31,661 nucleotides of DNA from assembly GCA_017620455.1 (NCBI GenBank), contig JAFZQK010000023.1, positions 1 through 31,661 on the forward strand, given 5' to 3'. Made by a program: the position numbers and the translations under genes. Positions 1 through 31,661 of the stretch are shown piece after piece. Below the pieces are notes generated by a model, which ran no database searches, was not told the DNA's origin, and saw only the letters and a program-made list of their open reading frames with translations. Position 1 is the stretch's first letter, and the number at the start of each line of letters is the position of its first letter. The stretch is from Clostridia bacterium (lineage in GTDB: Bacteria > Bacillota_A > Clostridia > Christensenellales > Aristaeellaceae).

Positions 1-125
1 ACGATCCTCAAGTAAAACTCATTTCAGAATTAACTGTCGTTTTTCCTCTTTACTCTGTATCGTTTTCAAGATTCCCGCGCCCCCCTCGCTTCGGCCCCTT
101 TCGGGGCCCCCGCTTCGCGAGCGCC
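1..125 (-). other. Probable rRNA operon leader, transcribed leftward out of the window
   Basis: No open reading frame of note is present. Read on the minus strand, the stretch holds a hairpin with a GAAA tetraloop (arms 93-98 and 103-108, flanked by CTCGC/GCGAG at 85-89 and 117-121), then the string CTTGAAAAC near 71-63. That string resembles the conserved TTGAAAAC element found in Bacillota rRNA leaders and 16S-23S spacers. It lies just downstream of a strong leftward promoter. The rRNA gene itself would lie outside the window, so this is inference from motif and position only. Confidence 0.35.
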
Positions 126-130
126 TGATT

Positions 131-160
131 AGATTACCACATCAGGATGCCCCTTGTCAA
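131..160 (-). promoter_or_regulatory. Strong leftward sigma-A type promoter
   Basis: On the minus strand a perfect -35 TTGACA (160-155) is followed after 18 nt by TAATCT (136-131). A/T tracts upstream (about 161-215) could act as an UP element. No gene starts in the remaining 125 bases to the left, so the target is outside the window, probably an rRNA operon. From 161 to 350 nothing else is seen except a weak possible -10 for the rightward gene at 275-280 without a convincing -35. Confidence 0.55.
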
Positions 161-350
161 CAGTTTTTTTCATAAAAATCAAGGTTTTTTCAGTTTTTTT
201 CAGAACTCCGAACCTTCTGAAAACAGTACGGAGAAAACGTTCGGCGGAAGCCTTACGATCCTCTTCTTTCATATTATAAACATTCGTCTCCTAATCTTTT
301 CCCGGCATGGGTTTTCAGACGAAGGGCACAATAGAGCCGGGTGAGGAAAA

Positions 351-806
351 ATGACGGGGCTGAAGAAAATGATCGGCCTGCCGGTGATGCTGAACGGAAA
401 AACGGGGGGCACGGTGATGCGCGGCGTGCTGACGGCGGACGGCCGCAGCCTACGGGGCATTGTGATGCGGGGCGGCCTGCAGGGGCCCCGATGGCTGGGC
501 CGGGATCAGATCGCGCTGATCGGGCGGCTGTCGGTGATCGCCACGGGGAAGCCCGGACGGCTGCCCCGGGACGCGGACTACCGCCTGTTCCGGGTCAGCG
601 ATCCGGAGGGCACGCGGCTGGGGATCGTGACGGACGCGCTGATGAACGGGGAGACGCTGCGGGTGGCCGCCCTGGAGATTTCCGGCGGGCCCCTGGACGA
701 CCTGACCGACGGGCGCTGGTACGCCACCGCCTATCAGGTGCGGCCCGGCGCCGGCGGGGGGCACGTGACCGTTCTTTCTCCCCGGAAGGAGGTGGATTCG
801 CGGTGA
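351..806 (+). CDS. PRC-barrel domain protein
   Basis: This 151-residue soluble protein looks like two PRC-barrel-type beta modules. The first (about residues 1-65) contains the GLPVMLNGKTGGTV pattern, and the second (about 75-150) contains FRVSDPEGTRLGIVTDAL. PRC barrels occur in RimM and photosynthetic H subunits and often bind RNA or act as small adaptor folds. In Clostridia such proteins are frequently annotated as YlmC/YmxH-like sporulation proteins, but this one is longer and no sporulation role can be read from sequence. The start at 351 has GAGG about 6 nt upstream. Its stop overlaps the GTG start of the next small gene (GTGA), so it is probably the first gene of a short operon with the membrane permease at 946. 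The specific function is unknown. Confidence 0.7.
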   Translation: MTGLKKMIGLPVMLNGKTGGTVMRGVLTADGRSLRGIVMRGGLQGPRWLGRDQIALIGRLSVIATGKPGRLPRDADYRLFRVSDPEGTRLGIVTDALMNGETLRVAALEISGGPLDDLTDGRWYATAYQVRPGAGGGHVTVLSPRKEVDSR

Positions 807-931
807 GCAAACTGCTCTGGGCCGGCATGGCGGGCTTTCTGTGCGGGATGAAGTACAAAGAAATGAAGAAAGCGCTCTGCTGGAAGCGGCTGAAACGCCA
901 GGCCGTACAATGGCGGAGGCGGATCGGATAA
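803..931 (+). CDS. Small basic protein of 42 residues, function unknown
   Basis: A GTG start at 803 overlaps the stop of the PRC-barrel gene and is preceded by GGAGG at 788-792, a good ribosome binding site. The product has a short hydrophobic N-terminus (VSKLLWAGMAGFLCGMKY) followed by a very basic tail rich in Lys, Arg and Trp. It might be a membrane-associated peptide, with the charged tail in the cytoplasm. The next gene starts 14 nt downstream of its stop. I do not recognise a family. The call rests on the coupled start and the ribosome binding site rather than on homology, so a chance reading frame remains possible. Confidence 0.45.
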   Translation: MSKLLWAGMAGFLCGMKYKEMKKALCWKRLKRQAVQWRRRIG

Positions 932-945
932 AGGAGGCCGGAGCC

Positions 946-1992
946 ATGGATGCGCTGCCCGCGCCGCGGAAAATAAGCCGCGGGGGAAAATGGGCCGCCG
1001 GGATCGCAGCGGCAGTGCTGCTGGGCCTGTTCTTCCGGCCACTGACCGCGCTGGCGGGACAGCTGCTGCTGTCTCTGCTGGCGGCCGCGGCTGCCCTGCC
1101 ATTGTGCCGGCGGCTGGAAAAGCGTCTGTCCCCCCGCGGCGCGGCCCTCGGGGCGGTGGGCGCCCTGACGGCGGGGGTGCTGGGGCTGATCGCGCTACTG
1201 ACGCCCCCGCTGATCAGCCAGATCATGCTGCTGATCGACCAGGCCCCCCGGCTGCTGGACGAGGCGCGGCTGCTCTGGGCCAGGGTGCAGCGCTGGGAAT
1301 GGGCGCGGCTGCTGGGCTTCGGGGAAAACGGGCCGGACGAATGGCTGTCCCGGGCGTCCCGATGGATCGGGGAAAGCATGCCGCTTCTGATGAACGCCGT
1401 GTCCGCCGGGTTGCGGGGGCTGAGCCGGGCTTTTCTGACCCCGGTGCTGGCCTATTATCTGCTGCGGGACCGGGAAACGATCGCTTACCGGCTGTCGCTG
1501 TGGATCCCGCTGAAATACCGCAGACAGGCGCTGACCGCCCTGAAGGAAATGCGCCGGGAAGCGGGGGGCTACGCCCGGGGGCAGACGCTGGTGGCGCTGG
1601 CGGTGGGGGCGCTGACCGCCTTCGGCCTGCTGCTGACGGGTATCCCCGCCTGGCTGGCCCTGGGGCTGATCATGGGCCTGTGCGAATGGATCCCCTATGT
1701 GGGGCCGCTGATCGGCGGCATCCCCATCGTGCTTTTCGCCCTGCCCATGGGGCTGGGCACGGCGCTGTGGGCGGTGGGGATCACCGCGGCGGTGCAGCAA
1801 TTCGAGGGCTGCTTTCTTTCGCCCCGGCTGATGGGCGGAGCCACCGGGCTGCACCCCGCGGCGGTGCTGCTGCTTCTGACCTTCGGGGGCATCGCCGGCG
1901 GGCTGGCGGGGATGATGGCGGCCATCCCGGCGTTCGTCTGCCTCCGGGGGGCGGCACGGGTGCTCCGCATCGCCGGGCAGCAGGAAGAATAA
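946..1992 (+). CDS. AI-2E family transporter (YtvI/PerM-type permease)
   Basis: The 348-residue integral membrane protein has hydrophobic segments near both ends and a central soluble stretch (about residues 85-135) before the C-terminal membrane block. The C-terminal segment LGLIMGLCEWIPYVGPLIGGIPIV is the diagnostic E-x-IPxxGPxIGxIP region of the AI-2E/UPF0118 family. Members include TqsA, PerM, sporulation protein YtvI and several Na+/H+ or Li+/H+ antiporters, so the substrate cannot be assigned. The start at 946 was chosen because AGGAGG (932-937) lies 8 nt upstream; an in-frame ATG at 841 lies inside the preceding small gene and lacks this site. A second paralogous family member lies at 11385 in the same window. 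Confidence 0.85.
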   Translation: MDALPAPRKISRGGKWAAGIAAAVLLGLFFRPLTALAGQLLLSLLAAAAALPLCRRLEKRLSPRGAALGAVGALTAGVLGLIALLTPPLISQIMLLIDQAPRLLDEARLLWARVQRWEWARLLGFGENGPDEWLSRASRWIGESMPLLMNAVSAGLRGLSRAFLTPVLAYYLLRDRETIAYRLSLWIPLKYRRQALTALKEMRREAGGYARGQTLVALAVGALTAFGLLLTGIPAWLALGLIMGLCEWIPYVGPLIGGIPIVLFALPMGLGTALWAVGITAAVQQFEGCFLSPRLMGGATGLHPAAVLLLLTFGGIAGGLAGMMAAIPAFVCLRGAARVLRIAGQQEE

Positions 1993-2039
1993 AATGCACA
2001 ATTCTTAAGGATTTCCTCCGTTTCCGTCGCTTTTTCGCC

Positions 2040-2068
2040 TTGCGGCCCGAATAGTTATGGTGTATAAT
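2040..2068 (+). promoter_or_regulatory. Promoter of the ireB-ruvX-DUF1292 operon
   Basis: TTGCGG (2040-2045) and a perfect TATAAT (2063-2068) are spaced by 17 nt. Transcription would begin near 2075, downstream of the in-frame ATG at 2070. This argues that ireB translation starts at the TTG at 2094. Confidence 0.7.
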
Positions 2069-2093
2069 AATGATCAAGGAAGGGGGGAGCGCG

Positions 2094-2357
2094 TTGACCG
2101 AACGATTTGAAACCATGAAAATGCCGCCCCTGCCGGAGGGCAGAGAAACGGCGTCCGATATCCTGGCCCATGTGTACCGTGCGCTCCAGGGCAAGGGCTA
2201 TGATCCCATCACTCAGCTGGTGGGGTTCGTGCTGACCGGCGATCCCACCTATATCACCAGCTTCCAGGGCGCCCGCAGCCTGATCTGCCGCCTGGAAAGG
2301 GACGAGATCCTGGAGGAGCTGGTGCGCTATTACGTGGAAAACAAGCTGAACGGATGA
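2094..2357 (+). CDS. ireB: IreB family regulatory phosphoprotein
   Basis: The 87-residue protein is a clear IreB/YrzL (UPF0297) homologue, with core motifs such as ALQGKGYDPITQLVGFVLTGDP and the conserved C-terminal EELVRYYVE. In Enterococcus IreB is phosphorylated on N-terminal threonines by the PASTA kinase IreK and lowers cephalosporin resistance. Here the N-terminus TERFETMKM offers two such threonines (residues 2 and 7 with the TTG start). The TTG at 2094 was chosen because GGGGGAG (2082-2088) precedes it and because the promoter -10 makes the upstream ATG at 2070 unlikely to be transcribed. The gene overlaps ruvX by 4 nt. The order ireB-ruvX-DUF1292 is the conserved Bacillota arrangement, usually found after alaS, which is not here. 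Confidence 0.9.
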   Translation: MTERFETMKMPPLPEGRETASDILAHVYRALQGKGYDPITQLVGFVLTGDPTYITSFQGARSLICRLERDEILEELVRYYVENKLNG

Positions 2358-2782
2358 GCGGGCGCGTACTGGCCCTGGATGTGGGGGACAGGCGCATCGG
2401 CGTCGCCGTCAGCGATCTGACCCGCCTGATCGCCACCCCTCACAGCGTATATACCCGGGTGGGGTATACGCCGGATGTGAAGCACGTGCAGCAGCTGTGC
2501 CGGGAAACGGAGGCGGACCTTGTGGTCTGCGGCCTGCCCCGGAACATGGACGGCAGCATCGGCTTTCAGGCGGAAAAGGTGCAGGCCTTTGCGGAAAAGC
2601 TGCGGGAAGCCGGGCTGCAAGTGGTATTCCAGGACGAGCGGCTGTCCACGGTATCGGCCCACCAGGCGCTGATCGAGGGGGGCATGCGCCGGGACGGCCG
2701 CAAGGGCGTGGTGGATAAGGTGGCCGCCGCGGTGATCCTGCAGCAGTATCTGGACAGCGCCCGCCGCAGCGGCGCAGAATAA
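2354..2782 (+). CDS. ruvX: Putative Holliday junction resolvase RuvX/YqgF
   Basis: The 142-residue protein has the RNase H-like fold of the YqgF family: an N-terminal strand with ALDVGDRRIGVAVSD (catalytic Asp near residue 9), the central VVCGLPRNMDGSIG motif, DERLSTVSAHQAL, and the C-terminal KGVVDKVAAAVILQQYLD with its acidic/Lys active-site residues. YqgF proteins act in 16S rRNA 5'-end maturation in E. coli and as Holliday junction nucleases in other bacteria; both roles are family knowledge. The start ATG overlaps the stop of ireB (ATGA), so the two are translationally coupled. Length is normal for the family. Confidence 0.93.
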   Translation: MSGRVLALDVGDRRIGVAVSDLTRLIATPHSVYTRVGYTPDVKHVQQLCRETEADLVVCGLPRNMDGSIGFQAEKVQAFAEKLREAGLQVVFQDERLSTVSAHQALIEGGMRRDGRKGVVDKVAAAVILQQYLDSARRSGAE

Positions 2783-2799
2783 CGACGGAGGAAAAAACC

Positions 2800-3114
2800 A
2801 TGACGGACGACATCAACGGCAACATCCCCGAGGAAGAGCTGCCCGAAGGCATCATCGAGCTGACCGACGAGGACGGCGTCACCACCCAGTTTGAATACCT
2901 GACCACCATCGAATACCAGGGGGACCTGTACGTGGTGCTGATGGTGCTGGACGACGAGGAAACAGACGACGAGGAAGGCGAAGTGCTGATCCTGAAGATC
3001 GAAAAGGACCCCGAAACCGGCGAGGATATGTACGTCTCCGTGGATGACGACGAGGTTTCCCAGGCGGTTTTCGATCTGTTCATGGAGCAGATGGACGAAG
3101 AGGACGAGGAATAA
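2800..3114 (+). CDS. DUF1292 domain protein (YrzB-like)
   Basis: The 104-residue, strongly acidic protein matches the DUF1292 family: IIELTDEDGVTTQFEYLTTIEYQGDLYVVLMVLD in the N-terminal half and VLILKIEKDPETGEDMYVSVDDDE in the C-terminal half. It ends in a run of Asp/Glu. YrzB homologues almost always follow ruvX, as here (17 nt after its stop, with a GGAGG ribosome binding site), but their function is unknown. It is the last gene of the operon, because a strong terminator follows 23 nt downstream. No membrane segment or metal site is visible. Confidence 0.9.
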   Translation: MTDDINGNIPEEELPEGIIELTDEDGVTTQFEYLTTIEYQGDLYVVLMVLDDEETDDEEGEVLILKIEKDPETGEDMYVSVDDDEVSQAVFDLFMEQMDEEDEE

Positions 3115-3126
3115 GCCCCGATCAAC

Positions 3127-3142
3127 TGTTTCACGTGAAACA
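3127..3142. other. parS: parS site 1 (ParB/Spo0J binding)
   Basis: TGTTTCACGTGAAACA is a perfect 16-bp palindrome and an exact match to the Bacillus-type parS consensus (TGTTNCACGTGAAACA). It lies between the DUF1292 stop and the terminator, and its last five bases form the foot of the terminator stem. ParB spreads from such sites and loads SMC near the origin, which fits the oriC found about 8 kb away. Confidence 0.9.
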
Positions 3143-3171
3143 GCGCCGGTATTTCAGCCGGCGCTGTTTTT
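3138..3171 (+). terminator. Intrinsic terminator after the DUF1292 gene
   Basis: A 12-bp perfect stem (3138-3149 with 3158-3169, AAACAGCGCCGG arm) and an 8-nt loop are followed by a T run (3167-3171). The base of the 5' arm is shared with parS site 1. Confidence 0.85.
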
Positions 3172-3322
3172 GCGCTGCTTTTCGGCTCCGGCGGACCGCG
3201 TCCCGGCAAAAACGCCGCAGCAGCCGAGGCGGACGTATCGCCGCGGTGAACCGCCCGGACGCATAATCCGCCGCGGATCCGGGCACAATGGAAGCGAACA
3301 AGAAAAAGGAGGCATGAATCCT

Positions 3323-3526
3323 ATGGTCGATAAACTTGCGCTGCTGCTCACCATCATCGGGGCTGTCAACTGGGGGCTCATCGGGGTGTTCCAGTTCGAT
3401 CTGGTGGCGTATATTTTCGGGGGCCAGGGCGCTCTCTTCAGCCGGATCATCTACACCCTGGTGGGGGCCGCGGGGCTGTGGTGCATCTCCCTGCTCTTCC
3501 GGGAAAACGACGCCGTGCGGGAGTAA
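3323..3526 (+). CDS. DUF378 family small membrane protein
   Basis: The 67-residue protein has two hydrophobic segments, about residues 3-25 and 38-60. The motif LLTIIGAVNWGLIGVF is typical of DUF378 (YuzA-like) proteins, whose role is unknown. The start at 3323 (MVDKLALL) was preferred over the in-frame ATG at 3314 because AAAGGAGG ends at 3312: it is only 1 nt from the first ATG but 10 nt from the second. The 200 bases before it (after the terminator) hold no other gene and no convincing promoter. It appears monocistronic and is closed by a strong terminator. Confidence 0.82.
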   Translation: MVDKLALLLTIIGAVNWGLIGVFQFDLVAYIFGGQGALFSRIIYTLVGAAGLWCISLLFRENDAVRE

Positions 3527-3541
3527 GGGACAAAAAATATC

Positions 3542-3591
3542 AAGGGGGAAAACCGCTTTGCGATACAGGCTGGCCGGTTTTCCCCCTTTTT
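3542..3591 (+). terminator. Intrinsic terminator after the DUF378 gene
   Basis: A 14-bp perfect stem (AAGGGGGAAAACCG at 3542-3555 with its complement at 3575-3588) and a 19-nt loop run into a T tract. It may also serve the convergent exporter gene that ends at 3611. Confidence 0.85.
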
Positions 3592-3610
3592 CTTTCCGGG
3601 AAAGGCTTTT

Positions 3611-5779
3611 TTATTTTCTTCTTTCTTTTATGCCGTCCCTGACGGTCAGCAAGGCGGGGAGCAGCGTCAGCACCAGGATCACGGACACCGCGGCTCCCCG
3701 GCTCAGCAGCATGCCGATGGACGAAATGTAATACACCGTGCACAGCCGACCGATCACATATCCCGCCATGATCAGGATGATCCCGGAGGTGAGCACCGTG
3801 GGCAGCGCCCGGTCGTACGCCGCGGCCAGCGCCTGCCGCGCTTCGCCGCCTTTTTTCTTTTCCGTGCGGTACTGCTGGGTGAAGAGGATGGCATAGTCGA
3901 TGGTGGCGCCCATCTGGATCGCTACCAGGATCAGATAGCACATGAAGAAGATGGGCTCGTTTTTCAGCTTCGATACCGCCATGCCGATCCAGATGGCCCC
4001 CTCGATCACAAACACCAGCACCGCCGCCAGCCCGACGCGCCGGAAGGAAAACGCCACGATCAGGAAAATCGCCGCCAGGGTGATCAGGTTCACCCGCAGC
4101 AGATCCCCCCGGAACGCGGCGGCGATGTCGTACACGGACATGGGGATGCCGGTGAGGTACACGTCGTTTCCGTAATGCGCCCGGCCGATCTCCATGATCC
4201 GTTCGATGGTTTCCGGCGCCTGGGGATCGCCGGAGGCAAAGTGCATGATCAGCAGCATCCGGGTATAGTTTTTGCCCAAAAACACGGCCCGGGCCACGTT
4301 CAGGGCCTGGCCCAGCTCCCGGATCTGCGCATTGTCGGGCAGCAGCTTTTCCGCGTCCTGAAGCAGCCGATCCCCCCGCACCTTCTCCCCGTAGCCGTTC
4401 AGCAGATAGAACCCCCGGATCGCCAGCGGGCTTTGCCCGGTCAGCGCCGCCGCCTCGTCGGCGGTGTAGTATTTCAGCGCGTCCGCGCCGGTGGTGACCA
4501 TGGCGGAAATGCTGTCCAGGGCCGGCTGGCCGTCCACCGTCAGCATTTCCAGTTCGTCCGTCAGCGCCCGCTGCCGGTCATAATCCGCGTCGCTGTCCCC
4601 GCCCGGCACCATCAGCACCAGCGGGTCCACCGAGCCGAACAGGGAAACCACCTGGTCCGTCTCCGTTACCGTGCTGTATTTATGCTCGGTAAACGTATAG
4701 GTATTGGCGTTCTGCAGGAAGAACGCCGCTGCCGCCGCCACCGTCAGCACCGCCGCGATGGGCCGCCGGAACCGGTAAATCCCCCGGGCCAGACGCGCGC
4801 CGCCCAGCCGCAGGGGCTTATGGGCCGTGCGCCGGAGGCCCTTCCGGCAGAACAGCGTCAGCGCCGGCATCAGCAGGAACACCCCCAGCATGCTGATCAG
4901 GATGCCCTTGCTGAGCACCAGGCCGATATCGAACCCGATGGTGAAGCTCATGAACAGCAGCGACAGAAGCCCCGCCGCCGTGGTCATGGCGCTGGAAGCG
5001 ATGGGCATGAAGGACGCCGCCAGGGCGTCCACCATGGCGCTTTCCGCGTCCTGCCCCGCGGTGACCCGGTCGTTCCAGGCGTGGAGCAGCATGATGGCGT
5101 AGTCGATGGACAGGGCCAGCTGCAATATGGCGCACACCGCGAAGGTGATAAAGGAAACGTCGGGGAAAATCAGGTTGGTGCCCATATTGATCAGGATGGA
5201 CAGCACCAGCACCGCCATGATCACCGCCGGCTCCAGCCAGGCCCGGGAGGTGAGCAGAAGCACCGCGATCACCACCGCCACCGCCAGCAGCAGCGCCAGG
5301 GGGATCTCATACCCCAGGCTTTTCTGCACGTCCAATTGCGCCGCTATGGACCCGCCCACCGCGTAGTCCTCCTCCGGGAACATGCCCCGCAGTTCCTCCA
5401 CCAACGCCGCGGCGTCACATTCGTTCAGCGTCAGCGTCACCTGCTGATAGATCACCCCGTCCCGCTCCCGCACGTCCTCCCGGGGATCGTGCACCGCCAG
5501 CTGCACCTGGGGAAGCGCCTGCATCCGTTCGGTATATCCCGCCAGCGCCCCGGCGTCCAGATCGTGAAACATCACCCGCAGCTGCTCCGTGCTGCCGAAT
5601 TCCTCCTGCATCACCGTCAGCGCCCTGCGGGTCATGGTATCCTTGCTCAGATAACGGGTCAGATCATAATTCACCCGGGTGCGGGCGATCAGCGGCGCGC
5701 AGACCGCCGCCAGGATCACCGCCGCAATAAAAATCACGATCCGCCGCCGGACGATCACGCCCGCGATCTTTTCCTTCAT
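3611..5779 (-). CDS. MMPL/RND superfamily exporter (HAE3-like)
   Basis: This 722-residue protein has the duplicated RND layout. The first transmembrane helix (about residues 8-30) is followed by a periplasm-facing loop, a five-helix block containing LSIDYAIMLLHAWND, a second helix and large loop starting near TYTFTEHKY, and a second five-helix block containing GATIDYAILFTQQYR. The paired S/T-IDYAI motifs carry the Asp expected in proton relay of MMPL proteins. Members export lipids, antibiotics or hydrophobic compounds; the substrate cannot be told. The start at 5779 has GGAGGGAG just upstream. An open frame continues further upstream but runs antisense to recF and is rejected. Its own promoter lies at 5819-5847, divergent from recF. 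Confidence 0.9.
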   Translation of the reverse strand: MKEKIAGVIVRRRIVIFIAAVILAAVCAPLIARTRVNYDLTRYLSKDTMTRRALTVMQEEFGSTEQLRVMFHDLDAGALAGYTERMQALPQVQLAVHDPREDVRERDGVIYQQVTLTLNECDAAALVEELRGMFPEEDYAVGGSIAAQLDVQKSLGYEIPLALLLAVAVVIAVLLLTSRAWLEPAVIMAVLVLSILINMGTNLIFPDVSFITFAVCAILQLALSIDYAIMLLHAWNDRVTAGQDAESAMVDALAASFMPIASSAMTTAAGLLSLLFMSFTIGFDIGLVLSKGILISMLGVFLLMPALTLFCRKGLRRTAHKPLRLGGARLARGIYRFRRPIAAVLTVAAAAAFFLQNANTYTFTEHKYSTVTETDQVVSLFGSVDPLVLMVPGGDSDADYDRQRALTDELEMLTVDGQPALDSISAMVTTGADALKYYTADEAAALTGQSPLAIRGFYLLNGYGEKVRGDRLLQDAEKLLPDNAQIRELGQALNVARAVFLGKNYTRMLLIMHFASGDPQAPETIERIMEIGRAHYGNDVYLTGIPMSVYDIAAAFRGDLLRVNLITLAAIFLIVAFSFRRVGLAAVLVFVIEGAIWIGMAVSKLKNEPIFFMCYLILVAIQMGATIDYAILFTQQYRTEKKKGGEARQALAAAYDRALPTVLTSGIILIMAGYVIGRLCTVYYISSIGMLLSRGAAVSVILVLTLLPALLTVRDGIKERRK

Positions 5780-5818
5780 TCTGTGCTCCCTCCGTACCGC
5801 GAAAGCCCCTCTGGCATC

Positions 5819-5847
5819 ATTATACCGGATTTTTCTCCCCAGCACAA
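5819..5847 (-). promoter_or_regulatory. Promoter of the MMPL exporter gene
   Basis: On the minus strand, TTGTGC (5847-5842), a 17-nt spacer and a perfect TATAAT (5824-5819). parS site 2 lies 7 bp upstream of the -35, so ParB binding could affect this promoter. Confidence 0.65.
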
Positions 5848-5854
5848 CAAGAAA

Positions 5855-5870
5855 TGTTTCACGTGAAACA
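5855..5870. other. parS: parS site 2 (ParB/Spo0J binding)
   Basis: A second exact TGTTTCACGTGAAACA palindrome lies in the intergenic region between the divergent exporter and recF genes, 2.7 kb from site 1. Two identical 16-mers matching the known consensus make chance very unlikely. Confidence 0.92.
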
Positions 5871-5891
5871 GGCGCCTTTTTCCCGCCGCGG

Positions 5892-5920
5892 TTGACATTC
5901 CGCCCCGGTTGTGGCAAACT
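5892..5920 (+). promoter_or_regulatory. Possible recF promoter
   Basis: A perfect TTGACA stands at 5892-5897. The best -10 at the right spacing, CAAACT (5915-5920), matches only three of six positions, so the call is weak. Confidence 0.3.
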
Positions 5921-5950
5921 GGAGCCAGAGAAAGGAAAGGGGGCGGGCCC

Positions 5951-7036
5951 ATGCGCATCACCGGGCTCCGGCTGCGGGATTTCCGCGGCTATCGGCAGCT
6001 GCTGCTTTCGCCGCCCCCCGGCGTCACCGTGCTGGTGGGCGAAAACGGCGCGGGAAAAACCAACCTGCTGGAAGCAGTGCATCTGTGCTGCCTGGGCCGC
6101 AGCCACCGTACCGCCAACGATAAGGAAATGATCCGCCAGGGCCAGGAAACCGCCGCCGTGCAGCTCACCGTCAGCCGCACCGACGGCACCCACGACGTGG
6201 GCGTTCGCCTGTTTGAAAACGCCAAACGGCGCAAGCTCGTCTACGTCAACGGCAAAATCGCCCCGCGGATGGGCGAGCTGATGAGCCACGCCACCTGCGT
6301 CATCTTTTCCCCGGAGGACCTGGCCCTGGTAAAGGACGGGCCCCAGGCCCGCCGCCGGTTCCTGGATATGCTGCTTTCCCAGCAGCAGCGGGCGTATTTT
6401 TACGCCCTGCAAACGTATATGAGCGCCCTGAAGCAGCGCAACGCCCTGCTGAAAGGCGGGGATCTGCGCCAGCTGCCCGCCTGGGACGAGCAGCTCGCCG
6501 CCGCCGCCGCGCCCCTGGTGCGCCTGCGCCGGGACGTGTGCGAACGGCTGAACGAGCGGGCGCAGGTGCATTACCTGTACATCGGCGGCCGGGAGGAGGA
6601 GCGTTTCGCCATGCGCTACCGCGGGGCGCTCGCCGAATCCGCGGACCCCATGGAGGACATGCGCCGGGGCCTGGAAATCAGCCGGGACGAGGATCTGCGC
6701 AGGCAAAGCACCTGCTTCGGCCCCCACCGGGACGAAATCGAGCTGACCCTCTGCGGGCAGCTCATCCGCGCCTTCGGCTCCCAGGGCCAGATGCGCACCG
6801 CCGCCCTGTCCATGAAGCTGGCGTCCTTCGATCTCCTGGAGGACGCCCAGGGCGAGCCGCCGCTGCTGCTGCTGGACGACGTGCTCAGCGAACTGGACCC
6901 GGAGCGCCGCCGCCGCCTCATCGCCCGGATCGGCCGCGCCCAGGCGCTTTTGACCTGTACCGATCAGAACGATTTCATCGGCGCCCGCCCCGCCTGCGTG
7001 CTCCGGGTGCACGACGGCCAGGTGGAGGAAGCGTAA
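5951..7036 (+). CDS. recF: DNA replication and repair protein RecF
   Basis: The 361-residue ABC-type ATPase has Walker A GENGAGKTN at residues 30-38, the RecF signature FGSQGQMRTAALSMKLA in the C-terminal part, and Walker B LLLLDDVLSELD near residue 305. RecF with RecO and RecR loads RecA at gaps in single-stranded DNA. The start at 5951 follows a purine-rich site (AAGGAAAGGGGG) and gives the usual N-terminus MRITGLRLRDFRGY. In most Bacillota recF follows dnaN in a dnaA-dnaN-recF-gyrB operon. Here it stands alone on the opposite strand from dnaN, with the deacetylase and rubrerythrin genes between them, and has its own terminator. Confidence 0.96.
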   Translation: MRITGLRLRDFRGYRQLLLSPPPGVTVLVGENGAGKTNLLEAVHLCCLGRSHRTANDKEMIRQGQETAAVQLTVSRTDGTHDVGVRLFENAKRRKLVYVNGKIAPRMGELMSHATCVIFSPEDLALVKDGPQARRRFLDMLLSQQQRAYFYALQTYMSALKQRNALLKGGDLRQLPAWDEQLAAAAAPLVRLRRDVCERLNERAQVHYLYIGGREEERFAMRYRGALAESADPMEDMRRGLEISRDEDLRRQSTCFGPHRDEIELTLCGQLIRAFGSQGQMRTAALSMKLASFDLLEDAQGEPPLLLLDDVLSELDPERRRRLIARIGRAQALLTCTDQNDFIGARPACVLRVHDGQVEEA

Positions 7037-7050
7037 AAAGTTATGAAAAA

Positions 7051-7076
7051 GGGAGGCCGGCAAGCCTCCCTTTTTT
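7051..7076 (+). terminator. Intrinsic terminator after recF
   Basis: GGGAGGC (7051-7057) pairs with GCCTCCC (7064-7070) around a 6-nt loop. Six T follow and five A precede, so it can work in both directions between recF and the convergent deacetylase gene. Confidence 0.85.
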
Positions 7077-7110
7077 CGTGCCGGAAGGATACTCCTCCCA
7101 AGCCTCCGGG

Positions 7111-8451
7111 TTATTCTTCTTCCGTATACGGATCCACCCGGTAATAGACCTTGTTGGGCTCCATGGGGCGGCCGTTCACATAAAACAGATCCTCCACGGT
7201 AACGCACAGGTAGCCGTTCTGGTGCAGCCATTCGATCACGGCCTTGGCGGATTCCGGGGTTTTTTCCTTTATATCGTGCATCAGGATGATGCTGCCGTCC
7301 TTCGTCAGCTCCTTCACCACGCTGAGCACGCCGTTTTTGGATTTTCCCGTCCAGTCCTTGGTGTCCACGTCCCATTCGATGAAGGGCAGGTTCACCTTCG
7401 CCTTGCGGAACATGGAAAAATTGCCGTAGGGAGCCCGCAGCATCAGGGGGGCGGAGCCCACCGCGTCCGTCAGGGTGTCGTAGAATTTTTTGGTATAGTT
7501 CTGCACCCGCTCCACCGTGGATTTGTCCGCGTCCACGTGCTTGTAGTGATGGCTCTGGAGGGAATGATTTTCGTCGTTTTCCCGCATCACCACGTCCTTG
7601 TATTCCTCGATCCGGTCGCCCACCAGGAAAAACGTGGCCTGGGCCCCAGCGTGGCGCAGCTCGTTGATGATCTTGATGGTGCTGGTGTAGGACGGCCCGT
7701 CGTCGAAGGTCAGCGCCACCATTTTATACATGGAATTGTCCGTCAGCGCTTTTCCTTCCTCCGTCATATATTCCGCCAGCTTCCCGTAGGGCACCGTCAC
7801 CCGCATCAGGGTGGGCCGGTCCGGATACAGGGCGCGGGCTTCGTAATGCATCGTCAGGCACACCGGCCCCAGCGTGAACGCGGCGTTTTCGATGCCCTCC
7901 CGGCTGCACAGGGCGTCCAGCGCCGCGGCGTCCGGCTCTTCCTTGGGGAAGTACGCCGTCAATCCCTCCCGCACGGCGGCGGACAGCGCGTCCCATGCGC
8001 CGCTGTCCGGGGCGAACAGGTCCTTCAGGGTCACTTGCTTCCCGGTTTCCATATCGTACACCCGAGTCTCAAAGGGCGAAAACCGCTGCGCCCGGTAATA
8101 GGAATCCCGGGCCAGCACCAGAAAGCTCAGGCACTTTTCCCCGCATCGCGTGGTGACGATATGGATATCCAGGCGGCTGTTGCGCTTGGCGTTCTGCTTC
8201 TTGTCCGGCTGCAGCAGCTCCGTCTGGGTCTCCTCGAACCGGTCCGCGATGCCGTTGATCTCCGCGTCCACCGCCGCCTGGCACGTCCGGATATGCTCTT
8301 TATACACAAAGCTCTTTTTATTGTTGATAAAATGCTCGTCCACCGTATAGCTCACCTGCAGCGCGGACGGCAGGGCCGTCACCTTTTCCGCATACGCCGC
8401 CATCGGCAGCGCCAGGATCAACGCCAGCAGCAGTGCGCTCAGCCGTTTCAT
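7111..8451 (-). CDS. Secreted polysaccharide deacetylase with N-terminal DUF3298/PdaC-like domain
   Basis: The 446-residue protein starts with a signal peptide (MKRLSALLLALILALPMAAYA). An N-terminal region (about 30-230) resembles the DUF4163/DUF3298 part of PdaC and is followed by a NodB deacetylase domain. The motifs are TFDDGPS (248-254; metal-binding Asp 251), HHYKH (301-305; the usual H-S/T-x-x-H with His in the second place), RAPYG (339-343), WDVDTKDW (360-367) and LMHD (390-393). Family members remove N-acetyl groups from peptidoglycan or chitin-like sugars outside the cell, and PdaC confers lysozyme resistance. All core catalytic residues are present. The gene stands alone with its own promoter. 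Confidence 0.9.
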   Translation of the reverse strand: MKRLSALLLALILALPMAAYAEKVTALPSALQVSYTVDEHFINNKKSFVYKEHIRTCQAAVDAEINGIADRFEETQTELLQPDKKQNAKRNSRLDIHIVTTRCGEKCLSFLVLARDSYYRAQRFSPFETRVYDMETGKQVTLKDLFAPDSGAWDALSAAVREGLTAYFPKEEPDAAALDALCSREGIENAAFTLGPVCLTMHYEARALYPDRPTLMRVTVPYGKLAEYMTEEGKALTDNSMYKMVALTFDDGPSYTSTIKIINELRHAGAQATFFLVGDRIEEYKDVVMRENDENHSLQSHHYKHVDADKSTVERVQNYTKKFYDTLTDAVGSAPLMLRAPYGNFSMFRKAKVNLPFIEWDVDTKDWTGKSKNGVLSVVKELTKDGSIILMHDIKEKTPESAKAVIEWLHQNGYLCVTVEDLFYVNGRPMEPNKVYYRVDPYTEEE

Positions 8452-8473
8452 TTCTCATCGCCTCCGGATATTA

Positions 8474-8503
8474 TTTATACCATATTTCCCCGCTGATTGG
8501 CAA
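8474..8503 (-). promoter_or_regulatory. Promoter of the polysaccharide deacetylase gene
   Basis: On the minus strand, TTGCCA (8503-8498), an 18-nt spacer and TATAAA (8479-8474) with an extended TG one base upstream of the -10. Confidence 0.6.
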
Positions 8504-8531
8504 GTAAGCCGCAAGGATCGATGCAAATCGG

Positions 8532-8560
8532 TTGAAATTGGAAATATTTGTCATTTTAAT
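8532..8560 (+). promoter_or_regulatory. Promoter of the rubrerythrin gene
   Basis: TTGAAA (8532-8537), 17 nt, then TTTAAT (8555-8560), both five of six matches to consensus. The surrounding A+T-rich block contrasts with the G+C-rich genes. An obvious PerR palindrome was not seen. Confidence 0.6.
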
Positions 8561-8637
8561 ATGCCGCTCCTTGCAGGAAAACAGACGCGAAGGGCGAATT
8601 ATACAAGCGGCATAAAGCGCATAAGGAGGAAACCATC

Positions 8638-9171
8638 ATGGATCTGAAGGGAAGCCGCACGGAAAAGAACCTGTGGGCCGCATTCGCCGGCGAAAGCCAG
8701 GCCCGCAACAAGTACACCTATTTCGCCTCGAAAGCCAAGAAGGACGGCTTTGTGCAGATCGCCAATCTGTTCCTGGAAACGGCGGACAATGAAAAGGAGC
8801 ACGCGAAGATCTGGTTCAAGCTGCTGGGCGGCATCGGCAGCACGGAAGAAAACCTGCTGGCCGCCGCGGAAGGCGAGAACCACGAATGGACGGACATGTA
8901 CGTGCAGTTCGCCAGGGAAGCCCGGGAAGAGGGCTTTGAGGACATCGCCGCCCTCTTCGACGGCGTGGCCGCCATTGAAAAAGAGCACGAGGAGCGCTAC
9001 CGCAAACTTCTGGCCAACGTAAAAGACGGCTTGGTGTTCTCCAAGGACGGCGAAAAAATCTGGCAATGCTCCAACTGCGGCCACATCGTGGTGGGCAAGG
9101 AAGCGCCGGAAATCTGCCCCGTCTGCGCCCATCCCCAGGCGTATTTCCAGATCCGGGCGGAGAATTATTGA
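8638..9171 (+). CDS. rbr: Rubrerythrin (peroxide-reducing diiron protein)
   Basis: The 177-residue cytosolic protein has a four-helix diiron domain followed by a rubredoxin-like domain. Iron ligands visible in the helical part include Glu19, the Glu52-x-x-His55 pair, Glu83 and the Glu114-x-x-His117 pair. The rubredoxin module has C144-x2-C147 and C160-x2-C163. Rubrerythrins reduce hydrogen peroxide with electrons from NAD(P)H through rubredoxin reductases and protect anaerobes from oxygen. This supports an anaerobic or microaerobic host. An AAGGAGG site precedes the start. It is a single-gene unit with its own promoter and is followed by two hairpins. Confidence 0.95.
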
Positions 9172-9197
9172 GAGAAAGTGGAAGTAGATAATTAAGC

Positions 9198-9240
9198 GGG
9201 GGGAACCCATTCTTTGAAGGTCAAAGAATGGGTTCCCCCC
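9198..9240. repeat. GC-rich hairpin repeat, copy 1 (20-bp perfect arms)
   Basis: Positions 9198-9217 and 9221-9240 form a perfect 20-bp inverted repeat around a 3-nt loop. The outer stem is GGGGGGAACC / GGTTCCCCCC. Copy 3 at 31246-31308 has the same outer stem with a different inner stem, so this belongs to a dispersed family. Confidence 0.8.
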
Positions 9241-9243
9241 GTA

Positions 9244-9290
9244 CCCCCCTTCCAAAGAAAACCGTTTGGAAGGGGGGTTTTATTTTTTTT
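9244..9290 (+). terminator. Intrinsic terminator after rubrerythrin
   Basis: A 13-bp perfect stem (9244-9256 with 9265-9277) and an 8-nt loop are followed by a T-rich tract from 9278 to 9290. The stem may be part of hairpin repeat copy 1, because the minus strand reads GGGGGG-TAC-GGGGGG across the junction, as in the other copies. The stretch 9291-9418 holds no gene and no clear signal. Confidence 0.8.
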
Positions 9291-9418
9291 TGCATTTTTT
9301 TGCTTTACTCACATAATTCAGGTTTGGATTTTTCTCGTAGGGGCGGATATCATCCGCCCGTTTCCGCGCTTGACCCGAACAGACCGGGAAAGCGATCGCC
9401 AGGTGATTGAGACAAAAA

Positions 9419-9488
9419 AGCGCGCGAACCCGCACCGGAGCCGCGCCGTATGGGGCGGCGGAGGGCCGCCAAGAAATTGAGAAAAGTA
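9419..9488. repeat. Degenerate first unit of the 89-bp tandem repeat
   Basis: This stretch shares GCACCGGAG, TATGGGGCGGCGGAGGGCCGCCAAG-like and related segments with the three units to its right. It lacks the intact GCGCGCCTC hairpin and ends in a different linker (AAATTGAGAAAAGTA). It looks like a decayed or diverged unit. Confidence 0.6.
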
Positions 9489-9696
9489 GCGCGCCTCCCC
9501 GGTGAGAGGCGCGCGGACCCACACCGGAGGCGACCCGAATGGGGCGCCGGAGGGCTCACAGGAGACATAGAACAGTGGCGCGCCTCCCCGGTGAGAGGCG
9601 CGCGGGCTCGTACCGGAGGCGACCCAAATGGGGCGCCGGAGGGCCGCCAAGAGACATAGAACAGTGGCGCGCCTCCCCGGTGAGAGGCGCGCGGAC
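9489..9696. repeat. Tandem repeat, 89-bp period, abutting the 3' end of dnaN
   Basis: Units start at 9489, 9578 and 9667; the last is cut after about 30 bp. Each begins with a hairpin, GCGCGCCTC, an 8-nt loop CCCGGTGA and GAGGCGCGC. It continues with a conserved body (ACCGGAGGCGACCC, AATGGGGCGCCGGAGGG) and ends with GACATAGAACAGTG. The final hairpin (9667-9692) ends 6 bp from the dnaN stop codon complement and may terminate dnaN. The period is not a multiple of three, so short open frames across it change frame in each unit and are not believed to be genes. Confidence 0.88.
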
Positions 9697-9698
9697 CT

Positions 9699-10820
9699 TC
9701 ACCTGTTGAATATCCGCACCGGCAGCACCAGAAAGGTGAATTCGTCGCCCTCCACCGGCTTGATCATGCAGGGAGACACGTTGCTGTTGAAGCACATGCG
9801 GATTCTGTCGTCGCCGATATTGTGGATGATATCGGTGAGATACCGGGAATTAAAGGCGATGGAAAGCTCGCTGCCTTCAAAGCCGATCTCCAATTCCTCA
9901 TGCACGTCGCCGCGCTCGGCGTTGGCGGTCATTTCCAGGCGGCCTTCTGGCAGCAGCTTCAGATAAATCAGGTTATTCTTGCCTTCCCGGGCCATCAGAG
10001 AGCAGCGGTCGATGGCGTCGGAGAAAGAATCCCTTTCCACCATGGCTTCAGTGGTCCAGGAGGAGGGCAGGATCTTCTGATAGTCGATAAATTCGCCGGT
10101 GAGCAGCGTGGCGTACACCTTCACGGTGCCGAATGCGTACATGATATGGGAGGAATTGAATACGATCTTCGCTTCGTCGTCGCTGTCCGGCAGCATTTTG
10201 CTCACTTCGCCCAGGATCTTTCCCGGCGCCACGGCGTGGATATGATCCTTATCGCCTCCGATGACGTTCTGCGCCTTGATCTTCTGCAGCGCCAGACGGA
10301 ACCCGTCCAGCCCCACCAGCAGCGTTTCATCGGCGTATACCTCCATCAGGATCCCCGTGAGGATCTTGCGGCTCTCATCCGTGGACACGGCGAAAATCAC
10401 CTTGCTCACCGCGTCCCGCAGCCGTTTGCAGGGCAGGATCACGCTGTATTCCCCGCTCACGTCCCGGATATCCGGGAATTCGTCCGCCATCATGCAGGCG
10501 ATGGACGTATTGCTGCCCCGGCTCCTGATCTGGGCGCGCATCCTTTCGTCCACCTGCACGTCCACTTCCCCCGCCGGCTGCTTGCGCATCATTTCCGCAA
10601 ACAGGCGCGCGGGCAGCAGCGCGCAGCCCTCTTCCTCCACCAGGGCGCTCACCTGGGCCTTGATGCTCATTTCCCCGTCCGTACAGGTAAGCTGCAGTCC
10701 GTCTTCCGTGGTTTCGATGAGCACGCCGTCGTACACCTGCTTGACGGGACGGGGGCTGATGGCCCGGGTGACCATGCCCAGCCCGTAATTGATTTCATCC
10801 GTCTGTACCCGAAAATGCAT
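9699..10820 (-). CDS. dnaN: DNA polymerase III beta subunit (sliding clamp)
   Basis: The 373-residue protein is a full-length DnaN, beginning MHFRVQTDEINYGLGMV and ending EFTFLVLPVRIFNR. It has three similar clamp domains of about 120 residues: VQVDERMRAQIRSRGSN in domain 1, the FAVSTDESRKILTGILMEV stretch at the start of domain 2, and the C-terminal PCMIKPVEGDEFTFLVLPVR segment lining the peptide-binding pocket. The ring-shaped dimer tethers polymerase to DNA. The start at 10820 gives the family N-terminus; the open frame further upstream enters the origin and was rejected. dnaN reads away from oriC. Neither dnaA nor recF adjoins it, which is unusual. Confidence 0.96.
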   Translation of the reverse strand: MHFRVQTDEINYGLGMVTRAISPRPVKQVYDGVLIETTEDGLQLTCTDGEMSIKAQVSALVEEEGCALLPARLFAEMMRKQPAGEVDVQVDERMRAQIRSRGSNTSIACMMADEFPDIRDVSGEYSVILPCKRLRDAVSKVIFAVSTDESRKILTGILMEVYADETLLVGLDGFRLALQKIKAQNVIGGDKDHIHAVAPGKILGEVSKMLPDSDDEAKIVFNSSHIMYAFGTVKVYATLLTGEFIDYQKILPSSWTTEAMVERDSFSDAIDRCSLMAREGKNNLIYLKLLPEGRLEMTANAERGDVHEELEIGFEGSELSIAFNSRYLTDIIHNIGDDRIRMCFNSNVSPCMIKPVEGDEFTFLVLPVRIFNR

Positions 10821-10870
10821 AAAATCGCCTCGCCTTCCGGGCGCGTCCGCGCCCATTCCTGTGGTAGCAG

Positions 10871-10898
10871 TAATTATAATCAATAGTAGTAGTAGTAG
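10871..10898. other. DnaA-trio element and A+T-rich unwinding stretch
   Basis: Five consecutive TAG triplets (10884-10898) on the plus strand correspond to the 3'-GAT-5' DnaA-trio that DnaA binds on single-stranded DNA. They are flanked by TAATTATAATCAA (10871-10883) and by GCCCC (10898-10902). The TATAAT on the minus strand at 10878-10873 might also serve as a dnaN -10. Confidence 0.85.
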
Positions 10899-10902
10899 CC
10901 CC

Positions 10903-10919
10903 TGTGGAAAAGTGGATAA
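10903..10919. other. Pair of DnaA boxes next to the DnaA-trio
   Basis: TGTGGAAAA (10903-10911) and AGTGGATAA (10911-10919) each match the reversed consensus TGTGGATAA at 8 of 9 positions and share one base. They sit 4-5 bp from the trio, the spacing expected of the boxes that load DnaA on the single strand. Confidence 0.8.
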
Positions 10920-11159
10920 ACGCGGCAAAGCCTGAAAACGGCGCCGTTTTCCGCGCAGAGAAAACTGCGAAAAAAAAAGGAAAAGGCGGGGAGAAAAAGG
11001 GGACGGACCCCTTTATGCGGTTTGCCGCCGCTTCATGCTCCCATATTTTCTCATATTTTCCGGAAAAAATCAAGGGGAAAGGCGCGGGGAGATCAGGCTG
11101 GAAAAAAGAAAAAGGAAAAAAATGGGGAGGTTTCCGCGCAGAGGACGGGAAAAAGGCGG

Positions 11160-11177
11160 TTTTCCACATCATCCACA
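11160..11177. other. Pair of abutting DnaA boxes
   Basis: TTTTCCACA (11160-11168) and TCATCCACA (11169-11177) stand head to tail without a gap, each with 8 of 9 matches to TTATCCACA. Confidence 0.7.
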
Positions 11178-11195
11178 AACGGGTTTTCCCGCCGG

Positions 11196-11204
11196 TGTGG
11201 AAAA
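11196..11204. other. DnaA box
   Basis: TGTGGAAAA, identical to the box at 10903 and opposite in orientation to the pair at 11160-11177. Confidence 0.65.
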
Positions 11205-11282
11205 CGGAAATCGGCGTGCCGGGCCGTTTTTCACGGAAACAGATACAGTATATGCCGCTGTTTTCACCCGTATGTCCCGGAT

Positions 11283-11291
11283 TTATCCACA
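11283..11291. other. DnaA box, perfect consensus
   Basis: TTATCCACA matches the consensus at all nine positions. It lies 16 bp upstream of the -35 of the rightward permease promoter, so DnaA could also influence that promoter. Confidence 0.8.
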
Positions 11292-11306
11292 ATTTACAAA
11301 TATTCA

Positions 11307-11336
11307 TAGACGAAAGGGAAAACAATATGTTATAAT
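11307..11336 (+). promoter_or_regulatory. Promoter of the AI-2E permease and zinc peptidase genes
   Basis: TAGACG (11307-11312), 18 nt, then a perfect TATAAT (11331-11336) with an extended TG motif at 11328-11329. Confidence 0.7.
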
Positions 11337-11384
11337 GATCCGGCCGGAAAGGAAAAAAATCCAAAGAGAAAGGAGAAAAGCGGA

Positions 11385-12581
11385 ATGGAACAGGAACAAA
11401 GGGATTCCGCGCTGCGCAAATGGTTCGGTGAGCGTAAGCCGGTGCGGCTCATGCTTCTGGCGGCGCTGCTGACGCTGTGCGTGATCCACGTGGACAAATT
11501 GATCCTGACCGTGCTTTTTCTCTGGAAAGTGGCCTCGCCCCTGATCGTGGGCGCGGCGATGGCATACATCCTGGAAATCGTGGTAAAACGGCTGGAAAAG
11601 GTGATTTTTCCGAACACCAAAAAAACGTGGCTGTCCAACGGCAGGCGGGTCCTGTGCATTTTTCTGGCGTTTGTGCTGATCCTGACCGTGGTGGTGTTCT
11701 TTTTCATCACGGTGCTGCCCGGATTGGGCGACGCCCTGGCCCTGCTGGCCAAGGAACTGCCCGTTTACTTTGCCCAGGCCAAGGAATGGGTGCTCAAAAC
11801 CTTTGCGGACGTGCCTTCCGTGGTGGAGTACGTCACGAACCTGAAGCTGGATTGGCCTTCCGTGCAGGAAAAGATCGTGAACTGGGCGGTGAACGGCCTG
11901 GGCGGCGGGGGACTTTTGTCCTCCACGGTCAGCGTGATCAGCGCCGTGACGGGCCGGGTGGCCAATTTCCTGATCTCCCTGATCTTCGCCATTTTCCTGC
12001 TGTGCGCCAAGAATACGCTGCAAAGGCAGTTCTCCCGGATCCTGCGCGCCTGTTTCCGCCCCCGGAAGCGGGTCATCGTCAGCCATGTGCTGGAAGCCCT
12101 GAACCGCTCCTTCTCCGGGTTCATCATCGGCCAGGTGATCAGCGGCATCATTCTGGGCTTTACCACCTGGATGGGCATGCGGATCTTCGGCATGCCCTAC
12201 GCCCTGATGGTGGGCGTCATCAGCGGCGTGACGGCGCTGATCCCCATCATCGGCGGATATATCGGGGCGGCTTTGGGCACATTCCTGGTGTTCACCGCCA
12301 ATCCGGGCATGGCGCTGTGGTTTTTGCTGTTCATCGTGACCTTGCAGACGGTGACGGGAAACCTGCTGTATCCCAAGCTGGTGGGCAGCTCCGTGGGCCT
12401 GCCCAGCCTGTGGGTATTGGCGGCGGTTTCCGTGGGCGGCGGCATCGGCGGCATCAGCGGCATGATCGCGGCCGTGCCGCTGACGGCCACCGGATATGCG
12501 CTGTTCCGGGAATGGGTGGCCAAGCGGGAAAAGGAAAACCCGGAAAGCGCCACCCCGTCCGTTTCCGAAGGAGGGAAATGA
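11385..12581 (+). CDS. AI-2E family transporter, second copy
   Basis: The 398-residue membrane protein has an N-terminal charged stretch, two or three helices (about residues 22-60 and 85-115), a soluble middle part (about 120-180), and a C-terminal membrane block. That block contains GVISGVTALIPIIGGYIGAALGTFLV, the IPxxG region typical of the AI-2E/UPF0118 family, and a further PKLVGSSVGLPSLWVLAAV segment. The substrate is unknown; members move autoinducer-2, Na+, Li+ or unknown solutes. The start has AAGGAG about 9 nt upstream and a good promoter inside the oriC region. It diverges from dnaN and occupies the place where dnaA usually stands. The zinc peptidase gene follows after 3 nt. Confidence 0.88.
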   Translation: MEQEQRDSALRKWFGERKPVRLMLLAALLTLCVIHVDKLILTVLFLWKVASPLIVGAAMAYILEIVVKRLEKVIFPNTKKTWLSNGRRVLCIFLAFVLILTVVVFFFITVLPGLGDALALLAKELPVYFAQAKEWVLKTFADVPSVVEYVTNLKLDWPSVQEKIVNWAVNGLGGGGLLSSTVSVISAVTGRVANFLISLIFAIFLLCAKNTLQRQFSRILRACFRPRKRVIVSHVLEALNRSFSGFIIGQVISGIILGFTTWMGMRIFGMPYALMVGVISGVTALIPIIGGYIGAALGTFLVFTANPGMALWFLLFIVTLQTVTGNLLYPKLVGSSVGLPSLWVLAAVSVGGGIGGISGMIAAVPLTATGYALFREWVAKREKENPESATPSVSEGGK

Positions 12582-12584
12582 CCT

Positions 12585-13262
12585 TTGCATTTTGATTATA
12601 CCTATCTGCTGATGCTGCCGGGGCTGATCCTGGGGCTGTGGGCCCGGTGGAAAGTGCAAAAAACGTATGAGGAATACGGGCGGGTCCGCACGCGCCTGGG
12701 CGTGCCCGCCTGCGAACTGGTGCGGGAGCTGCTGTATAAGGAAAACGCGGACGTGACCGTGGAGGAGACCGGCGGCGTCCTGACGGATCATTACGATCCC
12801 CGGGTCAACATCCTGCGCCTGTCCCAGGGCGTGTACCGATCCGACAGCGTGTCCGCCGCGGGCATCGCCGCCCACGAAGCGGGCCACGCCCTGCAGAAGC
12901 AGGAGGGCTATAAGCCCCTGGGCTTGCGCACCGCCATCGTGCCGGTGGTGAACGTGGGGTCTTACCTGGCCTGGCCGCTGTTCGTGGGTGGGCTCGCCTT
13001 TTCCTTCGACCCCCTGGTCACCGCGGGCATCGCGGTCTATTCCCTGCTGGTGCTCTTTTCCCTGATCACCCTGCCCGTGGAATTCGACGCCAGCCGCCGG
13101 GCCAAACGCATGCTGGCGGACAGCGGGTATTTTGAGGAAGAAGAGCTGCGGGGCGTATCGAAGGTGCTTTCCGCCGCGGCCATGACCTACGTGGCTTCCT
13201 TCGTCAGCGCTTTCCTGACGCTGCTGCGGCTGCTTCTGATCGCCCAGCGCCGGAGGAGATGA
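12585..13262 (+). CDS. Membrane zinc metallopeptidase (YugP-like)
   Basis: The 225-residue protein has one N-terminal hydrophobic segment, the zinc-binding motif HEAGH (97-101) in the stretch AAGIAAHEAGHALQKQEGY, and further hydrophobic segments (about 115-165 and 195-220). The layout matches the YugP family (DUF868/peptidase_Mx2), putative zinc peptidases of unknown substrate common in Clostridia. A TTG start at 12585 is preferred: GGAGGG ends at about 12575, and the resulting N-terminus MHFDYTYLLMLPGLI fits the family. It follows the permease gene with 3 nt between stop and start, so the two are co-transcribed and probably coupled. Confidence 0.87.
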   Translation: MHFDYTYLLMLPGLILGLWARWKVQKTYEEYGRVRTRLGVPACELVRELLYKENADVTVEETGGVLTDHYDPRVNILRLSQGVYRSDSVSAAGIAAHEAGHALQKQEGYKPLGLRTAIVPVVNVGSYLAWPLFVGGLAFSFDPLVTAGIAVYSLLVLFSLITLPVEFDASRRAKRMLADSGYFEEEELRGVSKVLSAAAMTYVASFVSAFLTLLRLLLIAQRRRR

Positions 13263-13292
13263 CGCAGCCGGATTCCGGACGGAAAAACATGC

Positions 13293-13334
13293 AGGCGGCC
13301 TGAAAATGAATTCATTTCCGGGCCCGCCTTTTTC
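13293..13334 (+). terminator. Intrinsic terminator after the zinc peptidase gene
   Basis: AGGCGG (13293-13298) pairs with CCGCCT (13324-13329). Inside is the palindrome AAATGAATTCATTT, and a T run follows. Small internal mismatches are present. Confidence 0.6.
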
Positions 13335-13394
13335 TTTTCCTGAAAAAAGCCGCCCGTCCGGGCTTTCTTCCTTGCGCCGGAGGAAACGGCCCCG

Positions 13395-14675
13395 TCATCG
13401 CTTCGTCAGCCGGGAGCCAAGAAAGATCAGGCAGCACAAAAGCGTCAGCCCGTGGCCCAGCAGCGACGCCTCCACCGCGCCCGCGATCCCCTGTCCCGGG
13501 GTCCATAGCCAGGTGTAAAGCAGCGTCGCGGCGCTGCCGGGCAGGGCGGAATACAGCGCCTTTTTCTGCAGCCCCAGCCCGGTCATCAGCCCGGAAACCG
13601 TCATCTGGACCGCCAGGATCACCGAAAGCGGGCAGGCCGTGCGGATCAGCGCCGTCAGTTCCGGCAGCCGGTACAGCCGCGCGGCCAGGACGGGAGAAAG
13701 CAAATACAGCGCAAGGGCGCAGCCGCAGCCCGTCAGCAGGGAAAAGGACAGCATTTTTCCCGCCAGCCGCCTTTCCGCCCCCCGGCTTTGGCACCGGGCC
13801 GCGGCGGGCCCGCCCACGGCGGACAGCGCGCCGGTCAGCAGCCCGGGCAGGAACATGAGGGGCATCACCATGCCGTTGAGCATCCCCAGGCGGCTGAGCG
13901 CCTCGGCATGGGACGCCCCGCCCGCCATCAGCCGCAGGGGGATCACCAGCGCGCACAGGCTGCGCAGCCCCGCATGGCAAAGCCGGTTCAGGATCAGCGG
14001 CAGCGAAAGGCGCCGGATCTGCCGCTGGAGCCCGCCGTCCGCCGCCCGGTCCGGAACGGGCAGACCTTTTGCCATCCTTTTTACGATCCCCAGCCCCGCT
14101 GTCTCCCCCAGCAGCGCCCCCAGGGCGATCACCCCCGCCCGGCCCGCCGCGCTCAGGCGCGGGATCAGGATTGCAAACGCCGCCACCGTCAGCAGCCGGA
14201 CGATCTGCTCCCCCAGTTCGCTCAGGTTCGGCGGCAGCGCGCGCCCCCGGCCGAAGAAATAACCGTCGTACGCGCAGGACAGGGCGATCAGAAGCGGGCA
14301 GGGAGAAAACAGGATCAGCGCGGGCAGGGTGCGCCCGTCCCCCAGCGCCCGGGCGATCCAGGGGGAGGAAAAAAGGAACAGCAGCGAAACGGCCAGCCCC
14401 AGCCGCAGCGCCATTTTCCTTCCGCAGCGCAGCACCCCGGCGGCGTCCTTTTCCGTTTTTGCCTTGGCCGCCAGGCGGCTCACCGCCCCGGGGATCCCCG
14501 CCGCGCCGGGGGTCACCGCCAGGGCGTGGGCGGAAGCGGCCAGCTCCGCCACCCCCAGGGCTTCCGCCCCCATGAGCCGGCTCACCCACAGCCGCATCCC
14601 GAACCCCATCAGCCGCACCAGCGCCCCGCTCCCCGCCGTGATCATGGCCTGCCGCTTCAATCCGCCTTCCTTCAT
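13395..14675 (-). CDS. SpoVB/MurJ-like flippase of the MOP superfamily
   Basis: The 426-residue polytopic membrane protein has about twelve hydrophobic segments. The N-terminal stretch RQAMITAGSGALVRLMGFGMRLWVSRLMGAEALGVAELA is characteristic of polysaccharide-biosynthesis/SpoVB flippases, and LLIALSCAYDGYFFGRGRA is a family-like cytoplasmic loop. Relatives move lipid-linked sugars such as lipid II across the membrane, and SpoVB does so in spore cortex synthesis. It is shorter than typical MurJ (about 500 residues), so a sporulation or undefined role is as likely as a housekeeping one. The start at 14675 has GGGAGGG 6 nt upstream; the ATG at 14681 is too close to that site. It is convergent with the peptidase gene and divergent from the redox operon. 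Confidence 0.82.
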   Translation of the reverse strand: MKEGGLKRQAMITAGSGALVRLMGFGMRLWVSRLMGAEALGVAELAASAHALAVTPGAAGIPGAVSRLAAKAKTEKDAAGVLRCGRKMALRLGLAVSLLFLFSSPWIARALGDGRTLPALILFSPCPLLIALSCAYDGYFFGRGRALPPNLSELGEQIVRLLTVAAFAILIPRLSAAGRAGVIALGALLGETAGLGIVKRMAKGLPVPDRAADGGLQRQIRRLSLPLILNRLCHAGLRSLCALVIPLRLMAGGASHAEALSRLGMLNGMVMPLMFLPGLLTGALSAVGGPAAARCQSRGAERRLAGKMLSFSLLTGCGCALALYLLSPVLAARLYRLPELTALIRTACPLSVILAVQMTVSGLMTGLGLQKKALYSALPGSAATLLYTWLWTPGQGIAGAVEASLLGHGLTLLCCLIFLGSRLTKR

Positions 14676-14750
14676 GGCCATCCCTCCCCGGGCAGTGTAT
14701 GAACGGAAAACGGGAAAACATGCGCCGGCGGCTCCCGGCGTTTCCCGCCC

Positions 14751-14779
14751 TTGTGAAACCGGGGAAAACATGCTATACT
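14751..14779 (+). promoter_or_regulatory. Promoter of the five-gene redox/sugar-acid operon
   Basis: TTGTGA (14751-14756), 17 nt, TATACT (14774-14779) with an extended TG at 14771-14772. No clear operator palindrome was found near it. Confidence 0.7.
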
Positions 14780-14825
14780 GTCAGGTGGATCGGAATGACC
14801 GCACAGAAGGGAAGAAAAGCGGACC

Positions 14826-16286
14826 ATGTATGACGTATTGATCATCGGCGGCGGCGTGGTGGGCTGCGCGGTGGCGCGGAAGCTGAGCCAGTACGCCGGG
14901 AATATCGCCCTGCTGGAAGCGGCGGAGGATATCGCCGACGGCGCCAGCAAGGCCAACAGCGGCATCGTCCACGCGGGCTACGACGCTAAGCCCGGCACGA
15001 AAAAGGCGTATTACAACGTGAAGGGCGCCCGGATGTACGGGCAGCTTTCCCGGGAGCTGGGCGTGCCGTACGTGCAGAACGGCGCGCTGGTGATCGGCTT
15101 TACCGGGGACGACCAAAAAACCCTGGAAAACCTGTATGAACAGGGCCTGGAAAACGGCGTGGAGGGCCTGCGCCTCATCGGGCGGGACGAAATACTGCGC
15201 CTGGAGCCCGAAACCAACGGGGAGGCGCTCTACGCCCTGGACGTGCCCGGCAGCGCCGTGGTGAGCCCCTATGAAATGACGCTGGCCCTGGCCTATCACG
15301 CCGCGGAGAACGGGGTGGAATTCTTCCTGGACTGTCCGGTGGGCAGGCTGTGGGCGGAGAAAGGCAAATGGTACGCGGAAACGCCCAAGGGCGTGTTCGG
15401 GGCCCGGGCCGTGGTCAACTGCGCCGGCGCTGGGAGCGCGGGCCTGCACAATATGATCTCGGATGAAAAGGTACAGCTGATCCCCCGGCGGGGGGAATAT
15501 TACCTGCTGGACGCCACGGTGAAGTGCCCCTTCACCCGCACCATGTTCCAGTGCCCGGGAAAAATGGGCAAGGGCGTGCTGGTGACCCCCACGGCCCACG
15601 GCAACACCCTGCTGGGCCCCTCCGCGGAGGACATTCCGGACGCTTTGGATACCGCCACCACCCGCAGGGGGCTGGATTTCGTGATGGAAAAATGCCGCCT
15701 CACCTGGCCGAAGATGAGCACCCGCCCCGTGATCACCACCTTCGCCGGGGTGCGGGCGCATCTTGCTTCGGGGGATTTCATCGTCGGCCCGGTGCACGGC
15801 GCGCCGGACGGGGCGTATGAAGCCGTGGGCATCGAAAGCCCCGGGCTCACCGCCGCCCCCGCCATCGGGGAGGAGCTGGGCGAAATGATCGCGGAGGACC
15901 TGAAAATGCCCAACCGGCGCATTTTCAAGGCCCCGGTGAAGCTGCTTAAGCCCTTCGCCGCCATGACGGAGGAGGAGCGCGCCGCCGCCTGCCGGGAAAA
16001 CCCGGAATACGGCCGCATCGTGTGCCGGTGCGAGGTGGTGACGGAGGCGGAGATCCGCGACGCCGTCCGCCGCCCCGTGGGCGCCCGGTCCATCGACGGC
16101 GTCAAGCGCCGCACCCGGGCCGGCATGGGCCGGTGCCAGGGCGGGTTCTGCTCTCCCCGGGTGATGGAGATCCTGTGCGAAGAAACGGGCCTGTCCCCCC
16201 TGGAGATCACCAAATGCGGCGGGGAAAGCCGCCTGCTGGCCGGGACGCTTAGGGATATCGCAAAGGAGGCCCGGGACCATGAATGA
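14826..16286 (+). CDS. FAD-dependent oxidoreductase, GlpA/LhgO-like, with C-terminal [2Fe-2S] BFD-like domain
   Basis: The 486-residue protein has a DAO-type FAD fold: the dinucleotide motif GGGVVG at 8-13 and the ASKANSGIVHAGYD segment near 40 that is typical of glycerol-3-phosphate dehydrogenases and L-2-hydroxyglutarate oxidases. The C-terminus has a BFD-like domain with cysteines C400-x-C402, C437 and C442 for a [2Fe-2S] cluster. The layout matches anaerobic GlpA-like dehydrogenases of Firmicutes, which pair with a GlpB-like flavoprotein as here. The substrate is uncertain because glpK, glpF and DUF1667 partners are absent and sugar-acid genes follow. It is the first gene of the operon and overlaps the next by 8 nt. 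Confidence 0.85.
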   Translation: MYDVLIIGGGVVGCAVARKLSQYAGNIALLEAAEDIADGASKANSGIVHAGYDAKPGTKKAYYNVKGARMYGQLSRELGVPYVQNGALVIGFTGDDQKTLENLYEQGLENGVEGLRLIGRDEILRLEPETNGEALYALDVPGSAVVSPYEMTLALAYHAAENGVEFFLDCPVGRLWAEKGKWYAETPKGVFGARAVVNCAGAGSAGLHNMISDEKVQLIPRRGEYYLLDATVKCPFTRTMFQCPGKMGKGVLVTPTAHGNTLLGPSAEDIPDALDTATTRRGLDFVMEKCRLTWPKMSTRPVITTFAGVRAHLASGDFIVGPVHGAPDGAYEAVGIESPGLTAAPAIGEELGEMIAEDLKMPNRRIFKAPVKLLKPFAAMTEEERAAACRENPEYGRIVCRCEVVTEAEIRDAVRRPVGARSIDGVKRRTRAGMGRCQGGFCSPRVMEILCEETGLSPLEITKCGGESRLLAGTLRDIAKEARDHE

Positions 16287-17559
16287 AAACGCGATCCGGG
16301 TGGACGTATTGGTGATCGGCGCGGGCCCGGCGGGCCTGGCCGCCGCCATCGCCGCGAAAAAGCAGGGCGTTGACAGCCTGATCGTCCTGGAGCGGGAGGA
16401 CCGGCCCGGGGGCATCCTGCGCCAGTGCATCCACAACGGCTTCGGGCTGCACCGCTTCAAGGAGGAACTGACCGGCCCCGAGTACGCCCAGCGGGACATC
16501 GACGCCGCCCGGGAAATGAAGATCGACATCCGCACCGGGGTAACGGTGCTGTCCGTGAGCCGGGAAAAGCGGGTCACCGCCGTGAGCCGGGAAAACGGAT
16601 TGCAGGTGTTTCAGGCGAAGGCCGTGGTGCTGGCCATGGGCTGCCGGGAGCGGCCCCGGGGGGCGCTGGCCATCCCCGGCACCCGCTGCGCCGGCATTTA
16701 CAGCGCCGGCACCGCCCAGAAATTCGTGAACCTGGAAGGCTATATGCCCGGCCGCCGGGTGGTGATCCTGGGCAGCGGGGACATCGGCCTCATCATGGCT
16801 CGGCGCATGACGCTGCAGGGGGCGAAGGTGCTGGCCTGCGTGGAGCTCATGCCCTATTCCAGCGGCCTCAACCGCAATATCGTCCAGTGCCTGCAGGATT
16901 ACGGCATCCCCCTGTATCTGTCCCACACCGTCGTGGACATTCACGGGCGGGAGCGCCTCACCGGCGTCACCGTGGCGAAGGTGGACGAAAACCGGAAGCC
17001 CATTCCCGGCACCGAAATGGAATTTGACTGCGATACCCTGCTGCTTTCCGTGGGCCTGATCCCGGAAAACGAGCTGAGCGTCGGCGCGGGGGTGGAGCTT
17101 TCCCCCGTTACCAGCGGCGCCGTGGTCACAGACAGCCTGGAAACCAGCGTGCCGGGGATCTTCGCCTGCGGGAACGTGCTCCACGTCCACGATCTGGTGG
17201 ACCACGTGAGCAGCGAATCCTTCAGGGCCGGGGAGGCCGCCGCCCGCTATGCCATGGGCCTGCGCCGCACGGGGCGGGAAATCGCCGTCCGGGACGGGCG
17301 GGGCGTCCGGGGCACGGTGCCCCAGAAGATCGTGCTGGACGGGGAGAACGGGGAGGTCCGCCTCATGTTCCGGCCGGATCAGGTGTACCGGGATCATTAC
17401 CTCACCGTGTACGCCGACGGGAAGGCCGTTTCCTCCGTGAAAAAAATGATCCTCACGCCCGGGGAAATGGCGGTGCAGCCGCTGAGCGATCAGCTGCTTT
17501 CCGCCTGCGCCGGCGCCAGGGAGATCACCCTGGCCGTCACGGTAGATAAGGCGGTATGA
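16279..17559 (+). CDS. FAD/NAD(P)-dependent oxidoreductase, GlpB-partner type
   Basis: The 426-residue flavoprotein has two dinucleotide-binding motifs, GAGPAG at 14-19 for FAD and GSGDIG at 165-170 for NAD(P)H. A Cys at 50 lies in GGILRQCIHNGFG, a hallmark of the small class found beside GlpA-like enzymes, and SVPGIFACGNVLHVHDLVDHVS is the C-terminal FAD motif. Such proteins usually take electrons from the partner dehydrogenase and pass them to NAD(P) or a quinone route. The reading frame overlaps both neighbours (8 nt before, 4 nt after), which implies a stoichiometric complex. Its physiological acceptor is not visible from sequence. Confidence 0.87.
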   Translation: MNENAIRVDVLVIGAGPAGLAAAIAAKKQGVDSLIVLEREDRPGGILRQCIHNGFGLHRFKEELTGPEYAQRDIDAAREMKIDIRTGVTVLSVSREKRVTAVSRENGLQVFQAKAVVLAMGCRERPRGALAIPGTRCAGIYSAGTAQKFVNLEGYMPGRRVVILGSGDIGLIMARRMTLQGAKVLACVELMPYSSGLNRNIVQCLQDYGIPLYLSHTVVDIHGRERLTGVTVAKVDENRKPIPGTEMEFDCDTLLLSVGLIPENELSVGAGVELSPVTSGAVVTDSLETSVPGIFACGNVLHVHDLVDHVSSESFRAGEAAARYAMGLRRTGREIAVRDGRGVRGTVPQKIVLDGENGEVRLMFRPDQVYRDHYLTVYADGKAVSSVKKMILTPGEMAVQPLSDQLLSACAGAREITLAVTVDKAV

Positions 17560-19451
17560 GCGCGGAATTTTCCCGGATCACCGCCTGCGGGGAATGCTGC
17601 GACGGATGCGCGAAAAAGGCGGACGGGCGCTGCCCCGGCTGTATCGAGGCGGACGGGTACGTGCCCGAATGGAAGGAAAGCGGCCGGTGCCGGGTGCATG
17701 CCTGCGCCCGGAGCCACGGGGCGCAGTTCTGCGGCGTATGCCCGGCGTTTCCCTGCGGGGAAACAGAAAAACTGATCCATTGGAACAAAGGGATCATGGC
17801 GCGCATGGAACAGCTCCGCGCGCTGTATGCAGAAAGGATGGAAACCGTGCTGACACTGAACGAACAGGGCTTGCAGAACCGCGCGGCCTGGGAAAAGGCG
17901 GGCTACGCCCTGCCGGGCTACGACCGGGAAAAAATGCGGGAAAACACGAAAGCCCGCCCCGCCTGGGTGCATTTCGGCTGCGGGAATATTTTCCGGGCCT
18001 TCCAGTGCATGGCCATGCAGCGGCTGCTGAACGCGGGCAAGGCCGACACCGGCATCGTGGCGGTGGAGGGCTTCGATTACGAGATCGTGGAGAAGGGCTA
18101 CCGCCCCTGCGGGGATTATACCCTGCTGGTGACGCTGAAAGCGGACGGCACGGTGGAAAAGACCGTGGTGGGGTCCATCGCGGAATCTTTGATGCTGGAC
18201 AGCGGGAATGAACGGGAGTACGCCCGGCTCAGGGAAATTTTCCGCAGTCCCGCGCTGCAGATGGCGTCCTTCACCATCACCGAAAAGGGCTACAGCCTGG
18301 TGAACGCCGGGGGCGAAGCGCTGCCCGCCGTGGCGGCGGATTTTGCCGCCGGCCCGGAAAAGCCGCAGAGCTACATCGGCAAGGTGGCCTCCCTGCTTTA
18401 TGCCCGGTACCGGGCCGGGGCGCTGCCCATCGCCATGGTGAGCATGGACAACTGCTCCCACAACGGGGACAAGCTGCGCGCCGCGGTGACCGCCTTTGCG
18501 GACGCATGGGGCGACGCGGGGTTCCTTGCGTACCTGAAGGACGGGAAAAAGGTCTCCTTCCCCTGGACCATGATCGACAAGATCACCCCCCGGCCCGACG
18601 CGTCGGTGGAGGAAATGCTGAAAAAGGACGGCCTGACCGGGCTGGCGCCGGTGATCACCTCCAAGGGCACCTATATCGCGCCCTACGTCAACGCCGAGGA
18701 AAGCGAATACCTGGTGATCGAGGATGATTTCCCGGCCGGCCGCCCGGCCCTGGAGGCGGCGGGGATCATCTTTACCGACCGGGACACGGTCAACAGGGTG
18801 GAGCGGATGAAGGTGTGCACCTGCCTGAACCCGCTGCATACCGCCCTGGCGGTGTTCGGCTGCCTGCTGGGGTATACCCGCATTTCCGCGGAAATGAAGG
18901 ATGCGGATCTGGTGCGCCTGATCCGGCGGGTGGGCTACACGGAAGGCCTGCCCGTGGTGACGGATCCCGGGGTCATCGACCCGAAGGCCTTCATTGACAC
19001 GGTGGTGAACGTGCGGCTCCCGAATCCCTTCATGCCCGACGCCCCCCAGCGCATCGCCACCGATACCAGCCAGAAGCTGCCCATCCGCTATGGGGAGACC
19101 CTGAAAGCGTATCTGGCCTCCGATCGGCTGGACGCAAAGGATCTGCAGGCGATCCCCCTGGTGCTGGCCGGGTGGCTCCGGTATCTGCTGGCGGTGGACG
19201 ACGCGGGGAACGCTTTTGAGCTCAGCGGGGACCCCATGTTGCCGGCGCTGCTGCCGCTGATGGCGGCGTTCCGCCTGGGAGAAAAGCCGGCGCCGGAGCA
19301 GGTGAAAAATCATCTGGAAGGCTTGCTGCGGAACGAAAAGGTGTTCGGGGTGGATCTGATCCGGGCCGGGCTGGCCGACCGGGTGTGCGCCCTGTTTGCG
19401 GATATGCTGGAAGGAAAAGGCGCGGTGCGCGCCGCGCTGCGCAGGATTTGA
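17556..19451 (+). CDS. DUF3795 cysteine-rich module fused to mannitol dehydrogenase/fructuronate reductase family enzyme
   Basis: The 631-residue protein has two parts. Residues 1-80 hold eleven cysteines (11, 14, 15, 18, 26, 29, 45, 50, 59, 62, 67) in the DUF3795 pattern, including RCPGC, C-x4-C and FCGVC...FPC. From about residue 98 it is a polyol/uronate dehydrogenase: WVHFGCGNIFRAF (137-149) is the NAD-binding start, and KVCTCLNPLH is the family's Lys-x5-Asn-x2-His catalytic motif (K419, N425, H428). UxuB members reduce fructuronate to mannonate with NADH. The start ATG overlaps the previous stop, so the cysteine module is translated. An internal GTG at 17847 with AAAGG 9 nt upstream could also give the enzyme alone. 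Members of each family usually occur alone. Confidence 0.82.
   Translation: MSAEFSRITACGECCDGCAKKADGRCPGCIEADGYVPEWKESGRCRVHACARSHGAQFCGVCPAFPCGETEKLIHWNKGIMARMEQLRALYAERMETVLTLNEQGLQNRAAWEKAGYALPGYDREKMRENTKARPAWVHFGCGNIFRAFQCMAMQRLLNAGKADTGIVAVEGFDYEIVEKGYRPCGDYTLLVTLKADGTVEKTVVGSIAESLMLDSGNEREYARLREIFRSPALQMASFTITEKGYSLVNAGGEALPAVAADFAAGPEKPQSYIGKVASLLYARYRAGALPIAMVSMDNCSHNGDKLRAAVTAFADAWGDAGFLAYLKDGKKVSFPWTMIDKITPRPDASVEEMLKKDGLTGLAPVITSKGTYIAPYVNAEESEYLVIEDDFPAGRPALEAAGIIFTDRDTVNRVERMKVCTCLNPLHTALAVFGCLLGYTRISAEMKDADLVRLIRRVGYTEGLPVVTDPGVIDPKAFIDTVVNVRLPNPFMPDAPQRIATDTSQKLPIRYGETLKAYLASDRLDAKDLQAIPLVLAGWLRYLLAVDDAGNAFELSGDPMLPALLPLMAAFRLGEKPAPEQVKNHLEGLLRNEKVFGVDLIRAGLADRVCALFADMLEGKGAVRAALRRI
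17831..17849 (+). promoter_or_regulatory. Possible internal translation start for the dehydrogenase part
   Basis: AGAAAGG at 17831-17837 precedes a GTG at 17847 by 9 nt. This start would give MLTLNEQGLQNRAAW, the usual N-terminus of fructuronate reductases. It suggests that the cysteine module and the enzyme were once separate genes that became fused in frame, or that both long and short products are made. Confidence 0.4.
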
Positions 19452-19466
19452 CGGGAGGGAAAAAGC

Positions 19467-20105
19467 ATGAACGATATGATGAAAAAGCTGAACAGAATCG
19501 GCATCGTGCCCGTGGTGGTGCTGGAGAGCGCGGAGGACGCGCTGCCCCTGGCGGAGCAGCTGGCGGCGGGCGGGCTGCCCTGCGCGGAGGTCACCTTCCG
19601 CACCGCCGCCGCAGAGGAATCCATCCGCCGGATGGCGAAAGCGTTTCCGGATATGATCGTGGGCGCGGGCACGGTGCTCACCTGCGAACAGGCGGACCGG
19701 GCCGTGGACGCCGGGGCGAAGTTCATCGTAAGCCCCGGCTTCAACCCGAAGGTGACCGAGCACGTGCTCAAAAAAGGCGTGCCCATGACCCCCGGGGTCT
19801 GCACCCCCACGGAGATCGAAGCGGCGCTGCAGTTTGATCTGGACGTGCTTAAGTTCTTCCCCGCCGAGCCCTCGGGGGGCCTGAAAATGATCAAGGCCCT
19901 GGCCGCGCCTTACGTGGGGCTGCATTTCATGCCCACCGGCGGCATCAACGCGGAAAACGTGCGGGATTACCTGAAATATGACCGGATCGTGGCCTGCGGC
20001 GGCAGCTGGATGGTCAGCGGCAGGCTGGTGAAGGAAGGCAATTTTGCGGAGATCGGCCGCCTGGTGCGGGAAGCCGCGGGGATCGTGAGGGAGATCCGGG
20101 GATGA
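19467..20105 (+). CDS. eda: KDPG/KHG aldolase
   Basis: The 212-residue TIM-barrel enzyme has GIVPVVVLE at the first strand, EVTFRT at 41-46 with the catalytic Glu, MIVGAGTVLT, FIVSPGFNP, and LKFFPAE at 127-133 with the Schiff-base Lys128. It cleaves 2-keto-3-deoxy-6-phosphogluconate to pyruvate and glyceraldehyde 3-phosphate, or 4-hydroxy-2-oxoglutarate. Its place behind a fructuronate reductase-like gene points to hexuronate or sugar-acid breakdown, although mannonate dehydratase and KDG kinase, which would complete the known pathway, are not in this window. Its ribosome binding site is GGGAGG. Its last bases overlap the DUF1858 start. Confidence 0.94.
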   Translation: MNDMMKKLNRIGIVPVVVLESAEDALPLAEQLAAGGLPCAEVTFRTAAAEESIRRMAKAFPDMIVGAGTVLTCEQADRAVDAGAKFIVSPGFNPKVTEHVLKKGVPMTPGVCTPTEIEAALQFDLDVLKFFPAEPSGGLKMIKALAAPYVGLHFMPTGGINAENVRDYLKYDRIVACGGSWMVSGRLVKEGNFAEIGRLVREAAGIVREIRG

Positions 20106-20332
20106 CGGAGCTGAATGAAAGCACCCGCGTGCAGGCGCTGATCGACCGGTATCCCTTTCTGGTGGACGAAGCGATCCGGATCGACGAAAGGTTCGCCATG
20201 ATCCGGAATCCCTTTGTCCGGGCGCTGGTGAAAAAAGCCACCCTGGGGGATCTGAGCCGCCGGGCCGGCATCCCCATGGAGCAGATTACCGGCACCATCC
20301 GGGACCTGCTGGAAAAGCACGGCGAGGCATGA
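20102..20332 (+). CDS. DUF1858 domain protein
   Basis: The 76-residue helical protein fits DUF1858: LIDRYPFLVDEAIRIDERFAMIRNPFVRALVKKATLGDLSRRAGIP. This domain occurs alone or in front of DUF438, hybrid-cluster and iron-sulfur repair proteins, and some members carry cysteines that this one lacks. No enzymatic role is known. The ATG overlaps the aldolase stop (ATGA), so translation is coupled. As the last gene of the operon it may be a small partner of the redox enzymes, which is inference from position alone. A strong terminator follows. Confidence 0.75.
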   Translation: MTELNESTRVQALIDRYPFLVDEAIRIDERFAMIRNPFVRALVKKATLGDLSRRAGIPMEQITGTIRDLLEKHGEA

Positions 20333-20353
20333 CCGCCCCGGACGGGCGAAGGA

Positions 20354-20394
20354 AGCTGCGGGCACATGAAAAATGTGTCCGCAGCTCTTTTCTT
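20354..20394 (+). terminator. Intrinsic terminator of the five-gene operon
   Basis: A 14-bp stem (AGCTGCGG arm from 20354, one G-T pair) with a 5-nt loop (20368-20372) and the complementary arm 20373-20386 is followed by CTTTTCTT. Confidence 0.8.
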
Positions 20395-20416
20395 GCCGCC
20401 CGAAACGTGGTACAAT
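20388..20416 (+). promoter_or_regulatory. Extended -10 promoter of the HTH-like protein gene
   Basis: TACAAT (20411-20416) is preceded by TGG (20408-20410), forming an extended -10. The -35 (TTTTCT at 20388-20393, 17-nt spacer) is weak and overlaps the T tract of the terminator. Confidence 0.45.
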
Positions 20417-20450
20417 GGAAAAAAGAAGAAAGCAAAGGGTGGGACGCGGC

Positions 20451-21782
20451 ATGGAAGCGATGAGCCAATGTCTCCGCGCATGGATGAAAGCGGAGGAAAC
20501 GTCCGCCGCGGCGCTGGCGGAAAGGCTGGGCTACCGGAGCAAAACGACGGTGCTGCGGCTGCTGCACGGAAAAAGCAGCGCGGATTCCTGCCGGCAGCTG
20601 TACGAAAAGCTGCGGCCCGGGCTGTCCCTGGACTGGCAGGTGCGCTTCGAGCGGGCGCTGCGGGTGGAAAGGACGGGCCCGGCGCGGTATGCGGTGCTGG
20701 AAGCCCTGGAAAGGCGGCTGTTCCGCCCCGGGGAGGAGGAATCGCTTCCCTTGTCCGCCTGGCCGCTTCCGCCCTTCGTGACCCGGGGGCAGATCCTGCT
20801 GCTGGGCCGCTGCGGGAAACAGTCCTGGGCGGAGGGCTGGCTTTCCCTGGCGGGGATCGGGGTCACCCAGTACCTCACCGAAAACGAGCTCCTGACCGTC
20901 CCCTCCGTCCTGCCCTTTCTGATCGGGCACATGACCGAGCTGCGCTATCAGGCGGTGCTGGTGCGGGGGGACGGGCCGGACGCCCTGCCCTGGAACACCG
21001 CGTTTTTCATGGCGGACGGCCGGGCGTATCTGCTGTATTGGGATGGGGAAAAAGCGTCCTGGCTGGGGCTGCCGGGCGGGGCGGACAGCCTTCGCCGGCT
21101 CCTGTCCGGGCTGGAGAAGGCCGGGCTGACCCCGCTGTACCGTTTCGATCAGCTGAAAAACGGCAGCGATTATATCAGGTTCACCGAAAAAGCGTATCAG
21201 ATGGAGCGCAACCGCGCGGCCCTGATCCTCAAGCCCACGCCGGGGATGCAGATGATGCCCGCCGAGGCGGTGAAGCAGAGCTTCGAGGATTATCTCGCCC
21301 GGAACCTGGAGCCGGTCTCCGCCGCCCGGGAGACCCTGATCCGCACCTACGAACAACGGGTCGGGAATTTTTACGGCCGCGCCAGGCCCACCCGCCTGAT
21401 CCTGTCCTTCCGGGCCATGGAGGAGTTCGCCCGCACCGGCGTCATGGCGGATCAGTTTTTCGCCTGCCGGCCCTTCACCGCGGCGGAGCGGATGCAGATT
21501 TTGCAGGCGCTGCGCCGGTTTTCGCAGAAGCCGGGGGTTTCCCTTTTGTTCCGGGACGGCCCGGCCTGGCCCGTGTCCGCCGAAGCGTATCACGGCGTGG
21601 GCGCGCTGTTTTACCCCAGTGCCGCCAGCTACAACTCGGATCAGGAAACGTACCGGGAGCTGTTCCTCCCCGGGCAGGCGTTTTACGATCTGACGGAAGG
21701 GCTGATGCGGGGGATGGCGCCGGACGCGGAAATGCCGGACGCCGGGGCCGCGTTCGATGCGCTGACGGCCGCCTGCCGGTAA
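20451..21782 (+). CDS. Uncharacterised protein with N-terminal HTH-like segment
   Basis: I do not recognise a family for this 443-residue soluble protein. Residues 1-60 resemble a Cro/C1-type helix-turn-helix (RAWMKAEETSAAALAERLGYRSKTTVLRLLHGKSS), so DNA binding is possible. The rest is mixed alpha/beta without transmembrane segments or an obvious catalytic motif. It contains aromatic strands such as NTAFFMADGRAYLLYWDGEKASWLGLP that look like a sensor or ligand-binding fold. The start at 20451 has AAAGGGTGGG 7 nt upstream. It is a single-gene unit between two terminators, directly after the redox operon, so a regulator of that operon is one possibility among others. Confidence 0.7.
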   Translation: MEAMSQCLRAWMKAEETSAAALAERLGYRSKTTVLRLLHGKSSADSCRQLYEKLRPGLSLDWQVRFERALRVERTGPARYAVLEALERRLFRPGEEESLPLSAWPLPPFVTRGQILLLGRCGKQSWAEGWLSLAGIGVTQYLTENELLTVPSVLPFLIGHMTELRYQAVLVRGDGPDALPWNTAFFMADGRAYLLYWDGEKASWLGLPGGADSLRRLLSGLEKAGLTPLYRFDQLKNGSDYIRFTEKAYQMERNRAALILKPTPGMQMMPAEAVKQSFEDYLARNLEPVSAARETLIRTYEQRVGNFYGRARPTRLILSFRAMEEFARTGVMADQFFACRPFTAAERMQILQALRRFSQKPGVSLLFRDGPAWPVSAEAYHGVGALFYPSAASYNSDQETYRELFLPGQAFYDLTEGLMRGMAPDAEMPDAGAAFDALTAACR

Positions 21783-21790
21783 AATAAACC

Positions 21791-21822
21791 GAACGGACAC
21801 AGAAAAACTGTGTTCGTTTTTG
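21791..21822 (+). terminator. Intrinsic terminator after the HTH-like protein gene
   Basis: ACACAG and CTGTGT arms around a five-A loop, extended with an imperfect GAACG/CGTTTTT base, run into a T tract. Confidence 0.6.
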
Positions 21823-21852
21823 TTGCCGCGCCAAGGGCTTTTTTGGTAAAAT
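21823..21852 (+). promoter_or_regulatory. Promoter of the leucine-rich-repeat lipoprotein gene
   Basis: TTGCCG (21823-21828), 18 nt, TAAAAT (21847-21852), four and five matches out of six. Confidence 0.5.
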
Positions 21853-21884
21853 AACCTGACAGAACCGAAAAGGAGGAAACAGAC

Positions 21885-22856
21885 ATGAAAAAGATCATCG
21901 GGCTGCTGCTGATCCTGGCGCTGGCGGCGGCGCTGCTGTGCGGCTGCGGAAACGACGAAGGCAAGCCGGCGGAAAACGGAAACGGCGGCGCGGCGGCGGC
22001 CAGTGTTCCGGCCCGCAGGGAAACCCCGGCGGAAAAATTCGATTACCGGGCATACGACGACCGCGTGGAAATCAAGGGCTATCTGGGCGAGGAGCCTGAC
22101 GTGGTGATCCCGGCCAAAATCGAGGGGAAGCCGGTGCAGTACGTGACCATAGAAGAGAATGAAGTCATCAGGTCCGTCGTGTTTCCCGAGGGGATCGACA
22201 ACGTGTGGTCAATGAAAAACTGCAGCAATCTGGAAAAGGCGACGCTGCCCTCCACCGTGAAAAAGATCTGGAAATCCGCCTTCCGGGGCACGGCGCTGAA
22301 GGAAATCAATCTGCCGGAGGGCCTGGAGGAAATCGACAGTTACGTCTTCTGTGACACGCAGCTGACCCGGATCGTCTTTCCTCAAAGCCTGAAAGGAATT
22401 GGGGAAAATGCGTTCAGCGGCACCGGAATTACCGAGCTTGAGATCCCGTCCGGCGTGTCGCTCAATTACGAAGCATTCAAAGAATGCGACGCCCTGAAAA
22501 AGATCACCTTCCACAATACGGACGATAACATGAATCCGCTGCAGATCCCCAGCCTGGAGGAAGCGATCGTCGCCGAAGGATGCACGAAGCTGCGGGGGCA
22601 GATGTTCCGGGACTGCAAAAACCTCACCTCCGTCTCCCTGCCCTCCACGCTGACCTTTATCGGCGGCAATATGTTCATCAACTGTGAAAACCTGAAGGAC
22701 CTGACCATCCCGGAGAGCGTGACGCAGATCGAATACGGCGCCTTCAACCATACCACCATCCTGCACGTGAAATCGGGCAGCTACGCCGAAACCCGGCTCC
22801 GGGACGGATTGCCGAATTATCCCCAGGACCCGTACTCGAATTACGTGGTCGACTGA
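21885..22856 (+). CDS. Leucine-rich-repeat (LRR_5/BspA-type) lipoprotein
   Basis: The 323-residue protein begins with a lipoprotein signal (MKKIIGLLLILALAAALLCG, lipobox L-C-G-C with the acylated Cys at 21), then a low-complexity linker. From about residue 95 there are repeated short leucine-rich units of the BspA/TpLRR type, for example LEKATLPSTVKKIWKSAFRGT, LKEINLPEGLEEIDSYVF and LTSVSLPSTLTFIGGNMF. Such proteins sit on the cell surface and often mediate binding to host or bacterial ligands. Its base composition is slightly less GC-rich than that of the flanking genes. An AAGGAGG site precedes the start. It is monocistronic. Confidence 0.88.
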   Translation: MKKIIGLLLILALAAALLCGCGNDEGKPAENGNGGAAAASVPARRETPAEKFDYRAYDDRVEIKGYLGEEPDVVIPAKIEGKPVQYVTIEENEVIRSVVFPEGIDNVWSMKNCSNLEKATLPSTVKKIWKSAFRGTALKEINLPEGLEEIDSYVFCDTQLTRIVFPQSLKGIGENAFSGTGITELEIPSGVSLNYEAFKECDALKKITFHNTDDNMNPLQIPSLEEAIVAEGCTKLRGQMFRDCKNLTSVSLPSTLTFIGGNMFINCENLKDLTIPESVTQIEYGAFNHTTILHVKSGSYAETRLRDGLPNYPQDPYSNYVVD

Positions 22857-22875
22857 GGGCTTTGAAACGATAAGG

Positions 22876-22910
22876 AAAAAGGGAACGCGACGGACGCGTT
22901 CCCTTTTTTT
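22876..22910. terminator. Bidirectional terminator between LRR lipoprotein and GlsB genes
   Basis: AAAAAGGGAACGCG (22876-22889) pairs with CGCGTTCCCTTTTT (22895-22908) around a 5-nt loop. A and T tracts on both sides allow use in either direction. Confidence 0.87.
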
Positions 22911-22916
22911 GTTTGC

Positions 22917-23174
22917 TTATTCCTTGGACGTGCGCTTTTGCAGCGTGTTCCAGATCCACAGCAGCAGGCAGGCCCCGGCCACGGCCACCAGCAGGCTGTA
23001 AAGATTGAAGCCGTCCACGCCGCCGAAGCCCAGCAGGCTGGCCGCCAGGCCGCCCAGCCCCGCGCCCAGGATGCCCACCAGGATGTTTCCCCCCAGGCCG
23101 CGCTGCTCGCCCATGATCTTGCCCGCGATCCATCCGGCCACCGCGCCCAGGATCAGCCACAGAAGAATGCTCAT
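22917..23174 (-). CDS. GlsB/YeaQ/YmgE family membrane protein
   Basis: The 85-residue protein has three hydrophobic segments and the family pattern LLWLILGAVAGWIAGKIMG, then GGNILVGILGAGLGGLAASLLGF. Members are small inner-membrane proteins linked to general and envelope stress in many bacteria; their biochemical role is unknown. The start at 23174 has AAGGAGGG about 10 nt upstream. A weak -10 (TATGAT) is visible at 23207-23202 on the minus strand. The 200 bases between this gene and the PII-like gene otherwise hold only the opposing promoters. Confidence 0.9.
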   Translation of the reverse strand: MSILLWLILGAVAGWIAGKIMGEQRGLGGNILVGILGAGLGGLAASLLGFGGVDGFNLYSLLVAVAGACLLLWIWNTLQKRTSKE

Positions 23175-23300
23175 CGGAAAAACCCTCCTTTCCTTCGCTT
23201 TATCATATTCCAAAGGCGGCGGTTTGAAACGGCGGCGGGCCTGGAAAATAGCGGCAGCGCCCGCAGAGGCCAAATTTCGCCAAAAAACGGCGCGGAAGGC

Positions 23301-23329
23301 TTGCATTTCGCCCCGGCCGGGCATACAAT
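23301..23329 (+). promoter_or_regulatory. Promoter of the PII-like/antiporter operon
   Basis: TTGCAT (23301-23306), 17 nt, TACAAT (23324-23329). Confidence 0.65.
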
Positions 23330-23376
23330 ACAGAATTGTGCGAAAGCACCAGAAGGAAAAGAAAGAAGGATGAACC

Positions 23377-23718
23377 ATGCAGGTATTCGTATTCGTGCTG
23401 AATCGGACCGAGCATTTGGAGCATTTGCTGCAGGAATTTACCGATCACGGCCTTAAGGGCGCCACCGTGCTGGACAGCCGGGGCATGGCCCGTATCCTGC
23501 ATACGGAGGATGAAATGCCCATTTTCTACGGCCTGCGCGCCATTCTGGAGCCGGAACGCCGCATCAGCAAGACCATCTTCTGCGTGATGGAGGACAGCCA
23601 GGTGGAGATCGCCCGGAAGATCGTCAACGACGTCACCGGCGGCCTGGACCATCCGGACTCCGGCATCATGTTCGCCCTGCCGGTCACCTTTACGGAAGGA
23701 CTGGTAAAGAAGAAATGA
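23377..23718 (+). CDS. Small PII-like protein coupled to the antiporter
   Basis: The 113-residue protein has an alternating beta-alpha pattern of ferredoxin-like/PII type: strand MQVFVFVLN, helix LEHLLQEFTDHGLKG, strand ATVLDSRGM, then a loop and strand TIFCVMED, helix VEIARKIVNDVTG and strand GIMFALPV. No exact GlnB T-loop motif is present, so it is not a nitrogen regulator by sequence. PII-like proteins next to transporters bind nucleotides and control transport (for example SbtB and CutA-like relatives), so a regulatory subunit of the antiporter is a fair inference. The stop overlaps the antiporter start (ATGA), which supports a joint role. Confidence 0.65.
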   Translation: MQVFVFVLNRTEHLEHLLQEFTDHGLKGATVLDSRGMARILHTEDEMPIFYGLRAILEPERRISKTIFCVMEDSQVEIARKIVNDVTGGLDHPDSGIMFALPVTFTEGLVKKK

Positions 23719-24923
23719 ACACGCTGCTCATCATCGGCATCGCCATCGCGGCCGGGCTGCTGGTCAGCCGCGGGGCGCGGGCCGTCAAGCTGCCCAACGT
23801 CACGGCCTTCCTGGTGGCGGGGCTGATCATCGGCCCCTGCGTCGGCGGGCTGATCAACAGGGAAACCGCCGCCTCCTTGGACGTTATTTCCGATGCGGCG
23901 CTGGGCTTCATCGCCTATTCCATCGGCGGCGAATTCAAGCTGAGCTATCTGAAGAAGATCGGCAAGGCCCCGCTGACCATCACGGCCTTCCAGGGCCTGG
24001 CGACGGCCTTCTGCGTGGACGTGGGCCTGATCGCGCTGAGCTTTATTTTCCCCTCCCTGGGCATCACCGTGCCCATGGCCCTGCTGCTGGGCGCCATCGC
24101 CCTGGCCACCGCCCCCGCCGCCACGCTGATGGTGGTGCGCCAGTACAAGGCGGACGGCCCGGTGACCCGGATGCTGCTGCCCGTGGTGGCTATGGACGAC
24201 GCCCTGGGCCTGATGGTATACAGCATTTCTTCCTCCGTGGCCGAGGGCATGATGGGCGGGGAAATGACCGCGCAGAGCATGGTGCTTTCCCCGCTGATCG
24301 AGATTTTCGGCAGCGTCGCCCTGGGGGCGGCCCTGGGGGCCGTGCTGGGCTTCTGCGCCCGGTTCTTCGCCAGCCGGGGGAATAAGCTGGCCCTGTCCAT
24401 CGCCGCGGTGTTCGCCGGGGTGGGCCTGTGCAGCATGTGGAATCTGTCTTCCCTGCTGGTGTGCATGATGATCGGCGCGGTGATGGTGAATACCAGCCAG
24501 CAGCGCCAGGTGCTCATGGAGCAGTGCGATCGCTTCACCCCGCCGCTGTTCCTGCTGTTCTTCGTGCTTTCCGGCGCGGATCTGGATCTGTCCGTGCTGC
24601 CCCAGGTGGGGGTCATCGGCGTGGTGTACCTGGTGCTGCGCTGCACGGGCAAGTGGGGCGGCACCATGCTGGGCGCCCATTGCGTGCATGCGGATGACAA
24701 TATCAAAAAATACCTGGGCCTCACGCTGCTGCCCCAGGCCGGCGTGGCCATCGGCATGGCGGCGCTGGTGAACAGCAAATTCAACAAAACCCCGGAAATG
24801 ATCGCCATGAGCACCCGGATCAACACCATCGTGCTGGCCGGCGTGCTGATTTTCGAGCTGATCGGCCCCATCATCACCAAATGGGCGCTGACGAAGGCCG
24901 GGGAGATCTCCGCGGCGAAATAA
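23715..24923 (+). CDS. Cation:proton antiporter, CPA2 (KefB/NapA-like) family
   Basis: The 402-residue membrane protein has about 12 hydrophobic segments and the CPA2 features: an N-terminal helix followed by LPNVTAFLVAGLIIGP, the AMDDALGLMVYSIS stretch with the paired Asp that binds Na+/H+ in electrogenic members (residues near 158-159), and the C-terminal LGLTLLPQAGVAIGMAALV. There is no C-terminal TrkA-N domain such as Kef has. Exchange of Na+ or K+ for protons is the family role. It is coupled to the PII-like gene and closed by a terminator at 24931-24976. Confidence 0.9.
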   Translation: MNTLLIIGIAIAAGLLVSRGARAVKLPNVTAFLVAGLIIGPCVGGLINRETAASLDVISDAALGFIAYSIGGEFKLSYLKKIGKAPLTITAFQGLATAFCVDVGLIALSFIFPSLGITVPMALLLGAIALATAPAATLMVVRQYKADGPVTRMLLPVVAMDDALGLMVYSISSSVAEGMMGGEMTAQSMVLSPLIEIFGSVALGAALGAVLGFCARFFASRGNKLALSIAAVFAGVGLCSMWNLSSLLVCMMIGAVMVNTSQQRQVLMEQCDRFTPPLFLLFFVLSGADLDLSVLPQVGVIGVVYLVLRCTGKWGGTMLGAHCVHADDNIKKYLGLTLLPQAGVAIGMAALVNSKFNKTPEMIAMSTRINTIVLAGVLIFELIGPIITKWALTKAGEISAAK

Positions 24924-24930
24924 CGGCAAA

Positions 24931-24976
24931 CGGAAAACCGCCCCTGGCGCAGCCTGCGTCAAGGGCGGTTTTTCCG
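24931..24976. terminator. Bidirectional terminator between antiporter and secreted-protein genes
   Basis: CGGAAAACCGCCC (24931-24943) pairs imperfectly with GGGCGGTTTTTCCG (24963-24976), with a partly paired 19-nt interior. The T tract (24969-24973) serves the plus strand and the A tract (24934-24937) the minus strand. Confidence 0.7.
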
Positions 24977-24986
24977 TGCGGAAGGG

Positions 24987-25661
24987 TTATTTCAGGTTCA
25001 GGCACACTTCGGCCACGCCGATGGCGTCCTCGATCACGCCGGCGTCCGCCCAGCAGCCCAGGAGCCACTCGGTATAGGCGTCCAGCAGGGCGTCTTCATC
25101 GGTGTTCGGCGTTTCCGCGGCGAAGGCCCGCAGCAGCTTTTCCTGCAGGATCTCGTCCCGGGCCTGCTGCACAAGGGCGTCCTTGGTCAGCCCCCAGGCG
25201 GCGAAGTAATTTTCCACGGTTTCATCCGGGTTGGTGGAGGGCGCGTATTCCGCGGCGGGCAGGTGCGCCATGCCGGCGTCGCTCATGGCGGTTTCCCGAT
25301 AGCCCTGCCAGGCGCTTTCGGCCCGCTCGGCGGCGTCGGCTTCTTCCTCCGCAGTCAGCTTATCCACGCCCTTTTCCGCGGCCTGGGCGCGGATCACGAT
25401 CTGCAATTCCAGATCAAAGAGCACCTTGCTCATGGCGTCGATGATGTTCAGGGAATCCTTGACGTCGTAATCGTAGTCCATGGCCGCGCCGCTCAGCGCC
25501 GCTTGGATCTGGTACAGCCGCATGGCGGCTTCCAGTTCCTCCGGGGAAATCACCGTTTCACCCAACGTGGCCGCGGTATCGCTGTAATACTCCGCCTGGG
25601 CGCAGACCGTGCCCATGGCCAAAAGGGCCAGCGCCAGAATAACTGACAGGATGCGTTTCAT
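24987..25661 (-). CDS. Secreted alpha-helical protein, possibly SurA/PrsA N-domain-like
   Basis: The 224-residue protein starts with a typical signal peptide (MKRILSVILALALLAMGTVCAQA). The mature part is helical and acidic with LGETVISPEELEAAMRLYQIQAAL, which resembles the N-terminal chaperone domain of SurA/PrsA-type foldases. No PPIase domain is present. No lipobox is seen, since the signal ends in CAQA and suits signal peptidase I. The function is therefore unproven; a secreted chaperone-like or structural role is possible. The start at 25661 has AAGGAGG just upstream and its own promoter at 25716-25743. Confidence 0.65.
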   Translation of the reverse strand: MKRILSVILALALLAMGTVCAQAEYYSDTAATLGETVISPEELEAAMRLYQIQAALSGAAMDYDYDVKDSLNIIDAMSKVLFDLELQIVIRAQAAEKGVDKLTAEEEADAAERAESAWQGYRETAMSDAGMAHLPAAEYAPSTNPDETVENYFAAWGLTKDALVQQARDEILQEKLLRAFAAETPNTDEDALLDAYTEWLLGCWADAGVIEDAIGVAEVCLNLK

Positions 25662-25715
25662 GTTCCCTTTTCCTCCTTCATTGATCCGTCCCGTTTGCGT
25701 AACGGGCGTAATCCC

Positions 25716-25743
25716 ATTATACCTGTTTTTTTGCCAAATGCAA
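25716..25743 (-). promoter_or_regulatory. Promoter of the secreted helical protein gene
   Basis: On the minus strand, TTGCAT (25743-25738), 16 nt, and a perfect TATAAT (25721-25716). Confidence 0.6.
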
Positions 25744-25810
25744 ATATCCCGGCGCGGGAAGGCGAGATTTTTACACCTTTTTCCCCCGCCGCCGGGGGGC
25801 GGTTTGCCGC

Positions 25811-25839
25811 TTGCAATGCGGTTGCGCCCATGATATAAT
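25811..25839 (+). promoter_or_regulatory. Promoter of the ktrB-ktrA operon
   Basis: TTGCAA (25811-25816), 17 nt, and a perfect TATAAT (25834-25839) with an extended TG at 25831-25832. The leader of about 55 nt is too short for a ydaO-type c-di-AMP riboswitch. Confidence 0.72.
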
Positions 25840-25899
25840 TTTGCCGGCCGAGCAGAGAAAAAACGGCGCCCGGCCGATCGCGCGCCGGAGGAAGAAACG

Positions 25900-27258
25900 A
25901 TGGGTTCCAAAGCGAGGCAATGGTTTGATAAGCTGCTGCAGCGGCCCGAGCGTTTGCTGGCCCTGGGCTTTCTGGTGCTGATCCTGGTGGGATCGGCGCT
26001 GCTTTCGCTGCCCGTTTCCGCCCGGAACGGGCAGGGCATCGGCTATTTCAACGGCCTGTTCACCGCCACCTCCGCGGTGTGCGTCACGGGCCTGGTGGCC
26101 GTGGATACGGCGACGGCGTTTGCGCCCTTCGGCCAGGCGGTGCTGCTGGTGCTGATCCAGGTGGGCGGGCTGGGGTTCATGGTGTTCGCCACGCTGGTCA
26201 TGTCCATGCTGGGGCACCGGTTTTCCCTGAAGGGGCGGATGCTGATCCGGGAATCCATGAATGTCACTTCCGCCGCGGGGCTGGTGAAGCTGAGCCGGAT
26301 CTACGGCCTGATGGCCTTGGGGATCGAATTGATCGGCGCGGCGCTTCTGGCCGTCCGCTTCGTGCCCGCCTACGGCTGGGGCAGGGGGCTGTGGTTCTCC
26401 CTGTTCCATGCGGTCAGCGCGTTCTGCAACGCGGGGTTTGATCTGATGGGCCATTTTTCCAGCCTCACCGCCTTTTCCCGGGATCCGCTGGTGCTTTTGA
26501 CGGTGGCGGGGCTCATCATCCTGGGGGGATTGGGCTTTTCGGTGATCCTGGAAACGGTGCGGCGGAAGGAAAGCGGGCGGGGGCTGTCCCTGCACGCCAG
26601 GATCGTGCTGGTCACCACGGGCGTTCTGCTGGTGGCGGGCACGCTGTTCTACGGCGCCATGGAAAACGGCCGCACGCTGAACGGCGGCGCCGGGGAAAAC
26701 GTGCTCAACGCCTTATTCCAGTCCGTCACCATGCGCACGGCGGGCTTCAATTCCGTGGATCTGTCCGCCATGAGCGACGGGAGCAAGTTCTTTTCCTGCC
26801 TGCTGATGCTGGTGGGCGCGTCCCCGGCCTCCACCGGCGGCGGGATCAAGACCACCACCGTCGCCGCGGTGATATTGCTGGTGGTCAGCGTGGTGAAGGG
26901 CGAAAACGAGGTGAATATCGCCAGGCGCCGGCTGGGGGCGGGCATCGCCCTGCGGGCCCTGGCGGTGACCGCCATCGCCCTGGGCATGCTGATCCTGGGC
27001 ACGCTGCTGATCACGGTGTTCGAGGGCGGGCGCTATCCGCTGTCGGATATTTTGTTTGAAACGTCATCCGCCGTGGCCACGGTGGGGGTCAGTTCCATCG
27101 GGTCGCCCAATCTGTCCCTGCCCAGCAGGATCACCCTGCTGCCCATGATGTTCCTGGGCCGGGTGGGGCCCATGACGCTGGCGGTGGCCCTGGCCAAGCG
27201 GCAGACCAAGGCCGTCAACCAGATCAAATACCCCGAGGAGCAGATCATGATCGGATAA
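25900..27258 (+). CDS. ktrB: TrkH/KtrB family potassium uptake channel subunit
   Basis: The 452-residue membrane protein has the four M1-P-M2 repeats of the Trk/Ktr family. Four selectivity-filter segments are recognisable: TSAVCVTGL, SAFCNAGF, TMRTAGFN and SAVATVGVS, each with the conserved Gly. The gating-loop region ASPASTGGGIKTTT follows the third filter. KtrB forms the K+ pore and works with the cytosolic ring protein KtrA, which is encoded next. The AGGAGG-like site is about 10 nt from the ATG. K+ uptake by Ktr systems in Bacillota is usually controlled by c-di-AMP through KtrA. Confidence 0.95.
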   Translation: MGSKARQWFDKLLQRPERLLALGFLVLILVGSALLSLPVSARNGQGIGYFNGLFTATSAVCVTGLVAVDTATAFAPFGQAVLLVLIQVGGLGFMVFATLVMSMLGHRFSLKGRMLIRESMNVTSAAGLVKLSRIYGLMALGIELIGAALLAVRFVPAYGWGRGLWFSLFHAVSAFCNAGFDLMGHFSSLTAFSRDPLVLLTVAGLIILGGLGFSVILETVRRKESGRGLSLHARIVLVTTGVLLVAGTLFYGAMENGRTLNGGAGENVLNALFQSVTMRTAGFNSVDLSAMSDGSKFFSCLLMLVGASPASTGGGIKTTTVAAVILLVVSVVKGENEVNIARRRLGAGIALRALAVTAIALGMLILGTLLITVFEGGRYPLSDILFETSSAVATVGVSSIGSPNLSLPSRITLLPMMFLGRVGPMTLAVALAKRQTKAVNQIKYPEEQIMIG

Positions 27259-27263
27259 GCCGC

Positions 27264-27290
27264 CGCGCGGCCGCCGGGGGCGCGTTTTTT
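27264..27290 (+). terminator. Possible attenuator between ktrB and ktrA
   Basis: CGCGC (27264-27268) and GCGCG (27280-27284) can pair around an 11-nt loop and are followed by six T. The stem is short, so partial read-through into ktrA is likely. It might set more KtrB than KtrA message. Confidence 0.4.
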
Positions 27291-27355
27291 CCCGGATGAT
27301 CCCCGGTATCGCAGGCAAAGCAGGCGCTGACAAAAGCAAGGACGGAGGGAAAACC

Positions 27356-28012
27356 ATGAAGGGAAAGAAAAAGCAATTCCTGGTGCTGGGCCTGGGGCGG
27401 TTCGGATCCGCGGTGGCCCGGTCCTTATGTGAAATGGGCCACGAGGTGCTGGCGGTGGACAGCGACGCGGAGGCGGTGCAGGATATCTCCCCTCATGTGA
27501 CCCAGGCCGTCCAGGCCGACGCCACGGACGACGAGGTGTTTTCCTCCCTGGATGCGGGGAACTACGACGCGGCCATCGTGTCTATCGGCTCCAACGTGCG
27601 GGATTCCATCCTCATCAGCGTGCTGTGCAAGGAGGCCGGGGTGCCCCTGGTGGTGGCCAAGGCCAGCGACGATCTGCACGCCAAGGTGCTTTCCAAGGTG
27701 GGGGTGGACCGGGTGGTGTTCCCGGAAAGGGACATGGGCCAGCGCGCGGCCCGGGCCCTGGTAATGCCCCAGATGCTGGATCTGATGACCCTCACCGGCG
27801 ACGCCCGGGTGGCGGAAATGCACCTGCCGGAAAAATGGCAGAACAAGACCCTGGTGCAGGCGGATATCCGCCGGAACTGGGGCGTCACCGTGCTGGCCGT
27901 GCGCCGGGGCGATCAGACCATCACCACCCTGAACGCGGATTTCCTGCTTCTGCCGGAAGATATCGTGCTGGTGCTGGGCACCCAGCAGGCCATCGACGCC
28001 ATCCAGGACTGA
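27356..28012 (+). CDS. ktrA: KtrA-type potassium uptake regulatory subunit (TrkA family)
   Basis: The 218-residue cytosolic protein has an N-terminal RCK/TrkA-N Rossmann domain with GLGRFGSAVARSL (nucleotide-binding GxGxxG, residues 12-17), DSDAEAV at the end of the second strand, and a C-terminal RCK-C domain (about 140-218) that binds c-di-AMP in relatives. It forms an octameric ring below KtrB and gates the channel on ATP or ADP binding. The ATG at 27356 with GGAGGG upstream was preferred to an in-frame ATG 60 nt earlier that lacks a ribosome binding site. Confidence 0.95.
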   Translation: MKGKKKQFLVLGLGRFGSAVARSLCEMGHEVLAVDSDAEAVQDISPHVTQAVQADATDDEVFSSLDAGNYDAAIVSIGSNVRDSILISVLCKEAGVPLVVAKASDDLHAKVLSKVGVDRVVFPERDMGQRAARALVMPQMLDLMTLTGDARVAEMHLPEKWQNKTLVQADIRRNWGVTVLAVRRGDQTITTLNADFLLLPEDIVLVLGTQQAIDAIQD

Positions 28013-28064
28013 CCCGGAAAAAGCGGGCGGCCGCCGCGGCGGGAGGCCCGACCGGCGGCAATAA

Positions 28065-28122
28065 AAAAGCGCCTTTCGGCAGAGGGATTTTTTCTTCAGT
28101 CCCTCTCCCGGAAGGCGCTTTC
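28065..28122 (+). terminator. Large hairpin after ktrA overlapping the 3' end of a GNAT gene
   Basis: AAAGCGCCTT with its extension to AGAGGGA pairs imperfectly with TCCCTCT...AAGGCGCTTT, with a T run in the loop. It includes the last codons of the convergent GNAT gene. It may block read-through between the two convergent genes. Confidence 0.45.
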
Positions 28123-28620
28123 CGTCAGCTCGTAATCCACCGCGGACTGCATCTTTCCCAGCTGATCCCGCCAGGAATCGTACCGGACACCGGTTTTCCG
28201 AAAGCCCAGCAGCTCGTACACGTGCTGGGCGCGCTTGTTGTTCAGATTGGTGTCCAGCACGATCCTGCCGCAGCCCCGGTCCAGCAGCGCCCGGATCAGC
28301 AGCCGCAGGGCCGCCCGGCCGAGGCCCCGTTCCTGATAAGCCGCTTCGCAGATCTTGATGCCGATTTCGGCGCTTCCGTCCGCCAGGATGCGGTAGCTCA
28401 TTTCCCCCACGGGCCGGCCGTCGGATTCCAGGATCAGGCGGCGGCGGGTATCGTCGGTGTCGCCTTCCAGCTGCGCGGCCACGGCTTCCGCGGAGGTGCC
28501 CAGGCCCAGGGGGAAGCCGGCGTGGGCCATCACCGCCCCGTCGTTCCACCAGGCGGCCAGAAGCGGCGCGTCCGCCTTTTCGGCGTTCCGGATGCGGACG
28601 CCGTTTTTTTCAAGCTCCAT
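28096..28620 (-). CDS. GNAT family N-acetyltransferase (RimJ/RimL-like)
   Basis: The 174-residue protein has the GNAT fold: N-terminal strand GVRIRNAEKADAPLLAAWWND, the acetyl-CoA pyrophosphate loop QERGLGRAALRLLI (Q/R-x-x-G-x-G/A) near residues 95-108, and C-terminal NKRAQHVYELLGFRKTG typical of RimJ/L-like proteins. The substrate, an amine on a protein, antibiotic or small molecule, is not predictable. It is the third gene of a minus-strand operon, 18 nt after the metallophosphoesterase stop, and has AAAGGA as its ribosome binding site. Confidence 0.88.
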   Translation of the reverse strand: MELEKNGVRIRNAEKADAPLLAAWWNDGAVMAHAGFPLGLGTSAEAVAAQLEGDTDDTRRRLILESDGRPVGEMSYRILADGSAEIGIKICEAAYQERGLGRAALRLLIRALLDRGCGRIVLDTNLNNKRAQHVYELLGFRKTGVRYDSWRDQLGKMQSAVDYELTESAFRERD

Positions 28621-28638
28621 GGCGTTTTCCTTTCCATC

Positions 28639-29100
28639 TTACAGGGAGCGCAGTTCTGCCTCCACCGTCCCATCGGGACCGATGTGCAGAACGGCGTATT
28701 TGCCGCTCGCCGCTGCGCCGGGGTTCAGCAGCAGCACGCCCTGCCGCCATTGCATTTTCTGCACGTGGGTATGGCCGTAAAGGGCGGCGCGGCAGTTTTC
28801 CCGCAGCGCCAGGGAGAGCAGATCGTCCGTGCCGTCCTTCACGTGCTGGAAGTGCCCGTGGGTGAGCAGAAGCCGCGCGCCGGAAAGCCCGATGATGTTC
28901 AGCGTGTCGCTGCGGAACAGATCGCAGTTGCCCGCCACCTGGTACACCGGGGGCAGGGGCACGTCCAGGGCGCGCAGGTCGTCATACCCGTCCCCCAGAT
29001 GGATCAGGGCGTCCAGGGGGCCTTCCGCCTCCATCTTCATCAGAATGGTGTTCAGCCGCCCGGTGAAATAATGGGAATCGCTCAGCACGCCCACGCGCAT
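28639..29100 (-). CDS. YfcE/MJ0936-type metallophosphoesterase
   Basis: The 153-residue protein has the full set of calcineurin-like motifs: GVLSDSH (residues 4-10), HLGDG, GNCD (near 57), LTHGH and GHTH (near 108-111), which bind two metal ions. YfcE-type enzymes hydrolyse phosphodiesters; a physiological substrate is generally unknown. It often stands next to rph-rdgB genes in Bacillota, as here: its ATG overlaps the rdgB stop by one base (TGATG), so translation is coupled. Confidence 0.92.
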   Translation of the reverse strand: MRVGVLSDSHYFTGRLNTILMKMEAEGPLDALIHLGDGYDDLRALDVPLPPVYQVAGNCDLFRSDTLNIIGLSGARLLLTHGHFQHVKDGTDDLLSLALRENCRAALYGHTHVQKMQWRQGVLLLNPGAAASGKYAVLHIGPDGTVEAELRSL

Positions 29101-30419
29101 CAGGGCAGCTCCTCCAGATAGGGCAGCATCAGCCGCATGGCCTGGGCCCGGTGGCTGATGCGGTTCTTTTCTTCCTGGGCCATTTCGGCGAAGGTTTCGC
29201 CGCTGAGATATTCAAAATACGGGTCGTAGCCGAAGCCGCCGTTCCCCCGGGGGGCGAAGGTGATCACCCCGGGGCAGCTGCCCTGGACGGTGTGAGTTTC
29301 GCCGTTGGGCAGGCACAGGGCCATGGCGCAGACGAACTGGGCCGTGCGGTCCTCGGCGGGCACGTCGGCCATGTTTTCGATCAGCAGATCGTTGTTGGCC
29401 CTGTCGTCCCCGTGATGGCCGCAGTACCGGGCGGAATGCACCCCGGGGTCGCCGTCCAGGGCGTCCACGGAAAGGCCGCTGTCGTCCCCCAGGGCGCACA
29501 GCCCGGTGGCCTTCGCTACGGCCCGGGCTTTGATCAGGGCGTTTTCCTCGAAGGTGGCGCCGTTTTCGTCGATCTCGCCGGTGAAGCCCGCCTCCGCCAT
29601 GGAGATCACGTTCATCCTGTCGTCCACCATGTCGGAGATCTCCCGGATCTTGTGGGGGTTGTTGCTGGCGATCACCAGGGTGCGCCGGGGGGCGATCAGG
29701 GCGGCGCGGTCCCCCAGGGCCTCGCGCTGCTTTTCGTGCAGCTCCCGGACGCCCTTTTCCCCCAGGGCCAGGATCTGATTTAGCTCCGCCCGGGTGAAGG
29801 CCCGGCCTTCGCCGGTGCCCTGCAGCTCGATGAACGCGCCGTTCTCGTCCATCACGAAATTCATGTCCGTCTGGGCGGCGCTGTCTTCCAGGTAGCAAAG
29901 GTCCAGGCAGGGCACGTCCGAAACGATGCCGGCACTGACGGCGGCGATCTGGTGAACCACGGGGGATTCAGCCAGCTTTCCTTCCCGGATCAGCTTGCCG
30001 ACGGCGCAGCACAGGGCCACGAAGCCGCCGGTGATGGAGGCGGTGCGGGTGCCGCCGTCGGCCTCCAATACGTCGCAGTCCACGGTAATGGTGCGCTCGC
30101 CCAGGAAGCGGCGGTCCACCGCCTGGCGCAGCGCCCGGCCGATCAGCCGGCTGATCTCCACGCCCCGGCCGTCCTTTTTCAGGCCGTCCCTTTGCTTGCG
30201 GCGGCCGGTGGACGCGGGCAGCATGGCGTATTCCGCCGTGAGCCACCCCAGGCCTTTCCCCCGCAGGAAGGGGGGCACGCCCTCCTCCACCGAGGCGGTG
30301 CAGATGACCCGGGTGCCGCCGCAGCGGATCAGGCAGCTGCCGTCGGCGGTGGACACAAAATCGGGGATGATCTCGCAGGGGCGCAGTTCGTCCGGCATTC
30401 TCTGATCGGGGCGGGACAC
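29100..30419 (-). CDS. Bifunctional RNase PH / XTP-dITP pyrophosphatase (Rph-RdgB fusion)
   Basis: The 439-residue protein joins two enzymes. Residues 1-245 are RNase PH ([58 protein letters not shown]), the phosphorolytic 3' tRNA-trimming exonuclease. Residues about 248-439 are RdgB/HAM1 ([49 protein letters not shown]), which hydrolyses non-canonical XTP, dITP and ITP. Both parts look intact. Such fusions are known in some Firmicutes. GTG at 30419 was chosen because AAAGGA lies 9 nt upstream; the next in-frame ATG has no site. It is the first gene of the operon with metallophosphoesterase and GNAT genes. Confidence 0.95.
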
Positions 30420-30444
30420 GGGGCATCATCCTTTCCTCGGCAGT

Positions 30445-30472
30445 AAAAAAGGCAGGGTTTTCATTCCCTGCC
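30445..30472 (-). terminator. Intrinsic terminator of the upstream GNAT gene, overlapping the rph promoter
   Basis: On the minus strand GGCAGGG (30472-30466) pairs with CCCTGCC (30457-30451) around an 8-nt loop, and six T follow (30450-30445). The stem begins one base after the TATAAT of the next promoter. Confidence 0.82.
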
Positions 30473-30500
30473 ATTATAGCACAGTTTCCTTTTCTTGTGG
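30473..30500 (-). promoter_or_regulatory. Extended -10 promoter of the rph-rdgB operon
   Basis: On the minus strand TGC precedes a perfect TATAAT (30478-30473). The -35 is weak (three of six at best). Transcription would start near 30466, inside the upstream gene's terminator. Confidence 0.55.
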
Positions 30501-30516
30501 GGGTTTTGCGGAATTT

Positions 30517-31068
30517 TCACATTTTGCGTACCATGATGTACTCGTTGAGCAGCGTGCCGTCCTTGAGGCGGATGGCGTCGGGGCGCAGCCCCACGATGCG
30601 GAAGCCCATTTTTTCGTACAGCGCCCGGGCCCGGCTGTTGCCCTCGGCAAATTCCAGTTCCATCTGCATAAGGCCTTCCCGGCTCTCCGCGATGCGGATC
30701 AGCTCCCGGAACATACGGGTGCCGATGCCCTGGTTCCAGTAATCCTGAAGCAGGGCGATGGCCACGGTGGCCCGGTGGCTGTATTTCTTCTGGGGGAAGA
30801 ATACGATCTCGCAGTTGCCCGCGATTTTCCCGTCCACCAGGCACACGATCATGGCCTCGTTGGGGGATTCGTTCTTGCGCTCAAACAGCGCCTTTTCCCC
30901 TTCCGGGGTGTATTTCACGCACTCCTCGGGATAGCGGATGATGAAATCGGTTTCCCCGGCGCTTTTCACCAGGTATTCCAGCGTGCCGGGCACGTCCTCC
31001 GTCAGCGGGCTGCGCAGCAGCGCCTGCCGCCCGTCCTTCAGGGTGAAATGAATATCCTCAATGCGCAT
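30517..31068 (-). CDS. GNAT family N-acetyltransferase
   Basis: The 183-residue protein has GNAT features: HFTLKDGRQALLRSPLTEDVPGTLEYL at the start, the acetyl-CoA loop LLQDYWNQGIGTRMFRELI (Q-x-x-G-I-G near 113-118) and LEFAEGNSRARALYEKMGFRIVG near the end. The LRSPLTEDVPGTLEYL-type N-terminus resembles those of many Bacillota protein-modifying acetyltransferases, but the substrate is unknown. AAAGGAG precedes the ATG by about 8 nt. It is monocistronic and closed by the terminator at 30445-30472. Confidence 0.9.
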   Translation of the reverse strand: MRIEDIHFTLKDGRQALLRSPLTEDVPGTLEYLVKSAGETDFIIRYPEECVKYTPEGEKALFERKNESPNEAMIVCLVDGKIAGNCEIVFFPQKKYSHRATVAIALLQDYWNQGIGTRMFRELIRIAESREGLMQMELEFAEGNSRARALYEKMGFRIVGLRPDAIRLKDGTLLNEYIMVRKM

Positions 31069-31122
31069 GGCGATTCTCCTTTCTTTGCGCCGTTTGCCCG
31101 CCTGCGGAAAAACAGCGGCAGG

Positions 31123-31184
31123 CCGCTTTTTCGGAGGGGGTCCGGGGGAAACCGCTTTTTGGCCTCAAAAAGCGCCCCTCCCCC
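31123..31184. repeat. GC-rich hairpin repeat, copy 2 (partly decayed)
   Basis: CCGCTTTTT, a G-rich block, an inner hairpin CGCTTTTT/AAAAAGCG (31153-31160 with 31167-31174, loop GGCCTC) and a C-rich end. It is a diverged direct copy of 31246-31308. The outer stem is no longer perfect. Confidence 0.75.
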
Positions 31185-31245
31185 GTCTGTATCCTTTCCT
31201 GATCTCCACTTCAAAAAAAGCTAAAGATATATCCCCCTCCCAAAA

Positions 31246-31308
31246 CCGCTTTTTCGTAAAGGGGGTCTGGGGGGAACCGCTTTTTGGCCTCAAAAAGCGG
31301 TTCCCCCC
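31246..31308. repeat. GC-rich hairpin repeat, copy 3 (17-bp perfect arms)
   Basis: Arms 31269-31285 and 31292-31308 pair perfectly around the loop GGCCTC; the outer part is GGGGGGAACC / GGTTCCCCCC as in copy 1. A further CCGCTTTTT and GGGGGTCT stand before the hairpin. The copy lies 20 bp from the acyl-CoA synthetase stop and could end that transcript. The DNA from 31185 to 31245 holds nothing recognisable. Confidence 0.8.
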
Positions 31309-31328
31309 AGCTTCGTCCCTTTCGTCCC

Positions 31329-31661
31329 TTACAGCAAATTCCTTTGGATCTTGCCGCTGATGGTCTTGGGCAGCTCGGTGCGGAAGACCACGATGCGGGG
31401 GTACTTATAGGGCGCGGTGCGCTGCTTGACGTAGTTCTGGATCTCCTTGGCCAGGGCGTCGGAGGGCTCGGTGCCTTTCACCAGCACGATGCTGGCCTTG
31501 ACCACCTGGCCGCGGATGGGATCCGGGGCGGCGCTGACGCCGCACTCCAGCACGTAGGGCAGCTCCATGATGACAGATTCGATCTCGAAGGGCCCGATGC
31601 GGTAGCCGGAGGACTTGATCAGATCGTCCACCCGGCCCACATACCAGTAATAGCCGTCCTC
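31329..31661 (-). CDS. Acyl-CoA synthetase (AMP-forming), C-terminal part only
   Basis: The reading frame is open through the right edge, so the start of the gene is missing; about 110 C-terminal residues are visible. [29 protein letters not shown] is the hinge (A8) motif, and [13 protein letters not shown] carries the catalytic Lys of the A10 motif. The pattern fits acetyl- or medium-chain acyl-CoA synthetases of the ACSM type. These couple ATP to AMP and form acyl-CoA, for use of butyrate or other acids. The substrate cannot be told from this end alone. Confidence 0.9.

Follow-up and report, generated by a model that had tools for sequence, protein, structure and literature searches.

A Bacillus-type unwinding module beside dnaN and apart from dnaA marks the probable replication origin in a clade of uncultured Clostridia

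The order dnaA-dnaN is the usual one in Bacillota, and in Bacillus subtilis dnaA is replicated first, with the oriC1 boxes upstream of the gene and the oriC2 unwinding site downstream of it. Can such an origin stay at dnaN when the initiator gene is found elsewhere? This question is raised by the window analysed here, a whole stretch of 31,661 nucleotides (positions 1 to 31,661 of contig JAFZQK010000023.1, assembly GCA_017620455.1) from a Clostridia bacterium, in which a first-pass annotation had read a complete Bacillus-type oriC beside dnaN but without dnaA. From comparison of sequences we consider it very probable that the region 10839-11291 is the chromosome oriC, being the unwinding half of a Bacillus origin (oriC2, the ‘basal unwinding system’ or BUS) that was left at dnaN and is served by DnaA in trans. 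The motif anatomy, its conservation at dnaN, the lack of dnaA nearby, the parS sites and a GC skew switch in several relatives are all directly seen.

The 564-bp intergenic region between dnaN and a divergent AI-2E family transporter gene holds the candidate origin, and the features in and around it are as follows (window coordinates).

3127-3142: parS site, exact (0/100 shuffles).
5855-5870: parS site, exact, beside recF.
5909-7036 (+): gene that we take to be recF, of the classic dnaA-dnaN-recF cluster and kept near; SMC_N and AAA_23 domains, with tblastn matches near dnaN in relatives.
9699-10820 (-): dnaN (sliding clamp), three DNA_pol3_beta domains, best E 2.7e-30.
10839-10854: GGGCGCG-TC-CGCGCCC, a perfect inverted repeat of the dnaN leader that lies between the origin and the start codon.
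10861-10873 (-): second trio-like array, imperfect, reading TTACTGCTACCAC in the dnaN direction and flanking the A/T tract toward dnaN.
10871-10883: A+T tract of 13 bp with one C, its edge overlapping the second array.
10884-10898 (+): DnaA-trio array, five TAG.
10899-10902: G/C spacer CCCC.
10903-10911 (-): DnaA box TTTTCCACA, adjoining the trios.
10911-10919 (-): DnaA box TTATCCACT, overlapping the box at 10903-10911 by one base.
11160-11177 (+): distal DnaA boxes TTTTCCACA and TCATCCACA, starting at 11160 and 11169.
11196-11204 (-): distal DnaA box TTTTCCACA, kept in RUG10690 and changed in mag378.
11283-11291 (+): distal DnaA box, perfect TTATCCACA, kept in all three aligned rows.
11385-12581 (+): AI-2E family transporter gene (PF01594, E=8.7e-49), divergent from dnaN, at the usual place of dnaA.

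On the dnaN strand, starting from the AI-2E end, these elements run perfect box, three boxes, long spacer, module, G/C inverted repeat and dnaN start, and the module itself reads TTTATCCAC-TTTTCCACA-GGGG-CTACTACTACTACTA-TTGATTATAA-TTACTGCTACCAC. Most of the first-pass annotation stands at this level: the five TAG triplets, the GC clamp, the two DnaA boxes beside the trios (overlapping rather than abutting), the four further boxes at 11160-11291 and the divergent AI-2E permease gene in place of dnaA are all there. Its A+T stretch is present as well, but spans only 13 bp, and the leader around it is rich in G+C (56% over 10830-10883); the tract is likely part of the unwinding element. The dnaN leader is strongly conserved across the two nearest relatives aligned with the window, and both keep the TGTGGA cores of the distal boxes at 11160-11177. 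Between the two box clusters, the block 11042-11077 (CCCCTTGATTTTTTCCGGAAAATATGAGAAAATATG on the dnaN strand) is near-invariant across the three aligned rows while its flanks vary, and it is possibly a further protein site.

With at most one mismatch allowed, the window contains 12 DnaA boxes, whereas 100 shuffles average 2.65 and always stay below 12; six of the 12 lie within 10903-11291 (Poisson p 1.6e-12, calculated from the shuffle mean). The combined trio-box pattern TAGTAGTAGN{2,6}TGTGGA occurs once in the window and in 0/100 shuffles, and we reject a chance origin of the trio array. In terms of the BUS layout (PMC8287927), a DnaA box lies within 16 bp of at least three central-A trios (here five TAG at 4 bp from the box), and a tandem pair of boxes, set off from the trios by a short spacer, is found at 10899-10919. 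The Bacillus bipartite arrangement, with dnaA between two box clusters, is seen neither in the window nor in any of the relatives’ loci (0/80).

To what extent dnaA is separated from dnaN differs between genomes. A tblastn search with the DnaA of the nearest relative found no DnaA in the window. In this respect the initiator gene is gone as proposed, but it appears displaced rather than lost, given that the nearest relative itself (G001; 40% of sampled 31-mers in common, MAG 73% complete, DnaN 98% identical) has dnaA on a contig other than that of dnaN. Among 120 family genomes searched, 106 have a DnaN match and 103 of these also a DnaA match. The gene dnaA stands right before dnaN in 32 of the 103, of which 4 carry a second dnaN copy, perhaps contamination, and were left out of the linked class in later counts. 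The two genes are non-adjacent in 71/103, on different contigs in 67, which is weak evidence for any one genome (in G063 the two genes seem to be parted by a contig break), and apart on one contig in 4. In these four the distances are 38.8, 38.2, 47.0 (G026) and 1212 kb, the last being 1.21 Mb of the 3.26-Mb contig of G092. No DnaA was found in any of 80 named dnaN loci (up to 10 kb of flank; 70 of them carry at least 1.5 kb upstream of dnaN); chosen as the best of 217 matches, these loci are biased toward closer relatives of the window. With dnaA near dnaN in 0/80 loci, misassembly of one MAG is rejected as the cause of the separation. The nearest named relatives by DnaN, among these best 80 of 217 matches, are uncultured Clostridia MAGs, mostly from rumen or gut and some labelled Christensenellaceae.

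The module itself, tandem boxes followed by a trio run, is found upstream of dnaN in 69/80 named loci, against 0/80 in antisense and 2/7612 pieces elsewhere (300 bp each, from the same loci), using a rule that was written after seeing the sequences. A first, stricter rule gives 46/80 loci, 0 in antisense, a shuffle mean of 0.4 and 37/7612 elsewhere; the module test is failed by 11/80 loci, and the module of G117 is weak. Taken with the 0/80 loci that carry dnaA, this supports the earlier proposal that oriC position and dnaA are uncoupled in the lineage. Among the other genomes, 36/50 separated and 9/20 linked ones pass the module rule (25/50 and 8/20 with the first rule). The module probably predates the dnaA-dnaN divorce, because it is also present between the two genes where they are still linked. 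In a pattern search, 16/120 genomes matched at one site each; except in G113 and G019, these sites are immediately upstream of dnaN (14/16). A reversed control pattern gave 8 matches in 7/120 genomes.

Box density follows the same picture. Over 800 bp upstream of dnaN, boxes average 5.0 in 72 regions (71 loci plus the window) versus 0.37 in 1272 other pieces, and at least four boxes are present in 56/72 versus 35/1272. The near cluster, which belongs to the module and lies within 250 bp of dnaN, has 142/160 boxes on the dnaN strand; in the far cluster, at 300-550 bp, 123/194 boxes are on the other strand.

Beyond the A/T tract, a second CTA-like array (at least 9/12) is present in 31 of the 59 regions in which a first trio run could be defined (81 regions in total, 80 loci plus the window); mononucleotide shuffles average 0.8 and give 4 at most. 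In the window it matches CTACTACTACTA at 9/12. An arrangement in register with the first array is rejected, as the offsets modulo 3 divide 12, 11 and 8; one unbroken in-register filament is therefore not supported. Our guess is that the second array offers an extra foothold for DnaA, or on the opposite strand for the loading factor DnaD, once the tract is open.

The first-pass annotation proposed to look for a skew minimum at about 10.9 kb, and on this point the relatives give a mixed picture. Skew is weak in the window (-0.000 left and +0.033 right of the module), and a switch is found at or within 6 kb of dnaN in four relatives. In G026 dnaN lies at 63.6-64.7 kb, inside the 60-70 kb interval in which the sign changes; dnaA is at 16.6 kb, and the 5-60 kb bins are negative apart from one zero. 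Cumulative minima are at 94,401 in G015 (module 94,960-94,981), at 67,801 in G117 (dnaN start 67,315) and at 93,001 in G016, approximately 5 kb from the module at 87,650-87,670. For G092, we used 42 sampled 20-kb stretches of the 3.26-Mb contig and one contiguous 220-kb region. Skew starts slightly positive (to 0.1 Mb), is negative across 0.16-1.72 Mb apart from the stretches at 0.24 Mb (+0.021) and 1.02 Mb (+0.002), and stays positive in every stretch from 1.76 Mb on, which places dnaA (0.459 Mb) inside the negative arm. At 5-kb resolution the sign switches locally to positive at 1.670 Mb, at dnaN (1,671,079), followed by mixed bins, and the densest box cluster of the stretches examined is at 1,670,728; but the global minimum is at approximately 1.725 Mb, some 54 kb past dnaN, with strongly positive skew beyond. 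The dnaN contigs of G025 and G058 have no clear switch. In G001 the skew is -0.049 over 58.9 kb left of the module and +0.013 over only 4.1 kb right of it.

A further origin marker is parS, for which we used what we take to be the ParB-site consensus. The two window sites are 5.0 and 7.7 kb from the trios, close enough to count as nearby. Sites with at most two mismatches are present in 43/80 named loci, and with at most one mismatch in all 15 genomes searched. G092 has only two of the latter, 2.3 and 3.0 kb from the dnaN start. In the 11 searched genomes with dnaA and dnaN on different contigs, parS is on the dnaN contig in 7, on the dnaA contig in 0 and on a third contig only in 4; G015 has one of its four sites on the dnaN contig, and in G066 and G091, which have both genes on one contig, parS is on another. 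Overall parS tends to go with dnaN, even in G016, in which parAB adjoin dnaA.

Could the working origin instead be at dnaA, with boxes upstream of its promoter, and the dnaN module a relic? We examined the dnaA upstream regions of 30 of the 119 genomes with a match, and 26/30 have at least one box, often a pair approximately 100-130 bp from the start. In addition, parA and parB are beside dnaA in G001 (read from ORFs) and G016 (tblastn), and in G025 the skew goes from about 0 to -0.059 at dnaA. However, the stronger box and trio cluster at dnaA that would speak for this reading is hardly seen: 1/30 dnaA upstream regions passes the loose module test, probably by chance, since inspection of this region (G106) did not bring out a matching stretch. 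Moreover, no skew switch is seen at dnaA in G026, G092 or G058, in the last of which 19/20 bins are negative over the 100 kb around the gene, the 11 separate dnaA contigs are free of parS, and a relic would hardly retain boxes, spacer and trios in 69/80 loci. We therefore regard an origin at dnaA as highly improbable.

It is also very unlikely that the module is a mere DnaA-controlled promoter region of dnaN and the AI-2E gene, with oriC elsewhere. One promoter-like site for the AI-2E gene is present at 11307-11336(+), against 0.7 in shuffles, dnaN is now in need of its own promoter, and the distance to the global skew minimum of G092 fits such a reading. Against it, trios with a G/C spacer are an unwinding layout and not a promoter layout, the skew minima of G015 and G117 are less than 1 kb from dnaN, and parS is nearby. 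Several origins, or an origin that moves between lineages and is marked by dnaN in some members only, could account for the missing switch in G025 and G058, for the dense box clusters that some relatives have 2.5-9.8 kb downstream of dnaN, and for G211, a genome from a different family whose dnaA and dnaN are 76 kb from each other, in which skew is negative in four of four sampled pieces on both sides of both genes. Yet the sampled stretches of G092 (42 plus the 220-kb region) and G026 (25) show essentially one change in each direction, and we give this possibility very little credence.

An origin at dnaN would work as follows. The gene dnaA would have moved away in an ancestor, and the unwinding half of the bipartite origin would have stayed at dnaN. 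By homology to B. subtilis, DnaA made elsewhere would bind the box pair 10903-10919, extend as an oligomer across the CCCC spacer to the TAG trios of a single strand, and unwind the A/T tract in the direction of dnaN. The distal boxes at 11160-11291 may form a second DnaA-binding cluster, probably a local stand-in for the boxes upstream of dnaA in B. subtilis, and ParB at the nearby parS sites would mark the region for segregation.

The linkage of the two genes was followed on a DnaN tree of 71 rows (51 separated including the window, and 20 linked), which covers a chosen part of the genomes. Linked rows group together, with only G063 (contig edges) and G088 as separated rows among them, and three linkage changes suffice. 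Midpoint rooting nests the linked group within separated rows, and this root by itself does not show a single divorce. A single divorce requires a root within the linked group, which seems likely to us given that dnaA-dnaN linkage is the common order in Bacillota. For 102 genomes of the order outside the family, among the dnaN matches listed, dnaN is just behind dnaA in 56 and on a different contig in 29; 14 have another one-contig arrangement (8 within approximately 9 kb, 6 approximately 10-143 kb apart) and 3 have no clear dnaA. The divorce therefore seems recurrent in the order. No sampled member (1-5 each) of families f12, f13, f14, f18, f19, f26, f27, f29, f30 and f32 has dnaN just behind dnaA. 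In some of these order-level families, for example in G165, dnaA and dnaN are divergent and close together.

We lean, with modest confidence, toward a joint reading in which the bipartite origin was cut in the ancestor of a large Clostridia clade. The unwinding half would have remained at dnaN together with a further box cluster, mostly inverted, at a distance of 300-550 bp and a second trio array across the A/T tract, and dnaA with its own promoter boxes would lie up to 1.2 Mb away. Similar divorces would have happened several times in the order, so that tight coupling of dnaA dosage to the origin would be dispensable in Bacillota.

In B. subtilis dnaN comes next after oriC2 in the same direction, as in the window, and the E. 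coli oriC sits away from dnaN. Unlike B. subtilis, the relatives of the window commonly carry a second trio-like array beyond the A/T tract. The BUS is described as tandem boxes, a G/C-rich gap of approximately 4 bp and at least three central-A trios (PMC8287927), and the window resembles B. subtilis oriC2/incC in its two adjacent boxes, G/C spacer of approximately 4 nt, central-A trinucleotides and A/T stretch (PMC8287927, PMC13220808). In the B. subtilis arrangement, box clusters flank dnaA, one on each side, and dnaA lies between oriC1 and oriC2 (PMC13220808), whereas in the window the AI-2E gene has that place and dnaA is elsewhere. Both box clusters are at dnaN here instead of on either side of dnaA, and most of the dnaA upstream regions examined keep boxes of their own. 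The E. coli oriC is likewise apart from dnaA and uses DnaA in trans, but has a 13-mer unwinding element and another box layout (PMC13220808). A parallel in position is Synechococcus elongatus PCC 7942, in which oriC is beside dnaN at the skew shift point and dnaA is 1.1 Mb away (PMC3480399, PMC7198777), and cyanobacterial origins are usually beside dnaN according to DoriC (PMC6323995). The likeness is an analogy only. Synechococcus elongatus is a cyanobacterium with 11 TTTTCCACA boxes, and the cited passages do not name a trio layout (PMC3480399, PMC7198777).

The principle of a dnaN-side origin with distant dnaA is, on the cited passages, already known from Synechococcus elongatus. What is new is the Bacillota case, the two-cluster layout at dnaN and the second trio array behind the A/T tract; our literature search found no Bacillota case of a dnaN-side origin with the full Bacillus-type module, although one may exist. 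In this group of gut and rumen bacteria the start of chromosome copying appears to have stayed at dnaN, and the initiator gene, its promoter boxes and the unwinding site are naturally separated. Hence, the contribution of oriC1 proximity and of early dnaA doubling can be asked. For genome annotation, tools that place the origin at dnaA can miss it by more than one third of the chromosome length (for G092, 1.21 out of 3.26 Mb).

Some minor observations concern the surroundings. Clusters of at least four boxes within 800 bp occur away from the origin in 26/80 loci, 25 of them downstream of dnaN at 2.5-9.8 kb. Examples, measured from the dnaN start, are L145 (+8.6 kb, up to 10 boxes within approximately 150 bp) and L111 (+4.8 and +6.1 kb), with others in L114, L118, L131 and L147. 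Some lie inside a long helicase-like ORF, which presumably resembles addA, and the clusters resemble DnaA-titrating clusters. In the window, a short repeat at 9600-9697, past the dnaN stop, has 10 further matches in G001. The ORF 17556-19451 joins a weak DUF3795 match (below the cut-off) to a mannitol dehydrogenase, and the ORF 29100-30419 is a fusion of RNase PH and Ham1.
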